Positions 1 through 29,569 of a stretch of 29,569 nucleotides of DNA are shown here, one piece after another. Position numbers and translations under genes: made by a program. Position 1 is the stretch's first letter. Each line of letters begins with the position of its first letter. Location: IMG/VR virus record IMGVR_UViG_3300038678_000075, positions 1 through 29,569 of that record. One strand, written 5' to 3'. The notes under the pieces were generated by a model. It saw only the letters and a program-made list of their open reading frames with translations, was not told the origin of the DNA and made no database searches. Origin of the DNA: a virus.

Positions 1-25
1 CATAAATAGAGCCTCTAATCAGTTA

Positions 26-187
26 TTACAAAGATCCATTTGCAATTTTATGAAACTTAATAAGACGTTCTTGTTGAGTTCCTATAAGTTTACAAATATA
101 TATTTTAATTAAACCATAACAAATTACCTTATATACAGAATGACCATTCATTAACCTATAACTGCCAACATTATAAATATAATACAT
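26..187 (-). CDS. Small hypothetical protein, 53 aa
   Basis: An ATG at 187-185 opens a 53-codon frame ending in TAA at 28-26. An AGAGGA ribosome-binding site lies about five bases before the ATG, which is why this short frame is believed. The protein starts MYYIYNVGSY and is rich in Tyr, Ile and Lys, with a basic C-terminal half (QQERLIKFHKIANG). I see no signal peptide, zinc motif or clear membrane helix. It lies downstream of the tRNA-like gene on the same strand and could share its transcript. The family is not recognised. It is probably one of the small accessory proteins typical of early phage regions. Confidence 0.55.
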   Translation of the reverse strand: MYYIYNVGSYRLMNGHSVYKVICYGLIKIYICKLIGTQQERLIKFHKIANGSL

Positions 188-215
188 ATCTTAATCCTCT
201 AGTTAATTAGTTAGT

Positions 216-350
216 TAATATTTAGGTGTGGACGACAGGAATCGAACCTGCATGAAAGCCTTATAATAGTTTTGGCCAACTCTTGTCTGCTATGTACTTT
301 CTAACCAGGGTTAGCGTATACCGTTCCGCCACGCCCACACCTAAATATTA
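216..350. repeat. 16-bp perfect inverted repeat enclosing the tRNA-like gene
   Basis: Bases 216-231 (TAATATTTAGGTGTGG) are the exact reverse complement of 335-350. The inner part of each arm overlaps the acceptor strands of the tRNA-like gene, so on the minus strand the acceptor helix continues outward without a break. Seven acceptor pairs (one G-U) are followed by 12 flanking pairs, giving about 19 bp. Ordinary tRNA genes do not have complementary 5' leader and 3' trailer of this length. Confidence 0.85.
227..338 (-). tRNA. tRNA-like gene (Leu/Ser-type body) without a normal anticodon arm
   Basis: Read on the minus strand, the acceptor strands GTGGGCG and CGTCCAC pair over 7 bp with one G-U, and A is the discriminator. 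TG at positions 8-9 is followed by a D arm GCG-GAACGGTATA-CGC containing the D-loop GG. A good T arm, GCAGG-TTCGATT-CCTGT, abuts the acceptor. These parts match bacterial tRNA-Leu. The middle does not: where the anticodon arm belongs there is CTAAC-CCTG-GTTAG, a 5-bp stem with a 4-base loop. About 45 further bases follow before the T arm, part of which can pair as GAAAG with CTTTC. The length is about 112 nt against 85-90 for tRNA-Leu. CCA is not encoded (CCT follows the discriminator). It may be a degenerate tRNA, one with a small insertion, or a tRNA mimic. No amino acid can be assigned. Confidence 0.6.
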
Positions 351-408
351 TAATTAATATTGTAAAGAACACTCCACTCACCACAGAATGTCCAATACAC
401 TAGTAACT
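351..408 (-). promoter_or_regulatory. Conserved intergenic element, copy 1
   Basis: This stretch shares two blocks with 1461-1516: TAATTAATAYTGTAAAGAACACT, and AATGYYCAATACACTASTAACT, separated by about 13 variable bases. On the minus strand copy 1 lies directly upstream of the tRNA-like gene and copy 2 directly upstream of the gene starting at 1438. That position suggests a promoter or processing signal. A sigma70-style pair with good spacing is not obvious, although TTTACA occurs in the conserved block. Confidence 0.5.
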
Positions 409-624
409 CATCTTATTCATGATGGTTCTAATTACCCTTTTTACTCATATGGGCTGGGTTCGCCACTTCAATATTTTTATCGGATTCATCGGTTTATTAT
501 AAAATTACATTAGTCAGGTCCAAATCATAGGGCGCATCCTCTTTCGTTGGCCGAAGTAAACATCTCACTACTAGGCCGGTTACGTTATCCGGCGTTCCTG
601 ATGGGACAAGAACCGTTAGCAGGG
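409..624 (-). other. Gene-poor stretch with abutting hairpins
   Basis: No convincing ATG frame of useful length lies here. On the minus strand GTTCTTG/CAGGAAC (594-613, 7 bp with one G-U, 6-base loop) directly abuts GCCGG/CCGGC (575-593, 9-base loop). A weaker AGTGA/TTACT hairpin follows at about 554-568. In the first and third stems the minus strand has G-U where the plus strand would have C-A, which fits a minus-strand RNA. An open frame without an ATG also crosses the region (about 497-622 minus, ending in DLDLTNVIL). It could be a gene remnant or use a rare start, so I do not call it as a gene. Confidence 0.35.
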
Positions 625-795
625 TTATTTAAAAAACCTATTTCGCTTTCCATTACAAGTATGGCGTGGAAATGTAGCATTAGTTGAATTTGGATCATTG
701 CGCCAAGCTGCACGTTCTAACCTATTTGAAATAGTTCGAGCAGTGGCTCCAGATTCACGATCGCGTTTGGTTTTACCTTCTCTAATTTTAGGCAT
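625..795 (-). CDS. Small basic hypothetical protein, 56 aa
   Basis: The ATG at 795-793 opens 56 codons ending in TAA at 627-625. A weak AGGGAAA ribosome-binding site lies upstream. The protein is strongly basic and hydrophilic: MPKIREGKTKRDRESG, then RTISNRLERAAWRNDP, then a C-terminal KRNRFFK. This composition suits a small nucleic-acid-binding protein, but there is no recognised fold and only one Cys. It is followed by the hairpin-bearing gap before the tRNA-like gene. Support is the open frame, plausible composition and tight packing against the gene starting at 1167. Confidence 0.5.
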   Translation of the reverse strand: MPKIREGKTKRDRESGATARTISNRLERAAWRNDPNSTNATFPRHTCNGKRNRFFK

Positions 796-816
796 AGTAA
801 ATATTTCCCTATTACA

Positions 817-1167
817 TTAATCATAAAGCCATAGTGAGACATAGGCATAAGGTTTGCCGTCTAAAAATGACCTTATAAGGTGATATGATTGATTAGTTAG
901 AGTTTCATAAATATAGCATTTTGCCCGTTCGTCATATATAAGAACAGTAGTGGTACAAAAGATATATAACATTATTCGATAAGAATTCACACAAGGTTTA
1001 TTAGACAATTTAACCTCTATATAATTACATGTATCAGGAATATCAAACCACCTTGACAACCCTTTATAACATAAAGCAGGTCGACAGTGGCCGATATTAC
1101 TAACTTCACGCCATATAGGACCGTCGATACCTTTATGCTTATTTAGTTTTATAACACTAACAGTCAT
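817..1167 (-). CDS. Hypothetical protein, 116 aa
   Basis: I chose the ATG at 1167 (MTVSVIKLNK) because AGGGG lies about nine bases upstream. The longer frame would need a TTG start that overlaps the previous gene. The protein alternates hydrophobic and polar residues (YRIMLYIFCTTTVLIYDE), which suggests a small beta-rich soluble domain. It contains three scattered Cys without a CxxC pair. It follows the 83-aa gene by about 20 bases and probably shares its transcript. No family is recognised. Confidence 0.6.
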   Translation of the reverse strand: MTVSVIKLNKHKGIDGPIWREVSNIGHCRPALCYKGLSRWFDIPDTCNYIEVKLSNKPCVNSYRIMLYIFCTTTVLIYDERAKCYIYETLTNQSYHLIRSFLDGKPYAYVSLWLYD

Positions 1168-1186
1168 AATATAAACCCCTAAGCGA

Positions 1187-1438
1187 TTAATCAACTATAT
1201 AAAAAACATACAATCGATCATAGTGTTTATCATGAAAACAAATGGCACTACCTTCACGATAATCTTCAATCCATGTCCAATATTTAAAATGGAATGTATG
1301 GAAATTGTCTTGCCAAGGTTTAGGAAGCACATAAATAAATTCTTCTTTAGGATCTATTTCCATAAATTCACTAGATAAAAATGAACATATTTCCGTTTGG
1401 AGTATTTTATGTAGCTTATCGAAGCCATTTGTTTTCAT
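1187..1438 (-). CDS. Hypothetical protein, 83 aa
   Basis: The ATG at 1438 opens a frame of 83 codons, preceded by AGAGGG about a dozen bases upstream. It begins MKTNGFDKLHKILQTE and has an aromatic-rich centre (HTFHFKYWTWIEDYREG) and end. Conserved element copy 2 (1461-1516) lies immediately upstream, so this is probably the first gene of a short transcript with the 116-aa gene. No signal peptide or motif of known function is seen. It is a small soluble phage protein of unknown role. Confidence 0.65.
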   Translation of the reverse strand: MKTNGFDKLHKILQTEICSFLSSEFMEIDPKEEFIYVLPKPWQDNFHTFHFKYWTWIEDYREGSAICFHDKHYDRLYVFYIVD

Positions 1439-1460
1439 ATATAATATTTAAACCCTCTAT

Positions 1461-1516
1461 TAATTAATACTGTAAAGAACACTTCGCCGTTGGAAATGCT
1501 CAATACACTACTAACT
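1461..1516 (-). promoter_or_regulatory. Conserved intergenic element, copy 2
   Basis: This is the second copy of the two-block element seen at 351-408, differing at only a few positions in the blocks. It fills the gap between the stop of the 72-aa gene (1523) and the start of the 83-aa gene (1438). Because the centre varies while the ends are kept, a paired-block promoter or a protein-binding site is more likely than coding sequence. Confidence 0.5.
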
Positions 1517-1522
1517 ACCAGG

Positions 1523-1741
1523 TTATTCAAATACTGTACGATTAAAACCACTTATCATACCTTTGTACTTTTGAATACCATCTTCTTCAATAAATACTTC
1601 GACATCCATAGCGGGACTCATACCTGCAAAGTTTGCGATATTTTCAATACTTGTAATAACATCTTCTTTGCTTAAACCGGCGGCGTTAGCGGGTAAAGGA
1701 AATTCTTTACCATCTTTCGTTTTAAGTATTTTAATACCCAT
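1523..1741 (-). CDS. Hypothetical protein, 72 aa
   Basis: The ATG at 1741-1739 overlaps the TAA of the preceding gene (TAATG), so translation is probably coupled. The protein (MGIKILKTKDGKEFPLPANA) is acidic and soluble, and looks like a small alpha/beta domain with a predicted helix SKEDVITSIENIANF. I recognise no family. Its coupling to the 169-aa gene suggests that the two products act together. Transcription runs on into conserved element copy 2 right after the stop. Confidence 0.7.
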   Translation of the reverse strand: MGIKILKTKDGKEFPLPANAAGLSKEDVITSIENIANFAGMSPAMDVEVFIEEDGIQKYKGMISGFNRTVFE

Positions 1742-2250
1742 TACACTGCCACCTGGTTTAATACAGGACAGGCTTTAAGGTAAACCAACATTTCATCGGC
1801 TTGTACCTTTGTACCATCCTTCAGCACCTTCTTGTCGTCCTCAGTGCTTTCGGCGTGTTCCAACTTACGAATCAAACTGTTAAGACTAATAACAGGATCA
1901 ATAACACTCACCTTTCCGGCATTGCTGTATTCATACCACGGGACAGTTGGCATAGCGAATTCGAAACCTTCACGGGCCTCACGCTTAAAACGTGCTTCAC
2001 CATCCTTCATTTTGGTCAATACCAGATCGGTATTTTCCTCGATGTACTCCTGAATCGCCTTGGTACGCATACCACGAAGATCAGCCACAATTAAATCTGA
2101 CAACCAATTGCTGTTCTGGTTGTCTGCGTACTCACGAAAACCGAATACAATTAAATCCTGTACTTGAGTACGCAAGCTACGATCAGCCTTTACTACGACT
2201 GAAAGCTGGGCCTTAAAATTCTCAGCCGTTATAACTGTACGTTTTGACAT
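1741..2250 (-). CDS. Hypothetical protein, 169 aa
   Basis: The ATG at 2250 is preceded by AGGTGA at good spacing. The protein starts MSKRTVITAENFKAQLS and is soluble and mostly helical, with charged stretches such as KMKDGEARFKREAREG and RKLEHAESTEDDKK. Near its C-terminus it shares the word-level pattern (long helix, then ADEMLVYLKACPVLNQV) of phage early proteins of unknown function. It is the first gene downstream of the large structured RNA region on the same strand. It could be read from the same transcript or from a promoter within about 2251-2290. Confidence 0.75.
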   Translation of the reverse strand: MSKRTVITAENFKAQLSVVVKADRSLRTQVQDLIVFGFREYADNQNSNWLSDLIVADLRGMRTKAIQEYIEENTDLVLTKMKDGEARFKREAREGFEFAMPTVPWYEYSNAGKVSVIDPVISLNSLIRKLEHAESTEDDKKVLKDGTKVQADEMLVYLKACPVLNQVAV

Positions 2251-2283
2251 AATGTTTCACCTAATTTATATAGTTGCGAGGTA

Positions 2284-2908
2284 GATATACAGGTAAAAAG
2301 GAACTGGTGAGATTCGATACTCACGTTCCGGTGAATTACTAGTTCACGTTCCGGTCTTAATTATTAGATGACAGTTCCAAACTGTATATCCTTAAGTATA
2401 CTGGATTTCTCAATATACTTAAGACTACCTAGCGTAGCAATCTGAAATCACCCTTAGCTATGTAGTCTCGCACATGAATATTAGTTACTGTTGAGTAAGC
2501 TGTATTTTTTTCATACACAACTAACCCTAATGTGTTGGCCCGTAGGCTACTTACGTTTGGATTAGCTTCACTAATATTTTATTCAGGCTTGTAAAGCCTT
2601 CGTATTATCTTCATCGGATATAGACAATGTAAGCCTGTTACCCTACAGTCATATTAAACTATAGCTATCCTGCTATAAGACCTGACTGGCTAAGCCCTTC
2701 ACATACTGGCTTTTGCTTCATTAGATAGAGCCTAACCATCTAACTGAGTGGATTGTTACAGATATTAAGAATCTGCCATACGCGTCACCACATTGCGCCT
2801 GCCCTTTAGGGCAACTATGTGTATTTGACAAACCCATTTGGAATGCGGCCTATTCCGCATTCCCTGTCTCGGGGTTTGTACTCCATAACATTTTGGGGCC
2901 TAAGTTAT
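2284..2908 (-). ncRNA. Candidate large structured RNA, about 600 nt, multi-hairpin
   Basis: No gene is supported on either strand across more than 700 bases, yet helices follow each other almost without gaps. In plus coordinates: 2284-2292/2382-2390; 2300-2306/2372-2378; 2391-2400/2414-2423; 2423-2428/2462-2467 with 2430-2433/2457-2460; 2477-2485/2570-2578; 2501-2505/2513-2517; 2585-2590/2594-2599; 2646-2651/2683-2688 with 2660-2665/2672-2677; 2692-2696/2708-2712; 2721-2726/2738-2743; 2759-2763/2771-2775; 2789-2793/2817-2821 with 2800-2804/2809-2813; 2828-2835/2872-2879 enclosing the 9-bp 2840-2848/2855-2863; and 2885-2889/2904-2908. Two helices are longer on the minus strand because G-U replaces C-A (TTG/CAG extending the 2391-2423 stem; CTAATCC/GGGTTAG within 2520-2567). 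All flanking genes are minus. Size and phage setting recall GOLLD and ROOL RNAs. It is not identified. Confidence 0.6.
2300..2378 (-). ncRNA. tRNA-like cloverleaf at the 3' end of the structured RNA
   Basis: On the minus strand GGAACTG pairs with CAGTTCC as a 7-bp acceptor. GTGAA-CTAGTAA-TTCAC forms a 5-bp stem with a 7-base anticodon-shaped loop (C32, U33, AGU, A37, A38; AGU would read Thr codons). A 6-base variable region follows. GTGAG-TATCGAAT-CTCAC is a 5-bp arm that directly abuts the acceptor, as a T arm must. The D side is poor: 24 bases with only a short GTC/GAC or TCT/AGA helix and no GG in the loop. The T-like loop has 8 bases and lacks TTC at its start. The acceptor is followed by TTTTT, not CCA. 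A further 9-bp helix (2284-2292/2382-2390) encloses it. It is probably a tRNA mimic or a decayed tRNA rather than a working one. Confidence 0.5.
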
Positions 2909-2955
2909 TGATTTATAAAAGGATTGTGGGACTAGGAGGGGATCTTAGATGAGAA

Positions 2956-2983
2956 TTATTATCATTTAGAATATTGCAGACAA
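2956..2983 (-). promoter_or_regulatory. Weak promoter candidate upstream of the structured RNA
   Basis: On the minus strand TTGTCT (2983-2978) is followed after 16 bases by TAATAA (2961-2956); an overlapping GATAAT (2963-2958) has only 14 bases. It lies just past the terminator of the zinc-ribbon gene and before the first helix of the RNA region. The match is modest and position is the main support. Confidence 0.25.
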
Positions 2984-3008
2984 AGAAAAGGCCCATAAAT
3001 ATGGGCCT
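2984..3008 (-). terminator. Rho-independent terminator after the zinc-ribbon gene
   Basis: On the minus strand AGGCCCAT-ATTT-ATGGGCCT is an 8-bp GC-rich hairpin followed by TTTTCTTTG. It lies 15 bases past the stop of the 61-aa gene. It would separate that gene from the structured RNA downstream, which would then need its own promoter. Confidence 0.75.
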
Positions 3009-3022
3009 AAATGTTGTGGTTT

Positions 3023-3208
3023 CTAGTACGTACAGTTTGAATAGTGTTTACAATAGTGTTCACTACTATTGGGACACTCTAATATATGGCCATCAGGCCC
3101 TAAATCTCTACACTTGAGATCGTGTCCACAAACAAAACATATATTATATTCTATACACTCTTTTTCAAATTTCTTCTGTTCTAAAATCTCTTTCACTTTA
3201 TTATTCAT
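3023..3208 (-). CDS. Small zinc-ribbon-like protein, 61 aa
   Basis: The ATG at 3208 follows AGAGAGA with good spacing. After a charged N-terminal helix (KEILEQKKFEKECIE) the protein has CFVC at residues 24-27, CRDLGPDGHILEC and two further Cys near the end (HYCKHYSNC). The paired Cys and His residues suggest one or two zinc sites in a treble-clef or ribbon-like fold. A role in nucleic-acid or protein binding is inferred, not shown. The gene stands alone between two near-identical hairpins (2989-3008 and 3239-3267), so it looks like a self-contained transcription unit or cassette. Confidence 0.65.
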   Translation of the reverse strand: MNNKVKEILEQKKFEKECIEYNICFVCGHDLKCRDLGPDGHILECPNSSEHYCKHYSNCTY

Positions 3209-3238
3209 AATATTCTCTCTATCAATATGTTTTAAATT

Positions 3239-3267
3239 AGGCCCATACCTTTAACAGATATGGGCCT
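3239..3267 (-). terminator. Hairpin terminator candidate after the 164-aa gene
   Basis: On the minus strand AGGCCCATA and TATGGGCCT form a 9-bp stem with an 11-base loop, about 20 bases past the stop at 3288. It is followed by AATTTAAAAC, a weak T-tract. The stem repeats the sequence of the terminator at 2989-3008. Confidence 0.5.
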
Positions 3268-3287
3268 GAGAGGGCCTGTATTGCGCT

Positions 3288-3782
3288 CTAGGCGACGCTA
3301 GCTTGAAAGAGGACCGCTAGCCTTAGCAACATTCTATCACGCTCAGAGTGGCATACAGAGCGTTTAAAGCGCTTCTTGCCCGGTTGATAGAATATCCAGC
3401 CAGCACCATATTCATTGCATGGAATATGTGATTCGATAAAATGTGCATCGTCTAAACCATTCGCTTCGATATCGGCATAAACTACCCATAGCTCGTTGAT
3501 AATTAGACCCTGAAGGTCTGGGTTATCTAGTGCATAGGGTGATAGCTTCTGAACCTTCTCGATTAGCGCTAGTACTTGGCTAATACGGGACATATTACCG
3601 AATCTCTTAGCCTTGTCAGCACCAAGTGCTTTGGTTAGCTTGTCGCCTACCTTACGCTTATCACGGCTGGTCATGGGTACATTGCTATTAATCTTGTCCA
3701 TGTACTTGGTCACCAATTGCATCGTATCAGGAACATCAGACACAACACATAACACAGTGAAGTTGATGATTTGCGTGTTCAT
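3288..3782 (-). CDS. Hypothetical protein, 164 aa
   Basis: The ATG at 3782 overlaps the TGA of the upstream gene as ATGA, the usual coupled arrangement. An ATG three codons earlier lacks a ribosome-binding site. The protein starts MNTQIINFTVLCVVSDVPD and has a basic patch (MTSRDKRKVGDKLTKALGADKAKRFG). A mixed helical domain follows, then a Cys- and Arg-rich end (KKRFKRSVCHSERDRMLLRLAVLF). No known domain is recognised. The basic segments would suit a nucleic-acid-binding early protein, but this is inference. It ends just before the hairpin at 3239-3267. Confidence 0.7.
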   Translation of the reverse strand: MNTQIINFTVLCVVSDVPDTMQLVTKYMDKINSNVPMTSRDKRKVGDKLTKALGADKAKRFGNMSRISQVLALIEKVQKLSPYALDNPDLQGLIINELWVVYADIEANGLDDAHFIESHIPCNEYGAGWIFYQPGKKRFKRSVCHSERDRMLLRLAVLFQASVA

Positions 3783-4081
3783 AACTTGCATACTAAATTT
3801 TGAATACGATTTAAAAAATATGCACTGTCATAGTCGTTACACGCCTTCACATAACAACTAGCGTACACCTTCAATGCTTCAAGAGTATGTTGCTTATCGT
3901 TGGATGGTTGTGATTCGGCAACCGCACTATCTGACTTTATACGATAGTCGTACTTAACCCAATTCCATCCAAGTAGACAACCACTGTCCCATACTTGACC
4001 ACAAACAGACTGTACTTCCACCTTTCCGCCATTATCATAATGCTGCATTACAGCAATTTTCTCTTTCAATGTCTTACTCAT
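3779..4081 (-). CDS. Phage early protein with WxxxxYxYRI motif, 100 aa
   Basis: The ATG at 4081 has AGGTG about seven bases upstream; an in-frame ATG three codons earlier does not. The N-terminal half reads as a small beta domain: a helix KEKIAVMQHYDNG, then KVEVQSVCGQVW, and WNWVKYDYRIKSDSA at about residues 40-54. This W-x-Y-x-Y-R-I pattern recurs in short phage proteins of unknown function that usually sit in early regions. The C-terminal half is helical (EALKVYASCYVKACNDYDSAYF). It is coupled to the 164-aa gene by an ATGA overlap. Confidence 0.65.
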   Translation of the reverse strand: MSKTLKEKIAVMQHYDNGGKVEVQSVCGQVWDSGCLLGWNWVKYDYRIKSDSAVAESQPSNDKQHTLEALKVYASCYVKACNDYDSAYFLNRIQNLVCKL

Positions 4082-4122
4082 AATATTCACCTGTTGTTAA
4101 TTGGCAGCTTCATTGCTACCGC

Positions 4123-4148
4123 CTAGCACCCTGGTGACAAGGTGCTAG
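4123..4148 (-). other. 8-bp GC-rich hairpin between genes
   Basis: CTAGCACC (4123-4130) pairs with GGTGCTAG (4141-4148) around a 10-base loop. It sits between the stop of the 55-aa membrane-protein gene (4162) and the start at 4081. There is no T-tract on either side, so it may be an mRNA-stabilising or processing hairpin rather than a terminator. Confidence 0.5.
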
Positions 4149-4161
4149 ACGCTGGCTTAGT

Positions 4162-4329
4162 CTAAAATATTAACCACAAAATAAACTCTGCTACACTGGC
4201 CATTATTAGACCTGCGAGCAATAATATTAGTGGGCTTGTTCTAGTGTATTTAAAAACAATATGATGATGTAAATCCAGGACATACATATAAACAATACAG
4301 ACTAGATATAAGGTGATGTGGAGTTCCAT
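4162..4329 (-). CDS. Small membrane protein, 55 aa
   Basis: The ATG at 4329 starts three bases after the TGA of the preceding gene (TGAGTCATG), so it is probably coupled to it. The protein has two hydrophobic stretches: LYLVCIVYMYVLDL at about residues 7-20 and PLILLLAGLIMASVAEFILW at about 33-52. A short polar HHHIVFKYTRTS link separates them. This gives a two-helix hairpin in the inner membrane. Phages use such proteins in host takeover, exclusion or lysis control; which applies here cannot be told. Confidence 0.6.
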   Translation of the reverse strand: MELHITLYLVCIVYMYVLDLHHHIVFKYTRTSPLILLLAGLIMASVAEFILWLIF

Positions 4330-4332
4330 GAC

Positions 4333-4665
4333 TCAGTGGCCTAGCTGCAAGTTAGAGCAACGATACTTGACTTGCATATCATCCAGGTTGACGCATACAG
4401 GACAACCTATATCAGAATCAATTCGTATTAAGGACTTCTGATGTGTCCTGTGAATACTCCTCATAGTGATGTTAGTGATAGGTAATACGTTCCAGGCTTG
4501 AAGGCTCTTAAGCCCTTCCTCGACTCCCAATATATCCATACAGATACGTATGGTTCGGTTAGTGATGGTTGACCCAGTCATGGGGTATTCCATCATGGTT
4601 TGATGATAGTGCTCATCATTGGATGCCTTTAACTTAATAGGCATGGTATGGTTATTGCTAGGCAT
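4333..4665 (-). CDS. Hypothetical protein with C-terminal Cys motif, 110 aa
   Basis: I chose the ATG at 4665 (MPSNNHTMPIKLKASND) because GAGG stands about nine bases upstream. The protein is rich in Met, Thr and Ile, with GCPVCVNLDDMQVKYRCSN near the end. That gives a CxxC pair and a lone Cys, possibly a partial metal site. Its upstream leader carries the AACCACAA motif shared with two neighbours. No family is recognised. The stop is three bases from the start of the membrane-protein gene, so the two form one unit. Confidence 0.6.
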   Translation of the reverse strand: MPSNNHTMPIKLKASNDEHYHQTMMEYPMTGSTITNRTIRICMDILGVEEGLKSLQAWNVLPITNITMRSIHRTHQKSLIRIDSDIGCPVCVNLDDMQVKYRCSNLQLGH

Positions 4666-4678
4666 AGTATTGGTCCTC

Positions 4679-4699
4679 ACGTGGTTGTGGTTGATCTCA
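4679..4699 (-). promoter_or_regulatory. AACCACAA leader motif, copy 3
   Basis: On the minus strand TGAGATCAACCACAACCACG precedes the ribosome-binding site of the gene starting at 4665. It shares the AACCACAA core with 5242-5272 and 5516-5543 but lacks their TATACT part. Its 15-base plus-strand form TTGTGGTTGATCTCA (4685-4699) recurs exactly at 5007-5021, inside the Ala-rich gene. Confidence 0.4.
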
Positions 4700-4703
4700 T
4701 CAG

Positions 4704-4739
4704 TGGAGCATACAGCTCCAGACGCCAGTGCTGGGGCGT
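4704..4739 (-). other. Two tandem hairpins downstream of the Ala-rich gene
   Basis: TGGAGC/GCTCCA (4704-4709/4715-4720, 5-base loop) and ACGCC/GGCGT (4722-4726/4735-4739) stand side by side just after the stop at 4750. They are GC-rich but have no T-tract. They could slow transcription or protect the 3' end of the message. Confidence 0.4.
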
Positions 4740-4749
4740 TTCGATCTAG

Positions 4750-5229
4750 TTACTTGTCTTTTAGGATAGTTGCTTCCGTCAACCTTGCTGCCGCTACCCT
4801 TTCCTCTGCCACTCTCCAGGTTTTATATACTGTCCTTGCTGCCTTTGCTTTTTCTTCTGCTAACTCTGCTGCCTTTACTGCTGCCTTTACTGCATCCCAT
4901 GCTGCTGTCTCTGCTGTCTCTGCTGCTGTCTCTGCCCTTGCAGCCCTTGCATTTGCTACCCTTGCTGCCTTTGCTGCTGCTTTTGCTGCTGCTTTTGCTG
5001 CTGCTTTTGTGGTTGATCTCAGTTGTGATTGGTGTTCGTAAGTAGCATCGAATTCTTTACCAGCTATAGTGTCTATAATATCTATTGCGATCTTATAATC
5101 AGCGAACATGCCCACTTTAAATGCAGCTTGAGCTAATCCGATTAGTTGACTAGTCCAACGTTTAATATATTGCTTACGTGTAACAACATTAGGCTTACTA
5201 TATCCCTGTTTTGTAGTGATAGTTTTCAT
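4750..5229 (-). CDS. Ala-rich helical repeat protein, 159 aa
   Basis: The ATG at 5229 (MKTITTKQGYSKPNV) has AGGTA upstream; the longer open frame reaches back into the leader. Residues 1-65 form an ordinary soluble domain (KQYIKRWTSQLIGLAQAAFKV). From about residue 70 the protein is dominated by Ala with Lys, Arg and Glu in a 3-4 residue rhythm: KAAAKAAAKAAAKAARVANA, then ETAAETAETAAWDA. It ends in an amphipathic helix ending in ATILKDK. This predicts a long single helix or coiled coil. Related Ala-rich tails occur in many phage proteins of unknown role. Exact 12-base DNA repeats encode the KAAA units, so length may vary between relatives. Confidence 0.7.
   Translation of the reverse strand: MKTITTKQGYSKPNVVTRKQYIKRWTSQLIGLAQAAFKVGMFADYKIAIDIIDTIAGKEFDATYEHQSQLRSTTKAAAKAAAKAAAKAARVANARAARAETAAETAETAAWDAVKAAVKAAELAEEKAKAARTVYKTWRVAEERVAAARLTEATILKDK
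4973..5008. repeat. Three exact 12-bp tandem repeats
   Basis: GCTGCTGCTTTT occurs three times in a row at 4973-4984, 4985-4996 and 4997-5008. On the minus strand it encodes Lys-Ala-Ala-Ala in the Ala-rich protein. The period is a multiple of three, so slippage would add or remove whole units without a frameshift. Confidence 0.9.
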
Positions 5230-5241
5230 AATAATAGTACC

Positions 5242-5272
5242 TGCATAGTTGTGGTTGAGTAATGAGTATAGT
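5242..5272 (-). promoter_or_regulatory. TATACT/AACCACAA leader, copy 2
   Basis: On the minus strand ACTATACT is followed by CATTACTC, AACCACAAC and TATGCA, just before the ribosome-binding site of the Ala-rich gene. It matches copy 1 (5516-5543) over ACTATACT, AACCACAA and TATGCA. TATACT would serve as a -10 box, with transcription beginning near AACCACAA. No convincing -35 box is seen. Confidence 0.5.
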
Positions 5273-5293
5273 TGATTCGCTGGCTTGACGCTA

Positions 5294-5503
5294 TCAATCA
5301 ATGTGATAACTGTAGCCACCGTTGGCCAGCTTAAAAGCATCATTCGGCAAATCACCAGTTAAAAGGTACTCATCTAAAGCCTTTGGGTTGATGATTCGTA
5401 GTGCGTCTACGATATGACCATGTGCGACTACATGTGTCCATTGGTCTTCGACATTATTGCAACGTGATAAAGCTGCGAGTAGTAAAGCTGTAGTTTTATT
5501 CAT
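5294..5503 (-). CDS. Hypothetical protein, 69 aa
   Basis: The ATG at 5503 (MNKTTALLLAALSRCNNVED) has GGAGAAG four bases before it, a strong site. The longer frame would begin inside the leader. Despite the hydrophobic TALLLAALS near the start, the stretch is too short for a membrane helix, and the rest is polar and helical (QWTHVVAHGHIVDALRIINPKALDEYLL). No family is recognised. It is the first gene of the leftward region, directly after the operator-like dyad, so it may be expressed early. Confidence 0.65.
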   Translation of the reverse strand: MNKTTALLLAALSRCNNVEDQWTHVVAHGHIVDALRIINPKALDEYLLTGDLPNDAFKLANGGYSYHID

Positions 5504-5515
5504 TGTTCTTCTCCG

Positions 5516-5543
5516 TGCATAATTGTGGTTGTACAAGTATAGT
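5516..5543 (-). promoter_or_regulatory. TATACT/AACCACAA leader, copy 1
   Basis: On the minus strand ACTATACTTGTAC is followed by AACCACAAT and TATGCA, leading into the ribosome-binding site of the 69-aa gene. It is the outermost copy of the leader and abuts the dyad at 5540-5556. The shared TATACT is a reasonable -10 box for leftward transcription. Confidence 0.5.
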
Positions 5544-5556
5544 CAATATATGACTA
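5540..5556. promoter_or_regulatory. Operator-like dyad
   Basis: TAGTCA-ATATA-TGACTA is a perfect 6-bp dyad with a 5-base centre. It overlaps the upstream edge of the leftward promoter candidate, the position of a typical repressor or activator site. No regulator gene is recognised in the window. Confidence 0.4.
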
Positions 5557-5955
5557 ATATCTACTTATTTCTCTAAATCTGTCCCATTCACTGGTCCAGG
5601 TTAGAACAATATTAGTATAAGGTTCTATAATTAGTAGTTAACATTAATAATATATAGATTGATTAATAGTAGTTATATACAAATATAGTCTTTAATAATA
5701 AATATAATCTTTAATGGTTACACCCCTCCTTTCTTATTATCTTATATTCTTATTATCACCCTATTAGAAGCTCCACCATCACGCCTGTCGACATTGAGCG
5801 GCCCTTGTAGGCTGATGTTTGTTGTGTTGTCACTGTGTGGTGATGTGTTGTGTCACTGATGGGTGACAAAGGCAGGGGGAGGGGGCTGAGCCAGGCGGAA
5901 ATAAACCGGTATACCCCCATCCGTACATGAGAGGTGAAATTCTAAGGAGAACTAG
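5557..5955. promoter_or_regulatory. Divergent intergenic region with short direct repeats
   Basis: The leftward early genes and rightward virion genes diverge here. The first half is AT-rich. It holds a 15-base direct repeat with one mismatch (5682-5696 and 5701-5715, consensus AATATARTCTTTAAT, period 19) and an 11-base exact repeat TTCTTATTATC (5731-5741 and 5747-5757, period 16). The second half is GC-rich, with TGTCAC/GTGACA arms (about 5840-5860) and a purine run at 5872-5885. No convincing gene is seen. Promoters for both directions probably lie here, but no clean -35/-10 pair stands out. Confidence 0.45.
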
Positions 5956-6168
5956 ATGGGTATTATAATTGAAAAAGAAATACCTTCTGAAGGTGGTTGG
6001 CAAATAAGTGAATTTGAAACAGTTAGAACTTTTATCAGTATAAAAGATGCTTTACACTTGTTAAGTGGTCCTTCATATAGGCTAGTTAAGGATGACAAAT
6101 TCGATAGGTTTTGGCAAGACAGTGTTAAATACCCTTGGGCACGGTACCGTGTCAAGGGGTTTGTATAA
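5956..6168 (+). CDS. Hypothetical protein, 70 aa
   Basis: The ATG follows AAGGAG with six bases between, an excellent site. The protein (MGIIIEKEIPSEGGWQISEF) is small, soluble and mixed alpha/beta, with aromatic residues in the second half (FDRFWQDSVKYPWARYRVKG). It is the first gene of the rightward block, directly ahead of the small-terminase candidate. No family is recognised, so no role in packaging is claimed. Confidence 0.75.
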   Translation: MGIIIEKEIPSEGGWQISEFETVRTFISIKDALHLLSGPSYRLVKDDKFDRFWQDSVKYPWARYRVKGFV

Positions 6169-6225
6169 AGAATATTTTATTACAATATGAAGGCTCTTGG
6201 TGAGCACCACAGGAACAACCAAAAT

Positions 6226-6615
6226 ATGAATGAAAACAAAGAGATAGAAGAGAACGAACAGGCTGTTGTTGTGTCGGAAGATATTAAGTCTATTCGTAAG
6301 CCAGGAAGACCTCCCGGTGCTAAGAATAAGAACACAATGTTCAAAGAACTTATGGCTGGGGAATTCCAGTCGACAGCAGAGAAAGATATAAAAGATGTTC
6401 TTTCTGTGTTGTTTAAAAAGGCCAAGAACGGAGACCTAAAGGCAATCAAACTTGTAATGGATAGACTAATAGCCCCTATACGTAGTGAAGATGATAAGGT
6501 AGAGAAGCATGGCCTTGTTGTTAATATCACTGTTGGTAGTATGGAACAAGCACAAGCCGTAACATTAGAGGGAGAGTATAATGAAATTGAAGATGAAAAT
6601 GAGGAGAACAGCTAG
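6226..6615 (+). CDS. terS: Probable terminase small subunit / DUF5681-like protein, 129 aa
   Basis: I chose the ATG at 6226 (MNENKEIEENEQAVV) because AGGA lies upstream; the ATG at 6187 has no such site. After an acidic N-terminus the protein has RKPGRPPGAKNKNTMFKEL, an AT-hook-like GRPxGAKNK segment. Helices follow (KDIKDVLSVLFKKAKNGDLK, then AIKLVMDRLIAPIRS). This GRP-x-G-x-K-N-K plus helical layout is the DUF5681-type arrangement often found next to large terminase genes. It would bind DNA to start packaging. Position and layout support small terminase; the identification rests on similarity of pattern, not on a search. Confidence 0.6.
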   Translation: MNENKEIEENEQAVVVSEDIKSIRKPGRPPGAKNKNTMFKELMAGEFQSTAEKDIKDVLSVLFKKAKNGDLKAIKLVMDRLIAPIRSEDDKVEKHGLVVNITVGSMEQAQAVTLEGEYNEIEDENEENS

Positions 6616-6820
6616 TAGGTTATTGATTGGGGTTGGGGGTAGGCTAGTTGAGGTGCCTGATGTATATTTATCAAAAGAAAGTGAATACACAGATAAAGAG
6701 CTACAGGTGTTTTATACAGCGGATGAAGGGTCTTTAAAAGAAGCGGCAAGAGCAGCAGTGTTAAGTAAAAGATTGGAGTTTCATAAGAGCTTTTGTTATT
6801 CAGAAGGTACTAGGGTATGA
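6581..6820 (+). CDS. Hypothetical protein, 79 aa
   Basis: The start overlaps the end of the previous gene in another frame and has AGGGAGAG about four bases upstream. The protein begins MKLKMKMRRTASRLLIGVGG and continues RLVEVPDVYLSKES. A helical end (SLKEAARAAVLSKRLEFHKS) follows. The basic start is not followed by a long hydrophobic stretch, so secretion is unlikely. The family is unknown. It overlaps the protease gene by four bases (ATGA). Confidence 0.65.
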   Translation: MKLKMKMRRTASRLLIGVGGRLVEVPDVYLSKESEYTDKELQVFYTADEGSLKEAARAAVLSKRLEFHKSFCYSEGTRV

Positions 6821-7509
6821 AGAGATTGAGTGATAAGTGGGAAGCCATCTTAAATCGGGGTAAATATGCCCTGAATGAATTGGCCATCCTGGGTACGGTA
6901 GGCCTAGTCTTGCTAACCTCCTGTGCCACTATACAGTACGAACCAAGAGATATTCCAGACCAAGTGATAGAGTGGTCTAATGAGCACGTCTATCGTTTAG
7001 AGACTGAATCAGATATAGGTACGGGATTTTGGGTAGATAATACACACATGGTTACAGCTTGTCATGTATCAACTAGTAATAATATGCTAGCTAAGAATAG
7101 GAGTAATACTCACACAACCTTAATGAAAGAGATATTTTGTGATAGTGAAAGCGACCTAGCTATATTAAAATGTGTTGATTGTGTTGATTTTGTTATTAGC
7201 CCTGTAGAGCTAGAAGCACAGCCCCTAGAACAAGGTAGTTTGGTTTATGGATCAGGATATGCATTAGCTAGTGATTTATGGATTTCGGTTGGTAGGTGGC
7301 AGTATGCCGTACCTGAAGGATATTTAGTAGATATTAACACTACAGTTGGAGATAGTGGATCGCCTGTATTAAGAATTAAAAGCGGCAATATTAATGTTGT
7401 GGGGGTGAGAACTGCTAGTGCTAGAGTAGGTAATACAGTACTAACATACCGAACACTAGTAAGTGGTGCTGATCAGATTCTAAAGTTAATAGCAAAGTCG
7501 ACAGACTAA
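6817..7509 (+). CDS. Trypsin-like serine protease, predicted lipoprotein, 230 aa
   Basis: Residues 21-36 are a hydrophobic signal ending in the lipobox LTSC (Cys36), after a basic N-terminus. This predicts export and lipid anchoring. The mature part has the order of the chymotrypsin/trypsin fold: IGTGFWVDNTHMVTACHV with catalytic His83, SESDLAILK with Asp113, and TVGDSGSPVL with Ser180 in a GDSG core. A further strand VVGVRTASARV resembles the final barrel strand. All three catalytic residues are present, so it should be active. The gene overlaps its neighbour by ATGA and lies ahead of the large terminase. The target is unknown: a virion protein, a cell-envelope protein, or an exclusion function are all possible. 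Confidence 0.85.
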   Translation: MKRLSDKWEAILNRGKYALNELAILGTVGLVLLTSCATIQYEPRDIPDQVIEWSNEHVYRLETESDIGTGFWVDNTHMVTACHVSTSNNMLAKNRSNTHTTLMKEIFCDSESDLAILKCVDCVDFVISPVELEAQPLEQGSLVYGSGYALASDLWISVGRWQYAVPEGYLVDINTTVGDSGSPVLRIKSGNINVVGVRTASARVGNTVLTYRTLVSGADQILKLIAKSTD

Positions 7510-7516
7510 GTGAAAG

Positions 7517-7547
7517 GCCACGTAGTGGCACAGAGCCCCGAAGGGGC
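7517..7547 (+). terminator. Tandem 5-bp hairpins after the protease gene
   Basis: GCCAC-GTA-GTGGC and GCCCC-GAA-GGGGC stand five bases apart in the gap after the stop at 7509. Both have three-base loops and no T-tract, so termination would be weak. They may protect or process the transcript. Confidence 0.4.
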
Positions 7548-7589
7548 GAATAACCGGCATTATTGCCACAACTAAAGAGAGAGAAAGAA

Positions 7590-7739
7590 ATGGCAGATTC
7601 AAAACAAAAGGGTAATGGACTTGGGCAGAATAAAGTTCCTACGTTCCAGCCAGCAAAGATCCATCCGTTTGGCATGGGTGATACAGGTCAGAAGAATATT
7701 CCGCCTGCTAGTCGTCCCGGTGCTGGCGCTAAGAAGTAA
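7590..7739 (+). CDS. Small hypothetical protein, 49 aa
   Basis: The ATG at 7590 follows a purine-rich GAGAGAGAAAG stretch, and the frame runs 49 codons to TAA at 7737. The protein is basic, Gly- and Pro-rich and probably unstructured: MADSKQKGNGLGQNKVPTF, then HPFGMGDTG, ending SRPGAGAKK. It sits seven bases before the large terminase start and would be co-expressed with it. The family and role are unknown. Confidence 0.65.
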   Translation: MADSKQKGNGLGQNKVPTFQPAKIHPFGMGDTGQKNIPPASRPGAGAKK

Positions 7740-7745
7740 GGTTAT

Positions 7746-9029
7746 ATGGCCAACCTAGACTTTAACCTTCACAACAAACAGATGGAGGTGTTCCAATCTC
7801 CAGCTCGCTTTAAAGTGGTGGCAGCAGGGCGGAGGGCTGGTAAATCTTATCTGTCTGCTGTCACCTTGCTTATTGAAGCATTGAAGGAAGAGAATAGGTT
7901 TGGTATTTCGTTAAAAGGAAAAGAAGTGTGGTATGTGGCTCCTACGTACCAGCAAGCTAGGGATATACTCTGGGGCTTATTGAAGGACTTAGGAGAGGAT
8001 GTAATAGAGAAGGCCCACGAGAATACTAGTACGTTGAAATTAATTAATGGACGTACCATTAAGCTCAAAGGTTCTGATCGTCCAGATACACTACGAGGTG
8101 TATCATTAGCATTTGTTGTTCTAGACGAGTATGCATTTATGAAGCCAGAAGTATGGGATATGATTGTTGGTCCAGCTTTGGCGGATAGCAGGGGTGAAGC
8201 CTTGTTTATAGGAACACCTAGTGGTAAGAACCACTTCTATGATTTATGGTTGGAAGCTAGTGGTGACTTCGATAATGAGTGGAGTGCATTTCATTTTAAT
8301 AGTCTAGACAATCCTATCATCTCTGAAGAAGAGTTGGAAAGGGCTAGGCGTAGAATGAGTGAGGATGCTTTCAGGCAGGAGTTTGAAGCCAGTTTTGAAG
8401 CAGCCGGTGGTGGTGCTTTCAAGAGTGAAGACTTCCAATACGCAGAGAAACCAGAGGAACGGGGTACAGTTTATATATCTGTTGATCCTGCTGGTTACGG
8501 CACAGGTGAGGGAATGGTTAAGTCAGCTTTAAAGAAGCTAGATGAAACAGCAATCACTGTTGTTGATGTGTCTCCCTCGGGTTGGTTTGTGTTGGACGTA
8601 CTACATGGCCGCTGGGGTATTAGAGAAACATCTTTAAGAATTATTAGAGCTGCACAGCAATATCAACCAGCAGCCCTCGGTATTGAGAAGGGTGCATTGA
8701 AGAATGCAATCATGCCTTATCTCGAAGATCAGATGAGAAGGTTGAATGTCTATCCACGGATAGAAGAATTAACACATGGCGGACAGAAGAAAACAGATAG
8801 AATCTTCTGGGCGCTGCAAGGCCGATTCCAGAATAAAAGGATTACGTTTAAGAAGAATCAGGTTTGGAATAAACACCTTACCGACCAACTCTTAGACTTT
8901 CCCAACCCAATGGCACATGATGATTTGGTGGACGCCCTTGCTTATATCGATCAAATAAGTACAACAATATACGATAATGGATGGGTTGAAGAAGAGTATC
9001 AACCTATTGACTTAATAGCAGGGTTTTAG
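7746..9029 (+). CDS. terL: Terminase large subunit, 427 aa
   Basis: This is the packaging motor ATPase-nuclease that translocates DNA through the portal and cuts it. The Walker A motif is AAGRRAGKS at residues 26-34, and Walker B is LAFVVLDEY at 121-129 with the catalytic Glu. A coupling motif FIGTPSG follows at 154-160. The RNase H-like nuclease domain shows YISVDPAGYG (Asp247), LGIEKGA (Glu314) and HDDLVDALAY (Asp392-393). The length is in the usual 420-500 range. AAGG stands just before the ATG. The gene is followed without a gap by the methyltransferase-like gene and then the portal. Confidence 0.95.
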   Translation: MANLDFNLHNKQMEVFQSPARFKVVAAGRRAGKSYLSAVTLLIEALKEENRFGISLKGKEVWYVAPTYQQARDILWGLLKDLGEDVIEKAHENTSTLKLINGRTIKLKGSDRPDTLRGVSLAFVVLDEYAFMKPEVWDMIVGPALADSRGEALFIGTPSGKNHFYDLWLEASGDFDNEWSAFHFNSLDNPIISEEELERARRRMSEDAFRQEFEASFEAAGGGAFKSEDFQYAEKPEERGTVYISVDPAGYGTGEGMVKSALKKLDETAITVVDVSPSGWFVLDVLHGRWGIRETSLRIIRAAQQYQPAALGIEKGALKNAIMPYLEDQMRRLNVYPRIEELTHGGQKKTDRIFWALQGRFQNKRITFKKNQVWNKHLTDQLLDFPNPMAHDDLVDALAYIDQISTTIYDNGWVEEEYQPIDLIAGF

Positions 9030-9626
9030 ATGAAGGTATTAGTAGCGTGTGAATATTCAGGACGAGTAAGAGATGCTTTTATAAAAATGGGCCATGATGC
9101 TATAAGTTGTGATCTATTACCAACGGAATCTCCAGGACCACACTATCAAGGAGATGTATTTAATATAATTAATGATGATTGGGATATGATGGTCGCTCAT
9201 CCACCATGTACTTATCTATCATCTAGCGGCATGCATTGGACAGTTCGAGGGTTGAGAGATCCACAGTTGACAGAAGATGCAGTAGGTTTTTTTCTTAGGT
9301 TATGGTACACACCAATTCCAATGATAGCTATAGAGAATCCTATTGGAATAATGTCTAAAAAATTAAGAAAACCTGACCAGTATATACAACCTTATGAATA
9401 CGGTGAAAATGCCAGTAAAAAGACTTGTTTATGGCTATCAGGTCTTAAGGAATTAAAACCGACAAACCACATCGAACCAAGGATAGTTCAGGGTAAAAGT
9501 CGATGGGAAAATCAGACAGATAGTGGCCAAAATATATTATCGCCATCAAAAAAAAGAGCTAGTATGAGAAGTTTGACGTATCAAGGTTGGGCTGATGCTA
9601 TGGCAGAGCAATGGGGTTGTAAATAA
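9030..9626 (+). CDS. C5-cytosine-methyltransferase-like protein, 198 aa
   Basis: Three hallmarks of C5-cytosine methyltransferases occur in order. ACEYSGRVRDAF at residues 6-17 stands in for the AdoMet-binding motif I. HPPC at 57-60 carries the catalytic-position Cys60, and ENPIG at 102-106 corresponds to the ENV motif. GHDAISCDLLP and QGDVF fit motifs II and III. The protein is much shorter than bacterial enzymes and has little room for a target-recognition domain. This matches the short phage family usually annotated as DNA cytosine methyltransferase. Activity and substrate are uncertain. It is inserted between large terminase and portal, starting right after the terL stop and ending in a TAATG overlap, and looks like an acquired extra gene. 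Confidence 0.75.
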   Translation: MKVLVACEYSGRVRDAFIKMGHDAISCDLLPTESPGPHYQGDVFNIINDDWDMMVAHPPCTYLSSSGMHWTVRGLRDPQLTEDAVGFFLRLWYTPIPMIAIENPIGIMSKKLRKPDQYIQPYEYGENASKKTCLWLSGLKELKPTNHIEPRIVQGKSRWENQTDSGQNILSPSKKRASMRSLTYQGWADAMAEQWGCK

Positions 9627-11755
9627 TGGCGCATGTAGACATAATTGTTGGAAATACGGAAGTTCCCGAAGGCAAGGTGGGCCGTGATGTTGAGTCTTCT
9701 TTGGTTTCATGGGTTATGACCCGTGTAAAAGATTGGGAAGACTACCGAAATACAAATTTTAGGGAAAAGTGGAACGAGTATTACCGCCTATGGCGTGGTA
9801 TTTGGGACCAAAAGGACAAAAGTAGAGATTCAGAGCGCAGTAGGCTCATAAGTCCTGCACTTTCGCAGGCGATTGAGGCCACTGTCAGTGAATTAGAGGA
9901 AGCATCCTTCGGACAGGGTAAGTGGTTCGACGTATCGGACGATGTTGTAGACCAGGATAAGACAGATATTGGTATGTTCCGAGATCAACTGGCCGAAGAC
10001 CTAGAAAAGGCTAATGTTCCGGCTAATATAGCAGAAATTTATCTAAATGGTGCTATATACGGGACAGGTATTGGGAAGATTGTTGTTGAGGAGATTGTTG
10101 AGAAAGTAATCGGATCAAATCCTATCAATGACACAGAAATTACTAATTTTGATGTGACAGATAGGCCTACAGTTGCTGTAGAAGTAGTAGCTGTCCATCC
10201 TCAAGAGTTTGTTATTGATCCAGCAGCTAGAAAGGTCCATGAAGGTTTGGGCTGCGCACATATAACTACTGTAAGTAAACAGGCTGTTCAAAAGAAACAG
10301 CAATCAGGTATCTATAGGGATGTTCCTCTGTCAGGATTTACTGATACTTTAGTAGGAGACAGAAGTCTTAGTGATAAAAATGAACTAGCTGATATTCGTA
10401 CTCAAGATAAGACTATGTTAGTAGAATATCACGGATTAGTTCCTAGAAACTTAATCCCTCTTGATATAGAGGACGGAGAGGAGTTTGTAGAGTTATTCCC
10501 CGACAAGGAAGGCGCCAGTGCTGATATAGATGAAGTTGATCTTGTTGAAGCCATTGTAACAATTGCCAATGGTATTACTCTCTTAAGAGGTATTGAAACA
10601 CCTCATGCTATGAAGGACAGATCTTTTATAGCCTATCAGCATGATACAGTTCCTAATAGGTTCTGGGGTAGAGGCATAGCCGAGAAGGGTTATAATCCTC
10701 AAAAGGCATTAGATGCAGAGATGCGAGGTCGTATCGATGCAATGGCGATATCTATCCACCCAATGATGGGCATAGATGCCACACGTATACCAAGGGGTGG
10801 TAATTTTAAAGTAGCTCCTGGACGTAATATATTTACTAACGGTGATCCGAGTACAATATTAAAACCCTTTACATTCGGACAGGTAAACAATAACACGTTT
10901 GCCCAGTCTGGCGAACTTGAGCGCATGGTCCAAATGGGCACAGGCGCAATGGATAGTGCCACACCATTGGCCGAGAACAGACGTAATGAAACGTCCTCGG
11001 GTATGTCAATGATTATGGGTGGTGCAATTAAGAGGAGTAAGCGCACTCTTGCTAATATAGAGCGTAACTTCATGAGGCCTTTGATACATAAGGCAGCATG
11101 GAGGTATATGCAGTTTGCTCCTGATCGTTATCCTACACTTGATGTGAAGTTTAATGTGCATAGTACTCTTGGAATGGTTGCTAGAGAATTAGAGCAGCAG
11201 CAATTAGCGAATATGATGAACACTGTACCTGCTGATTCTCCTGCCTTTTGGATGCTCTTGAAGGCTATATATGAGCATTCTAGTATTTCTAACAGAGAAG
11301 AAATGCTGGTAGTTATTGATCAGATGATGCAGGCTTCACTTCAGAAGCAACAGCAGCCTGAAGAGCAAGATCCAATAATTGCTATTAAAATGCAAGAGAT
11401 TCAACTTAAGTCTGAATTGGATAAGGCTAAGCTACAATTAGAACAACAAGAGAATAATCAAGAAGCACAACTAGATGTAGCTAAATTGCAACTAGAGTAC
11501 GAGAAGCTCCGTCTTAAAGAGCGTGAGTTGATTATGGACGCTAAGATTGAGTTAGCCAAGATGGAGCAGGACAGTGCTGTTACTGTTGCCCAGATGCAGC
11601 AGAAGAGCGTAAGCGACACTGTAGCAGCTCAGAAGCAGGTTCCTGCTAAGCCAGAGAAGCCTGCTGTGATCAATATTAACCAAGGTAGTGGTAAGAAGAC
11701 CATCTCCGTTACGCGTACTGATAAGGGCTTAGAAGGCTCTATAGAGGAGGTCTAA
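9626..11755 (+). CDS. Portal protein, 709 aa
   Basis: Its position after large terminase, its size, and an N-terminal region of Trp/Tyr/Arg-rich helices (DWEDYRNTNFREKWNEYY) fit the podovirus portal, the 12-subunit ring at the packaging vertex. The middle contains a core-like segment (DRSFIAYQHDTVPNRFWGRG) and helices RGRIDAMAISIHPMMGID. The last 150 residues form a Gln/Lys/Glu-rich coiled coil (KSELDKAKLQLEQQENN) like the helical barrel or crown of long portals such as P22's. A basic, unstructured C-terminus follows. The start overlaps the methyltransferase stop as TAATG. Confidence 0.85.
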   Translation: MAHVDIIVGNTEVPEGKVGRDVESSLVSWVMTRVKDWEDYRNTNFREKWNEYYRLWRGIWDQKDKSRDSERSRLISPALSQAIEATVSELEEASFGQGKWFDVSDDVVDQDKTDIGMFRDQLAEDLEKANVPANIAEIYLNGAIYGTGIGKIVVEEIVEKVIGSNPINDTEITNFDVTDRPTVAVEVVAVHPQEFVIDPAARKVHEGLGCAHITTVSKQAVQKKQQSGIYRDVPLSGFTDTLVGDRSLSDKNELADIRTQDKTMLVEYHGLVPRNLIPLDIEDGEEFVELFPDKEGASADIDEVDLVEAIVTIANGITLLRGIETPHAMKDRSFIAYQHDTVPNRFWGRGIAEKGYNPQKALDAEMRGRIDAMAISIHPMMGIDATRIPRGGNFKVAPGRNIFTNGDPSTILKPFTFGQVNNNTFAQSGELERMVQMGTGAMDSATPLAENRRNETSSGMSMIMGGAIKRSKRTLANIERNFMRPLIHKAAWRYMQFAPDRYPTLDVKFNVHSTLGMVARELEQQQLANMMNTVPADSPAFWMLLKAIYEHSSISNREEMLVVIDQMMQASLQKQQQPEEQDPIIAIKMQEIQLKSELDKAKLQLEQQENNQEAQLDVAKLQLEYEKLRLKERELIMDAKIELAKMEQDSAVTVAQMQQKSVSDTVAAQKQVPAKPEKPAVININQGSGKKTISVTRTDKGLEGSIEEV

Positions 11756-11967
11756 TGGATAGTCATTCAGGAGCCTCCTATCTTACAGCAATTATAGCAT
11801 TCTTTACAGGATTAACTATAGACGAGTGGAGTGCGGTAGTGGGTATTATTGTAGCCATTCTTGGTGCTATTTTAGGTATTGGTACATTTTTAATTAACTG
11901 GTACTACAGACATAAAGATCATAAACGTAAAGAAGAGTTGGTGAGTAAAGAATCATGCCTGTTGTAA
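11755..11967 (+). CDS. Holin-like membrane protein, 70 aa
   Basis: GAGG precedes an ATG overlapping the portal stop (TAATG). The protein has a short hydrophobic stretch near the start (YLTAIIAFFTGL), then TIDEWSAVVGIIVAILGAIL running into a second membrane span. It ends with a strongly basic tail NWYYRHKDHKRKEE. A D-E-W segment, membrane helix and cationic tail match small phage holins (HP1 or P22-lambdoid types), which open the inner membrane at lysis. No endolysin is recognised nearby, so the call rests on topology alone. Confidence 0.6.
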   Translation: MDSHSGASYLTAIIAFFTGLTIDEWSAVVGIIVAILGAILGIGTFLINWYYRHKDHKRKEELVSKESCLL

Positions 11968-12707
11968 TTGAAGAAACAGTACAAGTACAAGATCATAATG
12001 ACTCTATTACTGTAGTTAATACATCTACTGGTTTAACAGACGGGTTTCTACTATGGATAGGTTTAGGCTCTGATGGCGTAGATAGCGCTGCATCTTCTAC
12101 AGTATCTATCAATGGTACGCCTGATGAAATTGTTGGAACACCGGTCGCAGCAGGGGCCTCATCACCCTTTTTTGTATCTCTCTATAGTGGATGGGACGAT
12201 GGGGATACTTGGCCTACGACAGGAACCTTATTACATACAATCAACACTGGGTATGGGAACGAAGGTGGTGCATTATTTGAATTATCTGATGTTGATCAAA
12301 CTGTACCCATTGGATTTGGTTCTACTCTTGATACTCAGGTATTAAAAAGCGGTACCATCATGCCTACGCATAGTGGTGTAACAGGATCAGATGGTGATCT
12401 AGTATTGATTGTATGTTGTGCTGATTCAGGACTTACTCTTACAAAACCTGATGCCATTAATGGTGTAGCTTGGTTAGAGCATTATAATGAAACTAACGAG
12501 ACACTTGTTGGGGGCTCTGTCCAGAGGGGCGCTGTTTGGAGTTGTTTATTAGATCAAGATTTAACAAGCACTAATATTGTAGCTGGAACTGTTGGTGGTG
12601 GTACTTCTAGTAATGTTGCTTCGACATTGTTAGTAATTCAATCTGAATCCGGTGGCGTACCCAATGGTGGTACAATACTTCCTCAAATGATGCAAAATTT
12701 ACACTAA
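11955..12707 (+). CDS. Putative virion protein, 250 aa
   Basis: The ATG at 11955 overlaps the holin-like gene by 13 bases. The protein is acidic, rich in Gly, Thr and Ser and almost free of Lys. It alternates strand-like segments (SITVVNTSTGLTDGFLLWIG) with turns, as expected for a beta-sandwich on the particle surface. VLIVCCADSGL is its most hydrophobic part. No family is recognised. Position between portal and scaffold, and composition, support a structural or host-contact role by inference. Confidence 0.6.
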   Translation: MPVVIEETVQVQDHNDSITVVNTSTGLTDGFLLWIGLGSDGVDSAASSTVSINGTPDEIVGTPVAAGASSPFFVSLYSGWDDGDTWPTTGTLLHTINTGYGNEGGALFELSDVDQTVPIGFGSTLDTQVLKSGTIMPTHSGVTGSDGDLVLIVCCADSGLTLTKPDAINGVAWLEHYNETNETLVGGSVQRGAVWSCLLDQDLTSTNIVAGTVGGGTSSNVASTLLVIQSESGGVPNGGTILPQMMQNLH

Positions 12708-12716
12708 GGAGAAATA

Positions 12717-13085
12717 ATGTCTATAACATTAACAACAGCGTCAATAGTTAATACAGTGCTAGGAGGAAGTGATACAGCCGCATATAATCATGCTGTATTA
12801 AGTCCTTTAGTTTTTGATGCAACAAATAAAAAGATCACTGGAACAATTCGATTAACTGCAAGTGCATCTCCAAATATGGACGTTGTTACAGGTAGATTAG
12901 TGATTGATCTTGGACCAGGTTCTTTATTAATTGAAATAGATCAGTTAGATATTAGACGAAAGATGCAGCTTTCGCCAGGACAAATTATAGCGGTACAAGG
13001 GTTTCTTGATGATGCTCAGAACAGTGTTGAAAGTGGATTAATTTCAGTTGGTGTAATCGACGGAATACAAACAATAGGTACTTAA
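12717..13085 (+). CDS. Putative virion protein, 122 aa
   Basis: AAGGAGAAATA precedes the ATG. The protein (MSITLTTASIVNTVLGGSDT) has alternating beta strands, including MDVVTGRLVIDLGPGSLLIE and a C-terminal SGLISVGVIDGIQTIGT. It suggests a small beta-barrel or sandwich. No family is recognised. It lies two bases from the 681-aa gene and between other presumed virion genes, so a minor head or tail protein is the likeliest role. Confidence 0.6.
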   Translation: MSITLTTASIVNTVLGGSDTAAYNHAVLSPLVFDATNKKITGTIRLTASASPNMDVVTGRLVIDLGPGSLLIEIDQLDIRRKMQLSPGQIIAVQGFLDDAQNSVESGLISVGVIDGIQTIGT

Positions 13086-13086
13086 G

Positions 13087-15132
13087 ATGGCGCTTCTCGA
13101 TGTATTAAAAAAAGACTCTACGAATCGATCTGTTACATTAAGGATCATTGATTCAACTGATGGTACACCAGAAACAGGTGTTGTATTTAATACGTCTGGT
13201 ATAGATTTGTGGTATAGGAGAGAAAGTGCAGCAGTAGTATCTATTACAGAGGCAACCCTAGCAGCTCTTACAACTGCTCACACTGATGGTGGATTCTTAC
13301 ATATTAGTCATGGCGTTTATCGTTTTGATATCCCTGACGCGGCTTTCGCTACTGGCGTTAATAAAGTAGAGTTTGGTGGAACTGTCACAGGTATGGTCGT
13401 TATTGGTGGTGAAATTAAATTAGTTGATTATGATCCAGAGGATACTGTTAGACTCGGATTAACAGCACTACCAAATGCTGTGGTAGATGCAGCCGGTGGT
13501 TTGCCTATCTCTGATGCTGGCGGACTTGATCTCGATACTATTTTAGATGCTGCAATTACTACAAGATTGGCGCCTACTGTAGCAAGTAGAACTTTAGATG
13601 TAACAACACTAGGAACAGCAGGAATTAACTGGGGTAATTTAGAAAATAACAATGCAACAGTAGATTTGTCTGATACCAGCATTAACCTTGTTGATACAGC
13701 AACAGATGTAACCACAAAAACTGGATACTCATTAGCTGCTACAGGTTTAGATGCCATTAGTCAGGCTGCTACAGGTGTGGTTGAAATAGCAAAAGCCGTA
13801 TGGGATAGAGTATTAACCGGCGGAACACATAACGTTAGTAACTCAGGTGGCCGGAGATTAAGGCAGCTACAAGAGGCTGGATTATACGGTGGTGCTATTT
13901 GGGTTGATACTGTAAATGGTACAGCAGGTACCACAAATTTCGAAAATGGTACAGATACTATGCCCGTTGCTGGTATGGCTGATGCAAATACACTAGCCAC
14001 GGCACTAGGGATATCACTTTTTAGAATAGCCCCAGGTTCAACGATAACTTTGGCTGCAAGTCAGCAAAATCAATCTTTTGTTGGTACTCGGTGGACTCTT
14101 GCTCTCGGTAATCAAAACATAGATGGATCATATTTTTTCGGTGGCGATACATCGGGTATTGGAACAATTACAAGTGTTGCGCCGGTTTTTGAAGACTGCC
14201 CTATCGGGGATGTTACCCTTCCACCATCTATTTTGAGACGTTGTTTTCTGTCTGGAACTATCACAAATTCTGGCACGGGGGATTGGTTTATAAATCATAG
14301 TATGTCTCGGGTAGCTGGAACCAGTTCACCGGTATTTGATTTTGGTACAGCAGTTGGAAATACAAATTTAAATATGCGGCTATGGTCTGGTGGCATGCAA
14401 TTAGAAGCCATGGGGAATACAGGAACTGATACAGCATCAATTGAAGGGAATGGACAAGTTGTAGAGGGAACTTGTACAGGTGGTACAGTAGCGATAAGAG
14501 GTAACTTTACAACCTCTGGAGTGACTAATCTTACACTTGTAGATGATGCAAGGTTTGATTCAGCCGCGTTAGTAGATGATGTTTGGGACGAAGATGTAGA
14601 TACAACCCATCAAACAGCAGGTACAGCAGGTAAGAAGCTTGATGACGCAGGTGCCGCAGCAGATCCTTGGGCTACAGCTCTTCCTGGTGCGTATGGTGCA
14701 GGTACAGCAGGTAAGATTGTAGGAGATAATATTGATGCCCCCTTGTCAACTATTGATACAGTTGTAGATGGTATTCAAACAGATCTTAGTAATGGTACTG
14801 ACGGTCTTGGTGCTATTAAAGCAGAGACAGCTTTGATTGTAGCTGATACTAATGAGTTACAAACAGATGATGTTCCTACGTTGATAGCTGCTCTTCCTAC
14901 TGCTGTAGAGAATGCAGATACTTTACTTAATCGAGATATGTCTACAGGTACTGATTCAGGAAGTCCTACAGTACGAACAGTAAGGCAGGCGTTAAGATTC
15001 TTACGTAATAAATGGGCTATTTCTGGTACAACATTAACTGTTAATAAAGAAGATGATTCGACTGCCTCGTGGACTGCTACAGTTTCTACGGATGCTGCTG
15101 CTGATCCAGTAACAGGCAACGATCCAGCGTAG
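13087..15132 (+). CDS. Putative large virion / adhesin-type protein, 681 aa
   Basis: The N-terminal 120 residues form a beta-rich domain (SVTLRIIDSTDGTPETGVVF; GVYRFDIPDAAF) of a kind seen in phage proteins that carry surface modules. A Thr/Gly/Ala-rich central region follows, with parallel-strand-like turns (GSTITLAASQQNQSFVGTRW, then VTLPPSILRRCFLSGTI). This recalls a beta-helix or Ig-like stack. The C-terminal segment (FLRNKWAISGTTLTVNKEDD) is a recurring cap in phage structural proteins. Very low Lys and Cys content fits a secreted or virion-surface protein. Exact function is unknown; a head-fibre or receptor-binding role is inferred. Confidence 0.6.
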   Translation: MALLDVLKKDSTNRSVTLRIIDSTDGTPETGVVFNTSGIDLWYRRESAAVVSITEATLAALTTAHTDGGFLHISHGVYRFDIPDAAFATGVNKVEFGGTVTGMVVIGGEIKLVDYDPEDTVRLGLTALPNAVVDAAGGLPISDAGGLDLDTILDAAITTRLAPTVASRTLDVTTLGTAGINWGNLENNNATVDLSDTSINLVDTATDVTTKTGYSLAATGLDAISQAATGVVEIAKAVWDRVLTGGTHNVSNSGGRRLRQLQEAGLYGGAIWVDTVNGTAGTTNFENGTDTMPVAGMADANTLATALGISLFRIAPGSTITLAASQQNQSFVGTRWTLALGNQNIDGSYFFGGDTSGIGTITSVAPVFEDCPIGDVTLPPSILRRCFLSGTITNSGTGDWFINHSMSRVAGTSSPVFDFGTAVGNTNLNMRLWSGGMQLEAMGNTGTDTASIEGNGQVVEGTCTGGTVAIRGNFTTSGVTNLTLVDDARFDSAALVDDVWDEDVDTTHQTAGTAGKKLDDAGAAADPWATALPGAYGAGTAGKIVGDNIDAPLSTIDTVVDGIQTDLSNGTDGLGAIKAETALIVADTNELQTDDVPTLIAALPTAVENADTLLNRDMSTGTDSGSPTVRTVRQALRFLRNKWAISGTTLTVNKEDDSTASWTATVSTDAAADPVTGNDPA

Positions 15133-15133
15133 T

Positions 15134-15691
15134 GTGGGGTTTCGTTCTCCATTATTCTTACTGGGGCTGTCAAGCGCCCCGGTAATAACACAAGGGGGTT
15201 TTAGGACTCCTGTTCCAGGCTGGAATGCTGGAGCAGTTGCATCGATTACTCAGGGTGGTTTTATAACACCTCTTCCTTTCCTTTTTGGAGGAGGAGGTGT
15301 AGTTACAGACGAACAAGTACGAGGAGGACGTGCTAGGCGAAGACGCCGCATAATACATTTAGGTAAACGTAAAGAACTTGATTTACTAGCAGAAGAACTA
15401 TTACCAGAAGATATCAGTGCTACAACTAAGGCTGCTATATTAGAAGGTAAGGTAGATGTTAACGGGATAGAGGTTATTGTAGGAGAGGTTCCTACAGCCC
15501 CAGTTCCCACAATAAGCGCATCTGCACCAGCTCTACAACTGATTACAGATCAAGTAGAGCGAAAGATTGCAGAGTTAATACGGATACGTGAACAACAAGA
15601 GTTTGATCAACTTGTTCTTAAGTTTCAAGAAGAAGTTCGAGCCTTTGAAGAAGAGTTCATGATATTCTTAATTTTAATGGTGGAGTGTTAA
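15134..15691 (+). CDS. Putative virion-associated protein, GTG start, 185 aa
   Basis: A GTG one base after the stop of the previous gene gives MGFRSPLFLLGLSSAPV. The N-terminus contains two related units, ITQGGFRTPVPGWNAG and ITQGGFITPLPFLFGG, of a kind common in marine-type phage genomes. A basic patch GGRARRRRRIIHLGKRKE follows. The C-terminal half is a charged coiled coil (RKIAELIRIREQQEFDQLVL) ending hydrophobic. It is probably a structural or scaffold-like protein. The function is not recognised. The GTG start is inferred from close packing. Confidence 0.55.
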   Translation: MGFRSPLFLLGLSSAPVITQGGFRTPVPGWNAGAVASITQGGFITPLPFLFGGGGVVTDEQVRGGRARRRRRIIHLGKRKELDLLAEELLPEDISATTKAAILEGKVDVNGIEVIVGEVPTAPVPTISASAPALQLITDQVERKIAELIRIREQQEFDQLVLKFQEEVRAFEEEFMIFLILMVEC

Positions 15692-15940
15692 ATGCAAGTA
15701 CAAGTAGAAAAAGACTTTCGTGCTTTATGTGATATGTTTGAATCAGACGGATGGAAGGTTCTGATGTCAGAGGTATCTAATTTAGAGAGAGGTATAACAG
15801 AAGGAGCAGTTGATAACTGCCCAACTAGCGATCAGTGGCAATATACTAGGGGACAACTCCATCAGTTGAGGAGCCTTACAGGATATGAAACCTTTGTTAG
15901 ACTGTCATTTAAGGAACAAGAAGATGATGATTCTGTTTGA
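15692..15940 (+). CDS. Hypothetical phage protein, 82 aa
   Basis: The ATG directly follows the stop of the previous gene. The protein is small, acidic and helical: MQVQVEKDFRALCDMFESDG, then a motif VDNCPTSDQWQYTRGQLHQL and SLTGYE. This motif is common in short proteins between portal and scaffold genes of podoviruses with unknown role. The ending EEDDDSV-like acidic tail overlaps the next gene by 17 bases. Confidence 0.7.
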   Translation: MQVQVEKDFRALCDMFESDGWKVLMSEVSNLERGITEGAVDNCPTSDQWQYTRGQLHQLRSLTGYETFVRLSFKEQEDDDSV

Positions 15941-16157
15941 CTTTAAATGTAATGAATGTGGCAAGATAGAGGAACATATGGTTCCCCAGCACATTCATCA
16001 GATTGTACACCTTGAAAGAGGTAATAAATGTAAAGGTGTTATGACTCGGCAAATCAGTCCAGTTAGAAGTATATTAGATGGAACTGATCCGGGATTCCCA
16101 AGCGCGTATGAGAAATGGGCGCGTGACCATGAAAAAGCAGGCCAAAGACAATCATAG
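15924..16157 (+). CDS. FmdB-like zinc-ribbon protein, 77 aa
   Basis: Two consecutive ATGs (15924 and 15927) follow AAGGA; the longer frame starting at 15885 lacks a site. The protein begins MMILFDFKCNECGKIEEHMV, the FDFxCxxC opening of FmdB-type zinc ribbons. A further Cys lies in RGNKCKGVMTRQISPVRS, and only three Cys are visible in the ribbon. A GTDPGFPSAYEKWARDHEKA segment closes it. Such proteins occur next to capsid genes in many podoviruses. Their role is unknown. Confidence 0.7.
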   Translation: MMILFDFKCNECGKIEEHMVPQHIHQIVHLERGNKCKGVMTRQISPVRSILDGTDPGFPSAYEKWARDHEKAGQRQS

Positions 16158-16195
16158 TCTCCTGCTATTAACCGTAACCGAAAGGCGGAATTAAT

Positions 16196-16993
16196 ATGAA
16201 TGAAGTAATTGAGGAAGAAGTTAGCTTGTTTGATGACAAGCAAAAAGACGATGAACCTATAATTCAGGCCGTTGAAGATGAGATAGTGACTCCTGCGGAG
16301 CCTACAACCTTTGATGTGCCTAAAAAGTTTCAAGGTAAATCATTTGAGGATGTAGTAGAGGCTTACACAAACCTAGAGAAAGAGAATGGTCGTAAGGCAA
16401 ACGAGGTTGGAGAGTTACGTAAACTCACTGATGAGATCCTCAGACAACAAGTAGCTCAACCAGCTCAGGCTGATGAGCATATTAATGAAGAAATAGGTAT
16501 TAATGATTTCTTTGACAACCCTGCTGAAGCAGTTAATAAAGCTCTAGATAGTAATCCTAGACTACAGCAACTCGAAGAAAGGCTTAATAAAGAGAATCAG
16601 AAGACAACACATCAGGCATTACTCAATAGACATAGTGATGCTGATGATATAGTTGCTTCTCCTGAGTTTCAAAGCTGGATTCAAGAGTCGCCTAGTAGAC
16701 TGAAAATGTTACAAGAAAGCCATGTCAATTATGATGTGGAGTTAGCATCAGATTTGCTTAATGTTTATAAGACAACTAAGCAAGTCAGTACAGATGAAGC
16801 TATTGCAGAGAGGGATGCTATTGCAGCAGCCGAACTAAAAAAAGCTTCTTCAGAAAAGGGTGATGTAACTACAAATGTAAATAAGGTTTATCGTCGAGCA
16901 GAGTTAATTAGGCTCAAGATAGAAAGACCTAGTGTATATGCAGCGATGTCAGATGAAATCAGAAAAGCCTATGCCGAAGGTAGAGTGAGATAA
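16196..16993 (+). CDS. Scaffolding protein, 265 aa
   Basis: It lies immediately before the major capsid gene, with AGGCGGA upstream. The composition is typical of scaffolds: acidic, Gln/Glu/Lys-rich, almost without Cys or Trp and largely helical. A negative N-terminus (EVIEEEVSLFDDKQKDDEPI) leads to a helix EAYTNLEKENGRKANEVGEL. A C-terminal helix-turn-helix-like basic segment (RRAELIRLKIERPSVYAAMS) is of the type that contacts the coat. It would guide capsid assembly from inside and then leave. The family is inferred from position and composition. Confidence 0.8.
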   Translation: MNEVIEEEVSLFDDKQKDDEPIIQAVEDEIVTPAEPTTFDVPKKFQGKSFEDVVEAYTNLEKENGRKANEVGELRKLTDEILRQQVAQPAQADEHINEEIGINDFFDNPAEAVNKALDSNPRLQQLEERLNKENQKTTHQALLNRHSDADDIVASPEFQSWIQESPSRLKMLQESHVNYDVELASDLLNVYKTTKQVSTDEAIAERDAIAAAELKKASSEKGDVTTNVNKVYRRAELIRLKIERPSVYAAMSDEIRKAYAEGRVR

Positions 16994-17025
16994 TTCACTT
17001 CTACGTTTAATAGGAGACTATAAAA

Positions 17026-17985
17026 ATGACTACTGGTGTATTAGGTACTGCCAATACGCATACTACTAACACTTCCCAGGATGTATTCATCCCTGAGTTG
17101 TGGAGTGATGACGTAATTGCAGCCTATAAAAAGAACTTGATTCTAGCGAATCTTGTAACAAAGCTTAATCACATGGGCAAGAAAGGTGATACACTTCACA
17201 TTCCTGTTCCTACTCGTGGTTCTGCATCTGTCAAGGTTGCTGAAAATCAAGTACAAGTACAAGCAAATGTTGAAACCAAGGTAGATATCTCTATTGATAA
17301 GCACTACGAGTATTCTCGTATTATCGAAGATATTACTGCGGTTCAGGCAATTGATTCTTATCGTGCTTTCTATACTGATGACGCTGGCTTCGCACTAGCT
17401 TCTCAGGTAGATAATGATCTTTGGGCACAAGCCGAAGCACTGCAAGGTGGTACGGCTGGAGCTGATAACTGGACTTCTGCCGTAATTGGTGGTGACGGTA
17501 CTACAGCTTATGATCCTACAGCTAGCGCCAATGCAGGTAATGGTTCAGCTCTAACAGATGCGGGTATTCGTAAGATGATCCAAACTCTAGATGATGCTGA
17601 TGTTCCTCAGATGGAGCGTGTGTTAGTACTACCCCCGGTAGAACGAAACACTCTGATGGGTATTGCTCGATTTACTGAACAAGCATTTGTTGGCGAAGTA
17701 GGTGCTCAAAACACTATTCGTAATGGCGTTATTGGTAATCTCTATGGTATTGATGTATTTGTTACATCTAATGCTGCACTTGAGGTAGCTGATGATACTA
17801 CTACTAATTATCGTGTGGGCCTTTTGCTTCATAAAGACGCTATGATTTTTGTTGAACAGATGAGTGTTCGTTCTCAGACACAATATAAGCAAGAATGGTT
17901 GGGTGACTTGTTCACTGCTGATACTATTTATGGTATAGGTGAGCTACGTAACAACGCCGGTATTGCATTTGTCGTGCCTGCATAA
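17026..17985 (+). CDS. Major capsid protein, 319 aa
   Basis: AGGAGAC precedes the ATG. The N-terminus (MTTGVLGTANTHTTNTSQDV, then FIPELWSDDVIAAYKKNLIL) is typical of podovirus coat proteins. KVDISIDKHYEYSRIIEDIT fits the E-loop/spine-helix region of the HK97 fold. Mid-protein helices contain ASQVDNDLWAQAEALQGG. VLVLPPVERNTLM and NLYGIDVFVTSNA match the usual A-domain strands. The gene is preceded by the scaffold and followed by a hairpin and a small decoration-type protein. Its size and order make this the shell protein. Confidence 0.9.
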   Translation: MTTGVLGTANTHTTNTSQDVFIPELWSDDVIAAYKKNLILANLVTKLNHMGKKGDTLHIPVPTRGSASVKVAENQVQVQANVETKVDISIDKHYEYSRIIEDITAVQAIDSYRAFYTDDAGFALASQVDNDLWAQAEALQGGTAGADNWTSAVIGGDGTTAYDPTASANAGNGSALTDAGIRKMIQTLDDADVPQMERVLVLPPVERNTLMGIARFTEQAFVGEVGAQNTIRNGVIGNLYGIDVFVTSNAALEVADDTTTNYRVGLLLHKDAMIFVEQMSVRSQTQYKQEWLGDLFTADTIYGIGELRNNAGIAFVVPA

Positions 17986-17998
17986 TCTAACTGGTGAT

Positions 17999-18014
17999 GG
18001 GGGTTAACACCCCC
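17999..18014 (+). other. GC hairpin after the capsid gene
   Basis: GGGGG and CCCCC pair around TTAACA in the 50-base gap between the major capsid gene and the decoration-type gene. No T-tract follows, so it is more likely a partial terminator or an mRNA 3'-end protector that keeps capsid expression high. Confidence 0.5.
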
Positions 18015-18035
18015 TAGCCTAAAAGGAGAAAATTA

Positions 18036-18305
18036 ATGAGTACTTTTTATAACGGCTCAGTGGCTTGGGATGCTGGATCAATTGCTGATGGCAACGAGGA
18101 AGCTAAAGAAATCACCGTAACTGGTGCTGCTCTTGGCGACTATGTGTTGTCCTCGTTTTCTATTGATATAACAGACCTAGTATTAACAGCAGCCGTAACA
18201 GCAGCCAATACTGTAACATGTGTATTGGCTAATAACACAGGCGGTGCTATTGATCTCGCGGCGGCTACGGCCTTCGTACAGGTTATTGGCAAATCTGCTC
18301 GATAA
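18036..18305 (+). CDS. Capsid decoration-type protein, 89 aa
   Basis: AAGGAGAAAATTA precedes the ATG. The protein is small and Ala/Thr-rich with beta strands: a WDAGSIADGNEEAKEITVTG opening, then DYVLSSFSIDI and TAANTVTCVLANNTGGAIDL. This pattern recurs in proteins encoded directly after podovirus capsid genes, presumed to decorate or cement the shell. Its own strong ribosome-binding site and the terminator after it suit high expression. The role is inferred from position. Confidence 0.65.
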   Translation: MSTFYNGSVAWDAGSIADGNEEAKEITVTGAALGDYVLSSFSIDITDLVLTAAVTAANTVTCVLANNTGGAIDLAAATAFVQVIGKSAR

Positions 18306-18327
18306 TACGAAGGCGGTTAAATAGATT

Positions 18328-18350
18328 GGGAGCCTTCGGGCTCCCTCTTT
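18328..18350 (+). terminator. Strong Rho-independent terminator
   Basis: GGGAGCC and GGCTCCC pair over 7 bp with a stable TTCG loop and are followed by TCTTT. It ends the capsid transcript and lies just before the gp4-like gene, so the tail genes may be expressed at a lower level or from read-through. Confidence 0.8.
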
Positions 18351-18364
18351 ACTAGGAAGAATAT

Positions 18365-19024
18365 ATGGCAACTTACACATCAATTATAAACTCTGTGCTA
18401 CGAAAGCTCAGGGAAGCTACGATAGCCAGTCCTGGTGATTCAGACTATGCTATGGTAATAGGGGATTTTGTCAATGAGACAAAGCAAGAGGTAGAAGATG
18501 CTTGGAAGTGGAGTGCCTTACGTACTACCAAAACTGTAACTACAGTAGATGGGACTAGTCAATATGCCATTATAGATAGTGGTGATAGGTTTAAATTACA
18601 AGATCCTAGACGAAGCGTGTATAATGCTACTGATAAATATTATCTATTTCAGCAACCTGCTGTATGGATGAAAGAACAACTGATAATTAATACAACTACT
18701 AGTCGTCCATCTTATTTTTATTTTGAAGGACTAGACAGTAATGGCGATACTAACGTAAACTTTTATCAAACTCCTGATGCTGTATATACAATTAACTTTA
18801 ATCTGGTTGTACCTCAAGATGACTTCTCTGCTGGGGCAGAGGTAATACTTGTACCTGTAAGGCCTGTAATTCTTGGTGCCTACGCTAAGGCTATTGCTGA
18901 GCGTGGAGAAGATAACGGCAAGGCTGGGGCAGAAGCAGAGCTTAAGTATCAGTTATCCTTAGCTGATGCAGTGAGTATAGATAATAGTAAGATTTTAGGA
19001 GAGGATACTTGGTATAATGGCTAA
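18365..19024 (+). CDS. Head-tail adaptor / P22 gp4-like protein, 219 aa
   Basis: AGGAAGAATAT precedes the ATG. The protein begins with helices SIINSVLRKLREAT and DFVNETKQEVEDAWKWSAL, the arrangement of podovirus gp4/tail-tubular-A-type adaptors that bind beneath the portal and close the packaged head. Strand-rich middle and helical end (DNGKAGAEAELKYQLSLADA) agree. It overlaps the gp10-like gene by 8 bases. The assignment rests on fold-like pattern, size and position. Confidence 0.7.
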   Translation: MATYTSIINSVLRKLREATIASPGDSDYAMVIGDFVNETKQEVEDAWKWSALRTTKTVTTVDGTSQYAIIDSGDRFKLQDPRRSVYNATDKYYLFQQPAVWMKEQLIINTTTSRPSYFYFEGLDSNGDTNVNFYQTPDAVYTINFNLVVPQDDFSAGAEVILVPVRPVILGAYAKAIAERGEDNGKAGAEAELKYQLSLADAVSIDNSKILGEDTWYNG

Positions 19025-20534
19025 GTCACTTATTCCTCTAACTATCGGTGCTCCTGGCTTCTTGGGATTAAATACCCAGCAGTCAGGCTCTATCTTGCCC
19101 ACAGGATGGGCTACTAAATTAGATAACTTCGTCTATGATGATGTGGGTAGGATTGCAAGTAGGAATGGCAGCAAGCATTTACATGCCACTGTTATTACAA
19201 ACACGCCTACAATTAAGGCGTATCATGAATATATAGATGCTAGTGGTAATGTATTACATATTTTTGCTGCTGATAATAAAATTTTTAAAGAGGTTAGTGG
19301 AACTATCACAGATATCAGTGGGTCAATAACAACCCCCACAGATGATCTTTGGCAATTCGCTAACTTCAACGGTTGGTGTGTAGGACATCAGTTGGGGCAT
19401 GCGCCTATTATCTTAACGACTACAGGTGGTACGTTCATTGACGGAACTGGCACTATGCACAACGGGGATATGGTGTTAAGTGCATATGGGCGAGCTTGGA
19501 CGGCTATTGGCAATACTCTTTATCATACTGATTTGCTTATTCATGATTTTACTGGGGGAAGTTCTGGTAATTTTGACCTTGCTAAGTTCTGGCCTAATGG
19601 CATGGATGAAGCAGTGGCGTTGGCAGACTTTAACGGACTGCTTATTGTCTTTGGTAAAGAGAGTATTATTATATATGAGAATGCTGATGATGTAGACAAC
19701 ATGACTATAATCGAAGGCATCAAAGGTATAGGTTGTATTGCTAGAGATAGTGTACAAACTATTGGTAAGGAGATAGTGTTCCTTTCTTCTACAGGTTTAA
19801 GAACACTAGGGCGTACTGTCCTAGAAGAGAGTATGCCACTAACAGATGTATCTCAGCATGTAAGAGATGAAGTGTTAAACTTTGTTGCATCTGAAACTAA
19901 GGCAGAAATTAAATCAGTATTTAATAGAACAGATGGATTCTATTTACTTTCCCTACCAACATCTGGGAAAAGTTTTATGTTTGATTTAAAGTTCCCTAAT
20001 CAAGACCGTACATGGAAAGCTGCTACATGGAGTATTGCCCCTACAGCACTTTTATATACTCAAGACTTACAGATGTTTATGGGTGTACAAGATGGCTGGA
20101 TCAATAAATATCAAAACTATAAAGATAATATACTATCGAATTCAACTGGTGGCACTACATTTGATATAGACTTTGAAGGCGTATGGAATGATTTTGGAGA
20201 AGAGGTAGCTAGTTTTATTAAGATACCTAAACAGGTTAGTGTATTAGGTGCTGGTACTTCAGGTACAGCGGTAGTTTTTAAATGGGCTATGGATTATAGT
20301 TCGACATTTACTACTCGTAATTTAGCATTTACTACAGTCCCTCCTGCACAGTACGGTATAGCACAATATGATATTGATGTATATTCTTCAACAGGAGAGT
20401 TTGAAAGGATTGTAACTCAGCTTGCTAGAACAGGGCAAGTTATGAAGGTTGGTTTAAAGACTACTATTGACGGAAACAAGTTTGCTTTACAGCGTATAGA
20501 CGTTCTTGTGAAGCTAGGAAAATTAGGATTATAA
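19017..20534 (+). CDS. Tail stabilisation / P22 gp10-like protein, 505 aa
   Basis: It starts within the end of the gp4-like gene. It begins SLIPLTIGAPGFLGLNTQQS, the opening typical of this class. Alternating beta-hairpins with Trp- and Gly-rich turns follow (LWQFANFNGWCVGHQLGHAP; GWINKYQNYKDNILS), the layout of a beta-propeller-like tail hub protein. In P22-like phages gp10 joins gp4 to the tail spike and needle. The size is close to the family norm. Identification is by position and pattern. Confidence 0.7.
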   Translation: MAKSLIPLTIGAPGFLGLNTQQSGSILPTGWATKLDNFVYDDVGRIASRNGSKHLHATVITNTPTIKAYHEYIDASGNVLHIFAADNKIFKEVSGTITDISGSITTPTDDLWQFANFNGWCVGHQLGHAPIILTTTGGTFIDGTGTMHNGDMVLSAYGRAWTAIGNTLYHTDLLIHDFTGGSSGNFDLAKFWPNGMDEAVALADFNGLLIVFGKESIIIYENADDVDNMTIIEGIKGIGCIARDSVQTIGKEIVFLSSTGLRTLGRTVLEESMPLTDVSQHVRDEVLNFVASETKAEIKSVFNRTDGFYLLSLPTSGKSFMFDLKFPNQDRTWKAATWSIAPTALLYTQDLQMFMGVQDGWINKYQNYKDNILSNSTGGTTFDIDFEGVWNDFGEEVASFIKIPKQVSVLGAGTSGTAVVFKWAMDYSSTFTTRNLAFTTVPPAQYGIAQYDIDVYSSTGEFERIVTQLARTGQVMKVGLKTTIDGNKFALQRIDVLVKLGKLGL

Positions 20535-20535
20535 T

Positions 20536-21123
20536 ATGAGTGACTACTCAAGCACGTTCGGAGGAGCAGCCAAAGATGCTGCTAACAGTACTATTCTTGG
20601 TGCTGACCATGATACAGAATATGATGCATTAGCTACCGCCTCTGCCACTAAGTCAGACAAAGTTGCTAGTGCTACTGTAGATAATTTAATATCTATGGAT
20701 GCTAATGGTAATTTAAAAGACAGTACCATAGCTATAGGTAGTGTGTCATCTACAGAATTTAGTTACCTGAATGGCGTTACGAGTGCGATACAGGCGCAAA
20801 TTGATAACTTAGGGGTATCTAATGTTAAATTAAATACTAAAGTTATCAATATTGGCGATTGGAATATGGATGCTACCTCTGCTGTAGTTGTAGCGCATGG
20901 TATAGACATTGGTAAAATGCGTTCATACTTTGGGTTAATAAGGCATGATGATTCAGGAAATTCATATAGTTTAGAAAATGCTGTAGGTGTACTAAGTGGT
21001 CATATTCTATGGGATGGTACAAATATGAGTATATTGCGTGCTACTTCTGGATTTTTCGATTCGACTTCTTTTAATGCTACTTCTTTTAATCGAGGCTGGA
21101 TAACTATTCAATATACAGACTAG
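20536..21123 (+). CDS. Tail fibre-like protein, 195 aa
   Basis: The ATG follows the previous stop by one base. The first half (SDYSSTFGGAAKDAANSTIL) contains TEFSYLNGVTSAIQAQID, a short coiled segment that recurs in phage fibre shafts. The C-terminal half (IGDWNMDATSAVVVAHGID) is beta-rich and ends in a Trp/Ile strand (GWITIQYTD), as in knob domains. It probably forms a trimeric fibre or needle at the tail tip. Lack of long repeats argues against a full-length fibre. Host-contact role inferred. Confidence 0.65.
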   Translation: MSDYSSTFGGAAKDAANSTILGADHDTEYDALATASATKSDKVASATVDNLISMDANGNLKDSTIAIGSVSSTEFSYLNGVTSAIQAQIDNLGVSNVKLNTKVINIGDWNMDATSAVVVAHGIDIGKMRSYFGLIRHDDSGNSYSLENAVGVLSGHILWDGTNMSILRATSGFFDSTSFNATSFNRGWITIQYTD

Positions 21124-21125
21124 TG

Positions 21126-21131
21126 TATAAT
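21126..21131 (+). promoter_or_regulatory. Consensus -10 box before the ejection-protein genes
   Basis: TATAAT stands in a 64-base AT-rich gap after the fibre-like gene. No good -35 box is seen at 16-18 bases. A nine-codon leader frame (MKQTINWRL) ends just before the ribosome-binding site of the next gene. Confidence 0.3.
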
Positions 21132-21187
21132 ATTTTATATTAATAGAAGATTAATTATGAAACAAACAATAAATTGGAGGTTATAAT

Positions 21188-22183
21188 ATGGGCCTTTTCG
21201 GCGGAAACCTTGGCTCAATAGGGCTTGGTGCAGCAGGGTTCGCAATAGGTGGCCCCATAGGGGCTTCACTTGTTGCATCTGGAGCCGGTGGGCTCTTAGG
21301 TGGTGGTGCAGGCGGTGGTACAAACACTATTACCCAACAGTCCGTAGCTAATCCATTTACTGCGCAGGGGAGCTTATTTAATACTTCTTTTGGTCCTACA
21401 TCCCAACCAGGTGTTAATACAGGAGGAGGAACTTTAGGCAATCTTACTAATCAAGTTCGTGAAGGCCAGGGGCCTCTTGGACTTAATTTAGGTATCTCAG
21501 ATCCAACATTGCAAGGTATCAGCCAGCAAGGTTTATTTGGTGCTCAAGATTTCTTTAATCAGGCCCAGAACAACCCTAATGCAGCTTTGGCTGGACAACT
21601 TGGTGGTGGATTCTTAGAGCAACTGGGTACTTTTAATCCTTTAGATGTAGCTCAGAACCAATTTGGTTTACTGAGTCCCATTCTTAATGAGCAGTTTACT
21701 CAGGATAGACTATCTCAAGAGAACAGACAGTTTGCTCAAGGTAGGTTAGGTAGTACAGGTGGTGCCCAAGATGTGAATGCTCTGCTAGATTCTCAGAATG
21801 ATGCTCGTAGAAAACTTTTGTTTGAGAGTTTTGGTCAAGGCCAGCAAGCTCAAAACCAACTGTTTAATTTAGGCTCTGGTTTGTCCCAACTTGATCCACA
21901 ACTCCGTGGACTCTTTGGTGGGCTAGGTACTAATTTCTTAAATGTACCATTAAGTATTCAGCAAGCAGGTTTGAATCAAGCACAGATAGCTGGCTCCTTA
22001 GCTGGTGCTAATACATCAGGAACACTAACCAATCCGGGACAGAGTTTCTCTCAGCAAATTGGTGCTGGTTTAATTAATTCAGGTGTTAGTGGTCTAACTA
22101 GTGGCCTTGAGGGCCTATTCCAACCACCAACAGGAATCAATTTTGATCCAAGTATTGCACAAGGTGCTGGAGGTATTAGATAA
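21188..22183 (+). CDS. Putative internal virion / ejection protein, 331 aa
   Basis: GGAGG lies seven bases before the ATG. The N-terminus is Gly/Ala-rich and hydrophobic (IGLGAAGFAIGGPIGASLVA), able to enter a membrane. The rest is rich in Gln, Asn, Gly and Leu (QNQFGLLSPILNEQFTQDR; RKLLFESFGQGQQAQ) and lacks Cys and Lys almost entirely. It is the first of three genes joined by TAATG overlaps, the usual layout of podovirus ejection proteins such as P22 gp7, gp20 and gp16. These form a trans-envelope channel for DNA. Sequence identity to them cannot be claimed. Confidence 0.65.
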   Translation: MGLFGGNLGSIGLGAAGFAIGGPIGASLVASGAGGLLGGGAGGGTNTITQQSVANPFTAQGSLFNTSFGPTSQPGVNTGGGTLGNLTNQVREGQGPLGLNLGISDPTLQGISQQGLFGAQDFFNQAQNNPNAALAGQLGGGFLEQLGTFNPLDVAQNQFGLLSPILNEQFTQDRLSQENRQFAQGRLGSTGGAQDVNALLDSQNDARRKLLFESFGQGQQAQNQLFNLGSGLSQLDPQLRGLFGGLGTNFLNVPLSIQQAGLNQAQIAGSLAGANTSGTLTNPGQSFSQQIGAGLINSGVSGLTSGLEGLFQPPTGINFDPSIAQGAGGIR

Positions 22184-23193
22184 TGCCAGGTTTATTCGCT
22201 ACACCTCAAGAAATTGCAGCATTTGAAGCTCAACAAAGATCTCAGGCCTTTCAACGGCAAGATCCTATTGGTGGAGGGCTGTTTAATCTAGGTAATGAAC
22301 TAGGTAATGTCTTTCAACGGGGCATTGCTGGTGTTGATACCCGAAGTAAAGCACAAAAGAAAGCTGGTGGTATTCAGAAGGCTATACAAGGTTTGGATTT
22401 TTCTAAGCCTCGAACTATTGTTGATGCTGCTAACAGGCTAAATACTGAAGGAAATACAGAGGCTGCTGTTCAACTGTTAGGACTGTTACCTCCTCCTTCT
22501 AAGGCTCCTGAGATATGGAGTGAACCTTTTGAAAAAGTGATAGAGGTAGTTGATCCTGAAACAGGTAATACTACTAGAGAGCGTATGTTATTAAAGAAAA
22601 GTTCTCTTGGTAATGTTCAAAGTATAGGATCAGTTACAAGTAAGCCTGCTCCTGGTACTGGTCAAGCAGGCCAAACTCCTAAATCATTTAAGCCTATAGG
22701 AAATATTGTAGTTGATGGTAAACAAGTGGCTGCTTTTACACATCCGGGTAGGCACGCAGGTGCTCCTTTTATCATTACAGGTTTCGATCAAAAAGGACAA
22801 CCTATTACAGATGCAACATCCTCTGTAGGTGCTGAGTTGTTTACAACAGAACGGACTATTGAGCCTCCTCAGTTAAGTGAGAAGTTTGATATGGCTACTA
22901 TTATGACTGAGTTAAAGACTAAGTTTGGTGGTGAATTTGGTATTGATTTTTTTGGTGATATGAGTAAAGATGAGATTAATTCTGCTGCTCTTGATATTAG
23001 CCGGATGATTACTACAAAGAAGAGTCTTGATAATGAATTCAGACAGAGGTTTGCTGCTAATCCTACTGCTGCTAAAAGAGAGGCAGTTATGGAGTGGTTA
23101 AGACTAAATCGTCCTGATCTTGTACCTGAGACTACTGAAGATGAAAGAAAGACACGACTTAACAGAATACTAGGACGTAGAAACGTAAGATAA
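22183..23193 (+). CDS. Putative internal virion / ejection protein, 336 aa
   Basis: The start overlaps the previous stop (TAATG). The N-terminal part is Gln/Gly-rich with helices (PQEIAAFEAQQRSQAFQ), then a helical repeat-like region (RTIVDAANRLNTEGNTEAAV QLLGLL style). A Lys/Pro-rich loop around SKPAPGTGQAGQTPKSFK leads to a beta segment. A charged helical C-terminus follows, ending RKTRLNRILGRRNVR. No enzyme motif is seen. Its place between the two other ejection-type genes is the main evidence. Confidence 0.6.
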   Translation: MPGLFATPQEIAAFEAQQRSQAFQRQDPIGGGLFNLGNELGNVFQRGIAGVDTRSKAQKKAGGIQKAIQGLDFSKPRTIVDAANRLNTEGNTEAAVQLLGLLPPPSKAPEIWSEPFEKVIEVVDPETGNTTRERMLLKKSSLGNVQSIGSVTSKPAPGTGQAGQTPKSFKPIGNIVVDGKQVAAFTHPGRHAGAPFIITGFDQKGQPITDATSSVGAELFTTERTIEPPQLSEKFDMATIMTELKTKFGGEFGIDFFGDMSKDEINSAALDISRMITTKKSLDNEFRQRFAANPTAAKREAVMEWLRLNRPDLVPETTEDERKTRLNRILGRRNVR

Positions 23194-26111
23194 TGGCTAC
23201 TCGTAGAGAGATAGAAGATGCAATCTTAGCGGCTGATGGCCGAGGTGATACTGAGGAAGTTAACTTCTTAATTAGTATGCTTGGTAGTACACAGGAAGAA
23301 CAACCTACTCTGCTTGGTAACAATGCTAAAGTTATTGATGAAGTTTTAACTGAAGGTCCACTCCCTTGGAAGGGCGCTAATGCTGCTCTTATGGGGCTGG
23401 CTCACGGTGCCTTAGATACATCTAGGGGATTAAGACAGATCTTTGGTGGTAAAGATACTCTGAATGAATTGGCCTCAGAAGAGGAGATTCTTGATTCTTT
23501 GTACGCTAGCCCTCAAGGTACAGCAGCCAGAGTTGGGCAAGTAGGTGGCTTTTTTGCTGATCCTGTTAACCTAGCATTGGTTGGTGCTGGTGGCCTAGCC
23601 GCTAAAGGTACCATTAAGGGGGCTAGTTTGCTCTCTAAGGGACTTAGGGGATCACTGGCTGCTACCCGTACACCCTTTATTAGAGCCGCTCAGGGAGGCT
23701 TAGCGGGAGCCGTAACAGGTAGTACTACTTTCATAGACGAGAAAGCAGGACTAACTAGAGAAGATATGACACTCATGGGCGCTGCTGGCGGAGGTATTCT
23801 TGCTCCTATAGTTGATAAGGGAGTTCGTACCTTCCTAGCTAAGCGAGGTGCTAAGTCTGTTGTTGATAAGTCCGATATGGTAGATAATTATGAGAACTTA
23901 TATAACTTAAATCTTATAGAGTTTAGGGGTAATAAACAAAAGGCCCATACTCAAGCAGCTAAACAACTTGGTTTTAATTGGGGTGGTGCTAAGCAATTGG
24001 CAGGAGAGGCTCAAAGAGAAGTTCCTACACTCGCTCGTAATCCTGTACAAGCTAGAGAAAACCTAATAACTAAGCCTAATGTGTACGGTTTATCTTCTGA
24101 TGAAGAAATTAAGGCCATTAAGGCTGGAGTTATGAGTGCTGATGAAGCTAGTAAATGGGTAAAGGGAGTTAAGCCCAGTATACAGCAAAAGAAAATTAAT
24201 CAAGGTAAGAAGATAGCCGCTAAGCGCGCTAAAGGTGATATATTAAGTGGACTTGATAGGGCTCTTGGTAGTTCTATGACTCGTTTAAGAAATATTTCAC
24301 CTAAACTAGCTAAGCCTCTTCAAACATTTGAACTCTTTACTAGTAAGCAAAGTAACGATTGGATTACTGAAGGTAGTAAATTCTTTGATGCTATAGAAAA
24401 CTTTGAGAGGGTAGTGGATAAAGATACATATAATAGGTTTTATGCTAAGTTACTAACTAACGCCGATGAAGCTATAATTGAAGTAGCCCAGAAGCCTTTA
24501 GGAAGGAATATTGTTAAAGAATACCTAACTATTAAGGGTATCCTTGATACTATTTATAAACAAGGTGGAGAGTTGGAAGGACTGGCTGGCTTTCGTAAGG
24601 GATTCTTCCCGCGCGTGCCTTCTAAAGATCCAAACAGGCTAGCCCTAATCACTGCTGATCCTGAGTTGTCTAATGTTAAAAAGCAATTACGAATGAAGGG
24701 TAAGGAAGATGATCCTGTTGAGTGGGCTAAGAAGCTAAATGAATTCGCTAAGCAAAGAAAAGAGCCTGAGTTTGCCAAGGGATCAACATTAGGTAGAGAA
24801 CGTATACTGCCTTTTGTCAAGAAGGAACAGGCAGATGCTTATGTACCTCCTCGGGCAGCGTTTGATAGTTATATTAATGATGCTACTCATGTCATAGGAC
24901 GTAGGAAGTTCTTCACTAATTTAGGAGATGAGAAACATAAAGTTAGTGCTATTGGTGAGGTGTTGGACGTAGATAGTTTGATTGATTCTGTAGGTAAGGT
25001 GGGAGTTAAAGGAAAGGATGCTCTTGAGGCGGCTCAAATACTTCAAGCTAGGTTTGGACCAGGGGAAGTGGCAATGGGACAGACAGCATCGGCTCTTAAA
25101 GACATGTCTCATATTACATTGCTTGGTGATATACATTCTACACTAACACAAGTTCAAGATGTGTATGCTTCTATGTATAAGAATGGTGTGTTTAACGCTA
25201 TAAGGGGTGGTTATCAAAACTTTACAGGCAAGGGGATGAGTAAAGAAGTTGTTCTGGGTTTACGAGACCACATAGCCGACTTTGCCTCTACTGCGCCTAC
25301 TAAAAAGATTGCTGATAAGATACTCACTGTAACAGGTTTTAGAGCTGTAGATAAATTTGGTAAGCAAACCTTTATGAACTCTTCTCTTTTAAAGAATCAG
25401 CAATTAGCTCGTAAGAATCCAGAGAAGTTTGCTAAGAAGTGGGGGGAGTTCTTTGGTAATGAAACTGAACAGTTGATGAATGAATTGAAGTTATATAAAA
25501 CTCCTGATGATGTAACTGATAGAATTGGTTTGATGTTATGGGATGATTTGAGTAAGGTTCAGCCTATCTCATTATCTGAAATGCCCGAAGCTTATCATCG
25601 TATGAAGAATGGTAGGCTTTTATATGCTTTGAATTCCTTTACTATTAAGCAACTTGATATTATACGTAATGATGTATATAACAGTTTGAGGAAAGGGGAT
25701 TATAAAAGAGCTGCTCTAGCTCTAGCTGGATATGGTATGTTCTTCACAGGAGCTTCTATACCTGTCGACATGATGAAGGATCACTTGGCTGGTAGAGACC
25801 CTAGAGGACTACGAGATCTTGCTGGAGAGGGTGCCTTAAAGGCTATAGGTTTAAATAAATATACCTTTGACAAATTAGATAAGCCTGATGGCTTAACATC
25901 TGCTATAGCTGGAATGGTTACAGCCTCTATAGCACCGCTTGCTATTCTTGTAAATTCAATTTATAATCAGAAGCCAGAGGAGTTGTTTGAATTTGTTCCA
26001 GTGATAGGTAGGACAGTAAAGTCTCGATCTAAAGAAAAAGATATCTTTGATGAGATTAAGTTTTCAGATGATTTATTTGATACGGAAGGATTGTTTGAGG
26101 ATCTTAGATAA
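23193..26111 (+). CDS. Large internal virion / ejection protein, 972 aa
   Basis: This is the largest protein in the window, joined to its neighbours by TAATG overlaps at both ends. It starts MATRREIEDAILAADGRGDT. Residues 90-210 are Ala/Gly-rich and hydrophobic (GGFFADPVNLALVGAGGLAA; VDKGVRTFLAKRGAK). The rest is basic and helical, with segments such as RKGFFPRVPSKDPNRLALI and a C-terminal hydrophobic stretch LTSAIAGMVTASIAPLAILV. Size and order fit the big podovirus protein that leaves the virion with the DNA and lines the channel. I see no lysozyme or transglycosylase catalytic motif, but one could be missed. Confidence 0.7.
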   Translation: MATRREIEDAILAADGRGDTEEVNFLISMLGSTQEEQPTLLGNNAKVIDEVLTEGPLPWKGANAALMGLAHGALDTSRGLRQIFGGKDTLNELASEEEILDSLYASPQGTAARVGQVGGFFADPVNLALVGAGGLAAKGTIKGASLLSKGLRGSLAATRTPFIRAAQGGLAGAVTGSTTFIDEKAGLTREDMTLMGAAGGGILAPIVDKGVRTFLAKRGAKSVVDKSDMVDNYENLYNLNLIEFRGNKQKAHTQAAKQLGFNWGGAKQLAGEAQREVPTLARNPVQARENLITKPNVYGLSSDEEIKAIKAGVMSADEASKWVKGVKPSIQQKKINQGKKIAAKRAKGDILSGLDRALGSSMTRLRNISPKLAKPLQTFELFTSKQSNDWITEGSKFFDAIENFERVVDKDTYNRFYAKLLTNADEAIIEVAQKPLGRNIVKEYLTIKGILDTIYKQGGELEGLAGFRKGFFPRVPSKDPNRLALITADPELSNVKKQLRMKGKEDDPVEWAKKLNEFAKQRKEPEFAKGSTLGRERILPFVKKEQADAYVPPRAAFDSYINDATHVIGRRKFFTNLGDEKHKVSAIGEVLDVDSLIDSVGKVGVKGKDALEAAQILQARFGPGEVAMGQTASALKDMSHITLLGDIHSTLTQVQDVYASMYKNGVFNAIRGGYQNFTGKGMSKEVVLGLRDHIADFASTAPTKKIADKILTVTGFRAVDKFGKQTFMNSSLLKNQQLARKNPEKFAKKWGEFFGNETEQLMNELKLYKTPDDVTDRIGLMLWDDLSKVQPISLSEMPEAYHRMKNGRLLYALNSFTIKQLDIIRNDVYNSLRKGDYKRAALALAGYGMFFTGASIPVDMMKDHLAGRDPRGLRDLAGEGALKAIGLNKYTFDKLDKPDGLTSAIAGMVTASIAPLAILVNSIYNQKPEELFEFVPVIGRTVKSRSKEKDIFDEIKFSDDLFDTEGLFEDLR

Positions 26112-26485
26112 TGTCATTACATTCAAGTAAGACAAGTGATAAGGCTTGGCGTAGGTCTTTTATTCCTACGCCTATTATTATAGAAGACTCAGATATGTTA
26201 AATAACTGGGTAAACTTCTATTCTCCTGATGTAGAAAAAGTTCGTTATTGGAAAACTCCTGATAATATAATCCATATAGAGGGGTTACTAAAAGATGGAA
26301 CAGTAGGTAGTCCCGCTTTTATTTTGCCGGCTGGATACAGACCCCCTGTTGAACGTATTATTTCAACTACTGCTAATAGTGCTTTTGCACAAATGACTGT
26401 TAAAACAGATGGAAATGTTAGACCCCATACAGGCGTTAATACCCCCTGGTTTTCATTAGATGGTATTTCTTTCAGGGCAGCTTAG
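26111..26485 (+). CDS. Tail fibre / receptor-contact domain protein, 124 aa
   Basis: The start overlaps the previous stop (TAATG). Strand-rich sequence NNWVNFYSPDVEKVRYWKT leads to IIHIEGLLKDGTVGSPAFIL and PAGYRPP. The pattern 'W-x-N...V-x-Y...G-x-(I/V)-x-x-G-(T)...F-x-LP-x-GYRP' is a domain found at the tips of many phage fibres and spikes. As a separate 124-aa protein it would attach to a longer fibre or to the tail hub. The C-terminus overlaps the convergent minus gene by 14 bases. Confidence 0.65.
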   Translation: MSLHSSKTSDKAWRRSFIPTPIIIEDSDMLNNWVNFYSPDVEKVRYWKTPDNIIHIEGLLKDGTVGSPAFILPAGYRPPVERIISTTANSAFAQMTVKTDGNVRPHTGVNTPWFSLDGISFRAA

Positions 26486-26858
26486 TTATTTCCTTCTCCA
26501 ATATAGCTAACGCATTCCAAGCCATATGTGCTGTATGCGTTAGCCCGCTATCAGGATCAACCTCTTCTCCTGCTGCTCTTTTAAGGTAGTGCCTCATAAA
26601 GGCATCTGTATACCTCTCTAAGCCACGATCTACAGAGAGCCACCCATGCTCAGAGTATTTATTTGCTCCGAATGTACCCACCTCAGAGACAGCGAGAAGG
26701 GCATTAGCGAAGTCACCCAAGACTAAACCTGCTCTAACCTTTCCATTATCTAGTTTAGCTCCAGCTTGGTGTTGATTTACACCATCTGGATCAGCTTCTA
26801 TTACTCCAATCGAACCTCCTCTTCCTTCAATTTCTTTTATAATTTCTGCTGCTATCAT
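26472..26858 (-). CDS. dATP/dGTP diphosphohydrolase-type protein (DUF5664-like), 128 aa
   Basis: The core GAKLDNGKVRAGLVLGDFAN, then SEVGTFGANKYSEHGW, RYTDAFMRHYLKRAAGEEVD and GLTHTAHMAWNALAILEKE is the signature order of the small phage family named dATP/dGTP diphosphohydrolase, N-terminal domain. Conserved Arg/His pairs (R89, H90) and a late H-x-x-H (108 and 111) are in place. The enzyme type hydrolyses purine dNTPs to monophosphates. It overlaps the next upstream gene by ATGA and is last in its operon. Family membership is from memory of the pattern; substrate preference is not visible. Confidence 0.75.
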   Translation of the reverse strand: MIAAEIIKEIEGRGGSIGVIEADPDGVNQHQAGAKLDNGKVRAGLVLGDFANALLAVSEVGTFGANKYSEHGWLSVDRGLERYTDAFMRHYLKRAAGEEVDPDSGLTHTAHMAWNALAILEKEITKLP

Positions 26859-27103
26859 ACATCTACCTCCAACAATTTATCCCTGAGTACAGTGATATCA
26901 TCTATAAGTATACCTAACTTCTTCACAACTTCAGCCTTGTCTTTCTTAGTATCAAACCACAAGTTAAGACTAATTATCCTATTACAATCAGCTAATTTTA
27001 AGAAACCCTCTTCATCAGTTTCTTGTCCTGTAATAAGATAGCCATTATCTCCACTGGCTAAAGGATTAAGCCATGTACGTTTTTTCCATTTCTTTATTTT
27101 CAT
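26855..27103 (-). CDS. Hypothetical protein, 82 aa
   Basis: It overlaps its neighbours on both sides by four bases, so it is translated within the same operon. The N-terminus is basic (MKIKKWKKRTWLNPLASGD), then a strand-like NGYLITGQETDEEGFLKLAD and a helical end (KAEVVKKLGILIDDITVLRD). It carries no recognised motif. Placement between two nucleotide-hydrolase genes suggests involvement in DNA or nucleotide metabolism, by context only. Confidence 0.65.
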   Translation of the reverse strand: MKIKKWKKRTWLNPLASGDNGYLITGQETDEEGFLKLADCNRIISLNLWFDTKKDKAEVVKKLGILIDDITVLRDKLLEVDV

Positions 27104-27657
27104 AATTCTAGTCCATTGTTGCTTGTGTAAGTGTTGAATGCCTTGAGAAATAACTTCTCAGATTCTAAGGTAGTTAGCGGCATTGTAGCAGAATCTATAG
27201 GCTCTATTCCATCCAGTATACCCCAGTTATAATTATCTTCTGGAAGCAAGTCTCTCTTCTCTGTAGCCAGTGCTATTAAATCAGCTTTCTTAATTATTGG
27301 ATGTATAGTACCCTCACATCCATAGTATTCCAATATGTGTTTTAATAGCTTATTTTCTATCTTCTTATAATCTGGTATTAACATCTTAAGGGGAGACGGT
27401 ACATCTCCCATAAATGCCTCAGCAGCATCATGGAGCAAGGCCTGTAGCTTATACTCTTTAGGAACTAAAGAAGATACTACAACACTGTGACAGGCAACAG
27501 AATAAAAGGGCCTACATTGGCCTCCAAATCTACATATATTAGATAAACCGTAGGCTATAGGTTCAATTTTAGGTTCCCATAGGTCAGGAGCTATATAGTC
27601 TAAGTAGTCACCATTACTTAGTAATAAGACAGGGAATACTGATTCTTTATATATCAT
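27100..27657 (-). CDS. HD-domain phosphohydrolase (YfbR/DatZ-type), 185 aa
   Basis: I chose the ATG at 27657 because AAGAGG precedes it; an earlier TTG would overlap the stop of the upstream gene. The HD metal site is complete: CRFGGQCRPFYSVACHS (His57), LLHDAAEAFMGDVPSPLK (His76, Asp77), and ADLIALATEKRDLL (Asp126). The 'RFGGQ...FYSVA-H-S' opening and 'LLHDAxEAxxGDVPSPLK' core match the YfbR-like phage HD enzymes. These include dATP triphosphohydrolases (DatZ) of 2-aminoadenine phages, but also many other nucleotidases. Substrate cannot be told from sequence alone. Confidence 0.8.
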   Translation of the reverse strand: MIYKESVFPVLLLSNGDYLDYIAPDLWEPKIEPIAYGLSNICRFGGQCRPFYSVACHSVVVSSLVPKEYKLQALLHDAAEAFMGDVPSPLKMLIPDYKKIENKLLKHILEYYGCEGTIHPIIKKADLIALATEKRDLLPEDNYNWGILDGIEPIDSATMPLTTLESEKLFLKAFNTYTSNNGLEL

Positions 27658-27670
27658 ATCATTTAACCTC

Positions 27671-27835
27671 TTATCCAAACTTAGGTATTAAAATAATACC
27701 TATAGTGATAGTACATGCAGATAGCCAGTATAGAGCACTTCCGTAATTGCCCACACTTAGGTGTATTCCACTGGCTATAAACCCCAATATCGCTATTATA
27801 CTAGGAAGTATTTGTGTAAAATTAAGTAATGTCAT
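27671..27835 (-). CDS. Small membrane protein, 54 aa
   Basis: A near-perfect GGAGGTAG stands two bases before the ATG at 27835, and the frame ends in TAA at 27673-27671. The protein has two hydrophobic spans (FTQILPSIIAILGFIASGIHL and ALYWLSACTITIGIILIPKFG, trimmed here) separated by SVGNYGS. This gives a helical hairpin with both ends on the same side. It lies in the nucleotide-metabolism operon. The function is unknown. Confidence 0.7.
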   Translation of the reverse strand: MTLLNFTQILPSIIAILGFIASGIHLSVGNYGSALYWLSACTITIGIILIPKFG

Positions 27836-27844
27836 TCTACCTCC

Positions 27845-28606
27845 TTATAGTTTAGACTGAGTAAGGGTTGCTTTACGTTTCGCTATAGGCAGTATAGTTG
27901 TACGTCCTTTAAGGTTAGTACCACATTCGTTACACTTGTATCGTTGATAACTCTGTGTTTGTAAATGCTCTACACCATTCTTCTTAATGTTGTGACTGCC
28001 ACAATTAGTACAAGCTACCTCTTCAGAGTCAGTAAACAGTGTTACATTAGGATGGTTATTAATCCAAGGTAAAAGTTTATTGTACAACTTAGGAAGGAGT
28101 TTTACATCCTGTATATTGTATTTTTTCATAGTGGCCCATGCTTTAGCATCACCAGCTAGGCATTCATTCCACAGTTTCATACCCTTATGAGGCAACTTAC
28201 TACCTAGTCCTAAAAATTGAGCCACATAATCTAGTTTATTACTAACAAAACGAAACCTACGTCTAGCTGTTTCTAACAAATCCACTTGCTGATAAGGGGT
28301 GGGTGGCTCTAGTCCGAGTTTAACAAATTCCTTGTTTAGAATAGGCATATCAAACTTCCTACCATTATAATGAACTACAATATCAGCCTCTTCTAAAAGT
28401 GCATGTATTGTATTTATCATATCATTTTCATCGGTATGGTAGATACTTTTATACATAACAGTATTAGGCCTAGTATGCCATGCAGCAGCCCAGCATAAAG
28501 TATGTCCTGACTCTACTATTTGATCTAACCCTACGTTTTGATTAAACAAACCCCACGTATATACAATATTAGGAGCTGTTTCTATATCTAGATGTAGTAT
28601 TTTCAT
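27845..28606 (-). CDS. DEDDy 3'-5' exonuclease with C-terminal zinc ribbon, 253 aa
   Basis: The ATG at 28606 has AAGGAAAAGGA directly before it. The DnaQ-like fold shows motif I LHLDIET (Asp7, Glu9), motif II VVHYNGRKFDMPIL (Asp86) and motif III YNIQDVKLL (Tyr163 and Asp167, the Y-x3-D form). All four acidic metal ligands are present, so it should be active on DNA or RNA 3' ends. A zinc ribbon follows: CTNC (199-202) and CNEC (225-228). It is coupled to the HNH gene by an ATGA overlap. It may act as a separate proofreading or DNA-degrading subunit. Confidence 0.85.
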   Translation of the reverse strand: MKILHLDIETAPNIVYTWGLFNQNVGLDQIVESGHTLCWAAAWHTRPNTVMYKSIYHTDENDMINTIHALLEEADIVVHYNGRKFDMPILNKEFVKLGLEPPTPYQQVDLLETARRRFRFVSNKLDYVAQFLGLGSKLPHKGMKLWNECLAGDAKAWATMKKYNIQDVKLLPKLYNKLLPWINNHPNVTLFTDSEEVACTNCGSHNIKKNGVEHLQTQSYQRYKCNECGTNLKGRTTILPIAKRKATLTQSKL

Positions 28607-29016
28607 TCCTTTTCCTTTTGTGTCTTCCTTGTATGGCAAGTGGAGCACAAAACTTGAAGACTATCTTCTCCAACGAAGAGTCTTTCAGTAAAACTAGCAA
28701 TATCATTAAAACCCTTCAATGAACCTGCCGGTATTATGTGGTCTACTTGTACTTGTTTTTGCTTAAACCAATGATTGCATCCTGCACATTGGTATTCCTT
28801 TACAGTTCTAACTTCTCCTATTCTCTTGCCTGTCTTAAATACAACAGGCTCTCCATTCTCACCTGTGATCTGTGCGATACGTGATGATTGTTTGAGTCTG
28901 TTATACTTAGGTGGCCATCTATTAAACTTCTCTCTTAGGCCAGAGCGGATAAAGCCAAAGAATTTAGCTGTGCTCCACTCCGGGAAGGGTAGGAAAGGTG
29001 GCGTACGTTTAGCCAT
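28603..29016 (-). CDS. HNH endonuclease, 137 aa
   Basis: The HNH site is clear: CAGC at residues 77-80, VDHIIPAGSL from residue 91, and LCSTCHTRKT at 123-132. This gives a structural zinc on four Cys and the catalytic His93. An N-terminal region with KFFGFIRSGLREKFNRWPPK looks like a DNA-contact helix. Free-standing HNH proteins of this kind occur in phage replication regions as nicking enzymes, packaging aids or homing nucleases. It ends in an overlap (ATGA) with the exonuclease gene and begins in one (TAATG) with the 59-aa gene, so it is a settled member of the operon rather than a recent insert. Confidence 0.85.
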   Translation of the reverse strand: MAKRTPPFLPFPEWSTAKFFGFIRSGLREKFNRWPPKYNRLKQSSRIAQITGENGEPVVFKTGKRIGEVRTVKEYQCAGCNHWFKQKQVQVDHIIPAGSLKGFNDIASFTERLFVGEDSLQVLCSTCHTRKTQKEKE

Positions 29017-29195
29017 TATTGGTTATGAAATGTATCATGAATTTCATGTTCCACAATTCGTGGATACACCTCCCCACTGCCTCGTATCTTTCCTGCGTGT
29101 TTTTCAGCAGCTTCTTTATTATTGTAAAAATGACTTCTCCTTTTTTCAAGTCGCTGCCACCTAGGTAGTATTTGTAATTCATAAATTACGTACAT
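29016..29195 (-). CDS. Hypothetical protein, 59 aa
   Basis: I chose the ATG at 29195 (MYVIYELQILPRWQRLEKRR) because GGAGG lies four bases upstream; the longer frame would overlap the exonuclease gene. The protein is basic and helical (KRRSHFYNNKEAAEKHAGKI). It is of the type called 'YVIYE...F.t.eeAekha', small proteins scattered through phage replication operons. The stop overlaps the HNH start (TAATG). The function is unknown. Confidence 0.65.
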   Translation of the reverse strand: MYVIYELQILPRWQRLEKRRSHFYNNKEAAEKHAGKIRGSGEVYPRIVEHEIHDTFHNQ

Positions 29196-29205
29196 AAGAC
29201 CTCCA

Positions 29206-29569
29206 TTATAATATACTTGGTATCCACATCTCATTATGATACCTCCTCATCCACAAGAGCTGACCTACCTCAGTCATGGCTTTAATAGGATCTTCATAGT
29301 GCTTTGCATATACTTTTAATACAGCAGTCTCCATGCTAAAAATACTATCACAAGTAGAGATAATATTGTCGGCCTTAACAGGACCAATACCCCGAATACC
29401 TGGAATATTATCCGCATTATCTCCCGTTAGCATTTGCTTGTAGAAGTTTATTGATGCCTGTCTATCAGACACTTCATACAGCTCGTTCTTATTGAAGTTA
29501 TAGTGAAGACCAGGAGTGTTGTTCAGATCTTTGTCTATAGTAGCAGCACAATGCCCAGCTATTAAGGCC
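29206..29569 (-). CDS. 5'-3' exonuclease (flap-type), C-terminal part, runs off the window
   Basis: The frame stays open to the right edge, so only the last 120 codons are seen. ATIDKDLNNTPGLHYN followed by TGDNADNIPGIRGIGPVKA is the hallmark of phage and PolI-type 5' nucleases: the IDKDL acidic cluster, then the GDxxDNIPGxxGIG helix-hairpin-helix. It would remove RNA primers or degrade DNA 5' ends. The Asp residues of the metal site in GDNADN are intact. The gene heads the minus operon within this window; its start lies outside. Confidence 0.85.
   Translation of the reverse strand, partial: ALIAGHCAATIDKDLNNTPGLHYNFNKNELYEVSDRQASINFYKQMLTGDNADNIPGIRGIGPVKADNIISTCDSIFSMETAVLKVYAKHYEDPIKAMTEVGQLLWMRRYHNEMWIPSIL

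Follow-up and report, generated by a model that had tools for sequence, protein, structure and literature searches.

Few large structured RNAs are known from phages, and the function of each is still unsettled; among them, GOLLD and ROOL retain conserved cores. Long untranslated leaders can also contain a boxA, which is found in the rRNA leader, in nut-type and put-type phage antitermination and in other long untranslated RNAs. GOLLD and ROOL are Rfam families for which cryo-EM is available (PMC12286853). Vibrio phage ICP1 encodes a noncoding RNA of ~800 nt, which is its most abundant transcript (PMC7567579). The window analyzed here is the whole of an IMG/VR virus contig of 29,569 bases from a marine podovirus-like phage, with terminase, portal and internal-virion-type protein genes in its right part and small genes in its left part. 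It contains, at 2284-2945 on the minus strand, a candidate structured untranslated RNA that can be compared with these systems.

A preliminary description of positions 2284-2908 had proposed a member of the GOLLD/ROOL type or a new class of such RNA. The stretch resembles GOLLD and ROOL in being large, ornate, phage-encoded, of comparable length and without settled function, and a large structured phage RNA is plausible here. Membership of GOLLD, ROOL, HEARO or OLE, however, was not borne out: cmscan, run on the whole window at the gathering threshold and on 1-5600 with the cut-off relaxed to E<=5, left all four unmatched, and the leader was matched by no Rfam family even at E<=5. The leaders of related phages described below likewise gave no match to these four families. 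Identity with GOLLD or ROOL was rejected on this ground. The tRNA neighborhood known for such RNAs is also missing, with no tRNA island near the stretch and no standard tRNA detected by ARAGORN in the whole window. A tRNA-like gene (Ile, TAT) at 225-338 on the minus strand, 2 kb from the stretch, is accepted by ARAGORN only with a 40-nt intron and went undetected in the Rfam and standard ARAGORN searches. The leaders differ further from GOLLD and ROOL in always preceding one early gene and in sharing no sequence core between genera. Compared without sequence, the ICP1 RNA is similar in being a long ORF-less stretch of similar size in a phage of a marine-type host; it adjoins the lysis cluster and was demonstrated by RNA-seq (PMC7567579), whereas the present stretch precedes an early gene and is predicted from sequence. 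In the literature available for searching, nothing was found on noncoding RNA of Zobellviridae.

The absence of genes from 2284-2908 was confirmed, in that the longest ORF inside has 38 aa and no ORF of at least 60 aa overlaps 2255-3020. The three helices named earlier, all read on the minus strand, are exact in the sequence and present in the minimum free energy structure: a nested stem at 2828-2879 (9-bp GGAATGCGG/CCGCATTCC within 8-bp ACAAACCC/GGGTTTGT), a hairpin with a 10-bp stem at 2391-2423 (CTTAAGTATA/TATACTTAAG) and a long-range 9-bp stem between AATATTAGT (2477-2485) and ACTAATATT (2570-2578). Folding of the 3' end revealed in addition a domain at 2284-2390 on the same strand, closed by a perfect 9-bp stem of GATATACAG (2390-2382) and CTGTATATC (2292-2284). 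Within this domain, two copies of a 12-nt direct repeat, TCACGTTCCGGT as written on the plus strand, lie in neighboring hairpins (2321-2332 and 2344-2355). The minus strand of 2284-2908 was calculated to fold at -183.4 kcal/mol, below all 160 dinucleotide shuffles (mean -152.1, sd 6.35; z -4.9), as the proposal of a structured RNA had predicted, and separate folding-tool runs gave concordant results. The strand preference is small, with the plus strand reaching nearly the same value (z -4.1, 160 dinucleotide shuffles). Helices of at least 9 bp number 17, vs 7.0 in 60 shuffles (maximum 14); those of at least 7 bp (59 vs 50.9) are not unusual. Among 18 tiles of 625 nt from the window, the largely coding tile 3201-3825 on the minus strand gave z -6.1 and tile 11401-12025 on the plus strand gave z -4.9, and because these two score similarly, fold energy alone is weak evidence for an RNA.

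The signals flanking the stretch are arranged on the minus strand in the order terminator, sigma70-like promoter, Fur-box-like palindrome, IHF site, folded stretch, terminator-like hairpin and gene 1741-2250. The terminator noted earlier directly upstream is indeed present at 3008-2989, where it ends the upstream genes. The promoter (TTGTCT-17-AATAAT, 2983-2955) has 9/12 consensus matches and is weak evidence, because promoter-like matches are hardly commoner in the region than in shuffles. Its putative -10 is covered by the palindrome TGATAATAATTCTCA (2950-2964), which has one mismatch to TGATAATNATTATCA; a Fur-box-like palindrome upstream of the leader was also observed in the related contig L149 (~1701). 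The IHF-consensus site AATCAATAACTTA (WATCAANNNNTTR) lies at the leader start (2901-2913, minus), as it does in L085 and L117. At the other end, the terminator-like hairpin GGAACGTGAG...CTCACCAGTTCC followed by TTTTT (2329-2295, minus; fold -12.3 kcal/mol) stands 45 nt ahead of gene 1741-2250. An own minus-strand transcription unit, suggested before, is thus predicted from the terminator before it, the promoter and the terminator-like hairpin after it, and the candidate RNA would extend from a 5' end at about 2945 to a 3' end at about 2295-2284.

The gene that follows, 1741-2250 on the minus strand (PHROG 14737/1448), encodes a protein whose homologues include gp27 of Vibrio phage ICP2 and the gene 1 product of Pseudoalteromonas phage RIO-1, both phages being Zobellviridae. 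Profile matches also indicated a distant relationship to LUZ24 gp2, annotated as a conserved early protein. The predicted fold (pLDDT 74) consists of helices followed by a beta hairpin and resembles predicted proteins from many podoviruses; a fold search of the PDB gave no significant match.

An ORF-less region of ~0.4-0.9 kb was found directly upstream of gp27, on the same strand, in every gp27-bearing phage examined, as it is in the window. The set comprised RIO-1, HP1, KZY1, PQ867850, Vibrio phages 275E43-1, 1.293.O, 1.208.B and 172P1, IMG/VR contig L149, 11 ICP2-like phages (ICP2 and 10 close relatives) and G001 (loci L117, L118, L119, L120, L121, L122, L123, L124, L149, L150 and G001); in the ICP2 group, one 80-codon ORF (gp26) separates leader from gp27. 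These relatives were obtained via terminase, a pattern search and tblastn in phages, since a search by flanking proteins in viral contigs and genomes yielded almost none. In the nearest relative, G001 (IMGVR_UViG_3300038492_000068; terminase 76% identical), homologues of the two flanking genes are arranged as in the window, and ~0.6 kb separates the promoter region from the gene. The order in G001 is an o3288 homologue, a T-run hairpin (about 1110-1140), a sigma54-like site, an IHF site, the leader and gp27. Such leaders of Zobellviridae and LUZ24-like phages, annotated merely as a gap or promoter region, thus share their position with the window's stretch by virtue of a homologous gene, and are similar in length.

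Most of these leaders also show excess folding of the sense strand. Single-sequence z scores (sense/antisense) were -5.9/-0.8 for G001, -4.1/-0.65 for RIO-1, -4.2/-2.5 for L117, -3.0/-0.5 for 172P1, -2.3/-0.9 for 1.208 and -2.3/-1.8 for ICP2; little excess was seen for 275E43 (-0.4), 1.293 (-1.1) and LUZ24 (-0.9). When RNAalifold energies were compared with those of column-shuffled alignments, consensus-fold z was -9.3 for four Vibrio phages, -7.4 for RIO-1/HP1/KZY1 and -5.0 for the ICP2 group, with weaker antisense values (-5.9, -4.0 and -2.1), and the identical test on adjacent gp27 coding alignments gave +0.6, -0.9 and -0.5. Doubly changed, compensatory pairs numbered 22 vs 11.6, 33 vs 14.0 and 7 vs 3.8 in shuffles for the three lineages, counted on structures that were themselves derived from the alignments being tested; the excess over column shuffles in the consensus-fold test is modest except in ICP2. 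As a control, a stretch of ICP2 genes of mixed content, aligned from three sequences with 97% identity, gave -3.5/-2.9, so that z values around -3 are not to be trusted where sequences are so alike. In the Vibrio leaders the last helix (A6 helix 24) encloses the gp27 ribosome site and has three doubly changed pairs. Conserved RNA structure in the leaders of three related lineages is well supported.

Related phages provided structured positional counterparts, none of them with sequence alignable to the window's leader. Comparison with the relatives' leaders gave no sequence match, a DNA similarity search of phage records with the stretch found none, and two covariance models built from relatives, R1 and R2, had no match in the window's leader. 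The sole find of R1 (the Vibrio 3' domain) was a weak match at the corresponding place in RIO-1 (12.5 bits). Between genera, the IHF and promoter sites are the only sequence that the leaders have in common. The sequence AATCAATAACTTA, common to the window, G001 and L117, was considered as a conserved RNA start and rejected, as it fits the IHF consensus; most of the 31 pattern-search matches to it are plausibly due to chance.

Several sites for host regulators were observed upstream of the relatives' leaders. Sigma54-like sites (TGGCAC-N5-TTGC) occur in L117 (~1445), L085 (~1244), L119 (~34), L118 (~1805) and L149 (~1544-1770), and CRP sites (TGTGATGTAGCTCACA) in L118 (~1967), L119 (197), L122 (470/518/734) and L120 (~1279). 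Sigma54-like, CRP and IHF sites are concentrated immediately ahead of the leaders at more than background frequency, and these early phage promoters may be under the control of global regulators of the host. In G001, the IHF site is immediately preceded by two DnaA-box-like TGTGGATAA repeats (L085 1314-1335), which may mark a replication origin next to its leader. BoxA-like sequences occur in some leaders, TGCTCTTTAATAATT soon after the -10 in 1.208/172P1 and GTTCTTTAA[CT]AATT in ICP2. As in known boxA leaders, the long untranslated RNA of the Vibrio and ICP2 relatives has such a site close behind its promoter. The phage leaders here are far longer than nut/put sites, however, and boxA (TGCTCTTTAACAATT) near the RNA 5' end is absent from the leaders of the window and G001.

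Taken together, 2284-2908 has about an even chance of being part of a minus-strand structured untranslated RNA of ~650 nt that heads the gp27-like early operon and most likely acts in cis. It is probably a rapidly diverging structured leader or noncoding RNA of that operon, and from position, size and folding it is a candidate for the same class as the gp27 leaders of Zobellviridae, of which it would be the positional counterpart. We infer that transcription starts near 2950, past the terminator of the upstream genes, and that polymerase would cross the folded RNA and reach the hairpin at 2329-2295 about 45 nt ahead of the gp27-like gene. The folded leader, the terminal hairpin and hairpins near the ribosome site would then set the entry of RNA polymerase and ribosomes into the gp27-like gene and onward; no hairpin sequestering the ribosome site is seen in the window's own leader. 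Attenuation is possible because the leaders of the window and of ICP2, the latter with GGGCTAG..CTAGCCTTTATT near its end, finish with terminator-like hairpins. Judging from the boxA-like sites in the Vibrio and ICP2 leaders, polymerase may be carried across the untranslated stretch by Nus-factor antitermination, and in 1.208/172P1 and ICP2 these sites would shield the leader from Rho. A role in cis is favored because the leader is constantly linked to one early gene. If this is true, a long structured leader kept before one conserved early gene would make the role of long untranslated phage RNAs testable, RIO-1 and HP1 being cultivable phages that carry such a leader, and early phage expression would be tied to host nutrient regulators.

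The same RNA might instead be a free-standing, trans-acting large noncoding RNA that ends at 2329-2295 and works in the manner of the ICP1 RNA or of GOLLD and ROOL, independently of the gp27-like gene. We regard this as a serious if somewhat doubtful possibility. The terminator-like end with its T run, the similar end of the ICP2 leader and the near-invariance of the 3' 600 nt of the leader among ICP2-like phages are all consistent with it, as is a size resembling that of ICP1's most abundant transcript (PMC7567579). Against it, the leader invariably sits immediately ahead of one and the same gene, and most leaders are without a clear terminator ahead of gp27; moreover, the leaders cannot be aligned between genera, unlike the conserved cores of GOLLD and ROOL. 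A broader proposal, tentative and on balance unlikely, takes these leaders as a hitherto undescribed class of large structured phage RNA that Zobellviridae-like podoviruses make first from their early operon, with the host global regulators sigma54/IHF, CRP and Fur as switches and the widespread, conserved early protein of the gp27/LUZ24 gp2 family as a possible binding partner.

Two further readings dispense with a functional RNA. The region could be a DNA-level regulatory or replication region, in which IHF, sigma54, CRP and Fur sites and DnaA boxes operate and the inverted repeats act as DNA; the clustered sites upstream of the leaders, the DnaA-box-like repeats of G001 and the nearly equal folding of both strands in the window agree with this. 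Folding and consensus energy in the relatives nevertheless favor the sense strand, the regulatory sites fall outside the structured part and the promoter-region alignment gave z of only -1.8, which makes this explanation quite improbable. That the stretch is an AT-rich remnant devoid of genes, whose few palindromes arose by chance and which has no relation to the relatives' leaders, would accord with the lack of similarity to any phage record or among leaders of different genera, with the equally good folding of other window tiles and with the ordinary number of helices of at least 7 bp. It is highly improbable, given that the stretch precedes the same gene as the relatives' leaders, that about 660 nt stay ORF-free in a compact phage, that helices of at least 9 bp are in excess and that in the nearest relative, G001, folding at this position reaches z -5.9 on the sense strand only.

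Gene-free structured stretches were also seen in terminase relatives with no detectable gp27 homologue, preceding minus-strand early genes in G003 (L126 456-1453, minus; z -4.6) and G012 (L139 10192-10886, minus; z -5.8). In G007, a gene-free run of tandem perfect hairpins (L145, about 8100-8400; z -7.8 and -7.5 for 7924-9159) is strong on both strands and is therefore probably a DNA-level feature or multiple terminators.

One element recurs in several Zobellviridae. The hairpin ahead of gp27 in RIO-1, HP1, KZY1 and L117, absent from the window, has a 7-bp outer stem, an 8-9-bp inner stem and an invariant AGUC/UAUCR internal loop. In five sequences, including a JPW copy, 12/16 pairs are changed on both sides and pairing is 100%. 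Copies lie at L121 1065-1111, L124 2087-2132, L150 2425-2470, L117 2404-2458, L152 5309-5355, and NC_015158.1 32020-32066 and 32811-32855; the leader copies had no Rfam match at E<=1. In whole-genome searches, R2, the model of this hairpin, revealed further copies in ICP2, one where gp38 starts (E 1.3e-11) and one in the gp38-gp39 interval (E 1.5e-4); gp38-region copies were present in 4/4 ICP2-like phages searched, and a weak match precedes a 172P1 gene (E 0.01). No R2 match was found at E<=1 in the window (G000) or in G001. The Vibrio leaders lack the element as well, so that it need not be a defining feature of the leader class. Its appearance is that of a regulatory or processing element between cistrons of Zobellviridae.

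Two other noncoding elements were observed in the window. A permuted type II hammerhead ribozyme is predicted between two early genes (4685-4746, minus), with an intact core (CUGAUGA, GAAA, GUC) and all three stems; it scored 23.9 bits against Rfam RF02276 (E 0.16), which falls short of that family's gathering score (37), and was the sole match of a strict hammerhead pattern scan in 1.6 Mb of loci. Between the left-end genes, a noncoding motif, TGTAAAGAACACT...CAATACACTA.TAACT, is repeated at 361-408 and 1470-1517.
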